Below, piece by piece: positions 1-64,000 of a stretch of DNA of 64,000 nucleotides; within the stretch, counting starts at the first letter, position 1; every line of letters begins with the position of its first letter. The notes under the pieces were generated by a model that was not told the DNA's origin, ran no database searches, and saw only the letters and a list, made by a program, of their open reading frames with translations. The stretch lies in assembly GCA_016787345.1 (NCBI GenBank), contig JAEUUU010000088.1, forward strand, positions 27,200 through 91,199, written 5' to 3'. Source of the DNA: Saprospiraceae bacterium (lineage in GTDB: Bacteria; Bacteroidota; Bacteroidia; Chitinophagales; Saprospiraceae). The translations under genes and the position numbers were made by a program.

Positions 1-104
1 ACTACAACGGTATGGTGGAAATCACCCAGGGCCTGAACAAAGGCGATCAGTTGATTTCCGTCGGTTTCCAGGATGTGAATCCGGGTGAAACAGTGGTGTT
101 TTAA
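1..104 (+). CDS. RND efflux membrane-fusion protein, C-terminal end only
   Basis: The last 33 codons of a gene entering from the left edge, read from base 3 and ending with TAA at 102-104. The visible peptide (NGMVEITQGLNKGDQLIS, then a short tail) matches the end of HlyD/AcrA-type periplasmic adaptors, where a GL..GD..V element closes the membrane-proximal domain. It ends 42 bp before an RND permease gene, the usual adaptor-then-pump operon order. The adaptor would bridge the inner-membrane pump and an outer-membrane TolC-like channel. Family assignment rests on this short peptide and on context. Confidence 0.7.
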   Translation, partial: YNGMVEITQGLNKGDQLISVGFQDVNPGETVVF

Positions 105-146
105 TGAACTAAAAAAATCTGCAACAGCTCAAACGCTACTGGCGCT

Positions 147-3100
147 ATGAAAGAATTCAAACCAACCAGTTGGGCAATAGATAACCGGACGAGCATTTTT
201 ATCATCACGGTTATCATCACGCTCGCCGGTCTCATGTCCTATAATTCGCTGCCCAAAGAGCAGTTTCCCGACGTGACCGTGCCCACCATCTTCGTGTCCA
301 CCATCTACCCGGGCGCGTCGCCGAGCGACATGGAACAACTCGTCACCAAGCCCATAGAAAAACAGCTCAAGGGCATCAGCGGGGTGAAAAAAATCACCTC
401 CAACTCCGTGCAGGATTTTTCCAGCATCATCGTCGAGTTCAATACCGACCTGGATGTAGGCGAGTGTAAGCAAAAAGTAAAGGACGGCGTGGACAAAGCC
501 GCCCGCGACCTGCCCACCGACCTGCTCGACGACCCCGCGATCACGGAATTCGACATCTCCGAAATCCCGATCATGAACGTCAATATTGCCGGCGATTACA
601 GTCTCGATCAGCTGAAAGACTACGCCGACCGGCTGAAAGACCGGATCGAGGAATTGCGCGAAATTACCCGCGTCGACCTGGTCGGCGCCCTGGAAAAAGA
701 AGTGCAGATCAATGTCGACAAATACAAAATGACGGCGACCAGCCTCAGTTTTCGCGACATTGAAAACGCCCTGGCTTTTGAAAACATGACCATTTCGGCG
801 GGCAATGTCGATATCGGCGGCATGACGCGCTCGGTCTCCATTCGCGGCGATTTTAAAAACATCGACCAGATCAAAAACATCCTCGTGACCTCCCAATCCG
901 GCGCCTCGGTGTACCTCAAAGACATCGCCGAGGTCAAAATGGGCCACAAGGAACAGGAAAGTTACAGCCGCCTCAACGGCCGTAACGTGATCTCGCTCAA
1001 CGTCATCAAACGCACCGGCGAAAACCTCATCAACGCCTCCGACAAAATCAAGGAGATCGTCGACGAGATGAAAGCCAACGATTTCCCGACCAACCTCGAA
1101 GTCAGCATTACCGGCGACCAAAGCCGCGCCACCCGTACCACACTCACCGACCTGATCAACACCATCATCATCGGTTTCATCCTCGTGACCCTGATCCTGA
1201 TGTTTTTCATGGGCGCAACCAACGCCATCTTCGTGGCCATGGCCGTTCCACTTTCGATGGCCATTGCTTTCATGGTGCTGCCGGGTTTCGACTTTACGCT
1301 CAACATGATCGTATTGTTCGCCTTCCTGCTGGGTCTGGGTATCGTGGTCGACGACGCCATCGTGGTTATTGAAAATACGCACCGGATTTATCACGAAAAC
1401 CCCAAACCGGGCATCATCGCCTCGGCCAAACAGGCCGCCGGCGAAGTATTCCTGCCGGTCTTGTCGGGTACCGCCACCACCCTGGCGCCATTTTTCCCGC
1501 TGGTATTCTGGGGTGGTATTTTTGGTAAATTCATGCACTTCCTGCCGGTTACCATCATCATCACCCTCACGGCATCTTTGCTGGTGGCGTATATCATCAA
1601 CCCGGTATTTGCCGTGTGGTTTATGCAAAAAGAGGGTGACGAACTTCGGCAGGAAAACCCGGTTAAAAAACGCCGGCGCACGATTGCCGCCTACGTCATT
1701 TTTGGTCTCGCTACCCTGTACTTCTATCTCAACGGCAGCATCGGCATGGGCAACTTCCTCGTCTTTTGCGCGCTGTTTATGGTACTGTACAAATACGTAC
1801 TGGCCGGATGGGTGGATCGTTTTCAAAACAAAACCTGGCCGGCATTGCAGGATCTCTATGCCCGTTTCCTCACTTTTTCGCTGAAATACCCCATCGCGCT
1901 GCTCATCAGCGTCGTGGTGCTGCTCTTCGTTTCGCTGGGCATGACGGCTTCCCGCCAGGCCAACATCGTATTGTTTCCCAAAGCCGACCCCAACTTTATC
2001 TACGTATACATGACCCTGCCCGTAGGCACCGACGTACAGGTGACCGACTCGCTGGCACGGGTGATGGAGAAAAAAGTTGTGGAGACGCTGGGTGAAAACA
2101 ATCCTATCGTCGAATCGGTACTGACCAACGTGGCCATCGGCGCATCGGAAGACCAGTTCGACCGGGCCGCCACCTCCAACAAAGCCAAGGTCGGCGTTGC
2201 ATTTGTGGAATTCGGTCACCGACACGGCGTCAGTACCAAAGACTATATGGACAAAATCCGCACAGCCACCAAGGGCCTGATCCCGGGTGCGGAAATCGTT
2301 GTGGATCAGGAACAAGGCGGCCCACCGACGCCGAAACCTATCTCCGTAGAAATACGGGGCGATAACCTCGACGATCTGATCGAAGCTTCGACGGCCGTCA
2401 AAAATTACCTCGACTCCCTGGCGATCCCCGGTGTGGAAGAGTTGCGTTCCGACCTCGTCGTGTCAAAACCGGAAATCAATATCCAGATCGACCGCGACCG
2501 CGCCAACCGCGAAGGCATTTCCACCGCCCAGATCGGCTCGGAATTCCGTACCGCCATTCTCGGCAAGGAAGCCACCAAATACCGCGACGGAGAAGACGAA
2601 ATCCCGGTCAATATCCGACTGATGGAAGACCAGCGCACCAACATCAATGCGGTGGAAAACCTGAACATCACCTTCCGCGACATGAACATGGGCGGCGTAC
2701 TTCGCTCGGTGCCGATGGCCGCTTTGGCCGATGTGAAATACACCAACACCTATGCCGGCATCCGCCGCAAGGATCAGGAACGTATGGTCACACTGGCATC
2801 GAACATCACGACCGAATACCAGCCCAAACAAACGGAAGTGATCAATCAGGTAAAAGCCGCCGTGGCCAATTTCCCGCAACGCGAAGGCGTGACGGTCGGT
2901 TTTGCCGGTGAAGATGCCGAGTTTCAGGACGCTGCTTCCTTCCTCGGCCGCTCGCTGATCATTTCGCTGTTCCTCATCCTGCTCATCCTGGTGGCACAGT
3001 TCAACTCCATCGGCAAAACGCTCATCATCCTGACCGAGGTGGTTTTCTCCATCATCGGGGTGTTGCTGGGCATGGCCATTTTCAACATGGACTTCTCCGT

Positions 3101-3503
3101 GATCATGATGGGTGTGGGTATCGTCGCTTTGGCGGGTATCGTGGTGCGAAACGGTATTCTATTGGTCGAATTCACCGACATACTTCGCGAAAGAGGTATG
3201 CAGGTGCGGGAAGCCATTATCGAGGCCGGCCGTATTCGTATGACGCCGGTACTGCTCACCGCCACTGCCACCATCCTTGGCCTGGTCCCGCTGGCCGTCG
3301 GTTTCAACATCGACTTTGCCAGCCTGTTCGCTACCGGCAATCCGAAAATCTTCTTCGGGGGCGATTCGGTTGCTTTCTGGGGGCCTCTGTCCTGGACGAT
3401 CGTGTTTGGTCTCGGTTTCGCCACTTTTGTCACCCTGATCATTCTTCCGGTGATGTATTTGCTCGGATGGCAGGTGAAGAATTGGTGGAGTAACAAGATT
3501 TGA
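147..3503 (+). CDS. RND-family efflux transporter permease (AcrB/MexB-like)
   Basis: A 1118-residue inner-membrane proton-driven exporter, within the normal RND range of about 1000-1100 residues. The N-terminus has the family pattern: a first membrane helix near residues 15-35, then LPKEQFPDV and the IYPGASPSDMEQLVTKPIE porter motif. The fourth transmembrane helix carries the proton-relay pair in GIVVDDAIVVIEN, and a second membrane block (GIVALAGIVVRNGILLVEF) near residue 1000 shows the usual two-fold repeat. It lies 42 bp downstream of the adaptor gene and is followed by an intrinsic terminator, so it probably ends the operon. Substrate cannot be read from sequence; the hydrophobe/amphiphile (HAE) branch is more likely than the heavy-metal branch. 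A long antisense frame overlaps it and is not believed. Confidence 0.93.
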   Translation: MKEFKPTSWAIDNRTSIFIITVIITLAGLMSYNSLPKEQFPDVTVPTIFVSTIYPGASPSDMEQLVTKPIEKQLKGISGVKKITSNSVQDFSSIIVEFNTDLDVGECKQKVKDGVDKAARDLPTDLLDDPAITEFDISEIPIMNVNIAGDYSLDQLKDYADRLKDRIEELREITRVDLVGALEKEVQINVDKYKMTATSLSFRDIENALAFENMTISAGNVDIGGMTRSVSIRGDFKNIDQIKNILVTSQSGASVYLKDIAEVKMGHKEQESYSRLNGRNVISLNVIKRTGENLINASDKIKEIVDEMKANDFPTNLEVSITGDQSRATRTTLTDLINTIIIGFILVTLILMFFMGATNAIFVAMAVPLSMAIAFMVLPGFDFTLNMIVLFAFLLGLGIVVDDAIVVIENTHRIYHENPKPGIIASAKQAAGEVFLPVLSGTATTLAPFFPLVFWGGIFGKFMHFLPVTIIITLTASLLVAYIINPVFAVWFMQKEGDELRQENPVKKRRRTIAAYVIFGLATLYFYLNGSIGMGNFLVFCALFMVLYKYVLAGWVDRFQNKTWPALQDLYARFLTFSLKYPIALLISVVVLLFVSLGMTASRQANIVLFPKADPNFIYVYMTLPVGTDVQVTDSLARVMEKKVVETLGENNPIVESVLTNVAIGASEDQFDRAATSNKAKVGVAFVEFGHRHGVSTKDYMDKIRTATKGLIPGAEIVVDQEQGGPPTPKPISVEIRGDNLDDLIEASTAVKNYLDSLAIPGVEELRSDLVVSKPEINIQIDRDRANREGISTAQIGSEFRTAILGKEATKYRDGEDEIPVNIRLMEDQRTNINAVENLNITFRDMNMGGVLRSVPMAALADVKYTNTYAGIRRKDQERMVTLASNITTEYQPKQTEVINQVKAAVANFPQREGVTVGFAGEDAEFQDAASFLGRSLIISLFLILLILVAQFNSIGKTLIILTEVVFSIIGVLLGMAIFNMDFSVIMMGVGIVALAGIVVRNGILLVEFTDILRERGMQVREAIIEAGRIRMTPVLLTATATILGLVPLAVGFNIDFASLFATGNPKIFFGGDSVAFWGPLSWTIVFGLGFATFVTLIILPVMYLLGWQVKNWWSNKI

Positions 3504-3530
3504 GATTCAGAGCTTTGAGAAATTGAAAAA

Positions 3531-3564
3531 GCGCCATTTCCTGGTTGGAAATGGCGCTTTTTTT
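3531..3564 (+). terminator. Intrinsic terminator after the RND pump gene
   Basis: A perfect 10-bp stem (GCGCCATTTC at 3531-3540 with GAAATGGCGC at 3548-3557), a 7-nt loop and a run of seven T at 3558-3564. It lies 27 bp after the pump stop codon and before the next start, separating the efflux operon from the AraC gene. Confidence 0.9.
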
Positions 3565-3611
3565 ATGTTATTTTTCAGCTTCTGCGGTGATTGAAAACCC
3601 TCCCTGACCAG

Positions 3612-4712
3612 ATGTTCCTGATTTTCAATACTTTTTTCTTTACAGCCTTATTGTTCTGTTCATTTGTCGCCGTTCTACAATGGCGCCAAACCCACGACCG
3701 TGCAATAGTACCGTATGTGGGATACCTGCTGGGAACTTTTGCGCATTACGGCCGGCAATTCTGGATCACATATGCCGTAGAATTTGGTGTTGAAGCCCCG
3801 CCAGATCCGCCTTTACAATGGAACACTCCGCTGAGCTATGCGGCATTGGGTTGTTATTTTTTGTTCCTCAAGTATTTGATGAACACCCGGCGGGATGCTC
3901 CTGGCTTGTCTTTTCTACTGATTCGGATATCCCGCAGTTTCTTCCTTCTCATAGGAGCGAATATCCTGGTGCAGGCACTGTTAGGAAGTGCCAAAGCAGA
4001 TCAAATACACCAGATGGTCCAAATTCTGCTGTTTCCGTTGATGATCTGGATATTGATTCAAATCTGGAAGAATACCTACTTTTTTTATCAGAAGCTGGTA
4101 ATGATTGGCAGCACAGCTTTGATCATTGGATTTGTATGCGTGCTGATGACGAGATTGGTGGAGGGTCGGCACGATTGGATACGGGATGCGATTTGTTGTT
4201 TTCCCACACCTTGGGGTGATGTATGCGTTTATCACCTGAAAGTTGGCATTTTGCTCGACGTGATTTGTTTTTCCTGGGCACTTACACTGCGTCAAAAAAT
4301 ATTGTTACAAAATGCAGTTCCGAGGTATATCCAATTTCACAAAATCAGTGATGTAAAAGATTCCTTTTTGGAAGAAGTGCAGGCTTTTTTGGAAAAAAGA
4401 ATCGGTGAGGAATCTTTCCGGATACCCGAACTGGCAGCAGGCATGCACCTCAGCGTAGCCCAGACGAACCGGAAAATCAAAGAAAAAACAGGGTTGACCA
4501 CCGAACAGTATGTGCTGAAATACCGGCTTGAGAAAGCATTCGATATGCTGCAGGATACAGACAAGTCAATACGTGAAATCGGATTTGCCGTGGGTTTTCG
4601 GGAAGCGGCCCATTTCTCCAACGCATTTAAGCGGTATTTTGGAAAAAGCCCGAGGGAAATGAGAAAGAACAACGCGTCAAATGCATCAAATACACAAGAA
4701 AATGCAGAATAA
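3612..4712 (+). CDS. Membrane-anchored AraC-family transcriptional regulator
   Basis: About 366 residues. The first ~235 residues are a polytopic membrane region with some six or seven hydrophobic helices and no recognisable enzyme domain. The C-terminal ~100 residues are a typical AraC double helix-turn-helix: a first HTH around IPELAAGMHLSVAQTNRKIK and a second around SIREIGFAVGFREAAHFSNA, ending with the family signature FKRYFGKSPREMRK. This 7TM-plus-AraC layout is common in Bacteroidota and suggests a one-component sensor. The start is uncertain: ATG at 3612 is preferred, but an in-frame TTG at 3591 would add seven residues. It lies 71 bp upstream of three secreted-protein genes on the same strand, which it may control (inference). 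Its codon use is AT-richer than that of the pump gene. Confidence 0.85.
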   Translation: MFLIFNTFFFTALLFCSFVAVLQWRQTHDRAIVPYVGYLLGTFAHYGRQFWITYAVEFGVEAPPDPPLQWNTPLSYAALGCYFLFLKYLMNTRRDAPGLSFLLIRISRSFFLLIGANILVQALLGSAKADQIHQMVQILLFPLMIWILIQIWKNTYFFYQKLVMIGSTALIIGFVCVLMTRLVEGRHDWIRDAICCFPTPWGDVCVYHLKVGILLDVICFSWALTLRQKILLQNAVPRYIQFHKISDVKDSFLEEVQAFLEKRIGEESFRIPELAAGMHLSVAQTNRKIKEKTGLTTEQYVLKYRLEKAFDMLQDTDKSIREIGFAVGFREAAHFSNAFKRYFGKSPREMRKNNASNASNTQENAE

Positions 4713-4782
4713 ACGTAAGCAAAGCGGGTAGGTAAGGAGGTGATATTGCGGCAGTATTTAACCGGTTCAATTCACTGCCGCC

Positions 4783-5292
4783 ATGTTGAAAACAACTTCA
4801 TTTTTTGGGCTTTTTATTCTCCTGTGCGCAAGCCTGTGCGCCCAGTCAGCGAGGAATCTTGTAGCGAGCGCCGGAAACACAGATTCAACATCTGCACTCA
4901 GCATCAGCTGGTCCCTGGGGGATATCGCTACAACCGCTACTTATACCGAAGAATGTACCCTCATCCTTGCAGAAGGATTTCAACAAATCGTACTTCCGGG
5001 CGATTATGCCTGTCCGTTCAACTTTGTTGAGATAACAGGTCCCGCCAATTCCCCTTCCTTCAAAATTTACCCCAACCCGGTCACTGCCCAGTTGAACATC
5101 GCGTTTGATCCGGCATGGACGATTCCCGTACAAGCCACGGTACGCGATGCTGTCGGCCGGACGCTTCTTTCCACTTCGCTACTTAACAACCCTGCCATAC
5201 TGGACTTTCAGCCGATGCCGGCTTCATGGTACTATCTCACCCTCACAGACGATAGCGGGTGGCAGTATACCCTGAAAGTAATCAAAGAGTGA
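4783..5292 (+). CDS. Small secreted protein with T9SS type A sorting domain
   Basis: A 169-residue secreted protein. Residues 1-20 are a signal peptide ending in LCAQ. The region from about 22 to 80 (SISWSLGDIATT, then LILAEGFQQ) matches a short N-terminal module frequent in Bacteroidota T9SS cargo. From about residue 90, the segment starting FKIYPNPV and ending WQYTLKVIKE is a type A sorting domain (Por_Secre_tail). Such domains send proteins through the outer membrane by T9SS for surface attachment or release. Very little is left between signal and sorting tail, so it is probably a structural or adhesive peptide. It starts a run of three same-strand secreted-protein genes with 30-60 bp gaps. 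Confidence 0.82.
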   Translation: MLKTTSFFGLFILLCASLCAQSARNLVASAGNTDSTSALSISWSLGDIATTATYTEECTLILAEGFQQIVLPGDYACPFNFVEITGPANSPSFKIYPNPVTAQLNIAFDPAWTIPVQATVRDAVGRTLLSTSLLNNPAILDFQPMPASWYYLTLTDDSGWQYTLKVIKE

Positions 5293-5349
5293 TCGATAAT
5301 CACTTCTCACGACAAACAGCATTTCACCTCAACACAAAAAGTAATCAGC

Positions 5350-6660
5350 ATGAAAAAGATGAACTACTACCTGCTGGTGTTCATTTGGTTATGCGTAAGC
5401 CAAATGTTACAAGCACAAAACGTGCCGCAAGGTATGCGCTACCAGGCGCTTGCTCATGATTTGAAAGGCAACCCGATGCGTGCTCAGACGATCAGCCTGC
5501 GGGTTGAAATATTGGCCGGCGGTCCCGGGGGCAAGGTCGTTTACGCCGAAACTCATCGAGTCGTTACCGACGCGGGCGGCGCTTTTTCACTTACCATTGG
5601 AGAAGGTACTGTGCAAAATGGGCAGTTTTCCGCTATTCCCTGGAGCACGGCTGAAATCTGGCTTCGCACCGCCATCGACGAACGCGGAGGAAATGATTTT
5701 GAACTGCTGGGCTCGAGCAGGCTGCTGGCTGTTCCGTATGCATTTCATGCCGGTACGGCTGAGATGCTGTTGCAATCTGCCGGGACAAGTGAAAAACCCG
5801 GTTGCAATGTGCCCGGGATTCCTTTTTGGAATCTTCAGGGAAATACCCTGGTGAATGATACCTGTCACTTTATCGGTACCAATGTAGCGGTGGATCTGGT
5901 GTTCAAAACCAATCAGGCGGAACGGATGCGGCTTACCAAAGAAGGAAACCTGCTGGTACATGGCGAGGCAGAAATTACTGATAATCTGTATATTAAACCA
6001 GACTCGGTGATTGTCATTAACCAGTTCTCTGTACTTGAAAATGCCAGCATCGAACAGGCCCTGGTTATTGGTGGCAAACTTGATGTAGCAGATAATCTGA
6101 CTGTTACCGATGACACTTTACTCATCAGGCATCAATTAGTAATAAACGAAGATGCTTATATCGGTCAGGATGCCCTTGTCGAAGGTAACCTGAAAGTTAA
6201 TGGGAATTTTGATCTATCTAATTCGACGCTACAGGTTAAATGTTTGAATATTCTGGGTGGCTGCGACTGGTTCGAGTGGTCGCAATCAGACGACATCCTA
6301 AAACCCGGAGAAGTAGTTGTTATCGATCCCCTGGGCGGGTTTAACGCTGTGCATCGAAGTACCAAAGCTTATGACAGAACCGTGGTAGGGGTAGTCAGCG
6401 GAGCCGGGGATATTCGTCCAGGTATCAGTCTTTCCCAACCAGGTATACTGGACGGCAATACTCCGATAGCTCTTGGCGGAAAAGTCATGGTGCGAATTAC
6501 TGGAAATGTACACCCGGGAGACCTGTTATGCTCCTCCAACATACCTGGTCGCGCTATGGCAGTGAAACATAGGCGAAAAGCTCATGGTGCTGTGCTGGGT
6601 AAAGCACTTAGTTTACCTAATGAAGAAGGATTGGTATTAATGCTGGTAATGATGAAATGA
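5350..6660 (+). CDS. Secreted beta-helical, tail-fibre-like protein
   Basis: 436 residues. The signal peptide ends in MLQAQ (about residue 22). Residues 25-135 (NVPQGMRYQALAHDLKGNP, then SRLLAVPYAFHAGTA) are the conserved N-terminal module of many Bacteroidota proteins annotated as tail-fibre- or collagen-like. The middle, about 190-300, has short hydrophobic repeats (ALVIGGKLDVADNLTVTDDT, ALVEGNLKVNGNF) typical of a left-handed or trimeric beta-helix. The last 120 residues (LKPGEVVVIDPLGG, HPGDLLCSSNIPGRAMA, AHGAVLGKAL) resemble the beta-structured tail found in phage tail and intramolecular-chaperone proteins. No T9SS tail is visible. Likely an extracellular structural or adhesive protein; no enzyme activity can be assigned. 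Confidence 0.72.
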   Translation: MKKMNYYLLVFIWLCVSQMLQAQNVPQGMRYQALAHDLKGNPMRAQTISLRVEILAGGPGGKVVYAETHRVVTDAGGAFSLTIGEGTVQNGQFSAIPWSTAEIWLRTAIDERGGNDFELLGSSRLLAVPYAFHAGTAEMLLQSAGTSEKPGCNVPGIPFWNLQGNTLVNDTCHFIGTNVAVDLVFKTNQAERMRLTKEGNLLVHGEAEITDNLYIKPDSVIVINQFSVLENASIEQALVIGGKLDVADNLTVTDDTLLIRHQLVINEDAYIGQDALVEGNLKVNGNFDLSNSTLQVKCLNILGGCDWFEWSQSDDILKPGEVVVIDPLGGFNAVHRSTKAYDRTVVGVVSGAGDIRPGISLSQPGILDGNTPIALGGKVMVRITGNVHPGDLLCSSNIPGRAMAVKHRRKAHGAVLGKALSLPNEEGLVLMLVMMK

Positions 6661-6691
6661 TGCCTCTTATCATTCACTCAAAACGCTCGTT

Positions 6692-8017
6692 ATGAAAAAT
6701 ATACTCATTATTCTGAGGATTGTTCCTGTTGTTTTCAGTTTTTCTTCTTTCTGCCAAAACGTACCATTAGATCACTACGAAGGCTATTACCTTAAAACCG
6801 GAACCTATCCGGAAGATGTGAACAACTGGTGGATGAGTAATGGATTTGAAGTTCAAGGGGTCACTCATGATGATGATAACTGGTACTTCACCCTCACCGA
6901 TAAAGACAAGGATAATGGAGTATTATGGAGAATCCCGCGTTCGGTTCCTCTGGCATCCCCTTCACAGCCCACAGATGCAGGAATTAAAGTCGTTACAATG
7001 AACGATGTTGACACACTATCTGAGATTTTTAAATGGCATTGGGGCGACCCTGATTGTTTTCGCTACAATGGTATAGACTATATATTGATTCCTATCCCGG
7101 GTCCAATGGTAGCCTGCTTTAAAGCCGACAACTTGGAATACGTAAATTATGCGAATTTAGATGGTAATGTTCAAGATTATGCGGGATGGTGCGCTGTGGG
7201 AAAAGACGGTTGTCTTTATACATCCAGCAACCATGCTTGGGGTATCGTTAAATACAAGATCAATTGGGATTCTTTGATCGGATCACCCGGTAATCATGAC
7301 GCTTGTACTTACAGTGATAGCTTTCCTTTTCAAGATAGTAATGGCTCGCCAATGCAACTTTTCCACATGCAAGGTGGCGAGTTTACCCCTAGTGGTGAAT
7401 TACTTTACATCGTTTGTGGAAGCGCAGGCTGTGATGCCCTTGGGCCAATTTGGGATACGTTCGGACCTGGCGAACCCATGCCCTCCGATGGAATTCACGT
7501 TTTTGAAACTATAAACTGGAAAGAACTAACAAGGTCAGTAAACTCATCAGACAGCTCTACGAATTTCAGTTATGTATTCGACAATGACTGCACCTGCTAT
7601 GTCCCAATCCCACTTCCTCCCCTTTTCATACCTGTACCCGTTCCTTTTGGTTCTCAAACTCCGGAAGGATTAACAATTTGGGATCTTGAAGATGGAAGTG
7701 CCCCTTATATAAGTGGGCAATTGCACGTTATCAAAGATCATTACAATACAGCATTTTGCGATGACGCAATTACTATGCAGCATTATAGCGAAAAAATTTA
7801 CATTGACAAAAACAACTTAGATTATGACTCCTTAAGCATGGCCTTAAAAGGAACAAAAGAAAAGCCGTTTAGAACTGTTGCCGAAGCCTATAATTATTAT
7901 CCGATTTGGGATGGAGCGCAAATGATAATTATATCTGGCTCTTACCCTGAGCCTGTATTTTTTAATAGGCGCATCCGGATAACAAGCAAAAACGGGATAG
8001 TTACTTTAGGGCATTGA
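6692..8017 (+). CDS. Secreted protein of unknown function with DUF1565-like C-terminus
   Basis: 441 residues with a probable signal peptide ending near FSSFCQ (residue 22). The central region, rich in aromatic and aspartate residues (THDDDNWYFTLTDKDKDNG, WRIPRSVPL), resembles a lectin- or propeller-like secreted domain but I do not recognise it. The last ~70 residues (KIYIDKNNLDYDSLSMALKG, KPFRTVAEAYNYYPIW, IISGSYPEPVFFNRRI) match the beginning of a DUF1565/pectate-lyase-like parallel beta-helix, which then stops after one or two rungs. The gene is visibly AT-richer than its surroundings, a hint of acquisition from elsewhere. No T9SS tail is present. Last of the three secreted-protein genes following the AraC regulator. 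Confidence 0.65.
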   Translation: MKNILIILRIVPVVFSFSSFCQNVPLDHYEGYYLKTGTYPEDVNNWWMSNGFEVQGVTHDDDNWYFTLTDKDKDNGVLWRIPRSVPLASPSQPTDAGIKVVTMNDVDTLSEIFKWHWGDPDCFRYNGIDYILIPIPGPMVACFKADNLEYVNYANLDGNVQDYAGWCAVGKDGCLYTSSNHAWGIVKYKINWDSLIGSPGNHDACTYSDSFPFQDSNGSPMQLFHMQGGEFTPSGELLYIVCGSAGCDALGPIWDTFGPGEPMPSDGIHVFETINWKELTRSVNSSDSSTNFSYVFDNDCTCYVPIPLPPLFIPVPVPFGSQTPEGLTIWDLEDGSAPYISGQLHVIKDHYNTAFCDDAITMQHYSEKIYIDKNNLDYDSLSMALKGTKEKPFRTVAEAYNYYPIWDGAQMIIISGSYPEPVFFNRRIRITSKNGIVTLGH

Positions 8018-8061
8018 AAAAATTCTTTGTATTATGGGATTTTAATTTAACAAATTTTACG

Positions 8062-9531
8062 TCAAGTATTTCTTCTCTTCACGAATTCTTTCAATTGCCT
8101 GAGATCCATTAAGCCGAATAACAAACAACTGAATAGACCTGTACCCAGAGCTGCCCCAAACTTCACCGGCCACCGCCACCCCGTCCTTTCAAAAACCACC
8201 CAATCAGCCACTACCACCAGCACACCAAACCCCAGCACCTGCCCCAGCCCCCGCCAACTCGCCCGAAACCCGAAATCGCGACGACAAAGCCACACCATGC
8301 CCGCGGCGACAAATGCCTGCGTGCTCAATGAAGCGATAGCCGCGCCATGCGCCTTCCAGCCGGGAATCATCAGCAAGTTCAATAAAACATCGAGTAACAA
8401 TCCGAACACAAAAAAACGGTTCATCTCCATCAATCGCTCATCTGCTGTCAGTAAGGTGCTGAATATGTAGGTCGTACATACGGGCACGAAAGCCCAGATC
8501 AAAATACCCAGGGTATCCCAGCGGTAGGCAGAAGCCCGCTCCGGCATCATCAGCTCCACCAGCTCCTGCCGGGCAAAAAAGATCGCCGCGGCCAACGTGA
8601 CGCTTCCGGCCCAAATCAGTTTAAAACTGAGCGACACCAGCGGCCGAACAGCGGCTTTTTGTTTTAGCATCCGGGCAAACATGGGCAACAACAAACTCGC
8701 AAACAAATACCCAAACATATTGGCTGCATCCAGCAAGCGGTAAGCCCCCGCGTACACGTCGGCATGTTGCGCGCCTTCGAGGCGTTCGAGCAGCACGGCG
8801 TCGAGGCGCGTGTAGGCCGTCATCAGCAGGATCACAAGCGCGTACGGAAAACTTTTCCGGAACAGAAAACCCAGGTTGAGCCAGCCCATGCTCCAGTTGT
8901 CGGCCCACGAAGGGCGCAAACGGATATTACCGGCCAGTTTTTTCAGCACGAGAAAAACGATGCCGGTTGTCAGGACCAGGGCCGCGGTTTGCGCCAATGC
9001 AAAAAATTCTACTGAAAAAAACGGCTGGAACGGCGGCGCCCACAACAACAATCCGCAGGTGATCAGCATCAAAAACTTGTCGACCGACGACAGAATGCTG
9101 TCGATCCGGTAATGTCCGAGACCCGAAACGTTGGAACGCAGGAACAGGATGATTTGTACCAAAACCTGATTGAACAGCAAAATCGACAGCAGCCGGATCG
9201 CTCTGAAATCGTATTGCGAAAGGATGGCCGCCAACACCGATACCACCACATACAAAACACTCAACAAGAACTTGATCGCCAGGAAATTCGGAAAATATTT
9301 GCCCAGCAGGTGCGGGTGTTGACTGATCTGGCGGTTGTTGAAATTTTGCACCCCGAAATCATTCAGGATCTGGAACAGGTACGTAAAATTGAACAAGGTG
9401 AAATACAAGCCGTAATCGCCTTCCGGCACGCGGTTTTGCACCGTCAGGTCGATCCCGAAAATAAAAAACGGCTTTATCAGCAGGTTGATAAAGACAAGAA
9501 AAAGGATGTTGAGCAGAAATTCTCGATTCAA
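8062..9531 (-). CDS. Polysaccharide/lipid-linked oligosaccharide flippase (MATE/Wzx-like)
   Basis: 489 residues, almost entirely hydrophobic, with about 12-14 predicted membrane helices and an N-terminal helix (ILFLVFINLLIKPFFIFGID) followed by VPEGDYGLYF, a pattern of the polysaccharide-biosynthesis/MOP flippase superfamily. Such proteins move undecaprenyl-linked O-antigen or capsule units across the inner membrane. No glycosyltransferase cluster surrounds it, so its glycan is unknown. It ends facing the preceding plus-strand gene and lies 36 bp downstream of the YedK gene on the same strand. Confidence 0.82.
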   Translation of the reverse strand: MNREFLLNILFLVFINLLIKPFFIFGIDLTVQNRVPEGDYGLYFTLFNFTYLFQILNDFGVQNFNNRQISQHPHLLGKYFPNFLAIKFLLSVLYVVVSVLAAILSQYDFRAIRLLSILLFNQVLVQIILFLRSNVSGLGHYRIDSILSSVDKFLMLITCGLLLWAPPFQPFFSVEFFALAQTAALVLTTGIVFLVLKKLAGNIRLRPSWADNWSMGWLNLGFLFRKSFPYALVILLMTAYTRLDAVLLERLEGAQHADVYAGAYRLLDAANMFGYLFASLLLPMFARMLKQKAAVRPLVSLSFKLIWAGSVTLAAAIFFARQELVELMMPERASAYRWDTLGILIWAFVPVCTTYIFSTLLTADERLMEMNRFFVFGLLLDVLLNLLMIPGWKAHGAAIASLSTQAFVAAGMVWLCRRDFGFRASWRGLGQVLGFGVLVVVADWVVFERTGWRWPVKFGAALGTGLFSCLLFGLMDLRQLKEFVKRRNT

Positions 9532-9567
9532 AGCCGGGAGGGTTGCTGGTAGTCGGTGACCGACTAC

Positions 9568-10251
9568 CTAAAACAGCGTCGGCGTATCCGCTACTTCTTC
9601 GTGCAAATCGGGTCCGTCGTGCGCCGGTGAATTGACCCGGTCGGAGACCGGATAGAGGCGAAGGTAAGCATCTGCGGGAGGATGCAGCATATCGAGTGTG
9701 GCTTCGAGCGACTGTTCGGAGAGCCAGCGTTGTTGCTCAGCCTCATTGGTCAGCAATACCGGCATACGATCGTGCAGGCCGCCGAGCTCGCGGTTGGGCG
9801 TCGTGGTGATGATGGAAAAACTGCGCAGTTTTTTCCCGTCGGGTTGTCGCCATTCGTCCCAGATACCGGCAAAGCACAACAAACTGCCGTCGGCCGGCAG
9901 GATGCGATAGGGTACTTTTCGGCCGCCCGGCAATTTTCGCCATTCATAAAAACTGTCGGCCCACACCAGGCAGTGCCGGCGTCGGATGGGGTCGCGAAAA
10001 GATGGTTTTTCCTCAATGCCTTCTGCGCGGGCGTTGATAAGTTTGCCGCCGTTGGCGCCGTCGCGGCTCCAGTGCGGCACCAGCCCCCAGGTCATCGCCT
10101 GCAAGAGCCCGGGCGCATCATTGGCCACCACGTATCCCTGTTGGGTGGGCGCGATGTTAAAACTCAGTTTCAACTCTGCCGGTCGTTCAAGGTCGGCGAG
10201 TTGGGTATCGATCTGCTTTTTGGTCGGTACGAAAGAATAGCGGCCGCACAT
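9568..10251 (-). CDS. yedK: SOS response-associated peptidase, YedK/HMCES (SRAP) family
   Basis: 227 residues, the usual SRAP length. The family's catalytic set is intact: Cys2 directly after the initiator Met (MCGRYSF), Asn73 in LINARAE, Glu103 in DSFYEWR and His160 in LHDRMPVLL. In the characterised E. coli and human proteins Cys2 forms a thiazolidine crosslink with abasic sites in single-stranded DNA, protecting them during replication; the Met must be removed first. The start is fixed because Cys2 must follow Met. It is transcribed away from the non-coding DnaA-box region upstream of it. Confidence 0.95.
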   Translation of the reverse strand: MCGRYSFVPTKKQIDTQLADLERPAELKLSFNIAPTQQGYVVANDAPGLLQAMTWGLVPHWSRDGANGGKLINARAEGIEEKPSFRDPIRRRHCLVWADSFYEWRKLPGGRKVPYRILPADGSLLCFAGIWDEWRQPDGKKLRSFSIITTTPNRELGGLHDRMPVLLTNEAEQQRWLSEQSLEATLDMLHPPADAYLRLYPVSDRVNSPAHDGPDLHEEVADTPTLF

Positions 10252-10400
10252 GGTGGTTGAAATGTGGCGTTGTCAGCGTTTTTGTTGGGTGAATTTTCGG
10301 GGGAAAATTTGGCGTGGCGGGGGGCTGATGGTGGAATAATTTTGGACCTAAAAGCCAAAGTACACTGAATCAGGTGATTAAGCGCATTGCTCAACAGACA

Positions 10401-10860
10401 TTTTTTGTTTCAAAACTTTATCCACACTAAAATTAAAGCTTTGCATAAGTTTCTCATTTACAGGCGTGTGATTTTTTCCGATTTCAGGAAACGACTGTGG
10501 AGAACTTCACGCTGGCTTAACATTGGCTAACACTACCCTGCCCATTTTCCCCCAATCGGGGCCTTTGCCTGAAAATGCCGTGGATAAACAGCCCCTTTGC
10601 ACACACTTCTTCACAGCTAACAGCCGTGTTAAATCGAAACGGCCCGGAAATCGAATATTTTCCCACATGGTTGTGTAAAACGTTGCAAGTAACTGATGAC
10701 CAACTCATTTTTGGAGCCCATTGTGTGGAAAAAGCTGGTAACTCAAAAGGAAAACGGAGGTTCTTCAATGTGTTATGCGGTTATAAACAAGCTAACAGCC
10801 CTGATGATGACGATGGGTTTGAAATTTAAACCTGATAAAATTAACCATTAGGGTTAAGGA
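10401..10860. other. Candidate replication origin (oriC): DnaA-box cluster in a non-coding gap
   Basis: The 681-bp gap between yedK and ctaA shows no convincing gene. It holds a perfect DnaA box TTATCCACA at 10418-10426 (plus). Minus-strand near matches are TTCTCCACA at 10496-10504, TTATCCACG at 10579-10587, TTTTACACA at 10672-10680 and TTTTCCACA at 10724-10732; the last two fit TTWTNCACA. Weaker plus-strand sites are TTCTTCACA at 10607-10615 and TTTCCCACA at 10659-10667. AT-rich stretches flank the cluster (10401-10460 and 10818-10856) and could serve as unwinding elements. The flanking genes are transcribed away from it on both sides. dnaA is not in the window; in many Bacteroidota the origin is not beside dnaA. 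Two parS-like sites lie 4-5 kb to the right. Confidence 0.6.
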
Positions 10861-10889
10861 ATGAGGATAATCGAGCAACGGAACGGTTC

Positions 10890-10897
10890 TACTTTTG
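10890..10897 (+). promoter_or_regulatory. Bacteroidota-type -7 element before ctaA
   Basis: TACTTTTG matches the Bacteroidota primary sigma -7 consensus TAnnTTTG and lies 36 bp upstream of the ctaA ATG. No clear TTG is found 19-21 bp further upstream, so this is only a partial promoter match. Confidence 0.4.
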
Positions 10898-10932
10898 TTT
10901 TAAAATTCGGATAAAGCCGAAACGCTATCGTT

Positions 10933-12030
10933 ATGTCGACTTCTGAAACAAGCCTTGTTCTTCAACAATCTTCCCGCGCCGTTCGCATCTGGATCATCAC
11001 CGGGATTATCATGGTATTCCTGCAAATTGTGATCGGAGGGGTCACGCGTCTGACCGGGAGCGGACTGAGTATCACGCGTTGGGAGGTGGTGACCGGAACT
11101 ATACCGCCTTTGTCGCAAGCCGACTGGGAAGAGGCGTTTGCCTTGTATCAGCAAACGCCGCAGTATCACAAGATCAATCGGGGGATGTCGCTGGGCGAAT
11201 TCAAGTTTATTTACTTCTGGGAATACTTCCACCGGCTTTGGGCGCGCCTGATGTTTTTTGTGTTCGTTTTTCCTTTTGCCTGGTTCTGGTGGAAAGGCCT
11301 GCTGAATCCTGTTGTGCGGCGCAGGCTGCTGATCGTGGTGCTGCTGGCCGGCCTCGAAGGCTTTTTCGGCTGGATTATGGTTGCCAGCGGACTGATCAAA
11401 CGCCCTTGGGTCAATGCCTACAACCTGACGCTGCACCTTAGTATGGGCATATTAATTTTCGCTTATTTGCTCTGGACGTATTTTATCGCCCGGCAACCGC
11501 GGCCCTCCGACCGGCTGGAACCCCGCTGGCGCAAATTCGGCTGGTGGATGGTCGGTATTGCTTTCTTTCAGATTGCGCTGGGCGCCATGATGTCGGGTAC
11601 AAAAGCGGGTTTGTTTTTCCCGACCTGGCCCGATATGCAAGGCATGTTTTTGCCAGGCCTGCTATTGGATGGAAGCAAATGGACGGGCGACAGTTTTATC
11701 CACTACGACACGGATCCTTTCGTTCCTGCGCTGATCCAGTTTTTGCACCGCAATACGGCTTATTTGCTGACGGGTATGGTGCTCTATTATTTCTGGAACT
11801 TGCGCAAGTTGCCTGTCAGCGCCACCTTGCGAACCGGTTTGTGGGTACTATTGGTTGCACTGGGCATCCAGGTGCTGCTGGGCATTCTTACTTTGATCAA
11901 CTGTATTGCCAGTGTACCGGTTACCTTGGGTGTGCTGCATCAGGCCGGCGCGGTTGTGTTATTGGGCGTTCTGTTGTATGTAGTCTACCAGTCAGCACCG
12001 GTGGCTGGTTCTACGAAGAGGGGGAATTGA
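10933..12030 (+). CDS. ctaA: Heme A synthase (COX15/CtaA family)
   Basis: 365 residues with about eight membrane helices. This inner-membrane enzyme oxidises the C8 methyl of heme O to give heme A for aa3-type cytochrome oxidase. The paired histidines of the two-fold repeat are visible in EYFHRLWAR, LTLHLSMG, FLHRNTAYL and VLHQAGAV. The N-terminal signature GGVTRLTGSGLSITRWE is also present, typical of the long, COX15-like class. No ctaB or oxidase subunits are in the window, so it is not in a cytochrome oxidase cluster here. Confidence 0.95.
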   Translation: MSTSETSLVLQQSSRAVRIWIITGIIMVFLQIVIGGVTRLTGSGLSITRWEVVTGTIPPLSQADWEEAFALYQQTPQYHKINRGMSLGEFKFIYFWEYFHRLWARLMFFVFVFPFAWFWWKGLLNPVVRRRLLIVVLLAGLEGFFGWIMVASGLIKRPWVNAYNLTLHLSMGILIFAYLLWTYFIARQPRPSDRLEPRWRKFGWWMVGIAFFQIALGAMMSGTKAGLFFPTWPDMQGMFLPGLLLDGSKWTGDSFIHYDTDPFVPALIQFLHRNTAYLLTGMVLYYFWNLRKLPVSATLRTGLWVLLVALGIQVLLGILTLINCIASVPVTLGVLHQAGAVVLLGVLLYVVYQSAPVAGSTKRGN

Positions 12031-12078
12031 ATTATCCGATTGGAAAATACGCCTGACCGGAAGGGCGGCGCGATACAG

Positions 12079-12108
12079 TTGCCGCTACGGAAGTTTTGCC
12101 TATTTTTG
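12079..12108 (+). promoter_or_regulatory. Bacteroidota sigma promoter for the alpha/beta hydrolase gene
   Basis: TTG at 12079-12081, exactly 19 bp, then TATTTTTG at 12101-12108, a full match to the Bacteroidota consensus TTG-N19/20-TAnnTTTG. It would start RNA near 12115 and thus fixes the downstream ATG at 12133 as the start, ruling out an in-frame TTG at 12040. Confidence 0.75.
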
Positions 12109-12132
12109 CCCGAATCAACATTTTCAGCACGA

Positions 12133-12912
12133 ATGAACGTTACGGTAAAAGAAGAACACGGCTTTCGCTACATCGAATCCGGCGCCGAGGGCGAAACCCT
12201 ATTGCTGCTGCACGGCTTGTTCGGTGCACTGAGTAACTTCGAAGGAATCATCAACCGGTTTTCAAAGGAGTATAATGTGGTCGTTCCTATCCTGCCCATT
12301 TATGAAATGCCCATTTTTGAGGTGTCGGTAAGTGGCCTGGTCGAATTCGTCACACGCTTTGTCAATTACAAACAATACGACAAGGTACACCTGGTTGGCA
12401 ACTCTCTTGGAGGGCACGTCGCTTTGTTGTATGCACTGGCGCATCCGGTTCGTATCGCTTCGATTACACTTACCGGCAGTTCGGGTTTGTTTGAAAGCGC
12501 TTTTGGTTCGGCATTTCCCAAACGCGGCGATTACGAGTATATCAAAAAGAAAACGGCGGAAACTTTCTACAATCCGGAAGTTGCAACCAAAGAGTTGGTC
12601 GATGAAGTATTTGGAATTGTCAACGACCGGAACAAAGCCATCCGGGTGGTCGCAACAGCCAAGTCGGCTGTGCGCCATAATCTGGGCGACAAATTGCACC
12701 AAATCAAGGCGCCGACCTTGTTGATCTGGGGCAAGCAGGATATCGTTACGCCGCCGTTTGTAGGTGAAAAGTTTCATGAACTCATTAAAGATTCCCGTCT
12801 GTACTTTCTCGATGAATGCGGTCACGCGCCCATGATGGAGAAGCAGGAGGAGTTCAATAATATCCTGGACGAGTTTTTGAAAGAGGTGGTGAATGCCAGG
12901 GTAGAGGCCTGA
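12133..12912 (+). CDS. Alpha/beta-fold hydrolase
   Basis: 259 residues from ATG 12133. A canonical alpha/beta hydrolase: oxyanion loop LLLHGLFG near residue 26, nucleophile elbow GNSLGGH near residue 91 (Ser), acid Asp in IWGKQDIVTPP and catalytic His in DECGHAPMMEK near the C-terminus. No signal peptide, so cytoplasmic. Relatives include carboxylesterases and C-C bond hydrolases; the substrate cannot be assigned. It has its own promoter 100 bp after ctaA and ends at a bidirectional-looking terminator. An upstream TTG would give a longer frame, but that extension covers the promoter. Confidence 0.88.
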   Translation: MNVTVKEEHGFRYIESGAEGETLLLLHGLFGALSNFEGIINRFSKEYNVVVPILPIYEMPIFEVSVSGLVEFVTRFVNYKQYDKVHLVGNSLGGHVALLYALAHPVRIASITLTGSSGLFESAFGSAFPKRGDYEYIKKKTAETFYNPEVATKELVDEVFGIVNDRNKAIRVVATAKSAVRHNLGDKLHQIKAPTLLIWGKQDIVTPPFVGEKFHELIKDSRLYFLDECGHAPMMEKQEEFNNILDEFLKEVVNARVEA

Positions 12913-12938
12913 TTCTAATACGCAAACTTCGTAAAGTA

Positions 12939-12978
12939 AGGGCGCAAAGGAGATTCAATCCTTTGCGCCCTTTGTTTT
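12939..12978 (+). terminator. Intrinsic terminator between convergent genes
   Basis: Perfect 13-bp stem: AGGGCGCAAAGGA at 12939-12951 and TCCTTTGCGCCCT at 12959-12971, a 7-nt loop, then a T-rich tail TTTGTTTT. It lies between the hydrolase stop and the convergent sialidase-like gene. Confidence 0.85.
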
Positions 12979-12992
12979 ATTCAGCGACAAAA

Positions 12993-14540
12993 TCACATCC
13001 GCTCTACTTTAATGCTGGTTACGCCATCTGCCGTATAAAGTTGTAATATCAAAGTTTGAAAAGGTAAATGTTGTAAGGATAATTGATTGCTCACCGGTTT
13101 TTCTTCTTGTAACAGTCGGCCTGCTGTGTCGAATATTTTAACAGACAAAACATCGGAGCCTTCAAACCGGATAACATCGCGGGCCGGATTGGGGTATGCT
13201 TTGACGACGGGCAATTGCTCATCGACCAACAATTGCACGTTGCTTGCACTGCCGTTCAGGGCCTGCCGGGCAAACCAGATATTGAGTTTGTTTTGGCGGA
13301 CATCGCCCCAAACGGCAAACAGCGTGTCGCTTTTCATATCGATACACATAAAGTCGTTACCGTTTTGAGAAAGATAAAGTCCGTTATAGGGCGCGAGGGT
13401 ATCCGAAATTCGGAAGTTGGGGGAGAATTCGGAAGTGTTTTTCCAACGCACCACACCCCATATTTCGGAGGCATTTTCATAGCCGCTGCCGGCGCCATTT
13501 CGGCGGTCGCGCCAGGCGAGGATCAGGTCGCCGTCGTCGTCGAAGTCGCTCCAGACAAGGTCCTGCATTTTACCGTTCCCAATCGGGTCGTCATTGACGC
13601 GAACAGGGGGCAACCAGGTGTCGCCGCGGTCGAAACTTTCGAGAATGAAAATGTCTAGATCGCCATTTGTCTTAAAGGGAAAAGTAAATACAAGATGGGC
13701 AGGATTGGCAGGATTACAAACCAGCCGGTACCCGATTTTTGCCAAAGTATCAGGGCCGCTCGTGTTGGAATAATACATCCCGTGATAGGTGAAACTCTCG
13801 CCACCGTTGTTGGAGCGGGCGTGGATATATCCCGGCAGAATGTTTTGCGAGATCACCCAGCTGGGGTAAACCGCATGGAAATATCCGTCGGTTGAAGTGG
13901 CCGGGGCAGCCATCGGGCCAGCGATGAAGTTGCCGGTAAGGAATCCGGGGCCGTCGAGATACTGCCAGGGCTCCCATGTTTGTCCGCCATCAAGAGAGGT
14001 GATGAAATAAGGTCGGTTGGGCGGCGCGACCCAGGGCGCCGGTTTGGTTGTGATATAAAGATGGTTATTGGTTGGATTAATACTCAACCAGGGGCGATCG
14101 ATGGGGCGTTTGTTCCCGTCGGCATAGGCGTCGATTGCCTTGGAGGGATTGCTCCAATTGAGTCCGCCATCGGATGAACGAAGCACATAAACACCGCCGC
14201 TGTCCGGGTTTTCCCGGTAGTCGATATAACAAACAAACAGATTGCCATTCGAATCGAAAGCCATGGAAGGGTCGGCCGATTTGTACCCCGAGCCGAAATG
14301 AGGGAGGGTTTTCGTCGGTGTCCAGGTGATTCCGCCATCGAAACTAACCCTGGTTTTTATGCCGATCGGGTTGCCCAGTGTAAACCCCATCCATGCCACG
14401 GCAAGGTGTTGGACGTTCTGCGGATTGACGATGAGGTAGGGCTCTCCGTCAAAAAACAGGCCATTCGAGAGGTTGTTATTTTGTGCTGAAAGCCATGAAG
14501 CGGTGACCCAAAGGAGCAGGTAGAGGAATGATTTTTTCAT
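12993..14540 (-). CDS. Secreted sialidase-like BNR-repeat protein with T9SS sorting tail
   Basis: 515 residues from ATG 14540, where a clean signal peptide begins (MKKSFLYLLLWV, cut after LSAQ). Five Asp-box motifs of the sialidase/BNR type are visible: SFDGGITW, SSDGGLNW, SLDGGQTW, SNNGGESF and SFDRGDTW, consistent with a six-bladed beta-propeller. The last ~80 residues (VKAYPNPARDVIRFEG, then IFDTAGRLL) form a T9SS type A sorting domain, so the protein is exported to the surface or medium. Asp boxes alone do not prove sialidase activity; the arginine triad could not be verified. A longer frame to 14567 adds nine residues before the signal peptide and is less likely. Confidence 0.85.
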   Translation of the reverse strand: MKKSFLYLLLWVTASWLSAQNNNLSNGLFFDGEPYLIVNPQNVQHLAVAWMGFTLGNPIGIKTRVSFDGGITWTPTKTLPHFGSGYKSADPSMAFDSNGNLFVCYIDYRENPDSGGVYVLRSSDGGLNWSNPSKAIDAYADGNKRPIDRPWLSINPTNNHLYITTKPAPWVAPPNRPYFITSLDGGQTWEPWQYLDGPGFLTGNFIAGPMAAPATSTDGYFHAVYPSWVISQNILPGYIHARSNNGGESFTYHGMYYSNTSGPDTLAKIGYRLVCNPANPAHLVFTFPFKTNGDLDIFILESFDRGDTWLPPVRVNDDPIGNGKMQDLVWSDFDDDGDLILAWRDRRNGAGSGYENASEIWGVVRWKNTSEFSPNFRISDTLAPYNGLYLSQNGNDFMCIDMKSDTLFAVWGDVRQNKLNIWFARQALNGSASNVQLLVDEQLPVVKAYPNPARDVIRFEGSDVLSVKIFDTAGRLLQEEKPVSNQLSLQHLPFQTLILQLYTADGVTSIKVERM

Positions 14541-14594
14541 AGGAGTAAGACGTTGGGAGGAAGGCAAAGTTTAGCGGATAAGTTATGTTTAAAC

Positions 14595-14623
14595 AAAAAA
14601 AAAGGACGCGCTTGCGCACGTCC
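14595..14623 (-). terminator. Terminator downstream of thrC
   Basis: On the minus strand, GGACGTGCGC and GCGCGTCC form a stem with a small internal bulge and a two-base loop, followed by nine T. It lies between thrC and the sialidase-like gene and would end the OmpA-thrC transcript. Confidence 0.7.
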
Positions 14624-14642
14624 TGGAAAGTAATCTTGTGGT

Positions 14643-14658
14643 TGTTCCACGTGGAACA
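14643..14658. other. parS: parS-like ParB-binding site 1
   Basis: TGTTCCACGTGGAACA, a perfect 16-bp palindrome that fits the broadly conserved bacterial parS pattern TGTTnCACGTGnAACA. It abuts the thrC stop codon. parS sites are nucleation points for ParB and normally cluster near oriC; the candidate origin is about 4 kb to the left. Confidence 0.8.
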
Positions 14659-15966
14659 CTATGTGTTTTCTTCCAAGAGATAAGATTGGAACGTATCGAA
14701 ATCGGCTGGCAAAATGGTTGATACCTTGGGGCGGTGTTGCAGTTCTGCCAACCTTTCCGGGATGTCGATAGTCCGATGCAGGATGCGTTCCATGTCTTCT
14801 CTGAACTTTGCCGGATGCGCAGTTTCCAGGATAATGCCCAGGCACTCCTTTTTTGTTGTGGCCTGATACTGCCGCAGGGCCAGATAACCGATGACCCCAT
14901 GCGGGTCGAGAAGGTAGTGGTACTGCTGGTCAACCGCCCGCAAAGTCTTTTCTGTTTCGACATCAGAAAAGGCAAAGCCCGAGATGTCGTTTTTGATTGT
15001 GTTCCACGTGGAACCGTACAGGTCCATCATGCGGGCAAAGTTGGAGGGGGCGCCCACGTCCATGGCATTTGACAGGGTGCGGACGGAGGGGCGGGGACGG
15101 TATTCGCCGCTGGTCAGGTACTTTGGTACGACGTCGTTGGCGTTCGTTGCGGCGATAAAATGCTGTACCGGCAAACCCATGCGGGAAGCCAAAAGGCCGG
15201 CAGTGAGGTTGCCGAAGTTGCCCGACGGTACGGAAAAGACAATCGGTTTGTTCAGGTGGCTAACCTGTTTGAAGGCCTCGAAGTAGTAAAATGATTGAGG
15301 GATAAGCCGGGCGATATTGATGCTGTTGGCTGAGCTCAGCCGCAGCCGGGCGTTCAGGTCGGCGTCTAAAAAGGCTTTTTTTACAAGGGCCTGGCAGTCG
15401 TCGAAGGTGCCCTCTATTTCGAGGGCAGTGATGTTGTGGCCAAGCGTGGTGAGTTGTTTTTCCTGTAAAGGGCTCACTTTGCCCGATGGGTAGAGAATGA
15501 TGACCCGAATGCCCGGCGTTCGGTAAAATCCGGCCGCCACCGCCCCACCCGTATCGCCCGATGTGGCGACCAAAATAGTCAGTTCCTGGTCTTCTCCCCG
15601 GTTAAAATAGGACATTGTCTCGGCCATGAATCGCGCGCCGAAATCCTTGAAGGCCAGGGAAGGGCCATGGAAAAGTTCGAGAATGCCGGTGTGTTCGTCG
15701 AGCAATACAACCGGCGCCGGGAAGTTGATGGCTCTTTCTACAATGCCCCGCAAATCAGATGCCGGTATTTCAGCGCCGATCAACGTATGCGCTACGGTAA
15801 ACGCTATGTCCTGAAAACTGAAACGGGAGAGATTTCGAATAAAACTGTCTGGTAAAACCGAAAGGTCGGACGGCATAAAAAGTCCGTTGTCGGACGGTAA
15901 GCCCTGAAATAAGGCCTCGCGGAAATTGACGCGTAAGGCCGGATTGTTGGTGCTGTACAATTGCAT
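14659..15966 (-). CDS. thrC: Threonine synthase
   Basis: 435 residues, usual length for the bacterial enzyme. A cytoplasmic PLP enzyme that converts O-phosphohomoserine to threonine. The PLP-binding lysine lies in PSLAFKDFGARF, and the phosphate-binding regions ATSGDTGGAVA and FSVPSGNFGN are clear. The N-terminal YSTNNPALRVNFREALFQGL, with GLFMP, matches the family start. It begins 10 bp after the OmpA-like gene on the same strand and may be cotranscribed with it. Other threonine genes are not nearby. Two parS-like palindromes occur here, one inside the coding region and one immediately after the stop. Confidence 0.95.
   Translation of the reverse strand: MQLYSTNNPALRVNFREALFQGLPSDNGLFMPSDLSVLPDSFIRNLSRFSFQDIAFTVAHTLIGAEIPASDLRGIVERAINFPAPVVLLDEHTGILELFHGPSLAFKDFGARFMAETMSYFNRGEDQELTILVATSGDTGGAVAAGFYRTPGIRVIILYPSGKVSPLQEKQLTTLGHNITALEIEGTFDDCQALVKKAFLDADLNARLRLSSANSINIARLIPQSFYYFEAFKQVSHLNKPIVFSVPSGNFGNLTAGLLASRMGLPVQHFIAATNANDVVPKYLTSGEYRPRPSVRTLSNAMDVGAPSNFARMMDLYGSTWNTIKNDISGFAFSDVETEKTLRAVDQQYHYLLDPHGVIGYLALRQYQATTKKECLGIILETAHPAKFREDMERILHRTIDIPERLAELQHRPKVSTILPADFDTFQSYLLEENT
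15000..15015. other. parS: parS-like ParB-binding site 2 inside thrC
   Basis: TGTTCCACGTGGAACC, with a perfect 14-bp palindromic core at 15001-15014 and 15 of 16 bases identical to site 1. It is 357 bp from site 1, within the thrC coding sequence; parS sites inside coding genes are usual. Confidence 0.78.
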
Positions 15967-15976
15967 GAGTCGGGTG

Positions 15977-17608
15977 TTATATTTTGGTGATCCGGATTTC
16001 TACCCGGCGATTTTTTGCGCGGCTTTCCTCGTTGTCGTTCTCCGTCAGCGGCTGTCGGGCGCCATGTCCGATGGTTTCCATACGATCGGCACTGACGCCC
16101 TCGTTCGTCAAGAAATCCCGGATTGCTTTGGCCCGGTCTTCTGATAATTTTTGAAGGTCGGTGGGTTGACCAATGTTGTCCGTATGCCCCTCAATCCGGA
16201 TGTGCAAGTTGGGGTTATCGATCATGAGTGTTGCCAGCCGCGACAATTCCGGGTAGGATTGGTCGAGGATGATGGCCTTCGACTGTTGGAAAAAAATAGG
16301 CTGGAGTTCGATTTTACTTCCCACTGCCAGGGGGGCCAAAAACAGATCAACGTACTGCTCCCGAAAATAATAGTATTGCCGGGGGAAGTATACCTCCATG
16401 GGTTGGCCTGCGTAGCCGGGGTGAAACGCGGTAAAGTTGAACCGAACGCCGCGTGCTACTTTAAGGCGGAAGAGCCCTTCTTCTGCCTCAATAATATTCG
16501 TGGTGTCGCCTTCCGCGCCGTAAAGGACTCGTGCGTTGCGCACGAGCTGCCGCGAACTCTGGTCCACTACCCTTCCGATAAGCGTCAGTTCCGTTTCCTG
16601 CGGTGGTTCGATTTGTATGCGATAGATGTCGCTGCTTCCGTCGCGCTTTGACGTGAAGTACAGGTAGCCTGTCGTCATGTTGAAATACGGCTGACTCTCG
16701 TCAGAAACGGAATTGATACGGGAATCGAGCCGCTGGGGCTTGGTCCAGTTTTTCCAGCTGTCGTCGAGGCGGTGTGTTTTGAATATGTCAAAACCGCCGG
16801 AACTTTCCTCCCGGTTGGAAGCGAAGTAAAGCGTCTCGTTGTCTTCTGATAAGAACGGCGTCAATTCTCTTTTCGGCGAATTGACTACATTGCCCAAATG
16901 CTGCGGCGCCCCCCAGCGGTTGGGGCCTTTTCGAAAACAAACGTAGAGGTCCATTTCTTTCGAGTCGAAACGCGCCGCGGCCAGGATCATCACCTTGCCG
17001 TCGAAACTCATCGTCAGGCTTACTTCCGACTGAATAGTGTAAAAGTCGTCCAGTTCGATCGGCGACGGAAAACTCCAGCCGCTGCTGTCGGTGGTGCGGC
17101 GTACGTACGAAAAACCCCGGCTCATGTTTCCATTGCGTTCAAATTGATTAATCACGTACAACATGTTCGGATCGGGTGTGATCGTCATGACGCTGTTGGG
17201 CAGTGCGTTGTTCAACGGATAACCGGGGTGCTCCACTTCGGTGAAATTAGCCAGCGAATCCTGGGCAGTGGCAATCCAGATATCCTGGTTAAAGCCGGAT
17301 CGAACGGGAGCATAAACGGGTTTGCCTGCAATTTGGGTGTAAACGCCCGAAAGCGTGGCGATAAATTCCAGCGGCGATTCGCTGACTGCCCGGTCGATAC
17401 TGTCGATCAAAAGTGTGCGGTTAAAATTGTCGCAACCTACCCGGGTGAAATAAAGCGTTCGCCCGTCTCTGCTCGGTACGGGCGTGATCTCATCGCAACT
17501 GGAATTGATCAAGTCAGGAAGTTTTTCCAAACGCCAGGTTTGGGCCAGTCCTGGCAACGTAAAAAACAGGAACAAAAAAACGAAAGCGGATTGTGGCATA
17601 CGGGTCAA
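15977..17608 (-). CDS. OmpA-family protein with PD40 propeller repeats
   Basis: 543 residues. Signal peptide to about residue 22 (LFFTLPGLAQ). Residues ~40-330 hold PD40/WD40-like beta-propeller repeats (SRDGRTLYFTR, MSFDGKVMILAAAR, SEDNETLYFASNRE, GYLYFTSKRDGSSDIY). A short carboxypeptidase-regulatory-like domain follows (LIGRVVDQSSRQLVRNARV). The C-terminal ~110 residues are an OmpA peptidoglycan-binding domain with RIEGHTDNIG and the LSEDRAKAIRDFL motif. Such proteins anchor the outer membrane to peptidoglycan; some relatives (PorE) belong to the T9SS apparatus, so a structural role there is possible but unproven. It lies 10 bp upstream of thrC. Confidence 0.88.
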   Translation of the reverse strand: MTRMPQSAFVFLFLFFTLPGLAQTWRLEKLPDLINSSCDEITPVPSRDGRTLYFTRVGCDNFNRTLLIDSIDRAVSESPLEFIATLSGVYTQIAGKPVYAPVRSGFNQDIWIATAQDSLANFTEVEHPGYPLNNALPNSVMTITPDPNMLYVINQFERNGNMSRGFSYVRRTTDSSGWSFPSPIELDDFYTIQSEVSLTMSFDGKVMILAAARFDSKEMDLYVCFRKGPNRWGAPQHLGNVVNSPKRELTPFLSEDNETLYFASNREESSGGFDIFKTHRLDDSWKNWTKPQRLDSRINSVSDESQPYFNMTTGYLYFTSKRDGSSDIYRIQIEPPQETELTLIGRVVDQSSRQLVRNARVLYGAEGDTTNIIEAEEGLFRLKVARGVRFNFTAFHPGYAGQPMEVYFPRQYYYFREQYVDLFLAPLAVGSKIELQPIFFQQSKAIILDQSYPELSRLATLMIDNPNLHIRIEGHTDNIGQPTDLQKLSEDRAKAIRDFLTNEGVSADRMETIGHGARQPLTENDNEESRAKNRRVEIRITKI

Positions 17609-17640
17609 AATTAGATGCTCTATCGGGTTATGGCAAAAAC

Positions 17641-17676
17641 GAAAAAGGCGACCCGAACATATGCCGGGTCGCCTTT
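17641..17676 (-). terminator. Terminator after the beta-oxidation genes
   Basis: Perfect 12-bp stem AAAGGCGACCCG (17644-17655) with CGGGTCGCCTTT (17665-17676), a 9-nt loop, and TTTTTC following on the minus strand. It ends the fadN-fadA transcript 21 bp beyond the thiolase stop. Confidence 0.88.
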
Positions 17677-17696
17677 ATTGATTCATAAATTTAGGG

Positions 17697-18872
17697 TCAG
17701 TTGAGCCGTTCGTAAATACCGGCAATGCCCTGCCCTCCCCCGACGCAAGCAGTAACCAAACCATAGCGCTGGTTTTGGCGAAGCATTTCGTTGAGGAGTT
17801 GAATTGACAGTTTGGCGCCGGTACAACCGAGCGGGTGACCGAGCGCTACGGCGCCGCCATTGACGTTGACGATTTCCGGATTGAGACCGGCTTCCTGGAT
17901 CACCGCCAAAGCCTGCGCGGCAAACGCTTCGTTCAGTTCGATGGCCTCGATCTGATCGAGCGATATGCCGGCTTGTTTCAACGCCTTGGGGATGGCGGCG
18001 CAAGGGCCGATACCCATGTACAAAGGCTCGACGCCGGCAACCGAACAGGCGGCCAGGCGGGCAATAGGTTGCAAACCCAGGCTTTTCACCATTTCTTCCG
18101 ACATGACGAGTACGAATGCTGCGCCATCAGAAGTTTGCGAAGAGTTGCCGGCCGTTACCACGCCGCCGTTGGCAAACGCGGGTTTCAATTTCGCAAGTCC
18201 ATCCAGAGAAGTGTCGCGGCGTACCCCTTCGTCGGTGTCGACGGTGTAAGTACGTTCCTTTCTTTTGTCATCTTCCACCCACACCTCCGGCACGCTGATG
18301 GGTAAAATTTCATCTTTGAATTTACCGGCGTCGATCGCGGCAGCCGCGCGCTGATGAGAACGCACGGAAAACGCATCGGCTGCATCGCGGCTGATGTTGA
18401 ATTTTTTGGCCACGGCTTCGGCTGTCAGGCCCATACCCACCAGGTAATCGGGCGTGGTAGCGGCGATATTGTAATTGGGCGCCAGTTTGTAGCCGGTCAT
18501 CGGAATCAGCGACATGCTTTCCGCGCCGCCCGCGATAAAACAATGACCCATGCCGGCGCGGATTTTTGCGACAGCAATACTGATGGTTTCAAGGCCCGAA
18601 GCGCAATAGCGGTTGACCGTCATGCCCGGCACGTCTTTTCCGAGCGCGCGATTGGCAATGATGCGGCCGATTTGCAGGCCTTGTTCGCCTTCCGGGTTGG
18701 CACAGCCGACGATCACATCGTCGACCATCGAATTTTCGAGCCCGGGCGTCGATTGGACCAGGTGCTGAATAAGCGCAACGGCCAGGTCGTCGGGGCGGGT
18801 ACTCCGGAAACCGCCTTTGCCAGCTTTGCCGACGGCTGTGCGAAACCCGGAGATGATATATGCTTCTTGCAT
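17697..18872 (-). CDS. fadA: Acetyl-CoA acyltransferase (3-ketoacyl-CoA thiolase)
   Basis: 391 residues, full length. It cleaves 3-ketoacyl-CoA with CoA in the last step of fatty acid beta-oxidation. The nucleophile Cys90 lies in VNRYCASGLETI; the catalytic His is in GGAVALGHPLGCTGA and the second Cys in LVTACVGGGQGIA. The gene follows a multifunctional hydratase/dehydrogenase on the same strand with a 63-bp AT-rich gap, the usual fadN-fadA pairing. A strong terminator follows. Biosynthetic acetyl-CoA acetyltransferase is the alternative, but the partner gene argues for degradation. Confidence 0.93.
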   Translation of the reverse strand: MQEAYIISGFRTAVGKAGKGGFRSTRPDDLAVALIQHLVQSTPGLENSMVDDVIVGCANPEGEQGLQIGRIIANRALGKDVPGMTVNRYCASGLETISIAVAKIRAGMGHCFIAGGAESMSLIPMTGYKLAPNYNIAATTPDYLVGMGLTAEAVAKKFNISRDAADAFSVRSHQRAAAAIDAGKFKDEILPISVPEVWVEDDKRKERTYTVDTDEGVRRDTSLDGLAKLKPAFANGGVVTAGNSSQTSDGAAFVLVMSEEMVKSLGLQPIARLAACSVAGVEPLYMGIGPCAAIPKALKQAGISLDQIEAIELNEAFAAQALAVIQEAGLNPEIVNVNGGAVALGHPLGCTGAKLSIQLLNEMLRQNQRYGLVTACVGGGQGIAGIYERLN

Positions 18873-18935
18873 GGTTTTTGATTTTAAAACAATTTATTAT
18901 TTTTTTAATAAAATATACACAGAAAGTATATCTTA

Positions 18936-21311
18936 TTAATTCCGCAACGGCTTGCCGTTTTCCAGCATAAACTGAATCCGTTCCAGCGTCTTTTGTTCGC
19001 CGCAAAGCGACAGGAAAGCCTCGCGTTCCAGGTCGAGCAAATATTGTTCGGAAACGGCTTGCGGACTGGTCAGATCGCCGCCGCAAAGCACCCAGGCTAC
19101 TTTTTGCGCGATTTTGATGTCGTGTTCGGAGGCATAATTGCCGAGTTTGAGCGAATGAGCGGCAACGTAAAGCGCTCCAAGGCCCGTCCGGCCCAATACC
19201 CATACATCTTTGCGGGGGATGGGCTTGACGTAGCCATCGGAGAGTTCGAGCACTTTTGCCTTGGCTTCGGCGATATTTCGGGCAGTGTTGTGTACGACCT
19301 GGTCTTTTTGCGGCAATAAATAGCCGTAATTAAATGCCTCGTAGGCCGAAGTAGCCACCTGGGCAGTGGCGATGGTTTTGAATTTATCGATCAGGGTCGG
19401 GATTTGAACGTCGCCTTCCCGTGTGATCAAGTCGGACGTGCGCACGGCGAACTCCTTGGTGCCGGCGCCGCCGGGAATGAGGCCCACGCCTACTTCCACC
19501 AGTCCGATGTAGCTTTCCGCGGCGGCCATCACGGCGTCGGCGTGCATGGAAAATTCGCAACCGCCTCCAAAAACGTAGCCTTGCGTAGCCATCACCACCG
19601 GAATGGCGGAATAGCGCATCCGCATGGAGGTTTGCTGGAAAATATTGACCGCCATGTTGAGTTCGTCCCATTCCTGTTGGTAAGCCATCATGGCGATCAT
19701 CATCAGGTTGGCGCCCACGGTGAAGTTGGCGGCATTGTTGCCGATGACAAGGCCTTTCCATCCCTGTTCTTCGGCAATCTGGATCGAATCGTTGATGCCG
19801 CGCAGGATGCCTTCGCCGATGGCGTTCATTTTCGAGTGGAACTCAAGACAAAGCACGCCGTCGCCGATATCGTGCAGGGTGCATTCGGCATTTTGGTAAA
19901 CCGGCTTGCGGTCGCGGTAGTTGTCGAGAATGATGTACGCCGCGCCGCCGGGCAAAGGTTCGTACGTTTTGCTCGCCGGGTTGTAGCACAGGCGTTGGCC
20001 GTTTTCCGATTTATAAAAGCTGCTGTGGCCGGCCGTCAGCATCTCTTCTACCCAGGGGGCTATTTTTTCACCGCGAGTTTTAGCTGCTTCCACGCCTTCG
20101 GCTACGCCCACGAGATCCCAATACTCGAACGGGCCTTTGTCCCAGGCAAAACCTGCGCGCAGGGCGTCGTCGATGGCATAAAGCGTATCGCTGATCTCTG
20201 GCACCCGGTTGCTCACATAGGCAAACAGGCCCAGGAAAGAGCGTTGCAGCAATTCCGCGCCCTTGTCCGTGCCTTTGAAAATGGCTTTCATACGGCGCGG
20301 GAGTTCATCGATTTGTTTGAGTGTATCGATGATAGGCAGTTTTTCTTTCGCAGAAGCCTGATATTCAAGGGCTTCGAGGTTGAGTGCCAGGACGACCGGT
20401 CGGCCTTTGGCATCTCTGTCGGCTGTTTTTTTGTAAAAACCCTGTCCCGATTTATTCCCCAAAAACTTGTTTTCGATCAGAAAGTCGATGTAGCGCGGGA
20501 TCGTGAAGGCGCCGGCTTGTTCGTCGGCCGGGCAATTTTGCCGAATGCCGTTGATCACGTGCACAGCGGTATCCATGCCGACCAGATCAGCCAGGCGGAA
20601 GGTGCCCGTTTTGGGGCGGCCGATAGCCGGGCCGGTGAGTGCGTCGACGGTGTCGATGCCCAGACCCAGCTCGTGGGTGAGCTGGAATATCTTGGCCATG
20701 GCGTACACTCCCACGCGATTGGCGATAAATGCCGGGGTGTCTTTGCACAGTACGGTTTGTTTACCCAGTACCAGACCGCCGAAGTGTAGGAAGAAATCAA
20801 CCACTTCCGCATCGGTATCGGCGGTCGGTATGATTTCCAGCAGGCGCATATAGCGGGCCGGATTGAAAAAGTGCGTACCGCAGAAGTGTTTGCGAAAATC
20901 TTCCGAACGCCCCTCGGCCATCAGATGAATGGGGATGCCGGAGGTATTGGAGGTCACGAGCGTACCGGGCGTGCGGAATTGCTCCACTTTTTCAAACACC
21001 TGTTTTTTGATGTCGAGCCGTTCGACGACGACTTCAAGTATCCAGTCGCAGGATTTGATTTTCGGAAAATCGTCATCAAAATTGCCGACTGTAATCCGGC
21101 CGGCGAATTTGTTGTCGAAAAAAGGCGCCGGTTTGGCTTTAAGCGCTGTTTGCAGGGCATTCTGGGCAACCATGTTGCGGTTGCTTCCTGTTTTGGGGAG
21201 AATGTCGAGCAGCAATACTTCGAGTCCGCAACCTGCAAGGTGGGCAGCAATACCTGTGCCCATGAGGCCGGAGCCCAGGACTGCAACTTTTCGGATATGT
21301 TTATTGACCAT
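18936..21311 (-). CDS. fadN: 3-hydroxyacyl-CoA dehydrogenase/enoyl-CoA hydratase (FadN type)
   Basis: 791 residues. The N-terminal Rossmann fold (VAVLGSGLMGTGIAAHLAG) binds NAD, followed by the dehydrogenase catalytic region (CGTHFFNPARYMRLLEI) and C-terminal dehydrogenase domains. The enoyl-CoA hydratase/isomerase domain lies in the last third (VIGNNAANFTVGANLMM, GYVFGGGCEFSMHADAVMA, GVGLIPGGAGTKE). This dehydrogenase-first order is that of Bacillus FadN and is reversed relative to E. coli FadB. It carries out hydration and oxidation in fatty acid beta-oxidation and would pass its product to the thiolase downstream. Start at MVNKHIRKVAVLGSG fits the family. Confidence 0.93.
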   Translation of the reverse strand: MVNKHIRKVAVLGSGLMGTGIAAHLAGCGLEVLLLDILPKTGSNRNMVAQNALQTALKAKPAPFFDNKFAGRITVGNFDDDFPKIKSCDWILEVVVERLDIKKQVFEKVEQFRTPGTLVTSNTSGIPIHLMAEGRSEDFRKHFCGTHFFNPARYMRLLEIIPTADTDAEVVDFFLHFGGLVLGKQTVLCKDTPAFIANRVGVYAMAKIFQLTHELGLGIDTVDALTGPAIGRPKTGTFRLADLVGMDTAVHVINGIRQNCPADEQAGAFTIPRYIDFLIENKFLGNKSGQGFYKKTADRDAKGRPVVLALNLEALEYQASAKEKLPIIDTLKQIDELPRRMKAIFKGTDKGAELLQRSFLGLFAYVSNRVPEISDTLYAIDDALRAGFAWDKGPFEYWDLVGVAEGVEAAKTRGEKIAPWVEEMLTAGHSSFYKSENGQRLCYNPASKTYEPLPGGAAYIILDNYRDRKPVYQNAECTLHDIGDGVLCLEFHSKMNAIGEGILRGINDSIQIAEEQGWKGLVIGNNAANFTVGANLMMIAMMAYQQEWDELNMAVNIFQQTSMRMRYSAIPVVMATQGYVFGGGCEFSMHADAVMAAAESYIGLVEVGVGLIPGGAGTKEFAVRTSDLITREGDVQIPTLIDKFKTIATAQVATSAYEAFNYGYLLPQKDQVVHNTARNIAEAKAKVLELSDGYVKPIPRKDVWVLGRTGLGALYVAAHSLKLGNYASEHDIKIAQKVAWVLCGGDLTSPQAVSEQYLLDLEREAFLSLCGEQKTLERIQFMLENGKPLRN

Positions 21312-21575
21312 GGAGAGGAGGAAAAATCATTTGAAGTAAAATGAAAAAATCCAGCGAAAGTTCGCAGCGCGAAGATAGGAATTTTGACTTCCCGTCATAC
21401 GGCGGAACGAAGTTCTGAAACATATTGAGGCGATCGTTGTACATATTCAGCGTGTTTTTTTACCGGTTCCGTCAGAAATGAGCAGATGTAGTGTATCACC
21501 GGTAGCAACTTGACAAATAAGTGTATCTACATTTAACAGCCGTATCTCGTTTGAATTAAAACAAAGAACAAATCC

Positions 21576-24500
21576 ATGAAGAAATTTTACGAAACCCGTC
21601 TTTTCAGGTTTACGGGCCTTGTGCTCGGTGTATTGATCTGGCTGGCGAATGCCGGCAATCCGCTAAACGGCCGTACAGGTGCTCCGTTCGACGGAAGTTG
21701 CGCAGATTGCCACAGTGGCGGAAACTTTAACGGCAACGTTGAAATTACCGGTTTGCCATCCACAATTGAACCCAATACGACCTATCCATTGGTGATTACG
21801 CTCACCGCAACCAGCGGCAGCCCCACTACAGGCGGGTTTCAGGCTGTTTTTGTCGACAACAACAACGGCAACTGCGGCGACCTTACTGCTGGAAACGCTC
21901 AAAGCGGAACGGAGTTTTCCAACGGACGTGAATACATAGACCAACGGGGCGACAAAGCTTTTTCGGGTGGTACGGTCAGTTGGAATTTCAACTGGAAATC
22001 GCCCGTATCCGTAGCCGGTAACACGGTTAAAGTATATTACATCGGCAACTTCACCAATAATAACAACAACGATAGCGGCGATTTTCCCGTCGCCGCCTCG
22101 CAAACCTATCCTTTTTCCGGTCCGCCGCCCATGACGGCTTCCATCACCGATATTCAAAACGTGAGCTGTTTCGGCGCCAACAACGGTTCGCTCACCGTAA
22201 CGCCCGACGGCGGCGCCCCACCCTACACTTATTTGTGGTCGAACAACCAAACGAGTCAGACCGCCATCAACCTGGGGCCAGGCACCTACACAGTCACCGT
22301 GACCAGCTCGGGCGGCGGCGGAACGGCTACTGCGTCCGCTTCCATCTCGCAACCCACCCAGTTGAACCTCACAGCATCTTCCTCCAATACAATAACCTGC
22401 GCACAACCAACGGCCACGCTCACGGCATCAGCCAGCGGCGGTACGCCGAATTATTCTTATGTCTGGTTTAATAATGATACGGATAATCAAACTACCGTCG
22501 ATGCCGGGGGATCCTATTCCGTTACAGCCACAGATATCAATGGTTGTACCAAAGTAACCACGGTAAACGTGAGCAGCAATACTGCTGTACCCAATGCTAC
22601 TGCCGGGCCGGATGCCGTGCTGACCTGCTCCCAAACCAGTGTCGTCCTGAATGGCCAGGGCTCTTCTTCCGGTACTAATTTCAGCTATACCTGGACGACG
22701 ACCAACGGCAATATCGTCTCCGGCGCCAATACGCTCACTCCCACCGTCAATGCGCCTGGAACTTACATACTGGCAGTTACCAACACCATCAACGGCTGCA
22801 CTGCGACCGATGCCGCCGTGGTGACGGCCAATCAGAGCCCTCCCTCCGCAGCGGCTACCGGGGGGCAGCTGACCTGCACATCGACCAGTGTACAACTCAA
22901 TGTCACGACCAATGCAACCCAGCCGAGTTTTGCCTGGACGGGGCCCAATGGTTTTACATCCACTTTGCAGAATCCATCTGTTACGGACATAGGAACATAT
23001 CAGGTTGTCGTGACCAACGGATCAAATAACTGTACAGCGACATCTACGGCCAATGTAACACTCAACAACACCCCGCCCAGCGTAACGGCCTCGGCAACCG
23101 GCCAATTGACTTGCAGTGTTTTGAGTGTCGTGTTATCAGGCAACAGCAACGGCGTAAGTTATAACTGGACGGGTCCCAATGGTTTTTCCAGCACGCAGCA
23201 AAACCCGACGGTGGGCGCGCCGGGGACATATACGCTCAGCGCAACGGGTTCAAACGGCTGTATCGCCTCCGATACGGCAGTTGTACAGCAGAACACCACG
23301 CCTCCCGGAGCAACCGCTTCCGCAAATGGTCAGTTGAACTGTGTCAGTACCACGGTGCAACTCAACGGCGGCAGTTCCGGTTCCAATCCCTCTTATTCCT
23401 GGACGGGCCCCAATAATTTTACCAGCGCCCTGCAGAATCCTGTGGTAAACACTCCAGGCGACTATTCATTGGTCGTAACATCCGGCCAAAACGGCTGTAC
23501 GTCGAGCGCATCAACCACCGTTGTACAAAATATTGCCCCGCCCACCGCCAGCGCAGTTACGCCCGTGAGCCTGACCTGTGTCTCTGCTACCGTTCAACTC
23601 GACGGTACCGCCTCTTCCCAGGGAACGGGTTTTACGGCGCAATGGACGACAACCAACGGCAATATTGTTTCCGGCGCTACCACGCTCACACCGGTAGTCG
23701 ATGCGCCGGGCACTTATCAGCTTGTAGTGACGAATAATAACAACGGTTGTACGTCGATCAGCGTCGTTACCGTTACCCAAAATCCGCCGGTTTCGGCCAA
23801 TGCTGCCGTTAACAACAATGTCAGTTGTAATGGCGGTACCGATGCCTCGGTGAGTGTGGCTGTCTCCGGTGGAAATGGCGCCTACACCTACCTTTGGTCG
23901 ACGGGGGCTACGTCTGTTTCCGTTACCGGCCTCAGCGCAGGTACTTACTCAGTGTCGGTTACCGACGGAGAAAGTTGTACAGCCGTGAGTGCTGTAACCG
24001 TTTCACAACCCTTGGCTTTATCAACCAATGCCTCGGCGACCGGAGAGACGGCAGCCGGCGCCAACGACGGAACAGCCAGCGCCGCACCGGCCGGCGGTAC
24101 TTCGCCTTATTCCTATCTGTGGAGCAACAGCGCAACTACGGCCAGTATAAGCAACCTGGCGCCGGGTAATTATACTGTTTCTGTAACCGATGCCAACAAC
24201 TGCACCGCCGTTCAAACGGTGACGGTTAACAGTTTCAATTGCAGTATCAATGCGACAATTTCGACACAAAACAGCAGCTGCAATGGCGACAATAACGGTA
24301 CTGCCAGCGTCAGCCTGACCGGCGCTGCCGAACCGGTCGCATACCTGTGGAGCAACAGCGCTACCACTCAATCAGTTGGAAATCTTGCTCCCGGCACTTA
24401 CACCGTCCAGATTACCGACGCCAACAACTGCCCGGCCCAGTTGTCGGCCACCATCACCGAACCACCTGTACTACTCGCCAATGCAGTGGCTACCAACGAA

Positions 24501-25877
24501 ACGGCAGCCGGCGCCAGCGACGGCACTGCCACTGCCTCCCCGACCGGCGGCACATCGCCCTACACCTATGTGTGGAATACCGGGGCGACTACGCCCGGTA
24601 TCAATGCGCTCGCTCCCGGTACTTACACCGTCTCAGTACAGGACAATAACAACTGCCTGGCTGTCCAGACCGTTGTGGTCAACTCCTTCAACTGTGCCAT
24701 TTCTGCCAATATTACCACTGCCAATGTTGCTTGCAACGGTCAAAACAACGGTCAGGCGACGGTAACCCTGAACGGCGGCGCACTGCCCTATACCTATATG
24801 TGGTCGAACGGCAACACCAATGCTACTGCCGACCAGCTGGCTGCCGGCGTCTACTCCGTCTCCGTGACGGATGCCAACAACTGCCTTGTGGTCACAAGCG
24901 CTACAATTACAGAACCCGATGTACTGATTGCTGCCGTAGCCGCCATCAGCAATGTTATTTGTCCGGAAGACCAAACCGGTTCCATCAGCCTGAACATCAC
25001 AGGCGGTACGCTCCCCTACCAGCTTCAATGGTCGGGCGGCCAGGGCGGCCAAAACCTGGCGCCAGGCACTTACACCGTTTCGGTCACCGACAATAACAAC
25101 TGTTCTGCCACGACGAGCGCTACAATTATTTCCACCGACAATATTCCGCCGGTCCTGAACTGCCCCACTGCTTTGCTGCTGGCTTGTCCGGGCGAGCCGA
25201 CAACTTACATTGCCCCCTCTGCCAGCGATAATTGCAATCTCAACGGCGCACAACCCGTGCTGACCGCCGGCCTGGCAAGCGGTTCGGTATTCCCCGTCGG
25301 TACGACCACTATTGTCTACAGCATTCAGGATGCATCCGGCAATACGGCCCAGTGTTCATTCGACGTCGTTGTGGAAGCCAATCCGGGCGTGAGCGTCGAC
25401 GAGGTCGTCAATGAATCCAACAGCGCCGGCAACGGCAGCATCAGTATCAGTATCGAAGGCGGCGCCCCGGCGACCTTCCTCTGGGAAAAAGAAGGTGTGT
25501 TCTATTCCAGCGATGAAGACCTCACCGGTCTGGGTGCCGGCGTCTATTCGTTGGTCGTGACATTTGCAAACGGCTGCACCCAGGTTGTCCCCGATATTCA
25601 GGTCAACAACGTGCTGGGCGCCACCGGGCTGGCAACCGACTGGGCGCTGCGCCTGACACCTAACCCGGCTACCAACTTTGTCCGTATCGATGTCCAGGGG
25701 CTGAAATTACTGAAAGCCAGTTTGTACGATATGCAGGGACAACTTGTTGTGGATTTTGATCCGGAAAACCTCGAGGCCGAGCTTCCACTGAATAATATCC
25801 CGGCAGGTTATTATTACGTCGTAATCAGCGCCGAAAACGGCATCCGCCGCGCATTGAAGCTGGTGAAGGCAGAATAA
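21576..25877 (+). CDS. Giant secreted adhesin: choice-of-anchor V, SprB repeats, HYR, T9SS tail
   Basis: 1433 residues. Signal peptide to ~26. Residues 27-183 form a choice-of-anchor V type domain with a heme-type CxxCH motif (GSCADCHSGG, Cys/His near 46-50). A SprB repeat follows (~186-262), then about six Ig/PKD-like repeats to ~738 (YNWTGPNGFSSTQQNP, GTYTLSATGSNGC). More SprB repeats (YLWSNSATT.SI..LAPGNY type) run to ~1180, and a HYR domain lies at ~1187-1268 (IPPVLNCPTALLLACPGEP). A degenerate SprB-like unit precedes the T9SS type A sorting tail from ~1355 (LRLTPNPATNFVRIDVQG). It is exported to the cell surface; SprB is the gliding adhesin of Flavobacterium, so adhesion is likely. Coding repeats are Asn/Thr/Gly-rich. 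Confidence 0.9.
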   Translation: MKKFYETRLFRFTGLVLGVLIWLANAGNPLNGRTGAPFDGSCADCHSGGNFNGNVEITGLPSTIEPNTTYPLVITLTATSGSPTTGGFQAVFVDNNNGNCGDLTAGNAQSGTEFSNGREYIDQRGDKAFSGGTVSWNFNWKSPVSVAGNTVKVYYIGNFTNNNNNDSGDFPVAASQTYPFSGPPPMTASITDIQNVSCFGANNGSLTVTPDGGAPPYTYLWSNNQTSQTAINLGPGTYTVTVTSSGGGGTATASASISQPTQLNLTASSSNTITCAQPTATLTASASGGTPNYSYVWFNNDTDNQTTVDAGGSYSVTATDINGCTKVTTVNVSSNTAVPNATAGPDAVLTCSQTSVVLNGQGSSSGTNFSYTWTTTNGNIVSGANTLTPTVNAPGTYILAVTNTINGCTATDAAVVTANQSPPSAAATGGQLTCTSTSVQLNVTTNATQPSFAWTGPNGFTSTLQNPSVTDIGTYQVVVTNGSNNCTATSTANVTLNNTPPSVTASATGQLTCSVLSVVLSGNSNGVSYNWTGPNGFSSTQQNPTVGAPGTYTLSATGSNGCIASDTAVVQQNTTPPGATASANGQLNCVSTTVQLNGGSSGSNPSYSWTGPNNFTSALQNPVVNTPGDYSLVVTSGQNGCTSSASTTVVQNIAPPTASAVTPVSLTCVSATVQLDGTASSQGTGFTAQWTTTNGNIVSGATTLTPVVDAPGTYQLVVTNNNNGCTSISVVTVTQNPPVSANAAVNNNVSCNGGTDASVSVAVSGGNGAYTYLWSTGATSVSVTGLSAGTYSVSVTDGESCTAVSAVTVSQPLALSTNASATGETAAGANDGTASAAPAGGTSPYSYLWSNSATTASISNLAPGNYTVSVTDANNCTAVQTVTVNSFNCSINATISTQNSSCNGDNNGTASVSLTGAAEPVAYLWSNSATTQSVGNLAPGTYTVQITDANNCPAQLSATITEPPVLLANAVATNETAAGASDGTATASPTGGTSPYTYVWNTGATTPGINALAPGTYTVSVQDNNNCLAVQTVVVNSFNCAISANITTANVACNGQNNGQATVTLNGGALPYTYMWSNGNTNATADQLAAGVYSVSVTDANNCLVVTSATITEPDVLIAAVAAISNVICPEDQTGSISLNITGGTLPYQLQWSGGQGGQNLAPGTYTVSVTDNNNCSATTSATIISTDNIPPVLNCPTALLLACPGEPTTYIAPSASDNCNLNGAQPVLTAGLASGSVFPVGTTTIVYSIQDASGNTAQCSFDVVVEANPGVSVDEVVNESNSAGNGSISISIEGGAPATFLWEKEGVFYSSDEDLTGLGAGVYSLVVTFANGCTQVVPDIQVNNVLGATGLATDWALRLTPNPATNFVRIDVQGLKLLKASLYDMQGQLVVDFDPENLEAELPLNNIPAGYYYVVISAENGIRRALKLVKAE

Positions 25878-25908
25878 TTTGACCCGATTTTAAGCAGAAC
25901 AAATACCT

Positions 25909-25968
25909 TGCGCCATATCCAAACCAGGCTGGTTTTTGCCAAATTTGGATATGGCGCATATTTTTTTT
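25909..25968 (+). terminator. Intrinsic terminator after the giant adhesin
   Basis: Perfect 15-bp stem: TGCGCCATATCCAAA at 25909-25923 and TTTGGATATGGCGCA at 25944-25958, a 20-nt loop, then eight T at 25961-25968. It lies 31 bp after the adhesin stop. Confidence 0.9.
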
Positions 25969-26118
25969 ACTTTTTTACACCTTTTTGGAATCTGGCACGT
26001 TTTTACGATACCTATCATTTTAAAATAAATTAATCAGCCGTTTCAGGCCCATCCCCGCTTTTATCGGATATTTGCCTGGCTGTGTTAGTCACAACCAACT
26101 TTACGTAACCTTTTTACA

Positions 26119-27453
26119 ATGGAAGAGAAAAAACGCCGTCCTCGTTTGACCAAGACGGCACCCGGGTTTTCGCTGAAAGAGCGTCAAAAAACCTACTATC
26201 CTGAAAAAGACGACCAATCGTCTCAAGATTCCCACAACGACAACGCTGAAGAAAAGAACGTTGAAAACCGCAATACCTCGGAAGGAGGCGGTTTTGAGCG
26301 CAAGCCTTGGCAAGACCGCAACACCGAAGGTGATGGCGGCTACGAACGCAAGCCGTGGCAGGATCGCAATGCCGGCGGCGGTGGCGGCGGCTACGAACGC
26401 AAGCCGTGGCAGGATCGCAATGCCGGCGGTGGCGGTGGCGGCTACGAACGCAAACCCTGGCAAGACCGCAACCGCGAAGGCGGTGGTGGCGGCGGCTATG
26501 AGCGCAAGCCCTGGCAGGATCGCAACCGCGAAGGCGGCGGCGGTGGCTATGGCGAACGTCGTTCTTTCGACCGGAAAACTTTCGGGCAGAAACCCTACCG
26601 TAAAAAAGAAGAATTCTTTGTTGAAAAGAAACCCAAACCCGGACTGCCTACCGGGGAGGGTATGCCTTTGAATAAATATCTGGCCCACTGCGGCGTGTCC
26701 TCTCGCCGTAAAGCCGTGGAATTTGTGAAAGACGGCCAGGTCACTGTCAACGGAGAAGTTAAACTCGAACCCCACTACCGGGTACAAACCGGGGATATTA
26801 TTACCTGCGAAGGCAAGGAAATGCACATCCAGGAGCGGATGGTGTACGTGCTGATGAACAAACCCAAAAACGTCATCACCACCACCGAAGACGAACATGG
26901 TCGCGCAACGGTTATGGATATCGTCGATCCGCATTTTCCCGAGCGCCTCTACCCTGTCGGTCGCCTCGACCGCGATACCACGGGGCTCATTCTGTTGACC
27001 AACGACGGCGACCTCGCTCAAAAACTCTCGCATCCGAGCTATCACGTGCAGAAACAATATCGTGTGGGGCTCGACCGCGGATTGAGCAATGCCGACTTCG
27101 ACAAAATTCTGGACGGTGTCGAGCTGGAAGACGGCCCCATTCAGGTCAATTGGCTGCGTTACGCCGAAGATCACCCGCGCCGCGAAGTGGTCGAACTCGA
27201 AATCGTGGTTGGACGCAATCGAATCGTTCGCCGTTTGTTTGAATCGCTTGGATACCGCGTCGGCAAACTCGATCGCTTCTACTATGGCGGTCTGACCAAA
27301 AAAGACCTGCCGCGTGGCGCATTCCGGGAACTTACCCAGCGCGAGATCATCATGCTGAAACATTTTACCGGCCATCCGACTACCGGCGGCAAACGGGAGC
27401 AAGCAGCAGACGACTTCGAGCAGGAGGATTTTGATCAGGAAGAAGACCTGTAA
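26119..27453 (+). CDS. S4-domain rRNA pseudouridine synthase (RluB/RsuA family) with repetitive N-terminal tail
   Basis: 444 residues, against about 240-300 for typical relatives; the excess is an N-terminal ~180-residue basic, Gly-rich tail with five copies of a ten-residue motif [FY]ERKPWQDRN. An S4 RNA-binding domain follows (MPLNKYLAHCGVSSRRKAVE, about 183-240). The synthase domain then carries the catalytic aspartate in GRLDRDTTG (Asp284) and the motif RNRIVRRLFESLGY. The enzyme isomerises a uridine in 23S or 16S rRNA in the cytoplasm. Which site cannot be read from sequence, but RluB-like is the closest. The C-terminus is acidic. The gene stands alone after the adhesin terminator. Confidence 0.93.
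   Translation: MEEKKRRPRLTKTAPGFSLKERQKTYYPEKDDQSSQDSHNDNAEEKNVENRNTSEGGGFERKPWQDRNTEGDGGYERKPWQDRNAGGGGGGYERKPWQDRNAGGGGGGYERKPWQDRNREGGGGGGYERKPWQDRNREGGGGGYGERRSFDRKTFGQKPYRKKEEFFVEKKPKPGLPTGEGMPLNKYLAHCGVSSRRKAVEFVKDGQVTVNGEVKLEPHYRVQTGDIITCEGKEMHIQERMVYVLMNKPKNVITTTEDEHGRATVMDIVDPHFPERLYPVGRLDRDTTGLILLTNDGDLAQKLSHPSYHVQKQYRVGLDRGLSNADFDKILDGVELEDGPIQVNWLRYAEDHPRREVVELEIVVGRNRIVRRLFESLGYRVGKLDRFYYGGLTKKDLPRGAFRELTQREIIMLKHFTGHPTTGGKREQAADDFEQEDFDQEEDL
26284..26550 (+). repeat. In-gene tandem repeat encoding five [FY]ERKPWQDRN units
   Basis: Residues 56-144 of the pseudouridine synthase. The copies start at residues 59, 75, 92, 109 and 127, so the period is 16-18 residues, separated by Gly-rich linkers of changing length. 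DNA copies are nearly identical, for example CGCAAGCCGTGGCAGGATCG twice, which suggests recent expansion by slippage or unequal recombination. Confidence 0.9.
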
Positions 27454-27703
27454 ATTGACGGACGCAGCCCTGATGCAAGGGGCCGGGTCCCGATCATTAA
27501 CGGAACATTAATTGAGTATAGCCGGCCTCGAAAGTGTGGTAAGTTTGTCGGGAAATCCGCCAAGCTTCGACTTTCGGGGTCGGTTTTTCATACATAAGGT
27601 TGTTTTTGAGATCACGGGTTGTGCACGTCTTCACAATAAAGCACCCCAAAACTTACTTTTAATGGCAAATTCACCCTTTTATCGCATCAAATAAGGACCT
27701 GCT

Positions 27704-28294
27704 ATGAAACTCCTCCAATGTTGCAAACTACTTGCCCTCGCGGCTGTCTTTTTTCTCTCCCTGCCTGCTGCCCAGGCGCAAATGCCCGACGGCCGTACCC
27801 GCTTCGGCTTGAAGGCCGGCCTGAGTGCCGCCAATTTTACCCAGCAGGATTTTGAAGACCGCAAAGGCCGCGTAGGCTTCGTGGGCGGCGCATTCGCCAA
27901 AATTCCACTCGGACCACCCAAACGAATCTCGGCTTCGCTTCGCCCCGAGGTGCTTTTTACCATGAAAGGCGCCACGGTGACCCCCGACAGCCTCTCCGAC
28001 GTCAGTTTCAAACTCAACTACGTCGAAGTGCCGCTTTCGCTCGACCTCAACCTGTTTGCATTCCTCAACCTGCACGGCGGCGTGCAAGCCGGCACCCTGA
28101 TCTCCTCCGTCGATGAAAACTTCGATGTGAACAAGCTGGACTACGGCTGGCACCTCGGCGCCGGTTTCGACATCGGCAACATCGGGTTGCATGCCCGCTA
28201 CAATTCCAGCTTCAACAACCTGTTCGACGTGCCCGCACTCGACGGTACCCGAAACTGGAACCTGACGGTTTCCGCTTCTTTCTCCATTAACTAA
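27704..28294 (+). CDS. Outer-membrane beta-barrel (PorT-like) protein
   Basis: 196 residues. A signal peptide ends at AAQAQ (about residue 26). The rest alternates hydrophobic and polar residues, with the motif FGLKAGLSAANFTQQDFED and a terminal strand WNLTVSASFSIN. This is the pattern of the outer-membrane beta-barrel domain (PF13568/PorT-like) that is very common in Bacteroidota. An eight-stranded barrel is likely; the function is unknown. The 250 bp upstream show no other gene. A 19-bp perfect inverted repeat begins five bases after its stop codon. Confidence 0.82.
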   Translation: MKLLQCCKLLALAAVFFLSLPAAQAQMPDGRTRFGLKAGLSAANFTQQDFEDRKGRVGFVGGAFAKIPLGPPKRISASLRPEVLFTMKGATVTPDSLSDVSFKLNYVEVPLSLDLNLFAFLNLHGGVQAGTLISSVDENFDVNKLDYGWHLGAGFDIGNIGLHARYNSSFNNLFDVPALDGTRNWNLTVSASFSIN

Positions 28295-28299
28295 GCTGC

Positions 28300-28350
28300 G
28301 CCGCTGCGTTGCTGCGTGACCTGACAAGTTGCACGCAGCAACGCAGCGGC
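28300..28350. repeat. Inverted repeat directly after the beta-barrel gene stop
   Basis: Perfect 19-bp arms: GCCGCTGCGTTGCTGCGTG at 28300-28318 and its reverse complement at 28332-28350, with a 13-nt spacer. With the preceding bases, the left side reads as three near-identical octamers (GCTGCGCC, GCTGCGTT, GCTGCGTG). No T-tract follows, so it does not look like a standard terminator. Confidence 0.92.
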
Positions 28351-28379
28351 ACCGCGTGGTTTAGTACTTATTTACCTAC

Positions 28380-29990
28380 ATGGCGCGCAGAAAAACTGAC
28401 ATTCTTGTACTCGGTTCCGGCATCGCTGGCCTCACTTTTGCAATCAAAACCGCCCGAAAATTTCCGAAACGGGAGATACTCGTCCTGACCAAAACCTTCG
28501 AAGGCGAAAGCAATACCCGCTATGCCCAGGGCGGTGTGGCCGCGGTTTGGGATCAGGAAAAAGACAATTTTACCAAACATATCGAGGACACCCTGATTGC
28601 CGGCGATGGCCTTTGTAAACGCGATATCGTTGAAATTGTCGTTCAGGAAGGCCCCGACCGGGTGCGCGAAATCATCGACTGGGGCGCGCGCTTCGACAAG
28701 GAAAAAGACTCGCCGGCTTACGACCTCGCCCGCGAAGGCGGCCATTCCGAACACCGCATCCTGCACTACAAAGACCTGACCGGCTGGGAAATTCAGCGCG
28801 CCCTCATGGAAGAAGCAGCTCGTTACCCCAATATCCGGGTGCAGGAAAACTATTTTGCTCTCGACCTTATCACCCAGCACCATCTGGGCTACATGGTCAT
28901 TCGGGTCACGCCCAATATCGAATGTTACGGCTGCTACGCCTTCAACCGCGACAACGGCGAGATCGATACCCTGCTCTCCCGCGTCACCGTGCTTTGCACC
29001 GGCGGCGGCGGTCAGGTGTATAAATCCACGACCAACCCCGTGATCGCTACCGGCGACGGCGTAGCGATGGTGTATCGCGCCAAAGGCCGCGTGGAAAACA
29101 TGGAGTTTATGCAATTCCACCCTACTTCACTCTACAACCCCGCCGGCGAAAACCCCTCGTTCCTGATTTCGGAGGCGGTGCGCGGCTTCGGCGGTATCCT
29201 GAAAACCGAAGACGGCGAGGAATTCATGCAACACTACGACGCCCGCGGTTCTCTGGCCCCCCGCGATGTTGTGGCCCGCGCTATCGACGCCGAGATGAAA
29301 AAACGCGGCGCCGAATGCATGTACCTCGATTGCCGCCACCTCAACAAGGAAGATTTCGTGGCGCATTTTCCCACGATCAATGAAAAATGCCTGAGCATCG
29401 GCATCGACCCGATGCGCAACATGATTCCCGTGGTACCCGCCTGCCACTATATGTGCGGCGGGGTGCTGGTGGATGAAATCGGCCGCAGCAGCATCCGGCG
29501 GCTCTACGCGGCCGGCGAATGTTCGAGCACGGGCCTGCACGGCGCCAACCGCCTGGCCTCCAATTCATTGCTCGAAGCCATGGTATTTGCCCATCGCATC
29601 GCCGAAGATTTGGAAAAACAACTGGAGGCCTGGGACTACCGCGACGACGTGCCCGATTGGAACGCCGAGGGCACTTCCAACCCTTCGGAAATGGTGCTCA
29701 TTACCCAAAGCCTGAAAGAACTGCGCGAGATCATGTCGTATTACGTCGGTATCGTGCGCTCCAACCTGCGTCTTCAACGCGCCATGGATCGCCTTTACCT
29801 GCTCTACCGCGAAACCGAAGAGCTGTACAAAAACACGGTCATTTCGCCGCAACTCATGGAACTGCGCAACCTCATCACCGTCGCCTATCTCATTACGCGT
29901 TCTGCCAAAGACCGGCATGAGAGCCGGGGACTGCATTTCACCACCGATTTCCCCGAAAAACTGCCCTTTATCGAACATTCGATTTTGTAA
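28380..29990 (+). CDS. nadB: L-aspartate oxidase
   Basis: 536 residues, normal length. This FAD enzyme oxidises L-aspartate to iminoaspartate, the first step of bacterial NAD synthesis. The FAD-binding motif is near the N-terminus (LGSGIAGLTFAIKTA). The SNTRYAQGGVAAVW segment distinguishes NadB from the fumarate reductase relatives, and HGANRLASNSLLEAMVFA is the second flavin contact. Also visible are EFMQFHPTSLY and the active-site region MCGGVLVDEIGRSSI. The partner nadA is not in the window. A glycosyltransferase gene follows 12 bp later and may be cotranscribed. Confidence 0.95.
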   Translation: MARRKTDILVLGSGIAGLTFAIKTARKFPKREILVLTKTFEGESNTRYAQGGVAAVWDQEKDNFTKHIEDTLIAGDGLCKRDIVEIVVQEGPDRVREIIDWGARFDKEKDSPAYDLAREGGHSEHRILHYKDLTGWEIQRALMEEAARYPNIRVQENYFALDLITQHHLGYMVIRVTPNIECYGCYAFNRDNGEIDTLLSRVTVLCTGGGGQVYKSTTNPVIATGDGVAMVYRAKGRVENMEFMQFHPTSLYNPAGENPSFLISEAVRGFGGILKTEDGEEFMQHYDARGSLAPRDVVARAIDAEMKKRGAECMYLDCRHLNKEDFVAHFPTINEKCLSIGIDPMRNMIPVVPACHYMCGGVLVDEIGRSSIRRLYAAGECSSTGLHGANRLASNSLLEAMVFAHRIAEDLEKQLEAWDYRDDVPDWNAEGTSNPSEMVLITQSLKELREIMSYYVGIVRSNLRLQRAMDRLYLLYRETEELYKNTVISPQLMELRNLITVAYLITRSAKDRHESRGLHFTTDFPEKLPFIEHSIL

Positions 29991-30002
29991 GGCACTTTTG
30001 TT

Positions 30003-30761
30003 GTGAAAAAAATGCCCCTCTCTGCCGTCATTATTACTTTTAACGAAGAACGAAACATCGGCCGATGCCTCGATTCACTGGTCGGTGTGGCCGATGAAAT
30101 CGTGGTGGTGGACTCTTTTTCGACCGACCGGACGGAGGAAATCTGCCGGGCAAAAGGCGCGCGTTTTGTGCAACACCCCTTTAACGGGCATATCGAACAA
30201 AAAAATTACGCGCTCACACAGGCCGGTTTTGATCATGTGCTTTCGCTCGATGCCGACGAAGCGCTGAGTGACACCCTGCGGCAGTCGATCCTCGCGGCCA
30301 AAACCGACTGGAGCGCCGATGGCTACGCCATGAACCGACTGACCAATTACTGCGGCCAGTGGATTTATCATTCGGGCTGGTACCCCGATCGGAAATTGCG
30401 GCTTTTCGACCGCCGCCTGGCGCGCTGGGGCGGCCAGAACCCGCACGATAAAATTGAAATGTCGGCCGGCGCCCTTCAGATCCGTCTGAAAGGCGACCTT
30501 TTGCATTACAGTTATTACACGATAGAGGAGCACTATGCCCGCGCCCGCAAATATGCCGACATCGCCGCCCGTGCCATGTACGCCCGCGGCCGCCGCGCCC
30601 GCTGGTGGCATTTGATACTGAGTCCGGCGTTCAAATGGTTTCGCAATTATGTGTTAAAAACGGGTTTTCTCGACGGCCGCGCGGGCTGGACGATTTGCCG
30701 GATCAGTGCCCTGGAAACGAAGTGGAAGTATCGGGCCTTGCGGGAAATGGGCAGATTGTAA
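30003..30761 (+). CDS. Family 2 glycosyltransferase (LPS core type, WaaE/KdtX-like)
   Basis: 252 residues from GTG 30003, or 249 from ATG 30012. A GT-A fold: the nucleotide-binding start SAVIITFNEERNIGRCLDSL, the DEIVVVDSFSTDRT segment, and DADEAL as the metal-binding DxD-type site. The C-terminal half with QNPHDKIEM and the basic helix-rich end match the LPS core beta-1,4-glucosyltransferase-like group. It probably adds a sugar to lipid A-core or another envelope glycan at the inner-membrane face. It starts 12 bp after nadB. Confidence 0.88.
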   Translation: MKKMPLSAVIITFNEERNIGRCLDSLVGVADEIVVVDSFSTDRTEEICRAKGARFVQHPFNGHIEQKNYALTQAGFDHVLSLDADEALSDTLRQSILAAKTDWSADGYAMNRLTNYCGQWIYHSGWYPDRKLRLFDRRLARWGGQNPHDKIEMSAGALQIRLKGDLLHYSYYTIEEHYARARKYADIAARAMYARGRRARWWHLILSPAFKWFRNYVLKTGFLDGRAGWTICRISALETKWKYRALREMGRL

Positions 30762-30920
30762 TTTCCTTTTTCAAGGAATAAAAACTCTTTCACAACCCTT
30801 TAATAACCCTTTACAATTTTAACAAATTTTACGAAGCTGCTAACAGCTTTTAAAAGCGAGTTTGCAACCGGCGCGTACATCTTGCACTCAAATTCAGAAA
30901 ACAATCAAAACGACGACCTT

Positions 30921-32114
30921 ATGCTCCGCCCGATCCGTTTTTTCAGCCTGTTCCTCCTGACGGTTTTCCTGACGACCGCCTGCCACACCGTTCAGCGATA
31001 TACCGAAAGCGGCGACTATGATGCCGCCATCGAGCTTTGTCTCCGCAAACTGCGCGGCAAATCCAAGAAAAAAACGGAGTACGTCCGGGGTCTCGAAGAA
31101 GCTTTTGCCCGTGCCCAATCCCGCGACCTGCGCGCCATCGATGCCTTGCTGTACGAAGACCGCCCGGAAAACTGGGAGAAAATCAACGCCATTCACCGGC
31201 AAATACGCGAACGCCAGCAGAAAATATCCCCGCTCACGCCCCTGCGCTCCAAAAGCGGTTACCAGGCCAAATTCGCCTTCCTCGATATTGCCAAAATGGA
31301 AGTCGAAAGCCGCCAAAAAGCCGCCGAATTTCTCTATTCCCGCGCCGAAAACCTGCTGCTGCGCGCCGACAAGGGCGACAAACTCGCCGCCCGCGAAGCG
31401 TATGGCGTTTTGGAAAAACTGGAAGATTGCTACTACCGCAACTATAAAAACACTGCCCAACTCAAACAGGAGGCCCGCGCGCTCGGTACGACGCACGTCC
31501 TTTTCGAAATCAAAAACCAGAGCGACAAAGTATTGCCGCGCGGATTCAACGACCGCGTGCTGGCCATCAGCAAAAACGACCTCGACAGCGAGTGGAAATC
31601 CTACCATTTCTCTGCTGAAAAAGGCATCGATTTCGACTATCGCGTCGTGTTCAACATTCGTCGCGTCGACGTAAGCCCCGAACGTGTGCTCGAACGCAAC
31701 TACGTGGATGAAAAAGAAATCCAGGATGGCTGGAACTACGTGCTCGACGCCCGCGGCAACGTGAAAAAAGACAGTCTGGGCAACGACATTAAAACCCCGC
31801 GCATGGTCCGCATCCGCGCCGCCGTAATCGAGGTTCACCAGTCCAAGGCCGTCCGCCTCACCGGCGCCGTGGAAGTGTTCGACGCCTATCGCAACAACCG
31901 CCTCGATTCGCGCGAACTGGGCACCGAGGTTATTTTTGAAAACTACGCCTCCACCTTTACCGGCGACGAACGCGCGCTCAGCGCCGATACCCGCCGTCGT
32001 ATCGGCAACCGACCCCTGCCCTTCCCGCCCGACGAAGAAATGCTCATCCAGGCTGCCGACCGTTTGAAACCGGATCTCCGGGAAGAATTGCGCCGCAGCA
32101 GGTCGATACTTTAG
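30921..32114 (+). CDS. Lipoprotein of unknown function
   Basis: 397 residues from ATG 30921, where a lipoprotein signal begins (FLLTVFLTTAC, Cys21). The following region (YTESGDYDAAIELCLRKLRG) looks like a TPR-like helix pair, and residues ~30-200 are helical and rich in Lys, Arg and Glu. The C-terminal half is more beta-like and contains ARGNVKKDSLGNDIKTPRMV. I do not recognise a named domain. A TTG at 30882 would add 13 residues that spoil the signal sequence. Probably a periplasm-facing outer-membrane lipoprotein. Confidence 0.75.
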   Translation: MLRPIRFFSLFLLTVFLTTACHTVQRYTESGDYDAAIELCLRKLRGKSKKKTEYVRGLEEAFARAQSRDLRAIDALLYEDRPENWEKINAIHRQIRERQQKISPLTPLRSKSGYQAKFAFLDIAKMEVESRQKAAEFLYSRAENLLLRADKGDKLAAREAYGVLEKLEDCYYRNYKNTAQLKQEARALGTTHVLFEIKNQSDKVLPRGFNDRVLAISKNDLDSEWKSYHFSAEKGIDFDYRVVFNIRRVDVSPERVLERNYVDEKEIQDGWNYVLDARGNVKKDSLGNDIKTPRMVRIRAAVIEVHQSKAVRLTGAVEVFDAYRNNRLDSRELGTEVIFENYASTFTGDERALSADTRRRIGNRPLPFPPDEEMLIQAADRLKPDLREELRRSRSIL

Positions 32115-32221
32115 GTTATCCTGAAAAGGTTGCCGGCATGTCGTGTCGTACTGGCAGGCACAGGGCAATGCCGATTGCTGCCTAAAATCTTAAACGGAGC
32201 AATACCGCCCAGGTCAGGATT

Positions 32222-32368
32222 TGGGAGAAATCCCGTATTTACAGCCATGTATTGCTGCCGTTTTTTCAGAACTTCGGAGAAGTCGCGCTTTTACAAATGC
32301 ACGACTTCTCCGAAGTGGTTTTGATCCAAAGGCTTACTCTGCTACAAATGCAGGCTTTCTCCGAAACC
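32222..32368. repeat. Four-copy motif TTCGGAGAAxxCxxGCATTTGTA in two orientations
   Basis: Plus copies begin near 32222 (TGGGAGAAATCCCGTATTTA) and 32272 (CTTCGGAGAAGTCGCGCTTT). Minus copies cover 32290-32316 and 32341-32368. The second and third form a perfect 15-bp inverted repeat (32271-32285 with 32302-32316, ACTTCGGAGAAGTCG). No T-run follows. The copies have diverged by substitutions, so the array is not new. Confidence 0.75.
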
Positions 32369-32501
32369 CACGTGCCCAGGCATGGCTGATAATTGAAAAA
32401 TCAATGACTAAAATGCGGCGGGCGCATATTTGAGTCAGTTAAAAGACAGCCCCAATCTATTCCTGCCAACAACAAATATCGAGAGAAACCACCCTCCTTT
32501 T

Positions 32502-32553
32502 CCCAACACCCAACACCCAACACCCAACACCTAACACCTAACACCTAACACCC
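32502..32553. repeat. Heptamer tandem array next to the GH92 stop codon
   Basis: Seven head-to-tail 7-mers, four CCCAACA then three CCTAACA, ending in CCC two bases from the mannosidase stop codon (32555-32557, minus strand). In the sense of that gene it reads TGTTAGG then TGTTGGG repeats. A heptamer period resembles the short tandem repeats (STRR) described in cyanobacteria, though the sequence is different. Confidence 0.92.
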
Positions 32554-32554
32554 G

Positions 32555-35494
32555 TTACTCTACCAGAATTTCATCGGCAAACAGCCAGCAAGGCAAGCCG
32601 GCGCCCTTATGGCCCTCGGGGCAGACGCCTAGCGAGACGCCGGTGACGCGCAGGTAACGGGCCGATACATTTTCGGGTTTCAGGGTAAAATCCTGTTGCA
32701 GGGCGCCGGTCTGGGTGGTCGGCACGGTATTGGCGACTTCGCCGATGGGGCGGAAATTCTGACCGTCGTCGGATACTTCGAACACCACTTTGGACGGATA
32801 GAAAATCCAGGAATTTTCATCCTGTAAAAATCCCGCCGTAATCCGGCTGAGGGGTTTGACCGAGCCCAGATCGAGTGTGATGTCGAGGTTGGCGCCCTGA
32901 AAACCCTGCCATCCGCCCGAACGGAAATCGGCGCCGCCGCGCAGCAGGTCGACGAGGCCGTTGGCGCCGCGGCCGGTGTACTGGTTGTCGTAAGCGGCGC
33001 CGTAGCGCACTACTTTCAGGTTGCCTTTCAGTTTGGAAAATTCGGCGTCCACCACCGGACTGTATTCGCCTTCGGCCAGCGACACACATTTCAAAACGGT
33101 GGAATTTTCAATTTTAATGGGCCTGGTGTAGCGCTCGCTTTTGGCGGTGGGCATACTGCCGTCGAGGGTGTAGTAAATAGCCGCGTTTTTATCAGCCGAG
33201 CCCAGTTCGATCATTTGTGTGTCGGAAAAGACCCGTTGCCCCTTGGCAACAAACGGTGCAGGCAGAATCGGCGATTCGGTAATAGCCGATACCGGGCAGT
33301 TGGCCTCGGCGGCGCCCCAGGTGGAGGGTTTGCTGGTCATATCGAATGCCAGTTCGCCGCCTTCGAGCAGGGTGCTGTGGTTAATCCAGGTATTCGGCCA
33401 GGTAGCGCCGTTGAGCCGGGCGTTTTGCACGTAAAATCGGCGCGTCGAAGCGCCGGCAGCACTGATGGTGAAGGTTTTTCCGTTGTCGAGGTGGATCGTG
33501 GCTTTTTCAAACCAGGGCGTGCCGATCGCGTACTGGCCGCTGCCGGGCACCACCGGATACAAGCCCATGGCCGACCATACCAGCCAGGCCGACATTTGTC
33601 CGCAGTCTTCGTTGCCGCTCAGCCCGTCGGGGCGGTCCGAATATTGTTCGTCGAGTATCTGGCGGACGCGCTGTTGGGTTTTCCAGGGTTGGCCGGCGTA
33701 ATTGTAGAGATAGGCCATGTGGTGGCTGGGTTCGTTGCCGTGTACGTACTGCCCGATCAGGCCCGTGATGTCGGCTTGCTGGCGGCCCGTGATTTTCGGA
33801 TGGGCCGTGAACAGCGAGTCGAGTTGATTGGCAAAAGCCGTACGGCCGCCGAGCAAAGTCATCAGGCCGCTGATGTCCTGGGGTACGGCAAAACGGTACT
33901 GCCAGGCATTGGCCTCGGTATAGTTGAAGTTGACTTCGTAGGGGTCGAAGGGCGTATGCCAGGCTGCGTTGTTTTTACCCCGGAAAAAGCCGGAGCCCGG
34001 GTCGAAAATATTCTTGTACGACTGTGCCCGCCGGATGTGCCGGTCGTGTACGGTGCGTTGGTTGAGCCCCTTGGCCATTTGGGCAATGCACCAGTCGTCG
34101 TAGGCATATTCGAGGGTTTTCGAGACCGATTCGGGTTCTTTGTCGGACGGCACGTAGCCAAGGGAGCGGTACCAGGGCAGTCCGTAGCGGTCGCTGTCGG
34201 CGCTTTTTTGCATGGCGGCGAGCGCCTTGTTGGCGTCGTAATCGCGGATACCTTTTTGCCAGGCATCGTAAATGACCGGGATCGCGTGGTTGCCGATCAT
34301 ACAATCGGTTTCGTTGGCGGAGAGTTCCCAGACCGGTAGCAGGCCGCCCTGTTCGTACTGGCGCAGGAAGGTTTGGACAAAATCGTTGGTTCGTTTGGGT
34401 TCGAGCAGGGTGTACAGCGGGTTGCAGGCGCGGTAGGTATCCCAAAGGGAAAACACAGAATATACGTTGTGCCCCGTGGTGGAATGAATCTGGTTGTCGC
34501 GGCCCCGGTATTGCCCGTCTACGTCGTTGAAAATATTGGGCACGATCATGGTGTGGTACAGCGCCGTGTAGAAGGCCGTTTTTTGCGCGTCGCTGCCGCC
34601 TTCCACTTCGATTTTGCCCAGTTGAGCCGCCCATTTATCCTGGGTGTTCATCCGGATTTTGTCAAAATCGTAGGCCAGCGGGCCGGCTTCTGCTTCCAGG
34701 TTGGCGCGGGCGCCGTCGATGCTGACAGCCGAGATGCCCACGGTGACGATCAGCGGGGTTTCGTCGTTGTAAAAATCCAGCAAACCCACGATGGCCTTGC
34801 TGGCAACCGAACGCTGCGAAACATGCGGCGTGCGGGTCATATCGAGCACTTTTGAGTTGAAAAAGGGTTTTGAAAAACGGGCTACGAAGTAGATATGCTG
34901 TTCTTTGGCCCAGCCTCTCGACACCCGGAACCCCATGATCTCGTGGTCGTTGACGACCGTCATACCCGATTTCAGCACCTCGTCGCGGTGGCGCAGATCG
35001 ATCAGCAGGTGGCCGACTTCCCGGCTACCGGGGAATACGTAGCGGTGTACGCCCACGCGTTCGGTCGCCGTGAGTTCGACGCGCACTTCATTGTTCAGGA
35101 TGACGGAATAATACCCGGCCTCGGCCTGTTCGGTCGATTTCTGAAATTTTTCGGCATACTGGTAGGGTTCCAGTTCGGCGCGGCCCAGAAAAGGCATGAA
35201 CAGAATATCGCAGTAATCGGGCACGCCGGTGCCGCTGAGGTGGGTATGGCTGAATCCGTAGACGATCGAATCGGAATAGTGATAACCCGAGCAGCCATCC
35301 CAGTCCATGGTATTGGGTCGGGTATCGGGACTGAGTTGCACAAAACCGAAAGGGGCTGTGGCGCCGGGATAGGTGTGGCCGTGCGCATCGGTGCCGATAA
35401 AGGGATTGACGTACTGGAGGGGTTCGGGCAGGGTTTGGGCGCAGAGCGAGGCAGCCCACAGGAGGGCGGGAAAAATCAGTATCCGGGCAGACAT
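32555..35494 (-). CDS. Secreted GH92 alpha-mannosidase with chitobiase-like and F5/8C domains
   Basis: 979 residues from ATG 35494, where a signal peptide starts (MSARILIFPALLW, cut after LCAQ). The GH92 core (about 25-740) begins with YVNPFIGTDAHGHTYPGATA and holds the conserved GNEPSHH (near 582) and GNEDCGQMSAW (near 625) motifs, which carry substrate- and calcium-binding or catalytic residues. It is followed by a CHB_HEX_C-like beta domain (~755-828, IYYTLDGSMPTAKSERYTRP) and a discoidin/F5-8C carbohydrate-binding domain (~832-979). GH92 enzymes are calcium-dependent exo-alpha-mannosidases acting on N-glycans or yeast mannan. Linkage specificity cannot be read. No T9SS tail is visible. 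A -7 element at 35512-35519 rules out the longer frame to 35563. Confidence 0.93.
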   Translation of the reverse strand: MSARILIFPALLWAASLCAQTLPEPLQYVNPFIGTDAHGHTYPGATAPFGFVQLSPDTRPNTMDWDGCSGYHYSDSIVYGFSHTHLSGTGVPDYCDILFMPFLGRAELEPYQYAEKFQKSTEQAEAGYYSVILNNEVRVELTATERVGVHRYVFPGSREVGHLLIDLRHRDEVLKSGMTVVNDHEIMGFRVSRGWAKEQHIYFVARFSKPFFNSKVLDMTRTPHVSQRSVASKAIVGLLDFYNDETPLIVTVGISAVSIDGARANLEAEAGPLAYDFDKIRMNTQDKWAAQLGKIEVEGGSDAQKTAFYTALYHTMIVPNIFNDVDGQYRGRDNQIHSTTGHNVYSVFSLWDTYRACNPLYTLLEPKRTNDFVQTFLRQYEQGGLLPVWELSANETDCMIGNHAIPVIYDAWQKGIRDYDANKALAAMQKSADSDRYGLPWYRSLGYVPSDKEPESVSKTLEYAYDDWCIAQMAKGLNQRTVHDRHIRRAQSYKNIFDPGSGFFRGKNNAAWHTPFDPYEVNFNYTEANAWQYRFAVPQDISGLMTLLGGRTAFANQLDSLFTAHPKITGRQQADITGLIGQYVHGNEPSHHMAYLYNYAGQPWKTQQRVRQILDEQYSDRPDGLSGNEDCGQMSAWLVWSAMGLYPVVPGSGQYAIGTPWFEKATIHLDNGKTFTISAAGASTRRFYVQNARLNGATWPNTWINHSTLLEGGELAFDMTSKPSTWGAAEANCPVSAITESPILPAPFVAKGQRVFSDTQMIELGSADKNAAIYYTLDGSMPTAKSERYTRPIKIENSTVLKCVSLAEGEYSPVVDAEFSKLKGNLKVVRYGAAYDNQYTGRGANGLVDLLRGGADFRSGGWQGFQGANLDITLDLGSVKPLSRITAGFLQDENSWIFYPSKVVFEVSDDGQNFRPIGEVANTVPTTQTGALQQDFTLKPENVSARYLRVTGVSLGVCPEGHKGAGLPCWLFADEILVE

Positions 35495-35511
35495 AAGGCC
35501 AAATTTTTGGC

Positions 35512-35519
35512 CAAAGGTA
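35512..35519 (-). promoter_or_regulatory. Bacteroidota -7 element for the GH92 gene
   Basis: TACCTTTG on the minus strand, 17 bp before ATG 35494, fits TAnnTTTG. No TTG was found at the optimal 19-21 bp spacing. It supports the shorter start. Confidence 0.5.
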
Positions 35520-35555
35520 AAAGACCGGGTTGTTTTCAGCAGCGCAAACAAAAAA

Positions 35556-35585
35556 CCGCACAACCGGCAGGCGCCGGTTGTGCGG
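35556..35585 (-). terminator. Strong terminator after the 40-residue membrane protein
   Basis: Perfect 13-bp stem CCGCACAACCGGC (35556-35568) with GCCGGTTGTGCGG (35573-35585) and a 4-nt loop, followed on the minus strand by TTTTT; on the plus strand it is followed by TTTT. It ends the transcript of the small gene at 35625-35747 and isolates the GH92 gene. Confidence 0.9.
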
Positions 35586-35624
35586 TTTTGGGCAAAAAAG
35601 AAAACAAAAGTCCGCAGACTGTTC

Positions 35625-35747
35625 TTACCACTCCAGCACCATGCTGCGGCGATACAGCATAATCAGCAGGGCAATGAGAAAAAACAGGAACATGAAAAGG
35701 TAAAGCATAAAGTAACCTTTGCCGCGGGTATTCTGAATGTTGTCCAT
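35625..35747 (-). CDS. 40-residue single-span membrane protein, unknown
   Basis: An open frame of 40 codons from ATG (35747) to TAA. The product starts MDNIQNTRGKGYFM, has a hydrophobic helix of about 20 residues (LYLFMFLFFLIALLIMLY) and ends RRSMVLEW. Arg-Arg after the helix suggests N-out/C-in orientation by the positive-inside rule. It has its own -7 element 40 bp upstream (35787-35794) and a strong terminator 40 bp downstream, so it forms a complete one-gene unit. Short single-helix proteins often act as subunits or regulators of membrane complexes; no partner is suggested here. I do not recognise the family. Confidence 0.65.
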   Translation of the reverse strand: MDNIQNTRGKGYFMLYLFMFLFFLIALLIMLYRRSMVLEW

Positions 35748-35786
35748 GTTATTGTCAGAAGAGGATGTTGATACTTGAATGAGCGG

Positions 35787-35794
35787 CAAAAATA
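35787..35794 (-). promoter_or_regulatory. -7 element of the small membrane protein gene
   Basis: TATTTTTG on the minus strand, a full TAnnTTTG match, 39 bp upstream of the ATG at 35747. The nearest upstream TTG is at about 23-bp spacing, so the -33 part is weak. Confidence 0.5.
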
Positions 35795-35918
35795 CACAGG
35801 TGGGCGATAAAAAACGGCAAACCGGTAATTTTTTACCCGTTCGTCGTTGTGTGGAACGGTTTTAAACGGCAGAATAAAGCGCCGGTCGGCAGTGTTAAAA
35901 GGCTGCCGGGAAAAAAAT

Positions 35919-35926
35919 TATCTTTG
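35919..35926 (+). promoter_or_regulatory. -7 element of the mutL promoter
   Basis: TATCTTTG fits TAnnTTTG, 24 bp before the mutL ATG; the upstream TTA at 35895 is 21 bp away and is a poor -33 element. Confidence 0.5.
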
Positions 35927-35950
35927 CAGCGCCCCTGACGCACAAGAACT

Positions 35951-37825
35951 ATGGCCGATGTAATCCAATTGTTGCCGGAAAACGTGGCAAACCAGATCGC
36001 TGCCGGCGAGGTCGTTCAACGCCCCGCCTCGGTCGTGAAGGAATTGCTCGAAAATGCGATCGACGCCGGCGCCTCCCAGCTCAAGTTGATCGTACGCGAC
36101 GCAGGTAAAACCCTGATTCAGGTTGTCGACAATGGCTGCGGCATGTCGGAGCCCGATGCCCGCATGTGCTTCGAACGCCATGCCACTTCCAAAATACACG
36201 ACGCCAAAGACCTGTTTGCCATCCACACCTTCGGTTTCCGGGGTGAAGCCCTGGCGTCCATTGCCGCTGTGGCGCAGGTGGAATTGCGCACCCGCCGGGC
36301 AATCGACGAACTGGGCACCCGGATCGTGATCGAAAACTCGGCTGTCGTAACCCAGGAACCCTGCCAGTGCCCGGTGGGTACCAATCTGGCGGTCAAAAAC
36401 CTGTTTTTCAACGTACCCGCCCGGCGCAATTTCCTGAAAAGCGAACCGGTCGAGATGCGTCACGTACTCGACGAATTCCAGCGGGTCGCCATGGCTTATC
36501 CCGACCTGTTTTTCTCTCTTCACCACAACGATCAGGAAATCTTTCACCTGCCCCCCGGCACCCTGCGCCAGCGGGTGGTCAAGATATTCGGCGATGCCGT
36601 CAACAAAAAACTCGTGCCGGTACAGGAGGAAACCGATATTTTGAAAATCTCCGGCTTTGTGGGCAAGCCCGATTATTTCAAAAAAGCCCGCGGCGAGCAG
36701 CTTTTTTTCGTCAACCACCGCTTTATCAAAAGCAATTACCTGCACCACGCGGTGGTGAGCGCTTATGAAGACCTGCTGCCGGCCGATACTTATCCGCTGT
36801 ACGTTCTGTTCCTCGAAATCGACCCTTCCCGCATCGATATCAACGTGCACCCGACCAAGCAGGAGATCAAATTCGACGACGAGCGGCTGGTGTACAACTA
36901 TCTCAAAGTGACCGTGCGGCATGCTCTGGGCAGCCACAACATCACCCCGACGCTCGATTTCGAACAAGAGCCGGCTTTTCAGCCGACGCCAGTGCGCACG
37001 CCCTCGCTCCGGCCCGGCAACGAATCGTCCGGCTCGGTGCGCGATTATTCGCGTCCCGATCGCCCCGACAGTCTCGATCAAAGCAATTTGCGCAACTGGC
37101 AACGGCTGTACGAAGGGCTCGAACTGATCGGCCAGCAACCGCAAGGCGTTCAACCTGCCGACGAAGAAGAACCGCTTTTCCCGATCGAGCCGGCTTTTCA
37201 GGTGCGCCCGAGCGATGAAAACGCTACCCTCGACGATGAGAGCGGCTCTTTTTCAAAAGGTCAAAAAGAACCGTACCAGGTTCACGGTCAGTACATCGTC
37301 AGTCAGATCAAATCGGGTTTCCTGCTCATCGATCAGCAAGCGGCCAGTGAGCGAATTTTGTACGAACGTTACCTCGAAGCCCTGCGCGAGCGCCCCGCCG
37401 CCATGCAAAAAGCGATGTTTCCCAAAACACTCCATCTGCCTGCCGCCGATGCCGCCCTCTTGCGCGAAATACTGCCCGAAATCAACCACCTCGGCTTCGA
37501 TCTGGCCGAATTCGGCGGCAGCGCTTTCATCGTGCACGGATACCCGGCCGAACTCGGCATAAACGGCCGCGAGGAAGAATTACTGGAAAAACTCCTTGAC
37601 CAATACAAAGACAACCTGGAACTCCAGCTCGGCACTGCCGAAAACCTGGCCCGCTCCATGGCGCGCAGTGCGGCATTGCGCAAAGGACAAATGCTCGGCG
37701 CCCGCGAAATGCAAGACCTGATCGATCAACTTTTTGCCTGCGAAGTGCCGTATAAAAGTCCTTCCGGCCGAAATTGTTTTATTACGTTTGAACTGGAAGA
37801 ACTGCAAAAAAGATTTAATGGATAA
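35951..37825 (+). CDS. mutL: DNA mismatch repair protein MutL
   Basis: 624 residues. The N-terminal GHKL ATPase is complete: LPENVANQIAAGEVVQRPAS, LLENAIDAGA (motif I), VDNGCGM (motif II) and ATSKI...TFGFRGEALASI (motif III). After a disordered linker (~335-430) comes the C-terminal dimerisation domain. The endonuclease metal site of MutL proteins that nick DNA, DQHA(x)2E(x)4E, appears here as DQQAASERILYE (from residue 461) with Gln for His. The CPHGRP-type motif is replaced by SPSGRN, so nicking activity is doubtful. It couples MutS mismatch recognition to repair. mutS is not in the window. Confidence 0.95.
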   Translation: MADVIQLLPENVANQIAAGEVVQRPASVVKELLENAIDAGASQLKLIVRDAGKTLIQVVDNGCGMSEPDARMCFERHATSKIHDAKDLFAIHTFGFRGEALASIAAVAQVELRTRRAIDELGTRIVIENSAVVTQEPCQCPVGTNLAVKNLFFNVPARRNFLKSEPVEMRHVLDEFQRVAMAYPDLFFSLHHNDQEIFHLPPGTLRQRVVKIFGDAVNKKLVPVQEETDILKISGFVGKPDYFKKARGEQLFFVNHRFIKSNYLHHAVVSAYEDLLPADTYPLYVLFLEIDPSRIDINVHPTKQEIKFDDERLVYNYLKVTVRHALGSHNITPTLDFEQEPAFQPTPVRTPSLRPGNESSGSVRDYSRPDRPDSLDQSNLRNWQRLYEGLELIGQQPQGVQPADEEEPLFPIEPAFQVRPSDENATLDDESGSFSKGQKEPYQVHGQYIVSQIKSGFLLIDQQAASERILYERYLEALRERPAAMQKAMFPKTLHLPAADAALLREILPEINHLGFDLAEFGGSAFIVHGYPAELGINGREEELLEKLLDQYKDNLELQLGTAENLARSMARSAALRKGQMLGAREMQDLIDQLFACEVPYKSPSGRNCFITFELEELQKRFNG

Positions 37826-37828
37826 ATT

Positions 37829-37914
37829 GGTTGATGAGGGTTGATGAGGGTTTATAAAGTTTATCACGATCGCGCAGATCAACCTTTATAAACCCTCATC
37901 AACCCTCATCAACC
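37829..37914. repeat. Inverted repeat of GGTTGATGAG units directly after mutL
   Basis: Starts 3 nt after the mutL stop. The left arm (37829-37859) contains two GGTTGATGAG units and then GGTTTATAAAG; the right arm (37884-37914) is its perfect 31-bp reverse complement, with a 24-nt spacer. The rhomboid gene starts 14 bp later. There is no T-tract. Confidence 0.93.
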
Positions 37915-37928
37915 CCAAACAACAAGCT

Positions 37929-38561
37929 GTGCCTCAATTCAATTTTTATCAACCTTTTTCCGGCGTAGTCCGGCATTTGATCATCATCAACGTACTGATG
38001 TTTTTCGGTACGCTGCTTCTTCTGGGCGATCAGGGCCGTCTGATTCTGGCCGCATATCTGCCGGGTTCGACGGAATTTCAGCCTTACCAGATCGCGACGC
38101 ACATGTTTATGCACGGCGACATCATGCACCTGGCGTTCAATATGTTGTCGTTGTATTTTTTCGGCCCCATGGTAGAAATGGTCTGGGGGCCGCGGCGGTT
38201 TTTGTTGTATTATCTGGTTTGCGGCGTGGGTTCTTTCGCGCTGTATTCGAGCGTTACCTGGTGGGAATTGCAGCAACAGGGCATTGATCCGCATCTTTGG
38301 ACGGTACCCATGCTGGGCGCTTCCGGGGCAATTTTTGGCATTTACGTGGCATTTGGTTATTTGTTTCCCAACCAGATCATCAGCCTGTTGTTTCCCCCAG
38401 TCTCCCTGAAAGCCAAATATTTCGTGATCATCATGGCCGGTCTTGAATTGTTTTACGGCGTCAGGGGCTATTCTACCGGCATTGCGCATTTTGCCCACCT
38501 GGGTGGCGCGTTGGTCGGATTCATACTGATTATGTATTGGTATCGTTTTCGTTTCAGGTAA
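37929..38561 (+). CDS. Rhomboid-family intramembrane serine protease (first of two)
   Basis: 210 residues from a GTG start. Six or so membrane helices. The rhomboid signature is complete: HMFMHGDIMHLAFNM (oxyanion His and Asn), catalytic Ser132 in GASGAIFG and catalytic His190 in AHFAHLGGALVGF. These proteases cut single-span membrane proteins within the bilayer. It starts 104 bp after mutL, beyond the inverted repeat, and is followed 10 bp later by a second rhomboid, so the two are probably cotranscribed. Physiological substrates are unknown. Confidence 0.92.
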   Translation: MPQFNFYQPFSGVVRHLIIINVLMFFGTLLLLGDQGRLILAAYLPGSTEFQPYQIATHMFMHGDIMHLAFNMLSLYFFGPMVEMVWGPRRFLLYYLVCGVGSFALYSSVTWWELQQQGIDPHLWTVPMLGASGAIFGIYVAFGYLFPNQIISLLFPPVSLKAKYFVIIMAGLELFYGVRGYSTGIAHFAHLGGALVGFILIMYWYRFRFR

Positions 38562-38571
38562 ACCTTGATTC

Positions 38572-39504
38572 ATGGCAGTATTCGGTTCAATATGGGATGA
38601 TATTCGCCACGCATTTCGCGCCGGCAACATGGTGACCAAACTGGTCATTGTCAACTTTGGCATTTTTGCCCTGGTCAATATCTTCTATTTCATCCTTTGG
38701 CTTGCCAATCAGGGGCACGACGTTAGCGAGCCGTTTTGGCGCTTTTTGCAGTGGTTTTGCGTGTCGTCCGACTGGAGTACGCTCATTTGGCAACCCTGGA
38801 CGCTGTTGACGCACATGTTTTTGCATCAGGGTTTCTGGCACGTGTTGAACAACATCATTGGTCTGTACCTGTTCGGCACGATCGTGGGCGACCTGATCGG
38901 CGACCGCCGGGTATTGCCGATTTATTTGCTGGGTGGACTGGTCGGCGGCGTTTTGTTTTTTATTTCCGCGCAGTTTCTCCCCTACGTCGGGGCGTATGCT
39001 CTGGGCGCATCCGGCGCAGTAATGGCGCTGGCCGGCGCGGCCCTGATTCTGGCGCCCGACTACCGGGTTATGCTTATTTTGCTGGGTGAGGTAAAAGTCA
39101 AATACATCGTACTGGTGATCGTTCTGCTCGATCTGGTCGGCATTGCCAATGCCGTCAACTCCGGCGGGCACGTCGCACATATCGGTGGTTTTGCCATGGG
39201 CTGTCTGTTTGTATACCGCTTGCGCGACGGGCAGGACCTGGCCGCGCCGATCAACAACCTGCTCGATCGCATTAGCGGATGGTTTCGTCCCGGAGCGCCG
39301 CGCAAAAAAACTGCAGTACCCAAACGCAAGCCGCAAATGGCTTACAAAGGCCAAAGCGGGGGGCGAACCGGCAATATTACCGACAACCACGAGCTGTCCT
39401 TTCAGGAAAAACTGGATGCTATCCTCGACAAAATCAAGCAGAAGGGTTATGAAAACCTGACACCTGAAGAAAAAGAGTTCCTTTATCAGGCCAGCAAAAA
39501 ATAG
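38572..39504 (+). CDS. Rhomboid-family intramembrane serine protease (second of two)
   Basis: 310 residues. Membrane core with HMFLHQGFWHVLNNIIGLYLFG, Ser147 in ALGASGAVMALAG and His203 in GGHVAHIGGFAMG, so both dyad residues are kept. A C-terminal cytoplasmic extension of ~95 residues is basic, then helical (SFQEKLDAILDKIKQKGYEN, LTPEEKEFLYQASKK); this DUF6576-like helix pair is often found on Bacteroidota rhomboids. It follows the first rhomboid by 10 bp. Confidence 0.92.
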   Translation: MAVFGSIWDDIRHAFRAGNMVTKLVIVNFGIFALVNIFYFILWLANQGHDVSEPFWRFLQWFCVSSDWSTLIWQPWTLLTHMFLHQGFWHVLNNIIGLYLFGTIVGDLIGDRRVLPIYLLGGLVGGVLFFISAQFLPYVGAYALGASGAVMALAGAALILAPDYRVMLILLGEVKVKYIVLVIVLLDLVGIANAVNSGGHVAHIGGFAMGCLFVYRLRDGQDLAAPINNLLDRISGWFRPGAPRKKTAVPKRKPQMAYKGQSGGRTGNITDNHELSFQEKLDAILDKIKQKGYENLTPEEKEFLYQASKK

Positions 39505-39545
39505 CCCCGGCTTTACCCCTTGCCCTGCCAGAAACCCACCGCCCT

Positions 39546-40601
39546 ATGTTCTTATTGCTTACAAAAGCCGTTCGAGTCGTTAGTACAGCGGTCATTTTCC
39601 TGACCTTTCTGTCCTACCTCTGCCCGCATGTCAACCCGGCAGCATTTCGTTGGCTGGCTTTTTTCGGTACGGCTTTTCCGTGGCTGTTGTTGAGCAATGT
39701 AGTACTGATGTTTTTCTGGCTTTGGGCCCGCAGCCGGTATTCCATTTACCATTTTGTGATTATGGCCTTCGGCTGGAGTTATATCACCGGTTTTGTCGGG
39801 CTCGATTTTGGCAAAAAAAAGGTGCCCGAAGAAGCCGTTACCGTTGCTACGCACAATTTGGGGGCACTGTTTCAGGGACAAAAAATGAACGATGCTGCGC
39901 GCGACAAAAAAGCAACGGCCTATGCCCAGTTTTTGAAAGAAAACGGCCTGCCCGATATTCTTTGCACCCAGGAAACCACGCGCAAGTTTTTCCCGCTGTT
40001 GGCCGCCAAAATGGGCTACGAACACACCTTCAACCTCAAAAAAGGCACCGTCATATTCAGCCGTTTTCCCATGCTGGCCGGCGGCGATATACCATTCGGC
40101 AACGGTACGGCCAACTCGACGCTTTGGGTCGATATTCAAATCGGCAAACAAACGGTGCGGGTGTACAACGTTCACCTGCAATCCAATAAAGTCGCTACCG
40201 ACGCCGAAAAAGTCATCGAAGGCCCCGGCCTCGACGAAGAAGAAACCTGGCAAGACATTGGTATTTTGCTCGATAAAGTCGGCAGTGCGACCAGCCAGCG
40301 CGCCCAGCAAGCCCGCAGCCTCCGCGAACATATCGAAGACTGCCCCCATCCGGTGATCGTTTGCGGCGATTTCAACGATACGCCCAACTCCTATGTATAT
40401 GAATTGTTATCGGCAGGCCTGACCGATACTTTCCGCGAAAAAGGCGCCGGTTTCGGCACCACCTATGCGGGTGTGCTGCCCTTGCTGCGCATCGACTACA
40501 TCCTGACCGATCCGGGTTTTCTTACCTACGACTGCCGTAAAGTACGCGGACCGTACTCCGACCATTATCCCGTTTTTGCGGAAATCGGACTGCGGCACTA
40601 G
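39546..40601 (+). CDS. Endonuclease/exonuclease/phosphatase-family protein, membrane-anchored
   Basis: 351 residues. Two or three N-terminal membrane helices (to ~90), then an EEP domain: metal Glu in CTQETTRKFFP, VYNVHLQSNK, CGDFNDTPNSYVYELL and the terminal YSDHYPVFAEI with the catalytic Asp-His. EEP enzymes cleave phosphodiester or phosphomonoester bonds in nucleic acids, lipids or small molecules; the substrate is unclear. The membrane anchor places the enzyme domain probably in the periplasm. It follows the rhomboid pair by 41 bp and converges with the MoxR gene. Confidence 0.9.
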   Translation: MFLLLTKAVRVVSTAVIFLTFLSYLCPHVNPAAFRWLAFFGTAFPWLLLSNVVLMFFWLWARSRYSIYHFVIMAFGWSYITGFVGLDFGKKKVPEEAVTVATHNLGALFQGQKMNDAARDKKATAYAQFLKENGLPDILCTQETTRKFFPLLAAKMGYEHTFNLKKGTVIFSRFPMLAGGDIPFGNGTANSTLWVDIQIGKQTVRVYNVHLQSNKVATDAEKVIEGPGLDEEETWQDIGILLDKVGSATSQRAQQARSLREHIEDCPHPVIVCGDFNDTPNSYVYELLSAGLTDTFREKGAGFGTTYAGVLPLLRIDYILTDPGFLTYDCRKVRGPYSDHYPVFAEIGLRH

Positions 40602-40607
40602 AGTGCT

Positions 40608-41651
40608 TCAACGCGGCACGTCGATCTTTTTCAGAATTTCATCCAGCATTTCCCTTGTCGTGTAGCCTTCCATTTCCCGTTCGGGCGTCAGGATGATGCG
40701 GTGGTTGAGGGCCGGGAAAACAACGTAGCGAATATCGTCGGGTGTGACGAAGTTGCGCCCGTTGATAGCAGCCACGGCCTTGGCTGTTTTCATCAATGTG
40801 AGCGAGGCGCGCGGACTGGCGCCCAGGAAAATATCGCCGTTGTTGCGGGTGTTGTGCACGATTGCGGCGATATAGTCGAGCAATTCCTCGCGGATATACA
40901 CCTGTTCGATCCGGCTTTGCACGTCGGCTATATCGGCCGGTGACAGCACGGCTTCCACGTTCTGGCGTAGGGCGCCGGAAAAATCGCTCCGGAAGCGACG
41001 CAGGATCTCGCGTTCGTCGTCGAGTGTGGGATAGTCGATAATGATTTTAAAAATAAAGCGGTCGAGTTGCGCCTCGGGGAGTTTGTAGGTGCCCTCCTGT
41101 TCGATGGGGTTTTGCGTAGCGATCACAAAGAAGGGCGCTTCCATCGGATAGGTCGTTCCATCGACAGTGACCTGGCGCTCCTCCATGACTTCGAACAAGG
41201 CGGCCTGGGTTTTCGCCGGTGCGCGGTTGATCTCGTCGATCAGGATGATATTGGAGAAAATGGGACCGGGTTTGAACATGAAATCGGACGATTTCATATT
41301 AAACACCGGGGTGCCCACCACGTCGGCGGGCATCAGGTCGGGGGTAAACTGGATACGGCCAAAACCCGAGTTAATCGTCTGGGCGAGCAACTTGGCCGTC
41401 AGGGTTTTGGCGATACCCGGCACCCCTTCGAGCAATACGTGTCCGCCCGTAAACAAAGCGACCAGCAATTGTTCCAACATTTCTCCCTGCCCGACGATCA
41501 CCTTGGCGATCTGGCTCCGGACTTTTTCGGCATGTTCCTGTACCGGACCGACATCGATACCCTGCGGCTTTACCGGTTCGGTTTCGAGGGGTTGGGGCTC
41601 AGGTTGTTGTTCTTCCTGCGGTTCGAGCGGGTCGTTTTCAATAGAGGACAT
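40608..41651 (-). CDS. MoxR-family AAA+ ATPase
   Basis: 347 residues. An acidic, Pro/Gln-rich N-terminal tail of ~35 residues precedes the AAA core: Walker A GVPGIAKT (76-83), FTPDLMPADVVGTPVF, Walker B IILIDEINRAP, sensor 1 in IATQNPIEQEGTY. MoxR ATPases act as chaperones that activate or insert metal or cofactor into partner proteins, usually a DUF58/VWA protein. Here the upstream neighbour is a DUF4350 protein (9-bp gap), a frequent partner, but no DUF58/VWA gene follows. Confidence 0.93.
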   Translation of the reverse strand: MSSIENDPLEPQEEQQPEPQPLETEPVKPQGIDVGPVQEHAEKVRSQIAKVIVGQGEMLEQLLVALFTGGHVLLEGVPGIAKTLTAKLLAQTINSGFGRIQFTPDLMPADVVGTPVFNMKSSDFMFKPGPIFSNIILIDEINRAPAKTQAALFEVMEERQVTVDGTTYPMEAPFFVIATQNPIEQEGTYKLPEAQLDRFIFKIIIDYPTLDDEREILRRFRSDFSGALRQNVEAVLSPADIADVQSRIEQVYIREELLDYIAAIVHNTRNNGDIFLGASPRASLTLMKTAKAVAAINGRNFVTPDDIRYVVFPALNHRIILTPEREMEGYTTREMLDEILKKIDVPR

Positions 41652-41660
41652 TGGCGCTGT

Positions 41661-42962
41661 TTATTTTGCTTTTTTAAAAAAGGCTTCCATGGCCAGATAC
41701 AAATCCACCATCATTGCTTCGGTGGGTTCGTACTGAATGGTGTTGTTGTATTGGGTAAAAATATTGCGGATTTGCGATTCCGGTATTTCTGAATTTTCAG
41801 ACAAGCGGCGGAAAAACTCGCCATCGACCTTCGGTATGCCTGTGTGGGTATCCAGGGGCGCCACTATGCCGTATCGTTCGCGAACCTGGGCCAGGAACAG
41901 CTTCATGCTTTGCAGGCACAGGCCCCGGTAGTTGCGGTCGCGGAAATGCAGGTTGGCAATGGTTGAAATAAATTCGTAGGAGGAATTTTCGTTTTTGGGC
42001 AAAATCGGGATAATGCGTTGCCGGCGGCGCGCCCTGAAAACCAGGTATATCCCCGACATGCCGAGCAGCAGGTACCAGGCCCAGGCCAGGGCCGGTTGTT
42101 GCAAAAGCCAGGTGAGCAGGTGTTCTTCGGGGAGTTCGCGGCCGGAGTTGTTTTGCCTGCGGGCTACCTGTTCGGGCACGCGGCTAACATCGTCCCAGTA
42201 AATATCCCCTTCGGGCAAATACGACAAGATCGCCTCGGCATACCGGCGCGCTTCGGGCCGGAGCAGGTGAAAATTGGAAAAAGCGATCGGGGAAGTGTGC
42301 AGGAGGAAGCGGCCTTTGCCTACCGGAAATTCGGCAAAATTGACCAGGCTATCCAACCGGCCCAGCGGGTATGCCGGTATGGAATCGCAAAAGATATAAT
42401 CGGGGATGTAGTTCCAGTTATACCGCTTGATTATGTTCCGGTTGACGTAATAAAACGTCGTAGGTGGTACCGGAGGTGCTGCAAGCGTCATGGCGACCAT
42501 GGTGTCGCTTTCATTTTCATAATCCGACCAGCCCAGGTCGTAGTCGCATTCTTCCGGATAAACGTAGGTCATCAGGTCGAAAGGAATAGTTTTGCTTGAG
42601 ATCAGCGCGGTATTGCCGGCCGCTACGAAATTGAGCAACTGTGCCGTGCCGGCCGAGTCCATGTACATCCCTTCCCCCACGAACACATACGATGCCGGCG
42701 CACTACCGAGAGAATCGACAGGCAATTCACCGGCTACGTCCTTGTTCAGCACCCTCATCTTTTTACCGGGAAAATAACGATCCAGCAGTCGATGCAACAC
42801 TTCGGTGCCATAAGGCTGGTCGCTGTCGTAGGCATAGGTTTTTTTCCCCCAGGAGTCTGACCAGTCGTAGCGCGCGCGATCCGGATTCCGGAAATACCAA
42901 AAGAGGGCGCCCAGCACCACAATGGCAGATACCAGCAAAATGAGGAGCCCGCGGTTGGACAT
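41661..42962 (-). CDS. DUF4350 domain-containing membrane protein
   Basis: 433 residues from ATG 42962 (MSNRGLLILLV). An N-terminal membrane helix (LLILLVSAIVVLGALFWYF), a periplasmic domain with an early SWGKKTYAYDSDQPYGTEVL segment typical of DUF4350, a second helix near residue 315 (YLLLGMSGIYLVF) and a cytoplasmic C-terminal domain. Works in MoxR gene clusters in many bacteria; biochemical role unknown. A longer frame to 43082 would translate the upstream GTTGATAAGG repeat array and is rejected. Confidence 0.88.
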   Translation of the reverse strand: MSNRGLLILLVSAIVVLGALFWYFRNPDRARYDWSDSWGKKTYAYDSDQPYGTEVLHRLLDRYFPGKKMRVLNKDVAGELPVDSLGSAPASYVFVGEGMYMDSAGTAQLLNFVAAGNTALISSKTIPFDLMTYVYPEECDYDLGWSDYENESDTMVAMTLAAPPVPPTTFYYVNRNIIKRYNWNYIPDYIFCDSIPAYPLGRLDSLVNFAEFPVGKGRFLLHTSPIAFSNFHLLRPEARRYAEAILSYLPEGDIYWDDVSRVPEQVARRQNNSGRELPEEHLLTWLLQQPALAWAWYLLLGMSGIYLVFRARRRQRIIPILPKNENSSYEFISTIANLHFRDRNYRGLCLQSMKLFLAQVRERYGIVAPLDTHTGIPKVDGEFFRRLSENSEIPESQIRNIFTQYNNTIQYEPTEAMMVDLYLAMEAFFKKAK

Positions 42963-42968
42963 TGGAAG

Positions 42969-43105
42969 GAAGGGTTGATAAAGGTGATGAGGGTTAATAG
43001 AAGGGTTGATGATGTTGATAAGGGTTGATGAGAAAAATCTTGGTTTGAGAGCGTCCATCCCCCTTTTATCAACCCTTATCAACCTTATTAACCCTTATCA
43101 ACCCC
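42969..43105. repeat. GGGTTGATAAGG repeat array after the PKD-cyclophilin gene
   Basis: Direct copies of AAGGGTTGATAA-like units at about 42969-43032 (in plus orientation) and inverted copies at about 43072-43105, an imperfect palindrome around a 40-bp centre. In the sense of the minus-strand cyclophilin gene, GGGGTTGATAAGGGTTAATA begins immediately after the stop codon. It also occupies the region upstream of the DUF4350 start. Confidence 0.9.
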
Positions 43106-43987
43106 TCATTTAATAACCACCACTTTCATTTTCACGTCCTGTTTCGGGCGGTCTTGCGGACCGGTGGCCGTGGCAGCGATTTTGTCGATCACGTCGAAGC
43201 CTTCCACGACATGGCCGAACACGGTGTAGTCGCGGTCGAGGTGTGGTGTGCCACCCATCGACAGGTAGGCCTGGCGTTGTTCGGGGGTGTAGTGGAAGCG
43301 TTTCATCGATTCGATCTGGGTGAGCGTGGCTTCGGTGACCGGGCTGCCCTGCACAATATAGAACTGCGAACCGCTGGATTTTTTCTCCGGGTTATTGGTG
43401 CGGGCAGCCGCGAGGGCGCCTTTGGTGTGTACCAGCGAATCGACAAATTCGGCGGGAATCTGGTAGTTGGGGCCGCCCATGCCCAGCGCCTGTCCGGCGG
43501 GTGCATTGCGCGACTGCGGGTCGCCGCCCTGGATCATAAAGCCGTTGATGACGCGGTGGAAAAGCAGGTCGTTGTAGTAACCTTCTTCGGCCAGTTTCAG
43601 GAAATTGTCGCGGTGTTTGGGGGTGGAGTTGTACAATTCGACGAGCATATTGCCAAATTCGGTCTGAATTTCGACGAGGCAACGCTCCGGTGCAGTAACC
43701 TGGATCATTTGTTTGTGTGTAACGGTTTTGCCGCCTTTGACGGCTTTAAGCGTGACGGCGTAATTGCCGGAATGGTAATACTTGTGGGTAGGGCTGGCCT
43801 CGGTGGAAGTGCCGCCATCGCCGAAATCCCACAGGTAGCTTTCGGCGGCGGGGGTGGTGTTGGTAAAAGTTACGGCGGCCGGCGCGACGAATTTGCCGGT
43901 CGGCACGGTAAAACTGGCGACCGGTTTGACGGCGCAGGAAGTCAGCACGAGGACGGCTGCGAAAATGGGCAGAATAGCTTTTGTCAT
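43106..43987 (-). CDS. Lipoprotein with PKD domain fused to cyclophilin-type prolyl isomerase
   Basis: 293 residues from ATG 43987: lipoprotein signal with VLVLTSCAVKP (Cys18), a PKD domain (~25-105, FTNTTPAAESYLWDFGDGGT), then a full cyclophilin (~110-293) with FLKLAEEGYYNDLLFHRVIN, GFMIQGGDP and FYIVQGSPVTEATLT. Cyclophilins speed cis-trans prolyl isomerisation; the signal places it in the periplasm or outer membrane, so it probably helps fold envelope proteins. A PKD domain ahead of a cyclophilin is not the usual bacterial layout. A start at 44029 would add 14 residues before the lipoprotein signal. A repeat array begins immediately after the stop. Confidence 0.92.
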   Translation of the reverse strand: MTKAILPIFAAVLVLTSCAVKPVASFTVPTGKFVAPAAVTFTNTTPAAESYLWDFGDGGTSTEASPTHKYYHSGNYAVTLKAVKGGKTVTHKQMIQVTAPERCLVEIQTEFGNMLVELYNSTPKHRDNFLKLAEEGYYNDLLFHRVINGFMIQGGDPQSRNAPAGQALGMGGPNYQIPAEFVDSLVHTKGALAAARTNNPEKKSSGSQFYIVQGSPVTEATLTQIESMKRFHYTPEQRQAYLSMGGTPHLDRDYTVFGHVVEGFDVIDKIAATATGPQDRPKQDVKMKVVVIK

Positions 43988-44066
43988 AAACAGCGGCAAA
44001 ACGGGTAAATATTCAAAAAAGTGTTGCAAAGAAAGGGTTTTTGGCGCAAACGGGGGGCTGTTCAGA

Positions 44067-45725
44067 TCATTTCCCTTTGATCCGGTTTAGTCCGGCTTTG
44101 GCCCGGGCATGCAAACTGTCGGCATAATCGGGCGGATTGAGGCTCAGGCATTGCTGGTAAGCGACCCTCGCTGCCCGATAGTCGCCGCGCGAGGCTTGCA
44201 GGTCGCCGAGTTGCAGGGCTGCGCTGCAGGCGTAGTGAGCGGTTTCGGTAGCGCCATTGGCGATGGTTTGATTGTACAGGATGATGGCCTCATTCGTTTT
44301 TCCCATTTTATGGGCGATGCGCCCCTGGCGGTAGGTATATTCCAGATGCCGCTTTTTGTCGCCGGCATACTCGGGCCCTGCATTTTTCAACAAATCATAG
44401 GCCCGGGCGTAATAACAGCCGTCGAAAAGCAAACGCGCCTGCAGCAGTCGGACATCCGGCAACTGATTTTCTTCCGCTTCGCGTTGTGCGGCCTTGTCGG
44501 GCTCGATACGGGTGGCGCCCCTGTTTTTGAGCTGGGCCATGTACGACGAATAACCGGCCGGGTTGCCCTGTACCAATTGGTGCCAGGCCAGTTTCTGATA
44601 AGTTTCCTTGATGCCGTTCTGACCTTTAAAATGGCGAAGGAATTGTTGAAGAGGCTGATCGGCATCCTTGTCCAGCCGGCTCAGTTTGGAAATACCCAAC
44701 TGATAATCGAGATAGTGAAACGGGTGGTAGGCGCCGCCTCTCGGGGCGTTTTGCAGGATGCGGATGGCTTCATCGTTGTGTCCGGTTCTGCGCCCTACGC
44801 TGGCTACCACAAATGCCGCCAACGGATTCTGACGGGTGTCGAGGCGTGATTGGTTGTTGAGCGTAGCCCATGCGGCCGTCTCGTTGTCGTTGAGGTACAA
44901 CTGCATAAACGCGTATGCGATGAGGGTTTCTTCGAGGAATAAAAAGTCGTTGGTTTTCGCGTATGCCAGTACGGCCTCTATTTCCTGCAAGCCCTGTTGC
45001 GCGCTGCCGCTCATACCGGTGAATGCCTTGAGTGCCCATTTGTATTCCTCCGGCGTATTGCTCAGGGCGGTATGCAGGATAGCCAGGCTTTTTTTGTTGG
45101 GCATAAAATCGGGGAAAAGCCGCTGGTTTTCCTGCAACAGGCCGTAGGCCAGGTTAATGTCGTTGAGACTGGACAACATATCGTTGTACTGCCCGCGCAG
45201 AATGGCCCACTGGAGGCGGATTTCACCCTGGCAATAAAGGCGCCAGGGTGAGCGGGGTTCGCCCTGGCCGATGCGTTCGAGGCGGGGCGCCATGTTTTTC
45301 GACAGGCGTTTGTAGGTGGCCTCGTCGTTGTCGACAAATACGGTGAGAAAATCCAGATAGTTCTCTACCAACAGGGGCAGCAAATTGTCGGGCTCATTGC
45401 GGCGAAGCTGGTCGAGGGCGCTGCGGGCTTCCGAAAAACGCAGGTTGATCACCTTGGTGTACGCGTCGCGGGTGGCTGGCGTCAGCTCGAAATAGCCGGC
45501 GCCGGTGCTGGTTGTCGGCGCCTGGTGAAAGGAAAGCGGCAGGAAAAGCAGTAAAAATGCTGGCGCGAGGCTTTTCGCTGGCGCGAGGCTTTGCCTCGTG
45601 TCGACTATTCGCCGGGCTTCGCCCGGTTTTGGGCCGGGCGAAGCCCGGAAGAAACGTAGGCACGAGGCAAAGCCTCGCGCCAGCGAAAAGCCTCGCGCCA
45701 GCAGGTGCAGGATATTATTTTTCAT
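44067..45725 (-). CDS. Secreted TPR-like repeat protein interrupted in its signal peptide by a palindromic element
   Basis: 552 residues from ATG 45725. Residues ~150-552 are all-helical with TPR-like units (EYTYRQGRIAHKMGKTNEA, QLGDLQASRGDYRAARVAY). No named family is recognised. The N-terminus starts as a signal peptide (MKNNILHL) but is interrupted at codon 8 by a 144-bp palindromic element adding 48 residues (ARGFSLARGFAS and so on); the hydrophobic core then resumes (FLLLFLPLSFHQ). Removing the element restores an uninterrupted signal peptide and keeps the frame. A longer frame to 45797 has no support. Export of the present protein may be altered. Confidence 0.85.
   Translation of the reverse strand: MKNNILHLLARGFSLARGFASCLRFFRASPGPKPGEARRIVDTRQSLAPAKSLAPAFLLLFLPLSFHQAPTTSTGAGYFELTPATRDAYTKVINLRFSEARSALDQLRRNEPDNLLPLLVENYLDFLTVFVDNDEATYKRLSKNMAPRLERIGQGEPRSPWRLYCQGEIRLQWAILRGQYNDMLSSLNDINLAYGLLQENQRLFPDFMPNKKSLAILHTALSNTPEEYKWALKAFTGMSGSAQQGLQEIEAVLAYAKTNDFLFLEETLIAYAFMQLYLNDNETAAWATLNNQSRLDTRQNPLAAFVVASVGRRTGHNDEAIRILQNAPRGGAYHPFHYLDYQLGISKLSRLDKDADQPLQQFLRHFKGQNGIKETYQKLAWHQLVQGNPAGYSSYMAQLKNRGATRIEPDKAAQREAEENQLPDVRLLQARLLFDGCYYARAYDLLKNAGPEYAGDKKRHLEYTYRQGRIAHKMGKTNEAIILYNQTIANGATETAHYACSAALQLGDLQASRGDYRAARVAYQQCLSLNPPDYADSLHARAKAGLNRIKGK
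45559..45702. repeat. 144-bp in-frame palindromic element, RPE-like
   Basis: Perfect 42-bp inverted arms (45559-45600 and 45661-45702). Each arm contains a 16-bp unit GCTGGCGCGAGGCTTT twice and ends in a small hairpin (CGAGGCTTTGCCTCG). A second perfect 15-bp inverted repeat, CCGGGCTTCGCCCGG, sits in the centre (45612-45626 and 45634-45648) around TTTTGGG. Length is exactly 48 codons with no stop in the reading frame of either strand, and the arms are in the same codon phase on both strands, so either orientation would encode ARGFSLARGFAS...SLAPAKSLAP. A self-complementary insertion tolerated in coding DNA. Confidence 0.95.
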
Positions 45726-45800
45726 CGGTTGTATTTGTAATAAAATGCAGAAGGACACCCGGCAACCAGGTGTCCTTCTTGTATAAACTGGAAACAATGA

Positions 45801-47129
45801 TCAATTTTCGATGGCCACCTGGTATTCTTTGGCCAGGAAGGCTTTTACCCAGTCGGTCGTCACCGATTTCGGCCGTTCGAGCGGCAGACCCAGCGAACGG
45901 GCCCAGCAGAGGGCGGCCAAAACGCCAAGGGCGCGGCTCACGCCGAACAGGACGGTGTAGTAGTTGTACTCTTTCATGCCGTAGTGCACCAACAAGGCGC
46001 CCGAGTGAGCATCCACATTGGGCCAGGGGTTTTTGACCTTGCCCAGGCTGGTGAGGATGGGCGGCACCACGTCGAAGATTTTCCAGACGATCTTGACCAG
46101 ATCGCTGTCCTGAATATTGTCTTCGGCAAACTGGCGTTGGGCCATGTAGCGCGGGTCGGGTTTGCGCAGTACGGCGTGGCCGTAGCCGGGGATGACGCGA
46201 CCGCTGGCCAGTGTGCTTTTGACGTATTCGCCAATTTGTTCGCGGGTCGGTTTGGTGGTGCCCAGGGTGTCCACCATTTTCTGAATCCAGCGGATGACTT
46301 CCTGATTGGCCAGGCCGTGCAAGGGACCTGCAAGAGCATTCATACCGGCGCTGAGGGCCAGATACGGGTCGCTGAGCATCGAGCCCACGAGGTGGGTGGT
46401 GTGCGCCGAGCCGTTGCCGCCTTCGTGGTCGGCATGGATGGTGAGGAAAAGGCGCATGTATTCTTTGAAACCTTCATCCTCGAAGCCCAGCATATGGGCG
46501 TAGTTGCCGGCCCAGTCGAGCGAAATATCAGGCAATACCTGATTACCGTTGTGGTACACCCGCCGGTAAATGTAGGCGGCGATACGCGGCAGGCGGGCGA
46601 TCAGGTTCATCGTGTCTTCGTAGGCGGCGTCCCAGTATTCGGTTTTATTCATACCGGTGTTGTAGCGCTGTGCGAATACACTGGTGTTCTGCATGGCCAT
46701 GATACCGACGGAGAACTGGGTCATCGGGTGCGTTTCAACGGGCAGGGAGTCGATGGCCTTGAAGGCATGTTCGGGTACGTTGGAGCGGCGCACCCAGTTT
46801 TCGGTGAGCCATTTAACTTGTTCGAACGTGGGAATTTCGCCCACGAGCATGAGCCAGAACAGCCCCTCGGGCAGCGGCTCCTGGCCGCCGGGAGCTTTGG
46901 GGAGTTTGTCGCGGAGTTCGGGGATAGAAAAACCGCGGAAACGGATGCCTTCTTCGGCATCGAGCAGCGAGGGTTCCCAGAGCATACAGGTGATGTCGCG
47001 CATACCGCCGAACACCTGGTCGAGCATTACATCGTCAACTTTTTTGTCGCCGTGTTCTTTGAGTAATTCTTTGACCTCTTTTGCCTGGGCCTGGGCTTTT
47101 TCGTAGAATAGTGATTTGAGCGGATCCAT
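45801..47129 (-). CDS. gltA: Citrate synthase, mitochondrial-like type
   Basis: 442 residues. It condenses oxaloacetate and acetyl-CoA to citrate in the TCA cycle. Catalytic residues by family alignment: His271 in GPLHGLANQE, His318 in GYGHAVLRKPDPRY and Asp373 in NPWPNVDAHSG. The sequence follows the eukaryotic mitochondrial enzyme closely: DAEEGIRFRGFSIPE, EPLPEGLFWL, TIHADHEGGNGSAHTTHLVG, SDPYLALSAGMNALAGPLHG, NYYTVLFGVSRALGVLA, LGLPLERPKS. This differs from the usual bacterial type I and II enzymes. The start matches the N-terminal helical extension. A well-formed promoter lies upstream. Confidence 0.95.
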   Translation of the reverse strand: MDPLKSLFYEKAQAQAKEVKELLKEHGDKKVDDVMLDQVFGGMRDITCMLWEPSLLDAEEGIRFRGFSIPELRDKLPKAPGGQEPLPEGLFWLMLVGEIPTFEQVKWLTENWVRRSNVPEHAFKAIDSLPVETHPMTQFSVGIMAMQNTSVFAQRYNTGMNKTEYWDAAYEDTMNLIARLPRIAAYIYRRVYHNGNQVLPDISLDWAGNYAHMLGFEDEGFKEYMRLFLTIHADHEGGNGSAHTTHLVGSMLSDPYLALSAGMNALAGPLHGLANQEVIRWIQKMVDTLGTTKPTREQIGEYVKSTLASGRVIPGYGHAVLRKPDPRYMAQRQFAEDNIQDSDLVKIVWKIFDVVPPILTSLGKVKNPWPNVDAHSGALLVHYGMKEYNYYTVLFGVSRALGVLAALCWARSLGLPLERPKSVTTDWVKAFLAKEYQVAIEN

Positions 47130-47204
47130 GAAGCAACAATGCGGATAAATGTGTGGGTAATGGCGAAAAAAGCTGTGTCAGGGAGTAGAACAACGCTTCT
47201 CCCG

Positions 47205-47235
47205 CAAAGTTACATTTTTTCAAAGGGTGCGGCAA
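47205..47235 (-). promoter_or_regulatory. Promoter of the citrate synthase gene
   Basis: On the minus strand: TTG at 47235-47233, 20-bp spacer, TAACTTTG at 47212-47205, a full match to the Bacteroidota consensus. It lies 76 bp upstream of the ATG at 47129. Confidence 0.75.
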
Positions 47236-47294
47236 AAAAGGGCGAAAATGAAGATGAAGCGGGAAAAAAGGCGGGCGAAGCAGCCGTGCCTGGC

Positions 47295-47309
47295 GTGCAA
47301 AATTTGCAC
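47295..47309. promoter_or_regulatory. Short palindrome GTGCAAAATTTGCAC
   Basis: A 7-1-7 perfect dyad in the gap between acr3 and the citrate synthase promoter, 60 bp upstream of the latter's -33 element. It could be an operator; the sequence matches no operator I know. Confidence 0.3.
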
Positions 47310-47339
47310 ACCGGGTATTGCTTTTGTTGCGCGAATTGA

Positions 47340-48395
47340 TCACGCCTTTACAAACCTTTTTTCCCATCGCAATGCCACCCGCACCAGCAGGATCAACACA
47401 GGCACCTCGATCAGCGGACCAATCACCGCGGCGAAAGCCACGCCCGAATCGATGCCGAACACGGCAATCGCTACCGCAATGCCCAGTTCAAAGTTATTGC
47501 CAGCTGCCGTAAACGCCAGCGAGGTGCTTTTGGCGTAGTCGGCGCCGGCGCGTTTGGCCAGAAAAAAGGCGCTGGAAAACATGATGACAAAATACAGTAC
47601 CAGCGGCACAGCCACCCTTAACACATCCATCGGTATTTGTACGATAAGATTGCCCTTGTAACTGAACATGACCACGATGGTAAACAACAGCGAAACCAGC
47701 GTAATCGGACTGATTCTGGGCAAAAACACTTGCTGGTACCATTCCTTGCCTTTCCGCCGGATCAGTACGTAGCGCGTCAAAAAACCCGCGATGAATGGTA
47801 TGCCGAGGTACACAAATACACTTTCCGCGATCTGCCCGATACTGACCCGCACTTCCACCCCTGCAATGCCAAACCAGGTAGGCAGTACGGTGACGAACAA
47901 CCAGGCATACACACTGTAAAACAGTACCTGAAAAATGCTGTTGAAGGCCACCAGCCCCGCCACATACTCGTTGTCGCCGCGCGCCAGATCGTTCCATACA
48001 ATCACCATGGCGATGCAACGGGCAATACCGATCATGATGAGCCCGACCATGTATTCCGGTTTGTCGGCGAGCAAAGCCACGGCCAGCCCGAACATAAGTA
48101 AAGGGCCTACCACCCAGTTTTGCACCAGCGACAGCGCCAGAATGCGCCGGTTGCGGAACACCTTGGGCAATTCTTCGTACTTCACTTTGGCCAGCGGCGG
48201 GTACATCATCAGGATCAACCCGATGGCAATGGGGATATTGGTCGTACCGCTCTGAAAACGATTGATAAATGCCGCCGTACCGGGCAAAAAATAACCCAGG
48301 GCCACGCCCAAAAACATGGCTGCGAAAATCCAGAGCGTGAGGTAGCGGTCGAGAAAGCCGAGCCGATTGGGCCGGGGACTCGTAGACGGATTCAT
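47340..48395 (-). CDS. acr3: Arsenite efflux permease, ACR3 family
   Basis: 351 residues, ten membrane helices. The conserved cysteine of ACR3 carriers is present in [20 protein letters not shown] (Cys127) and the conserved glutamate near the C-terminus in [19 protein letters not shown] (Glu330). It extrudes arsenite across the inner membrane. It lies 31 bp after the arsenate reductase gene, so arsenate reduced by ArsC would be exported here. No arsR regulator is seen in the window. Confidence 0.95.
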
Positions 48396-48426
48396 GTTTG
48401 GTGTTTGTTGTTGATCAATTTCAGAT

Positions 48427-48843
48427 TTATCCCAACTGCTCCTGGACGAACTGCTCCGCGTATGCTTTGATCATCTCTCGTACCCTGCGGAATTCGGCGG
48501 TGATTTCTTCCTCGGTACCCGTCGCTTTGGCCGGGTCCGGAAAATTGTAGTGGAACTTTTGGGCCCTGCTCGGAAAATACGGACAGCGTTCGCGGGCATT
48601 GTCGCACACGGTGATGACGAAGTCGAAGTCGATATCGCGGTATTCGTCCACATTGTTGGAGGTATGGCCGGATATGTCGATACCGTCTTCTTTCATGGTA
48701 GCGGTAGCGCGCGGATTGACGCCGTGTGTTTCCACGCCGGCGCTGTACACTTCGGCGCGGTCGCCGGCAAAATGGCGCAGATAGCCTTCGGCGATCTGGC
48801 TTCGGCAACTGTTGCCGGTGCAGAGAACGAGGATTTTTTTCAT
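48427..48843 (-). CDS. arsC: Arsenate reductase, thioredoxin-coupled LMW-phosphatase type
   Basis: 138 residues. Fold of low-molecular-weight tyrosine phosphatases: the P-loop CTGNSCRS (nucleophile Cys8, Arg14) near the N-terminus. The redox pair Cys80 and Cys87 in [15 protein letters not shown] has the six-residue spacing of the Staphylococcus pI258 enzyme, which moves the disulfide to the surface for thioredoxin. It reduces arsenate to arsenite in the cytoplasm. Between the TonB receptor gene (33 bp upstream) and acr3. Confidence 0.95.
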
Positions 48844-48875
48844 AAATAAATGGAATACGATGTGATTGACAATTC

Positions 48876-51197
48876 TTAACGAGGAGCCCGCTCTTTGGGT
48901 GTCAGTTTGAAATTAAAGCCGGCATACAGCTCGCGTCCGCGTGTCGGGCCCCAGGCAAATGAGGGGTCGAAGCCGCGCGAAAAAGGTTGTTCCCAACCCA
49001 AAATGGGTCGCCGTTGACGGAAATCGAACAGGTTTTCGCAACCGGCAAACAGATCGAAACGCCGCATTTTGTATCTGACCTGCGTACCCGTGACCGAGAA
49101 GTTGCTGGAATAATCGGGAAGCCGAAGCCCTTCCGGATTGAGGCGGGTGTCGGGCAGGCGTTGCTGGCCGTACCAGTGCAGGTTGGCGTCGAATTGCCAG
49201 CGTTCGTCGGGGGTACGCAGGCTCAATACGGCCAGGATTTTGTGGCGCGGATTGAAGGGCAGGCTCACTTTTTTACTGTCTTCGTACCGGAACACATCGA
49301 GGAAGTTATACGCTGTGCGTATTTCTATCCGGCGTTTCCAGCCTGCGCTGAGTTCCAGCTGGAGGCCGTTGCTGATCGAGGCGCCGGTGAAATTGGCGAT
49401 AATGGCCTTGCGCGGATCGGTATCGTAGTCGGGAAAAAACTGGTTTTGAAAACGCGTATGGTAAAAATCCGCGGTGGCCGTCAGGCTGGTTTTTCCGATC
49501 GTCAGGCGTCGCGTGGCGTTGAAGCCGGCGTTCCAGGCGCGTTCGGGCAACAGGGTTTCGGCAAAAACGATATCGCGGCTTCCGACCAGCAAAGCGGTGT
49601 TTTCAGGAAAAAGATTGACGGTGCGCCAACCGGTTCCGATACTGGCGCGTAAATCGAGGCCGGGCGACGGATTGAAGCGCAGCATGGTGCGGGGCGTCAG
49701 GCGCCAGCCGTGCTGGTTGTGCCGGTCGGCGCGAAACCCGGCGATCCAGACCCAGCGGCCGTCTTTAAAGTGAAAAGTGTTTTCAACAAAGCCGCCGGGT
49801 ATGTTTTCCGTCCGCGCATAGTCGCCGGCGAAACTTCGGCCCAGGGTGTCGGCCGGGGAAAAAGCAATGTTTTCCTCCAGTACAAAATGCCGGAAGCTCA
49901 GGCCGGTTTTCAATTCATTCGTCTGGCGGGCGCCCCAAAACCACTCGTATTGCAGGTTGGCATAGGCGTGGCGTTGCCCGGCCTCGTAACGGGTCAGGCC
50001 ATACCAGGAACGCTGTTGTTGTGAGACGAACGAAGCCAACAGGGATATTTTGCGGTTGGCGTCGAAGCGGTAGCCGGTTTTGGTCAATACTTCGGGTTGC
50101 CAGAAGCGCACCGTCTGGCCGTAGGCTTCGGTAGTGCCTTTATCGGTTTTCGGATCAAAGCCGGATTGCCCGCCAATGCGCTGTTCGTCGACAAACCGCG
50201 TGGCGATAAAGGCCGACCAGCCGGTTTCATTTTCTTTCCGGAAACGCCATTTATTGTAAACCGAGTAGCGGGTCAGGAGCGGGAGGTCCAAAAATCCGTC
50301 CTGGTCGCGGTCCCATTTACCGCCGGGTTGCGAGGTATGTACGGCGAGGTAGTTAGTCCAGTTTTTCTGCTGGCTTGCAACGGCGGCATTGATGTGTTTT
50401 TCGCCAAAACTGTTGACCAGAATATCGGCGGTAAAAGGCTCGGCAATACCGCCTTCACGCGGAAAAACAGTGATTTGGCCGACCATACCTTCGTATCCCT
50501 GCAAAACGCTGTTGGCGCCTTTTACTACCCAGATATTTTCCAGCATACTGCCGGGGATAGTACCCATTCCGTACGTGTAGGTAAGCCCCTGAATGGTGGG
50601 CAGCCCGTCGAGCAACACCTGATTGTACACGCCGCTGAGGCCGAGAATGCGCAGTTCTTTGGCATTGGTCAGGATATTGGTGGTCGTGGGCTGCACGGTG
50701 CTTTGGGTTTCAAAACAACCGGCCAGGTCGCAGCAGGCGGCTTTGCGCAGTTCGGCGCGATTGATTACCTCCACTTTGACCGGCTGTAGCACGGAGATGT
50801 AAGCGCCGCTGACGTCATCGCGAACGGTTACTTCCCGGAGCGTTACTTCGGCCGACATGGCCAGTGTCCAGTAACTGTGCAGATCATCGATCAGGAAGGT
50901 ATCGCGCATACCGCCGAAGATTCCGGCCAGTCGAAAGGGCGTTTGAGTTGTATCGGGCGGAAACGGAAGGACAAACTCCCCCTTGTCGTCGGCACGGGCC
51001 CCGATTGAAGTTCCGGCCCATGCAACCGTAGCGCCGGGCAACGGTACGTTTCGGGTATCCGTCACCTGGCCATAAAATTCCTGGGCCAAAGCCCGCGTAC
51101 CCATGAGCAATTCAAGGGCGAGCAGTGCTGTATAGATAAAAATCCGCTTTCGAACAAACCGGTTTGTTCCAATAGCCTTGTAGCATGAGTTTGGCAT
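48876..51197 (-). CDS. TonB-dependent outer-membrane receptor
   Basis: 773 residues from ATG 51197. After a signal region (FIYTALLALELLMGTRALAQ) come a carboxypeptidase-like regulatory domain (FYGQVTDTRNVPLPGATVAW), a plug (~120-230) and a 22-strand barrel. The plug begins VINRAELRKAACCDLAGCF, a cysteine-bearing motif that recurs in Bacteroidota receptors, often near metal-related genes. The C-terminus does not end in the typical aromatic (KLTPKERAPR). It precedes arsC by 33 bp, so it may be part of the arsenic transcript; the transported ligand is unknown. An extended frame to 51308 would run over the terminator of the DUF3276 gene. Confidence 0.9.
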   Translation of the reverse strand: MPNSCYKAIGTNRFVRKRIFIYTALLALELLMGTRALAQEFYGQVTDTRNVPLPGATVAWAGTSIGARADDKGEFVLPFPPDTTQTPFRLAGIFGGMRDTFLIDDLHSYWTLAMSAEVTLREVTVRDDVSGAYISVLQPVKVEVINRAELRKAACCDLAGCFETQSTVQPTTTNILTNAKELRILGLSGVYNQVLLDGLPTIQGLTYTYGMGTIPGSMLENIWVVKGANSVLQGYEGMVGQITVFPREGGIAEPFTADILVNSFGEKHINAAVASQQKNWTNYLAVHTSQPGGKWDRDQDGFLDLPLLTRYSVYNKWRFRKENETGWSAFIATRFVDEQRIGGQSGFDPKTDKGTTEAYGQTVRFWQPEVLTKTGYRFDANRKISLLASFVSQQQRSWYGLTRYEAGQRHAYANLQYEWFWGARQTNELKTGLSFRHFVLEENIAFSPADTLGRSFAGDYARTENIPGGFVENTFHFKDGRWVWIAGFRADRHNQHGWRLTPRTMLRFNPSPGLDLRASIGTGWRTVNLFPENTALLVGSRDIVFAETLLPERAWNAGFNATRRLTIGKTSLTATADFYHTRFQNQFFPDYDTDPRKAIIANFTGASISNGLQLELSAGWKRRIEIRTAYNFLDVFRYEDSKKVSLPFNPRHKILAVLSLRTPDERWQFDANLHWYGQQRLPDTRLNPEGLRLPDYSSNFSVTGTQVRYKMRRFDLFAGCENLFDFRQRRPILGWEQPFSRGFDPSFAWGPTRGRELYAGFNFKLTPKERAPR

Positions 51198-51217
51198 ATA
51201 CAAAACAAGAATTATCG

Positions 51218-51225
51218 CAAAAGTA
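51218..51225 (-). promoter_or_regulatory. -7 element upstream of the TonB receptor
   Basis: TACTTTTG on the minus strand, a full TAnnTTTG match, 20 bp before the ATG at 51197. A -33 TTG at 19-21 bp is not seen. Confidence 0.45.
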
Positions 51226-51300
51226 CGATGGTTTTTTGTTGATAGGGGATGGGTGAGATGAATTAATCGTAAAAAGGCGATAGTTTTTTTCAAAAAAGAA

Positions 51301-51332
51301 ACAGCCATTTCGCTTGCTAGCGAAATGGCTGT
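51301..51332 (-). terminator. Terminator after the DUF3276 gene
   Basis: Perfect 14-bp stem ACAGCCATTTCGCT (51301-51314) with AGCGAAATGGCTGT (51319-51332) and a 4-nt loop, followed on the minus strand by TTCTTTTTTG. It lies 34 bp beyond the DUF3276 stop and ahead of the TonB receptor promoter. Confidence 0.88.
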
Positions 51333-51366
51333 CGGATATGGTTTTGAGCAGTAAAGCCGCTGTTTA

Positions 51367-52164
51367 TTACCAGTTTACGTCTTCGTCGTCATCTTTTTTG
51401 GTACGGCGTTTTTTGGCGCCTTTCTCGGACGACTCTTCTTCTTGTTCGTCTTTGCGTTCGTCGCGGATTTCCGTTTCGTCGCTGGTTTCTTCGTCGACAA
51501 AATCCTCTTCTTCTTCGCGGCCGGCCCATTCGTCGCGGGTGTTGCCGCGCTCATCGTCTTCAAGGTCGCGGTTTTGCGCTTCCCATTCGGCCTGACGGCG
51601 GTCGAATTCTTCATAGTCGAAGTTGGGCATCAGGTCGGTTTTGACGTGATCGACCACTTCATTGAGCGAGGCGACAAAGCGGTTGAAATCTTCTTTGTAG
51701 AGGAAAATTTTGTGTCGTTTGTAGCCGTATCCGTCTTCGCGGCGGGTACTTTCGGTGATGGTGATAAAGTAATCTTCGCCGCGGGTTTTGCGTACGTCGA
51801 AGAAGTAGGTACGGCGTTTGCCGGCGCGTACGCGTTTGGAAAATACGCTTTCTTCATTGTCGCGGTCAAAGCCGCCGCCGCCACCACCGCGGTTGCGGTC
51901 GTAGCCTCCCCGAAAACCGCCGCGATCTCCGCCGCGATCCCGATCATAGCCTCTGTCGCGGTCAAAACCCCGGTCGCGATCCCGGTCATAGCCCCGGTCG
52001 CGGTCAGAACTTCTATCGCGGTCGGAACCTCTGTCGCGGTCAAAACCCCGATCCCGATTGTCATTGCGATCATTGCGATCGCGGTAGCCCCCCCGATCCC
52101 GATTGTCATTGCGGTCATTGCGGTCGCGAAAATCTCCCCTCCGCTTGAAATACCCGTATTCCAC
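51367..52164 (-). CDS. DUF3276 (Pur-alpha-like) nucleic-acid-binding protein with Arg/Asp repeats
   Basis: 265 residues from GTG 52164. The DUF3276 core (~105-185) is clear: VFSKRVRAGKRRTYFFDVRK, DYFITITESTRR, HKIFLYKEDFNRFVASLNEV. This family has the PUR fold and binds RNA/DNA in Bacteroidota and spirochaetes. Before it lies a ~95-residue repeat of RDRN and FDRDRG/YDRDRG units ending in a Gly-rich stretch; after it an acidic tail with a Lys/Arg patch. Usual family members are ~100-130 residues, so both extensions are extra. The start is inferred because the promoter at 52211-52242 lies inside the longer frame (to 52242) and no in-frame ATG follows it. Confidence 0.88.
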   Translation of the reverse strand: MEYGYFKRRGDFRDRNDRNDNRDRGGYRDRNDRNDNRDRGFDRDRGSDRDRSSDRDRGYDRDRDRGFDRDRGYDRDRGGDRGGFRGGYDRNRGGGGGGFDRDNEESVFSKRVRAGKRRTYFFDVRKTRGEDYFITITESTRREDGYGYKRHKIFLYKEDFNRFVASLNEVVDHVKTDLMPNFDYEEFDRRQAEWEAQNRDLEDDERGNTRDEWAGREEEEDFVDEETSDETEIRDERKDEQEEESSEKGAKKRRTKKDDDEDVNW

Positions 52165-52210
52165 TTTTAAAACGTTTGGTGAAAAATGAATTTTTAACAA
52201 AAGTTGTGAG

Positions 52211-52242
52211 CAAAGGTAGATTTTCCGTCGATACTCCATCAA
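52211..52242 (-). promoter_or_regulatory. Promoter of the DUF3276 gene
   Basis: On the minus strand TTG at 52242-52240, 21-bp spacer, TACCTTTG at 52218-52211. RNA would start near 52204, placing the GTG at 52164 about 40 nt downstream. Confidence 0.6.
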
Positions 52243-52272
52243 AATTTCTGCAAAATATTGCCAGGCAGCATT

Positions 52273-53988
52273 TTATCGGCTGAATTTGATTTTACCCCCG
52301 ACAATCGTTTGCAGCACTTGCGCCTGTAAAATTTCTTCCTCGGGGCAACGGAGCAGGTCTTTCGACACCACCACAATATCCGCCAGTTTTCCGGGGGCAA
52401 GGGAACCTTTTTCTCCTTCTTCAAAAGCTGCGCGGGCATTCCAGATGGTGTAGGAATAGAGTGCTTCTTCCCGGGTCATTTTTTGTTCGGGGAAAAAGGC
52501 CATACCCGTATCGGCGCGCCGGCGGGTGACCGAGGCGTACAAACAAGCCAGCGGGTCGCAATCTTCAACCGGGGCGTCGGTGCCGTTGGCCAGCCAGGCG
52601 CCGGCATCGATCAGGCTTCGCCAGGCGTAGGCGCCGGTGCGGGCGCGGTTTTCGCCCAGGCGTTTGACGACGAAGGGCGCATCGCTGGTACAGTGAATGG
52701 CCTGCATGGAAGCGATAACGCCCAGTTGGCCAAAACGCGGAATATCCTGTGGGTCAATGTGCTGGCTGTGCTCGATACGCCAGCGGCGATCCTTGTCGTC
52801 GCCTTTCAGGCTGTGCTCGAACACGTTGAGTACCTCGCGGTTGCCGCGATCGCCGATAGCGTGTACGCAGCATTGCAGTTTGTGTTTGCGGCACAGATTG
52901 GCCATTGATTTCAGGGTATCGATCGGGGTGGTGTTTTGGCCGTAAAATCCGGGTTTGTCGGCATAGGGTTCGAGCAGCCAGGCGCCGTAGGAGCCCAGCG
53001 CCCCGTCGAGGTACACTTTTACGGCACGCACAGTGAGGAACCCTCCGCCCAATCCGATCTGCGGGTATTCGGCCAATTGCCTGTAGTCGTCGGGGCGGGG
53101 CTGGGAAATCATAACCCAGAGCCGCAGGGGTAGTTTTTTCGACTCGGCCAGGCGGCGGTATTGGCCTATTTCCCAAAAATCGCTGCCGGCATCCTGAAAT
53201 GAAGTGATGCCCTTGCGCAGGCACTCGGCCCCCGCGAGTTCGACGGCTTTTTCAAAATCTGCCAGTTTTTGGGCTTCGTCGCGGCGGTTTTGCCAGGCTG
53301 AATAGGGCGCATAGATGAGGTCCATGGCATTTTCTTCAAAAACCCCGGTGAGTCGCCCCGAGGCGTCACGCACGATTCGGCCGCCGGCGGGATCGGGGGT
53401 TTCGCGGCCAACGCCGGCCAGTTCCATGGCTTTGGCATTGGCAAAAAGACTGTGTCCGCTGGCGTGTACGAGCACAACGGGATGCTCGGGCGAAGCGGCG
53501 CTGAGGGCATCGTGATAGGGATAGCCGTTGTAAGAAAGCGCGGGCTTGACGGTCCATTTTTCCTGGTGCCAGCCGCGGCCTTCGATCCAGTCGCCGACAG
53601 GGGTGTTGCGTGTTTTTTCCTGCACGAGACCCACTATGGCGTCCCAGCTTTGGGCGCTTGTCAGGTTGAGGTTTTGAAGGCCCCGGCCCAGACTGGAAAA
53701 GTGACCGTGCCCCTCGATGAAGCCGGGCATGGCAAAAGCGCCTTTGAGGTTGATCGTTTGGGTGTTTTTATCGGCCAGGGCGCTGGCGCCGGCGTCGTCG
53801 CCCACGTAGAGTATGCGGTTTTCGCGGATCGCTACCGCGCTGGCGTGCGGATTGAGCGAATCGGCAGTAAAAAAATTGCCGTTGAGCAATATAAGTGTGG
53901 CGGAAGGGCGAATCTGGCGGGAGCAAGAAAGCCATAAAAGTGCTCCCAAGGCGATCAAAAGACTGCTGCGCAGCGACATCGGTGTCAT
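52273..53988 (-). CDS. Lipoprotein amidohydrolase, YtcJ-like
   Basis: 571 residues from ATG 53988 (another ATG at 53979). Lipoprotein signal with ALLWLSC (Cys22). The amidohydrolase-3 core has the metal-binding HxH in AMPGFIEGHGHFSSLG, VHAIGDRGNREVL, IEHSQHIDP and the final Asp in ANGTDAPVEDCDPL. Members hydrolyse amide or urethane bonds on a TIM barrel with one or two metal ions; the substrate is unknown. The signal indicates a periplasmic location. Divergent from the cysteine protease gene with a 92-bp shared upstream region. Confidence 0.9.
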   Translation of the reverse strand: MTPMSLRSSLLIALGALLWLSCSRQIRPSATLILLNGNFFTADSLNPHASAVAIRENRILYVGDDAGASALADKNTQTINLKGAFAMPGFIEGHGHFSSLGRGLQNLNLTSAQSWDAIVGLVQEKTRNTPVGDWIEGRGWHQEKWTVKPALSYNGYPYHDALSAASPEHPVVLVHASGHSLFANAKAMELAGVGRETPDPAGGRIVRDASGRLTGVFEENAMDLIYAPYSAWQNRRDEAQKLADFEKAVELAGAECLRKGITSFQDAGSDFWEIGQYRRLAESKKLPLRLWVMISQPRPDDYRQLAEYPQIGLGGGFLTVRAVKVYLDGALGSYGAWLLEPYADKPGFYGQNTTPIDTLKSMANLCRKHKLQCCVHAIGDRGNREVLNVFEHSLKGDDKDRRWRIEHSQHIDPQDIPRFGQLGVIASMQAIHCTSDAPFVVKRLGENRARTGAYAWRSLIDAGAWLANGTDAPVEDCDPLACLYASVTRRRADTGMAFFPEQKMTREEALYSYTIWNARAAFEEGEKGSLAPGKLADIVVVSKDLLRCPEEEILQAQVLQTIVGGKIKFSR

Positions 53989-54080
53989 GTTGTAAAATTG
54001 GGTTTGGCAAAAAGCGCGTAAATTTCGCCCTTTCCTTGCCTGAACAAGCCCCAAGTGCCCATTCAAATTTTACACAAAAT

Positions 54081-55388
54081 ATGAAAAGACTCGTTTTTTC
54101 CCTCCTTGCAGGGTTGTTCTCCATCGCGCTAACGGCCCAAAACAACCCCGAAGCGTATTCTTTCACCCCCTTTAAAATGCTGACCGCCACCCCGGTAAAA
54201 GACCAGCAACAAACCGGTACCTGCTGGGCGTTCAGCTCGGCTTCTTTCCTCGAAAGCGAACTGATTCGCACGGGTAAAGGCCAGGTCAACCTCTCCGAAA
54301 TGTATATCGTGCGGCATGTGTATCGCCAGAAGTGCGAAAACTATGTGCGCCGCCAGGGACAAACCCGGTTCAGCGAAGGCGGTCTGGCACACGATCTGAT
54401 CAATGCCGCCCGCGAATACGGCGTCGTGCCCGAGGAGGTGTATCCCGGGCGCAAAGACTCCTCGAAGCCCTTCAACCATGGTCCGCTGGAAAAAAGCCTC
54501 AAAAACCTCTGCGACAAACTGATCGACGAAGGCAAGGCCGGCACTTTGAAAGCCAACTGGACGGCCGATATCGACAAGGCCCTCGACGCGGAATTCGGCC
54601 CTGTGCCCACCCAGTTTTCCGTGGGCGGCACGCAATTTACGCCCCTCTCCTACCTCGAATTTCTGGGGCTCAACCTCGACGATTACGTGACGATTACTTC
54701 GTTTACGCACCACCCGTACTACAAACCCTTCGTGCTGGAAATCCCCGACAATTTCGCTCACGGCTCTTTTTACAACCTTCCGCTCAACGAACTGATGCGC
54801 AGTCTCACCTTTTCCCTGCAAACCGGCTATACCGTCACCTGGGATGCCGACGTGAGCAACGAAGGCTTTTCGGCCCAAAACGGCCTGGCCATCGTGCCGC
54901 AAAAAGACTGGAGCGCCAAATCGACCGCCGAGCAAAACGCCACTTTTAAATACTGGGAGCCCGAAAAAGACGTCAACCAGGAATACCGCCAGCAGATGTT
55001 CGACCGCCAGATCACACAGGACGACCACCTGATGCACGTCGTAGGCATTCTCGACGAAGTACACAGTGGCGTGTATTACGTGGTGAAAAATTCCTGGGGC
55101 GAGATCAGCGACCTGAAAGGCTATGTGTACGTATCGGAAGACTATATGCGACTGAATACCATTTCCTTTACGGTCAACAAGAATGCTTTGCCGCCGGACG
55201 TGCGCAAACGCCTGGGTTTCGAACCCGGCGAGGTCAAAATTGAAAAACAAATGGGCCCCGGCGCCATTCCGCCCAAAACCGACCCCGCCGATATGCAACC
55301 CGCCGGCCGGGTACGCACCAATCCTGCTGCCGGTCGCACCCCCACAACCGCCCCTACTGCCCCGAAAAAAGTCAGCAAAAAAGAATAA
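54081..55388 (+). CDS. Secreted C1-family cysteine peptidase (bleomycin hydrolase-like)
   Basis: 435 residues from ATG 54081, where a signal peptide begins (VFSLLAGLFSIALTAQ). Papain-fold residues: Gln and Cys in QQQTGTCWAFSSASF, His in DDHLMHVVGILDEV and Asn in VKNSWGE; the overall arrangement resembles PepC/bleomycin hydrolase. A proline/threonine-rich tail of about 55 residues ends in KKVSKKE. It probably trims peptides in the periplasm or outside the cell. An upstream extension to 53895 is out of character for a secreted protein. Confidence 0.92.
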   Translation: MKRLVFSLLAGLFSIALTAQNNPEAYSFTPFKMLTATPVKDQQQTGTCWAFSSASFLESELIRTGKGQVNLSEMYIVRHVYRQKCENYVRRQGQTRFSEGGLAHDLINAAREYGVVPEEVYPGRKDSSKPFNHGPLEKSLKNLCDKLIDEGKAGTLKANWTADIDKALDAEFGPVPTQFSVGGTQFTPLSYLEFLGLNLDDYVTITSFTHHPYYKPFVLEIPDNFAHGSFYNLPLNELMRSLTFSLQTGYTVTWDADVSNEGFSAQNGLAIVPQKDWSAKSTAEQNATFKYWEPEKDVNQEYRQQMFDRQITQDDHLMHVVGILDEVHSGVYYVVKNSWGEISDLKGYVYVSEDYMRLNTISFTVNKNALPPDVRKRLGFEPGEVKIEKQMGPGAIPPKTDPADMQPAGRVRTNPAAGRTPTTAPTAPKKVSKKE

Positions 55389-55431
55389 AACACGATCGCA
55401 TCCTTCAACCTTAACTCGAATAGTATCATAT

Positions 55432-56556
55432 ATGAAACCCACTCCTTTAACGGAAAAACACATCGCTCTCGGCGCTAAAATGGCCGAATTTGCCGGCTAC
55501 AACATGCCAATCTCCTACACCTCGATCACCGAAGAACACCACACCGTGCGAAAAGCCGTCGGGGTGTTCGACGTGAGCCACATGGGGGAATTCATCGTGC
55601 GAGGTAAAGACGCCACGGCGTTTCTGCAAAGCGCTACCAGCAACGACGTGTCCAAACTCACGCCCGGCGAAGTGCAATACTCCTGCATGCCCAATAAAAA
55701 AGGCGGCATCGTCGACGACCTGCTCGTGTATCGCCTCGACGACGTACCCGAAATGACCATAGCCGGCGAAGAATCGTATATGCTCGTCGTCAATGCCTCC
55801 AACGAGAAAAAAGACTGGCGCTGGCTCAAACGCCTCTCGAAAGGTTTCGACGTCAAGATGACCAATATCTCGGCCCGCACCGGCCTCATCGCCGTACAAG
55901 GCCCCAAAGCTGCGCAGGCCTTGCAAAAGCTGACGACCATCGACCTGGGCAGCATCAAATACTACTCCTTCCGCCGCGGCCGCTTTGCCGGTTGCAATAA
56001 CGTGATTATTTCCGCCACGGGATACACCGGCTCCGGTGGCTTCGAAATCTACGCCCGCAACCGCGACCTGGTGAAAATCTGGGACAAAGTGTTCAAAAAC
56101 GGCGAGAAATTCGGCATCAAACCCTGCGGCCTCGGCGCCCGCGACACCCTCCGCCTCGAAATGGGCTACTGCCTCTACGGCAACGATATCGACGACAAAA
56201 CCAGTCCGCTCGAAGCCGGCCTGGGCTGGATTACCAAATTGGGCAAAAAGGCCGATTTTCCCTCCAAAGAGCGCTTTCTCAAACAAAAAGCCGAAGGCGT
56301 CAAACGCCGCCTGGTCGGCTTCCTGGTCGACGACCGCCGCGTGCCGCGCCATGGCTACGCGCTCGAAAGCAAACGCGGGGCCGCTATCGGTGTGGTAACT
56401 TCGGGCACGCATTCGCCCTCGCTCGACAAACCTATCGGCACGGGATACGTGAAAGTCAAACACGCCGAACCCGGTACGAAAATCATGGTTGTAGCCGGCG
56501 GTAAAAAACTCGAAGCCACCGTGGTGAAACTGCCGTTTGTGGAACCGGGCGTGTGA
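55432..56556 (+). CDS. gcvT: Aminomethyltransferase, glycine cleavage T-protein
   Basis: 374 residues from ATG 55432. T-protein of the glycine cleavage system: transfers the aminomethyl carbon from the lipoyl H-protein to tetrahydrofolate, releasing ammonia. Typical start HIALGAKMAEFAGYNMPISY and DVSHMGEFIVRG; the catalytic Asp is in KKGGIVDDLLVYR, and the C-terminal beta domain holds VTSGTHSPSLDKPIGTGYV. gcvH and gcvP are not in the window. A longer open frame from 55183 overlaps the peptidase gene and is not believed. Short octamer repeats follow the stop. Confidence 0.95.
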   Translation: MKPTPLTEKHIALGAKMAEFAGYNMPISYTSITEEHHTVRKAVGVFDVSHMGEFIVRGKDATAFLQSATSNDVSKLTPGEVQYSCMPNKKGGIVDDLLVYRLDDVPEMTIAGEESYMLVVNASNEKKDWRWLKRLSKGFDVKMTNISARTGLIAVQGPKAAQALQKLTTIDLGSIKYYSFRRGRFAGCNNVIISATGYTGSGGFEIYARNRDLVKIWDKVFKNGEKFGIKPCGLGARDTLRLEMGYCLYGNDIDDKTSPLEAGLGWITKLGKKADFPSKERFLKQKAEGVKRRLVGFLVDDRRVPRHGYALESKRGAAIGVVTSGTHSPSLDKPIGTGYVKVKHAEPGTKIMVVAGGKKLEATVVKLPFVEPGV

Positions 56557-56561
56557 GGGAA

Positions 56562-56585
56562 TTGAACGATTGAACGATTGAACGA
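56562..56585. repeat. Three octamers TTGAACGA directly after gcvT
   Basis: Three exact head-to-tail copies of TTGAACGA starting 5 nt after the gcvT stop codon. No inverted copy was found nearby. Confidence 0.9.
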
Positions 56586-56678
56586 TTATTGGGGCTGGAA
56601 GTCATTTTTAATCACGCAGGTTTTGACCGGCGACGATTGGAATGGCTTTCAGCCTTTTTCATGCATCTGAATTTATTT

Positions 56679-57671
56679 ATGATGAAAAACTTCAAAAATA
56701 AATGCCTTTTGGGTTGCTGTTTGTTGCTGGTTCATTGCCTGCATGCTCAAATGCCGGGAATTATCCAGTTGCAAAAGATCGATGACAACATCCAGTTTTT
56801 TCAGACTGATGGCCGGCAATGGGCGGTCGCGAAATCGGGCGACACCGTTTTTCAGGGCAACTACGACCAGTGTTTACCTCAGTTTTGTTACCTGAACAAA
56901 CGCTGTTACCTGAGCGTGCAAAAAGACGGAATGGCCGGTCTGATCGATCTTCAAAAGAACGTGATCGTTCCATTTCAATTCAATAAGGTGGAATACACGG
57001 GTGGTTACGACAATTTTGTACTCGTGTGGTCGCCCGACGGCCGTTGCGGCATCTGGAATCTTCAGGGGCGCGAAGTGATTCCGCCCATGTACTATGCCAT
57101 CGTCAAAAAAGAACGCGGTTATTTCAAGGTGCAGGATTTTGACACCCAAAAGGCCGGCCTGATCGATTCGCTCGGCCATATCCGACTGCCCCTCGAATAC
57201 GGCGGTTGCGACGTGGCGTTGTCGCCGGGCATCTGGTTTAAAGCCTCAAAAGACATGTTATGGGCGCTTTTCGACCTGTCGGGCAAGCAACTGACGGAAT
57301 TCCGCTACCTGAATTTTCACTGCAACCCGTATTCGACGGATATGCTTTTTGCCCAAAAAACAGGACGGGTGTACGATGTGCTGGATAAAAACGGAGCGAT
57401 TTTGCCCATTGTGCCCGTAGAGGATTTCATTTTTTTCAGCAAAGTTGTTGCCGTAGGGCGCAACAATACCTGGGCGTACCTGCTGCCCGACGGCCGGCAA
57501 TTGACGGAATTTAAATACGAATCGGTCGATCGGGTTTTTTCCGATTACAAAGCCCGGAAGTTTGAAAAAGACCTCGGTGTCGCATCGCCCGATATAGCTG
57601 TTGGCAAAGCCACCCGCGACGGAAAAACGTACGTCATCACCCTTGCGGGCAAAGAAATTCTGGTCCCTTGA
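56679..57671 (+). CDS. Secreted WG-repeat protein (first of two)
   Basis: About 330 residues from ATG 56679 (a second ATG lies at 56682). The signal peptide is CLLGCCLLLVHCLHAQ. The mature part consists of WG-type repeats, for example KDGMAGLIDLQKNVIVPFQF, GRCGIWNLQGREVIPPMYY, WALFDLSGKQLTEFRYLN. These beta-strand pairs, in many Bacteroidota, are of unknown function and may form a beta-propeller or solenoid in the periplasm or on the surface. It precedes a related protein by 14 bp. Confidence 0.85.
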   Translation: MMKNFKNKCLLGCCLLLVHCLHAQMPGIIQLQKIDDNIQFFQTDGRQWAVAKSGDTVFQGNYDQCLPQFCYLNKRCYLSVQKDGMAGLIDLQKNVIVPFQFNKVEYTGGYDNFVLVWSPDGRCGIWNLQGREVIPPMYYAIVKKERGYFKVQDFDTQKAGLIDSLGHIRLPLEYGGCDVALSPGIWFKASKDMLWALFDLSGKQLTEFRYLNFHCNPYSTDMLFAQKTGRVYDVLDKNGAILPIVPVEDFIFFSKVVAVGRNNTWAYLLPDGRQLTEFKYESVDRVFSDYKARKFEKDLGVASPDIAVGKATRDGKTYVITLAGKEILVP

Positions 57672-57685
57672 AACATCGCTAACCC

Positions 57686-59326
57686 ATGAAAAAACTCCTT
57701 TTTCTCCTCCTTTTTTTCCCCCTTGCCTTGTCTGCTCAAATTCTGGACGAACCCGCACCGGTAGAAGAAGATATCCGGCCGGAATCCGTTCGGTTCAGAG
57801 AGAGCATTCCGCAACGCCTCAAAACCGGCAAACCGCAGGCGTATCGGTACAACAACCTTTGGGGCTACATCCTCAACGACAGCGTGCTGATTCCTTGCAA
57901 ATACGAGCATTTGGACAATCAATATTCCGACCTGATGATCTGCCGGGAGCCGAAAAAACTGTACGGCGCCATCAACAAAAAAGGCGAGACGGTTATCCCT
58001 TTCGAATATTTCGTGCTCAACAAAGAACCCGACGGCCTGCTGCTGGCCGCTAAAAAGGACGTAGGCTATGGTCTGCTGCAACCCGACGGCAGCGCCGTGC
58101 TGGTGCCTTTGGGGTATAGCAGAGCCATGCGGAAAGACTCGGTCTATATCTTCTATTCGGCAGGCCGGCAACGCATCGTCAAACACCTGGGCGGCGGGAC
58201 GCTAAGCCTGCTGATGGAAGGCAGTTTCGATGAGATCGATCCCATGATAACCGACGACCTCCCCTTGTTTGCCGTCAAACAACAAGATTTTTGGGGCCTG
58301 ATGGACTACAACAAAAAACAGCAGGTGCCTTGTGTGTACGACAAGATTCAACGAATCGAAAACCGCATGGTGACTGTCCGGAAAGAGAACAAAAAGGGTA
58401 TTGTAGACATGGAGGGTCGCGAACTGATACCCTGCGCCTACGACGAGATATATCCAAGGTTGAGAAACGGCTTGATTCGGGTGGCAAACAAACCGGCCGC
58501 TGCGACCCTTATGGGTTTGCTGGATTCCACCGGCCGACAGATCCTGCCGCTCGAATACGGGTACATCGAACAGTTCTACCGGATCGACTTGATGAAAGTG
58601 AGGAAAGGCGACAAATGGGGTATTGCGGATGTGAACGGTACGATTCTAGTTAGTCCGAAATTTGCCGAAATCAGCGCATGGAAACACTCCGAATGGGTCG
58701 AAAAAAAGCCCGGCCAGTGGATCACCGAGGAGACTTACGGACAATACTTTGTGTACAAAGACGTCGCCAACGGGTCCAGCATCGGTTTGTGGCACCTGGA
58801 AAAAGGGAAAATTCTCCCGCCCGAATTCGACTACTTCGAAATTATGCATCCAGGGAGCCTCGTCGTCGTTACCAAAGGCGAAAAACGCGCACTATACGGC
58901 CTCGATGGCCGGCAAATAACCGGATTTGAATACGATGCCCTGAGCACGATGAGACCTGAGGGGGAATACCTCATCGCCTATCAGAACGGAAACCGGACCC
59001 TCATCAGCGCCCGCAGCGGCAAACAGATTCAGCCGGAGTATTACGACGACTGGTTTTTCAATTACCTCGACGAGATGCAGGGCTATTTCTATACCAAAAA
59101 AGGCGATTTCCTCGCCTTGCATGCCCCCGACGGCCGCCGGTTGACCCCGCATCAGTACAAGATGGGCATCCGCCCCTGCGCGGCCACACCGGCCTTGCTG
59201 GAGAAAATACCTGCCGGCAGAAAACCCGTTGCCGGCACCCACCGGGAGGTCAACGGGCGCCTGACTCCTTTTGTGCTGGACGATCAGGGCGCCGAATACG
59301 AATTCGACTGGTTGTATAAGAAGTGA
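57686..59326 (+). CDS. Secreted WG-repeat protein (second of two)
   Basis: 546 residues. Signal peptide KKLLFLLLFFPLALSAQ, then about ten WG-type repeats: LWGYILNDSVLIPCKYEHL, LYGAINKKGETVIPFEYF, FWGLMDYNKKQQVPCVYDKI, KWGIADVNGTILVSPKF. Tyr/Trp-Gly pairs are spaced about 50-60 residues apart. It lies 14 bp after the first WG gene, so the two are probably cotranscribed. Role unknown. Confidence 0.87.
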   Translation: MKKLLFLLLFFPLALSAQILDEPAPVEEDIRPESVRFRESIPQRLKTGKPQAYRYNNLWGYILNDSVLIPCKYEHLDNQYSDLMICREPKKLYGAINKKGETVIPFEYFVLNKEPDGLLLAAKKDVGYGLLQPDGSAVLVPLGYSRAMRKDSVYIFYSAGRQRIVKHLGGGTLSLLMEGSFDEIDPMITDDLPLFAVKQQDFWGLMDYNKKQQVPCVYDKIQRIENRMVTVRKENKKGIVDMEGRELIPCAYDEIYPRLRNGLIRVANKPAAATLMGLLDSTGRQILPLEYGYIEQFYRIDLMKVRKGDKWGIADVNGTILVSPKFAEISAWKHSEWVEKKPGQWITEETYGQYFVYKDVANGSSIGLWHLEKGKILPPEFDYFEIMHPGSLVVVTKGEKRALYGLDGRQITGFEYDALSTMRPEGEYLIAYQNGNRTLISARSGKQIQPEYYDDWFFNYLDEMQGYFYTKKGDFLALHAPDGRRLTPHQYKMGIRPCAATPALLEKIPAGRKPVAGTHREVNGRLTPFVLDDQGAEYEFDWLYKK

Positions 59327-59339
59327 GGGATCGTCGTGG

Positions 59340-60290
59340 CTAAAAATTGATGTAATCGCTGGGGTCTACCGCCCGGCCCCTGTACCAGAGTTCGAAGTGG
59401 AGGTGCGGCCCCGACGATTCCACGCCGGTATTGCCGATCATGGCGATGGCTTCGCCGGCTTTGACGGCAGCGCCGGCCGGTTTGAGCAACACGGAGTTGT
59501 GTTTGTACATCGTCACCACGTTGTTGGGGTGCTGGATGGCGATGCTGTACCCGGTTTCGACGGCATAACCGCTGGAAATGACTACGCCATCGGCGGCGGC
59601 CTTTACGGCGGTGTTTTTCGGCGCGGCAATATCGATGCCGAAGTGTTTTTTGGACAGATCGAAGGAGGAAGTGGCTTCGCCCGAAACAGGCGGCATAAAC
59701 GACATTTGTTCGAGCGGCAGTTCGCGGGCGCCCAGCATGGCCGGTACGACCGGGGTGTTGGCGGCCGGGTCGCTGGAAAAAGTACCTTTTGCCACGGCGG
59801 CGCGCAGCTGGTCATCTTCGGGGATACGGTCTACGTCTTCCGGCAGCGAATCGTTGGGATTGGCGGGGGTGACCTGTTTTTCGGCGGCGTCCTTGCCCAT
59901 ATCGGCCAGGTCGCCCACCAGGATTTTTCGAAAATTTTCGTTGTAGCGGCGGTGCGCTTCGATCTCTTCTTCCAGGCTGCCCACTTTGGTGGTCAGTTCG
60001 GCAATTTCCTGATCGCGGTTGTAATCGCCGTAGCCCGGAATGTAGCGCTTCAGCGGCGTGTACACGATGAGCAGGGTGACGACAATGGCCGTGCCCACCA
60101 CCAGCGAACTCAAAAAGACGTACACGCTCAGCGGGGAAAGTTTGAGCGAAGTGACCTCTTCAAAAGTCTCGTCGTTCATTACGACGAGCCGGTATTTGTC
60201 GCGCAACTTATCCATCAGGCTACGGTCGTCGTCGCCATGCCGCCGGAAAAAGTCGAGGAACTTTTTAATAAAAGCGAAATATTTTTGCAT
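59340..60290 (-). CDS. M23-family (LytM) peptidoglycan peptidase, inner-membrane anchored
   Basis: 316 residues. A cytoplasmic start with basic residues, one membrane helix (~54-76, VYVFLSSLVVGTAIVVTLLI), a coiled coil (~88-115), then a LytM domain with HFGIDIAAPKN and HLHFELWYRGRAVDP carrying the zinc-binding His/Asp and catalytic His. It cleaves or regulates cleavage of peptidoglycan crosslinks. The architecture is that of Bacteroidota envelope-maintenance enzymes; it is convergent with the WG genes and divergent from the PorW-like gene. Confidence 0.93.
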   Translation of the reverse strand: MQKYFAFIKKFLDFFRRHGDDDRSLMDKLRDKYRLVVMNDETFEEVTSLKLSPLSVYVFLSSLVVGTAIVVTLLIVYTPLKRYIPGYGDYNRDQEIAELTTKVGSLEEEIEAHRRYNENFRKILVGDLADMGKDAAEKQVTPANPNDSLPEDVDRIPEDDQLRAAVAKGTFSSDPAANTPVVPAMLGARELPLEQMSFMPPVSGEATSSFDLSKKHFGIDIAAPKNTAVKAAADGVVISSGYAVETGYSIAIQHPNNVVTMYKHNSVLLKPAGAAVKAGEAIAMIGNTGVESSGPHLHFELWYRGRAVDPSDYINF

Positions 60291-60515
60291 CCCTTAAAGT
60301 TGATTGCGGCGTTTTTCGGGCGTGTTCCGCGTTTTTTCAACCCGGCAAAGTTCGGGGAAAAAAACATTCAACCCGGCTTTTATCCCGAAAACCACACCGT
60401 GTTTTTTGTTAAAAAGCGTTGTATCAAACAACCTTTTGCATACTTATTGCGCCATTGACATTCAGCTGATGTGCTTTCACCGGCTGTCCCGTACCAACTT
60501 GCACCGCGCTTTCGC

Positions 60516-63386
60516 ATGAAAAATTTTCGTCTGATAACCCTGCTGCTGGCCGCCCTCGTACTGGCCGGCGGCTGTGTCACTACCAAGAAAAAAGGCCAGG
60601 AAGTCGGCCGTTTTAAAAAAGGGTATCACAACCTAACTTCCAAGTTCAACTACTGGTTCAATGCCGACGAGCTGCTGCGCCTGACGATGGACAAACAGTC
60701 GCTCCAGTACAAGGACAATTACAACCAGATACTCGAACTGTACCCCTACGCCGCGGCCGATCCGCAACCTGCGCGCGGCGACTACGATAACGTCATTCTC
60801 AAATCGTCCAAAGCCATCGCCCTGCACCGGCCGTCCGACTGGACCGACGATTGCTACACCATGATCGGGCAGGGGCAGTTCCTGAAACGCGATTTCGAAA
60901 CCGCCGAGGCGACGTTCAAATATATCAGGGAAGAACTTGATCCGCACAAGACGAAACCGAAGGTGAAAAAGGGCTCGAAGAAGAAAAAAGAGAGCGTCAA
61001 GAAGAAAAAGAAGAGCAAGAAGAAGGCTGCCAAAAAGAAGAAAAAGAACTCCAAGAAGAAAAAGTCTTCCAAAAAGAAATCTTCTTCCTCCAAGAGCAAA
61101 ACCGCCGATAAATCCAAAACTACCGACACCAAAACCAAACCGGCCGCCGACGCCAAAAAAGACGACAAGAAAAAAGAAAAGCCGGCTACGCCCCCGGTTA
61201 CGGGTATCAACCCCTATAAAAAAGGCTGGAAGCGCACCTCCGCTTATCCTTTGGCCATGATATGGTATGGTCGCACCCTTATCGAGCGCGAGAAATACGA
61301 CGAAGCCGAGTTTTTGTACCGCGATCTGTACGAAGACCCCTGGTTCCCGCAGTCGTTGAAAGACGATTTGGCTACCGCGGAGGCCTATCTTTGGATCAAG
61401 CAAAAAAAATACGACCGCGCCATCGAACCGCTGGCGCGCGCCATCGAACTCACCCGCCGGAAAAAAGACCGGGCGCGTATGGCATTTATCCTGGCCCAGA
61501 TATACGAGCGCGCCGGCCGCCACGAAGAATCCTACGCCGCCTATGAAACCGTGCTGCGCAGCCGCCCGGCTTACGATATGGAATTCAATGCCCGCCTTTC
61601 GCAACTGAAAGCCGGCTGGGCCAATGGCAAAACCACGGGCGCCGAAGCGACCAAATCCCTCGAACGTATGGCGCGCGAGGAGAAAAACAAGGAATACCGC
61701 GATCAGGTCTATTTCGTTATGGCCGAAATTGCGCTGAAAGAAGAGCGTAAAAAAGATGCCATCACTTACCTCCGCCAGTCGCTGGCCGCCAATGTGAACA
61801 ACACACCCCAGCGCGGCGAATCCTACCTGCTGCTCGGCGATCTTTATTTCGAAGCGGAAGACTTCGTTCAGGCGAAAAACTATTACGACAGCACCCTGAC
61901 CGTCATGCAAGCTACCGATACCCGGTATGGCCGCGTGACCACGTATTCCAAAAACCTGACCGACATCGCCCGGCTGATCACTACCATTGCCGAAAACGAC
62001 AGCATCGTCCGTATTTATAATATGGATGAAACCTCGCGCAAGGAACTGGCCAAATCCATCAAAAAACAACGCGAAGCCGAAGCGCAGGCCGAAGCCGCCG
62101 CACAAGCCGCCAAAACCCAGAATTCGAGCAAGGCGCCTACCCCGCAAGCCGGGGCCAAACCCTCCAATTTCTACTTTTACAACGATGCTTTTTTGAAAAA
62201 AGGCAAAAAAGACTTCAACAAACTCTGGGGCGCCCGCAAACTCGAAGACAACTGGCGCCGCAGCAACCGCGTGGTCACCAGCGACGGCGACGATGCCGCG
62301 GCCAAAGACAGCACACAGGCCAATGCCGTGAGCGATGCCGACCTAAACAGCATCTTCCAGGGTATTCCCAAAAACGAAGCTGAACTGGCGGTTATCCACC
62401 TGGCTACTTACGAGGCCATGTTCAAACTGGGTACTCTCTTCCGCGACAAACTCGAAAACTACCGCCGCAGCGCCATTACCCTCGAAGACCTGCAGGCCCG
62501 ATACCCGGACACCGCCAAACACGAACAGGAAGTGTGGTACTATTGCTACCTCGACTTCAACGACCTAAATAACCCGCAAAAAGCCCAGTATTATCTCGAC
62601 AAACTGTCGGGCAAATATCCCAACAGCCCCTACACCCGGGCGCTGACCGATCCCAATTTCCTCAATGCCAGCAGGGCCCGCGAACGGGAAATGACCGAGT
62701 ACTACGAACAAACCTATGCCCAGTTCCAGACCGGACAGTACCAAACCGCTTACGAACGCTGTCTGGAAGCGCCCAAAAAGTACGGGTCAACGAATCCGCT
62801 TATGCCCAAATTCGCCTTGCTCAGCGCCCTTTGCGTAGGCAACCTGCAGGGCAACGAAGCTTATTGCAAGGCGCTCAGCGAAGTGATCGGCCGGTATCCC
62901 GAAAGCGCCGAAGCAACGCGCGCCAAGGAGATCGCCCGTCTGCTTTCCTGCAAGGGTTTTGAAACGGACGACAAGAAAAAGAACGATCAGAAAGGCCCGA
63001 TGGACGACGCCTTCACGCGCGAAGACGACAAACTGCACTACTTTATCGTGTCCCTCAGCGGTTCCGATATCAAACTGGACGACGTAAAAGCCTCGATTGC
63101 AGACTACAACCGGGAATTCCACAAAACCGAGCAATTGCGCATCTCGAATATCTTCCTGGGCACCGATACCAATACGCCCATCGTCGTTATTCGGAAATTC
63201 GACAATAAGGAACAGGCCATGCGCTATCTCAACGAGGTAAAAGACAAAAAAGACTTCCTCGGGGAAGGCAAAAAGACCTACAACAAGGAACTCTTCGTCA
63301 TTACCCAGGAAAACTACCGCCGCGTACTCAAAAACAAAACCCTCGACGGTTACCGGGAGTTTTTCCAGGATAATTATTTGAAGTAA
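60516..63386 (+). CDS. PorW/SprE-like T9SS lipoprotein with Lys-rich insert
   Basis: 956 residues from ATG 60516. Lipoprotein signal TLLLAALVLAGGC (Cys20), then YHNLTSKFNYWFNADELLRL, reminiscent of the PorW/SprE N-terminus, and TPR repeats (~105-135, 250-520). Residues ~145-227 are an extremely basic low-complexity tract with over 40 Lys in runs such as KKKKKSKKKAAKKKKKNSKK. After a second low-complexity linker (~530-560) come more TPR units and a C-terminal SPOR-like domain (LHYFIVSLSGSDIKLDDVKA). SprE/PorW are needed for gliding and T9SS secretion in Flavobacterium and Porphyromonas. An in-frame TTG at 60471 would add 15 residues. Confidence 0.8.
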   Translation: MKNFRLITLLLAALVLAGGCVTTKKKGQEVGRFKKGYHNLTSKFNYWFNADELLRLTMDKQSLQYKDNYNQILELYPYAAADPQPARGDYDNVILKSSKAIALHRPSDWTDDCYTMIGQGQFLKRDFETAEATFKYIREELDPHKTKPKVKKGSKKKKESVKKKKKSKKKAAKKKKKNSKKKKSSKKKSSSSKSKTADKSKTTDTKTKPAADAKKDDKKKEKPATPPVTGINPYKKGWKRTSAYPLAMIWYGRTLIEREKYDEAEFLYRDLYEDPWFPQSLKDDLATAEAYLWIKQKKYDRAIEPLARAIELTRRKKDRARMAFILAQIYERAGRHEESYAAYETVLRSRPAYDMEFNARLSQLKAGWANGKTTGAEATKSLERMAREEKNKEYRDQVYFVMAEIALKEERKKDAITYLRQSLAANVNNTPQRGESYLLLGDLYFEAEDFVQAKNYYDSTLTVMQATDTRYGRVTTYSKNLTDIARLITTIAENDSIVRIYNMDETSRKELAKSIKKQREAEAQAEAAAQAAKTQNSSKAPTPQAGAKPSNFYFYNDAFLKKGKKDFNKLWGARKLEDNWRRSNRVVTSDGDDAAAKDSTQANAVSDADLNSIFQGIPKNEAELAVIHLATYEAMFKLGTLFRDKLENYRRSAITLEDLQARYPDTAKHEQEVWYYCYLDFNDLNNPQKAQYYLDKLSGKYPNSPYTRALTDPNFLNASRAREREMTEYYEQTYAQFQTGQYQTAYERCLEAPKKYGSTNPLMPKFALLSALCVGNLQGNEAYCKALSEVIGRYPESAEATRAKEIARLLSCKGFETDDKKKNDQKGPMDDAFTREDDKLHYFIVSLSGSDIKLDDVKASIADYNREFHKTEQLRISNIFLGTDTNTPIVVIRKFDNKEQAMRYLNEVKDKKDFLGEGKKTYNKELFVITQENYRRVLKNKTLDGYREFFQDNYLK

Positions 63387-63440
63387 AGGGTTGATAACCT
63401 TACTGGGTTGATAAGGTTGATGGGGTTTATTAGGTTTATG
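63387..63440. repeat. GGGTTGATAAGG-like repeats directly after the PorW-like gene
   Basis: Starts immediately after the stop codon with AGGGTTGATAACC, then GGGTTGATAAGG, TTGATGGGGTTTATTAGG and TTTATG. It is the same sequence family and polarity as the arrays after mutL (37829) and the cyclophilin gene (43105). No complete inverted arm here. Confidence 0.88.
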
Positions 63441-63460
63441 TACCGTATAATTGATTGCGA

Positions 63461-63874
63461 ATGAATTACTGGCTAGTCAAATCCGAACCTGACGTATACA
63501 GTTACGACCAGTTGGTTGCCGAAAAATGCGGCCGCTGGGACGGGGTGCGCAACTACCAGGCGCGTAACAACCTGCGGGCCATGAAGGCGGGCGACCTGTG
63601 TTTGTTTTACCATTCCAATATCGGACTGGCTGTCGTAGGCATCGCCAGGGTGTTGCGCGAACATTACCCCGACCCGACGGCGGAGCAGGGCGACTGGTCG
63701 GCTGTCGATCTTGAACCGGTGAAGCCCTTTGTGCGGCCGGTAACGCTGGCGGAAATCAAGGGGCACCCGGCGTTGCAGAACTTCGGATTGGTCCGAAACG
63801 CCCGTTTGTCGGTAATGCCGGCCAGTTTCGCCGAATTTTCCGTCATACTTGCCCTCGGTCAGACGCAACTTTGA
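63461..63874 (+). CDS. EVE-domain protein
   Basis: 137 residues from ATG 63461. Typical EVE start NYWLVKSEPDVYSYDQLV, the aromatic cage region RWDGVRNYQARNNLRAMKAG and FYHSNIGLAVVGIARV. EVE/PUA-like domains recognise modified bases in RNA or DNA; human THYN1 binds modified cytosines. A TTG at 63455 would add two residues. It follows the PorW-like gene by 74 bp and precedes a further short gene by 9 bp. Confidence 0.93.
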   Translation: MNYWLVKSEPDVYSYDQLVAEKCGRWDGVRNYQARNNLRAMKAGDLCLFYHSNIGLAVVGIARVLREHYPDPTAEQGDWSAVDLEPVKPFVRPVTLAEIKGHPALQNFGLVRNARLSVMPASFAEFSVILALGQTQL

Positions 63875-63883
63875 CCCCGAATT

Positions 63884-64000
63884 ATGTTTGTCTACTCCAA
63901 TTTCAACGGCCCTCGTATGCGTATGGGCCCCGGCGGCGGGATCGGTTGCCTGATCTTCGGCGTGCTGGGCCTTGTTCTGGCCTATTATATTTTGAAAGGA
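63884..64000 (+). CDS. Small membrane protein, cut by the window edge
   Basis: Open from ATG 63884 to the end of the window (39 codons). The visible product starts MFVYSNFNGPRMRMGPGGG and continues into a hydrophobic helix (CLIFGVLGLVLAYYIL). The 9-bp distance to the EVE gene suggests cotranscription. Family not recognised. Confidence 0.6.
   Translation, partial: MFVYSNFNGPRMRMGPGGGIGCLIFGVLGLVLAYYILKG

Follow-up and report, generated by a model that had tools for sequence, protein, structure and literature searches.

A REPIN-type palindrome inserted in frame in the signal peptide of a Saprospiraceae TPR protein, and its probable RAYT transposase

Judging from sequence comparison, the 144-bp palindrome lying in codon 8 of a TPR protein gene of a Saprospiraceae bacterium is very probably a non-autonomous REPIN/BIME element, mobilised in trans by an HUH/Y1 RAYT transposase that is encoded on contig C113 of the host genome (G000). 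This classification follows from the position of the RAYT gene between copies of the element, and from the occurrence of RAYT homologues beside variants of the hairpin in the genus. What is novel is the setting, in that a REPIN-type element belonging to a Bacteroidota RAYT lies in frame within a signal peptide; in-frame intragenic REPs as such have already been published elsewhere. The palindrome is regarded as a tolerated selfish insertion, not as a functional signal-peptide module.

The palindrome was found in a window of 64,000 nucleotides. Its coordinates, with the 42/42 arms and the nested 15-bp repeat (arms complementary 15/15, 45612–45626 and 45634–45648), are as given in the preliminary description, and it contains two inverted REP hairpins with a spacer, the layout of a REPIN/BIME (Table 1). 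Exactly 48 codons long and free of stops, it is open in the frame of the TPR gene; as had also been described, the arms have the same codon phase on both strands, the matching frame on the opposite strand being open and giving identical arm peptides (LARGFSLARGFASC...TRQSLAPAKSLAP). In total, four of the six frames are open, which is not unusual, since dinucleotide shuffles have 2.5 open frames on average and at least four in 17% of cases; frame openness was thus rejected as evidence that coding is selected for. When 261 nt including the palindrome were folded as RNA, the energy was −167 kcal/mol, while 200 shuffles gave −78 ± 4.8 (z −18.7) and never reached that stability. A search of Rfam with permissive filters for a known RNA family gave a best match of 36 of 440 bits, far below the gathering scores, and such sub-threshold matches are taken as effects of the strong hairpin. 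A second inverted-repeat family (GGTTGATGAGGGTTGAT), unlike the element in sequence, is also present in the window at 37829–37923 and 43001–43102.

Table 1. Features of the palindromic element, its host gene and the copies beside the RAYT gene (window positions unless a locus, L, or contig, C, is given)
Feature	Position	Strand	Remarks
Palindromic element	45559..45702	.	144 bp; probable REPIN/BIME-type; in frame in TPR gene
Left arm	45559..45600	.	42 nt; perfect complement of 45661–45702
Right arm	45661..45702	.	42 nt
REP unit	45577..45616	-	Model R1, 56.1 bits, unit among those that built R1; foot, hairpin GACACGAGGC-aaa-GCCTCGCGCC, AGC tail
REP unit	45645..45684	+	Model R1, 52.8 bits, unit among those that built R1; inverted relative to 45577..45616
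Outer end	45559..45592	.	Two direct 16-nt copies, 18-nt spacing; mirror pair 45669–45702
Inner hairpin	45612..45648	.	15-nt arms, 7-nt loop
Loop	45627..45633	.	7 nt; exact inversion in sister genome G025
Degenerate half copy upstream of RAYT	about L091:1785–1819, C113:65287–65318		Unscored by model R1
Full element copy by RAYT	L091:2543–2663
Host gene	44067..45725	-	552-aa TPR protein (Pfam) with N-terminal signal peptide
Signal-peptide hydrophobic core	45528..45557	-	FLLLFLPLSF, codons 57–66, directly 3' of the insert
Citrate synthase gene	45801..47129	-	Upstream neighbour of TPR gene
Hairpin between citrate synthase and TPR genes	45749..45779	.	Terminator-like; putative role

A 171-bp region used as query matched the host genome partially at many places, and 8 of 60 genomes searched as relatives, the host included, had matches. 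The consensus of the family is a hairpin, GGCAC-N5-NNN-N5'-GCGCC, followed by AGC; an ATA before the hairpin is loosely conserved (columns 9–11 in 19 of 26 units), and GT[AG]G stands at the hairpin foot in six of the 26. As this tag is mostly absent, as in TnpA-REP subclass 2.6, the family was filed as REPIN-type and not as a canonical GTAG REPIN. The covariance model R1 was built from an alignment of 26 units from 15 loci in seven genomes. They come from 31 units picked by a pattern fixing CAC and part of the outer stem and allowing up to one inner mismatch; two unrelated window matches, L049 (orthologue of L003), and L043:2352 and L112:1454, which are near repeats of units already used, were left out. 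This choice of pattern means that the A.C mismatch and the pairing were in part imposed on the alignment. The AGC tail is invariant in the 26 units though the pattern did not demand it, and a pattern-independent hairpin scan found the same hairpins at L104, L106, L107, L108 and L112. In the inner stem, 20 of 234 cells were changed on both sides, against a shuffle mean of 3.0 and 0–6 in slid controls. Weaker measures of covariation gave four doubly changed pairs, a number that 17 of 500 shuffles reached (mean 2.1), and nine extra pair types, a number reached in 21 of 500 (mean 6.5).

Matches to R1 at E ≤ 0.01 were detected in at least 19 of the 42 genus genomes, with at least 24 units in the host, 28 in G022, 27 in G024, 24 in G008, 21 in G025 and 20 in G005, and fewer in the others; all of these counts are lower bounds, obtained with stricter filters and 150 candidates scored per genome, and a further scan gave 27 and 29 where the main scan had given 24 and 27. 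The further copies for which a search had been proposed therefore exist, and 13 separate sites were read in the host genome alone. The core pattern occurs there at 27 places, at least one of them off-family, compared to three for a reversed control. A second type of copy (TGTCACGAGGC..GCCTCGCGCGAGC) was observed in the host at L010, L014, L016, L027, L034 and others, where it forms part of longer composite repeats that also include AAAAGGGTTGTT..CTGCTCTCG and TTGGGTTTTGGG-like stretches. In G024 and G025, many of the contigs retrieved stop at or close to REP units; short-read assembly thus seems to fail at these palindromes, which may conceal RAYT genes.

Four Y1_Tnp matches were found in the host genome. 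The RAYT on contig C113 (65568–65738) matches NCBIfam model NF047646 (REP_Tyr_transpos) with 93 bits, above the cut-off of 80, and is flanked on one side by a degenerate half copy of the element and on the other by a full one. A sequence search of solved structures gave only weak Y1 transposase matches (E about 0.001–0.002). In the alignment, the C113 RAYT carries NHIH and YIHENP, which we take to be the HUH motif and the site of the catalytic Tyr. These roles are in part described in PMC6006769. The three other Y1 matches, on contigs C137, C72 and C151 (L094, L095 and L096), each lie near a different repeat family, with GTAGCGCCGACCTCCAGGTCGGCG-like repeats surrounding the one on C151, which suggests several RAYT/REP-like systems in the host genome.

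Homologues of the C113 RAYT (E ≤ 1e-20) were detected in 16 of the 42 genus genomes. REP-unit matches (E ≤ 0.05) were found near 12 of the 21 RAYT loci, in 10 of the 16 genomes; seven of these 12 loci come from five genomes that took no part in building R1, and several of the nine loci without matches are contig fragments. At least two units were present in 11 of 16 RAYT-positive and 5 of 26 RAYT-negative genomes (Fisher p 0.0027, ignoring kinship, at a cut-off of two units picked after the counts were seen); with at least one unit, the numbers are 11 of 16 and 8 of 26 (p 0.026, again ignoring kinship). In the main scan, R1 units were not found in the RAYT-positive genomes G012, G020, G023, G030 and G062, although G012 has weak REP matches at its RAYT locus, while five RAYT-negative genomes have 5 to 21 units by lower-bound counts. 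In the G025 assembly, with at least 21 REP matches, no RAYT homologue was found, but contig C595 stops short of the RAYT locus, and the result is therefore not read as absence. These data tie a little-described group of Bacteroidota RAYTs to a REP family of its own, whose hairpins covary.

In REPIN/BIME systems with a RAYT (TnpA-REP), such as those of Pseudomonas and E. coli (PMC3116915, which defines the REPIN, and PMC6006769), dispersed elements likewise consist of two inverted REP hairpins with a spacer, copies lie beside the RAYT gene, and each RAYT has its own REP family. The element studied here differs in mostly lacking the GT[AG]G foot, in its extra direct 16-nt outer repeats, in having an inner hairpin within the doublet, and in its location inside a gene. 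A further close likeness is to the Bacteroidetes subclass 2.6 of TnpA-REP, which lacks GT[AG]G according to PMC6006769 and shares the NHIH, WQ and YIHxNP motifs, a similar size and a Bacteroidota host, with atypical hairpins beside the gene and copies elsewhere; this subclass was judged by motif only, and YIHENP of C113 stands against YIH[QN]NP in the published table. In-frame REPs inside genes are also in print. PMC3733652 places most REPs between genes and some within them (GTAG/CGTC REPs of O. terrae, Thauera and others, where a REP insertion is likewise read in frame), and PMC6006769 describes in-frame REPs inside the tnpA-REP genes of subclass 2.4; here other host genes are hit, in a signal peptide and in putatively cytosolic loops beside membrane segments. 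With these reports and subclass 2.6, the statement of the preliminary description that no equivalent is known in Bacteroidota is not supported. A literature search that covered few subscription papers found no paper on in-gene REPs in Saprospiraceae. Long perfect palindromes with arms kept alike are also found in translated genes of nematomorph mitochondria (PMC6649704), where the arms belong to the native protein, while here the palindrome is a mobile insert.

The element had been likened to the Rickettsia palindromic elements (RPEs), nearly half of which lie in ORFs according to PMC10969869. A Bacteroidota counterpart of the RPE, specialised for in-frame insertion in genes and for adding a peptide module, would explain the similar size (RPEs, also palindromes, measure about 150 bp and are read in frame in genes unrelated to each other), the in-frame, stop-free insertion, and three independent confirmed in-gene cases in the genus, each beside a hydrophobic segment. 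This reading is nonetheless unlikely. Among the matches listed, 45 element sites were read (13 in G000, 13 in G005 and 19 in G022), and only three of them were confirmed by orthologues to lie in genes, with at most a few more to be added; the reading phase of the element differs among the three, so that they do not preserve one common peptide, and the copies are accounted for by the RAYT system. Thus, the parallel stands for the in-frame palindromic insertion, as a likeness of description and not of RPE sequences, while membership of the RPE family is not supported, the element belonging to a RAYT/REP system.

Besides the TPR gene, the element interrupts, in frame, an FtsX/MacB-type permease gene with two FtsX stretches on host contig C48 and a gene for a 660-aa membrane protein on contig C18 of G022. 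The permease has a match in 34 of the 42 genomes, and the insert is absent from the other 29 of 30 fetched loci; G025 retains only the far end of this gene. For the membrane protein, two of the 30 loci had frames too short to be used; of the 27 other sequences aligned, 24 are without insert and three (G009, G063 and G032) have a different, PSPxGEGS-type insert. As a side observation, these repeat-like inserts (L246, L249 and L251) occupy the loop that holds the REPIN in G022, a possible insertion hotspot. All three inserts would lie on the cytosolic side beside a hydrophobic segment; the in-gene peptides are not all basic, the one in G022 having a net charge of about 0 by hand count. The other 42 sites were judged by the open-frame test alone: L191, L192, L203 and L207 lie in frames of more than 250 codons and are unconfirmed or doubtful as in-gene cases, and the rest have no long spanning frame or a frame that starts or ends near the element. 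Seemingly in-frame copies in G022:C20 (a REP remnant in a GH63-like gene), in G022:C10 (a transposase tail) and at L192, all judged by reading frame, were not counted, nor was L191, where the likely start falls after the element.

The host protein of the window palindrome has TPR_8, TPR_6, TPR_2 and TPR_1 domains above the Pfam cut-off. Its gene starts with an ATG at 45725 on the minus strand, and the insert enters after the second base of codon 8. In the first 90 residues, Kyte–Doolittle means over 11 residues exceed 1.6 only in stretches that start at residues 51–57, a peak which was equated with the hydrophobic core behind the insert. The TPR protein was sought in the 42 genus genomes, and 29 of them gave a match, with one locus apiece and one extra fragment. 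The 48 residues are absent from 27 of the 29 N-termini, the exceptions being the host and its sister genome G025, and the covariance model likewise placed a REP unit inside the gene only in these two (L061 and L062); a weak REP match of L067 (E 0.29) lies about 1.3 kb beyond the gene alignment. Read by eye, most insert-free orthologues have an ordinary short signal peptide, the starts of L067, L081, L085 and L087 being uncertain. This bears out the earlier claim that the insert splits a signal peptide, with the hydrophobic core directly behind it. No empty site in a closer relative was found among the genus genomes searched.

In-frame insertion is well supported, whereas translation through the insert is inferred. 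According to the proposed mechanism, the RAYT would excise the single-stranded element and insert it at codon 8, and the ribosome would then read straight through the 48 codons. The insert may have survived because its length is a multiple of three, because it is stop-free in frame, and because it is placed between the n-region and the core; the extra basic stretch (net +7) would leave a basic n-region followed by an intact core. Alternatively, the palindrome could be untranslated or regulatory, with the start elsewhere or with an mRNA hairpin at codon 8 that throttles expression. The hairpin is indeed very stable, and many N-terminal REPs are suspected to be non-coding in PMC3733652; yet the only in-frame ATG, GTG or TTG codons among the first 100 are codon 1 (ATG) and codon 92 (GTG). 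Translation thus has no canonical start available between the palindrome and the hydrophobic core, and one behind the element would forfeit the signal peptide of the orthologues, which makes this alternative improbable, although throttling by the hairpin may act on top of read-through. On the preferred reading of a tolerated REPIN-type insertion, REP palindromes can enter a secretion signal and membrane-protein loops while the frame survives, and mobile palindromes could in this way feed new peptide segments into proteins outside Rickettsia.

Over 7.5 kb, the window shares 96.3% identity with the sister genome G025, a MAG filed as JADZFP010000132.1 (Saprospiraceae bacterium isolate SJ871). G025 carries 104 of the 144 bp at the same base, and its contig then ends inside the element; the 40 bp nearest the gene start and the start itself are missing. 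The host and its relatives are MAGs or drafts, and both of these genomes are fragmented (191 contigs in G000 and about 640 in G025), but an artefact of assembly or binning is very improbable, as two assemblies have the element at the same base and the family is present on many other contigs.

Since the insert is common to G000 and G025, changes between them should postdate the insertion. Downstream of the insert, 65 bases are changed, with 54 synonymous and nine nonsynonymous codon differences, while 65 random substitutions would be expected to give about 50 nonsynonymous ones. With dN 0.0079 and dS 0.184 (NG86), dN/dS is near 0.04 since the split, and these sequence comparisons show the TPR gene to have been under purifying selection since the insertion. 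Outside the loop, 97 bases of the element can be compared, and none of them is substituted; the probability of this is 0.013 at the overall rate of the gene and about 5e-8 if a synonymous rate of 0.16 is assumed. The lack of change may reflect correction between the arms, constraint or chance. The 26-nt cores are 93.3% identical within elements (n = 19) and 90.3% between elements of one genome (160 comparisons), and the loop triplet is equal in 17 of 19 and 110 of 160 cases, respectively; this greater likeness within elements was set aside as a weak signal, one aligned row being misaligned.

The lead most worth following is an inversion of the element interior between G000 and G025. In the TPR gene, the loop TTTTGGG of the window corresponds to CCCAAAA in the incomplete G025 copy, an exact 7-nt inversion between the 15-nt inner arms which keeps the frame open and changes the peptide from SPGPKPGE to SPGFGPGE. 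An orthologous two-armed REPIN (G000:C68:4538–4689 and G025:C109:1064–1213; L093 and L098) stands in opposite orientation in the two genomes: the flanks are collinear (852 of 905 positions identical in the forward alignment), whereas the centre is unmatched forward and the element matches in reverse at 149 of 150 positions over 150 bp. Both cleanly comparable two-armed REPIN pairs of G000 and G025 thus have an inverted interior. It is conceivable, but tentative, that REPINs flip their interior in place, via cleavage and rejoining by the RAYT or via cruciform resolution, much as the hairpin ends of parvoviruses alternate between flip and flop. Assembly ambiguity may also lie behind the inversions: the perfect arms of the elements measure 36–47 nt, and arms of this length can mislead a short-read assembler with a small k, whereas 15-nt arms should not at the usual k. 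A report of REPIN inversion was not found in the literature search, and the sole "flip" in the accessible part of PMC8266576 concerns integron bases. A genuine inversion would serve as a natural read-out of RAYT or cruciform activity, and if flipping is true, the 7-nt loop of the TPR gene would be a tiny invertible coding switch. The remaining sites shared by G000 and G025 are rearranged, single units or contig ends, and those shared by G008 and G024 fall at contig ends of G024. At C62/C527, an array, all of the stronger matches run forward, and orientation is kept at the single-unit sites on C183 (twice) and C71.
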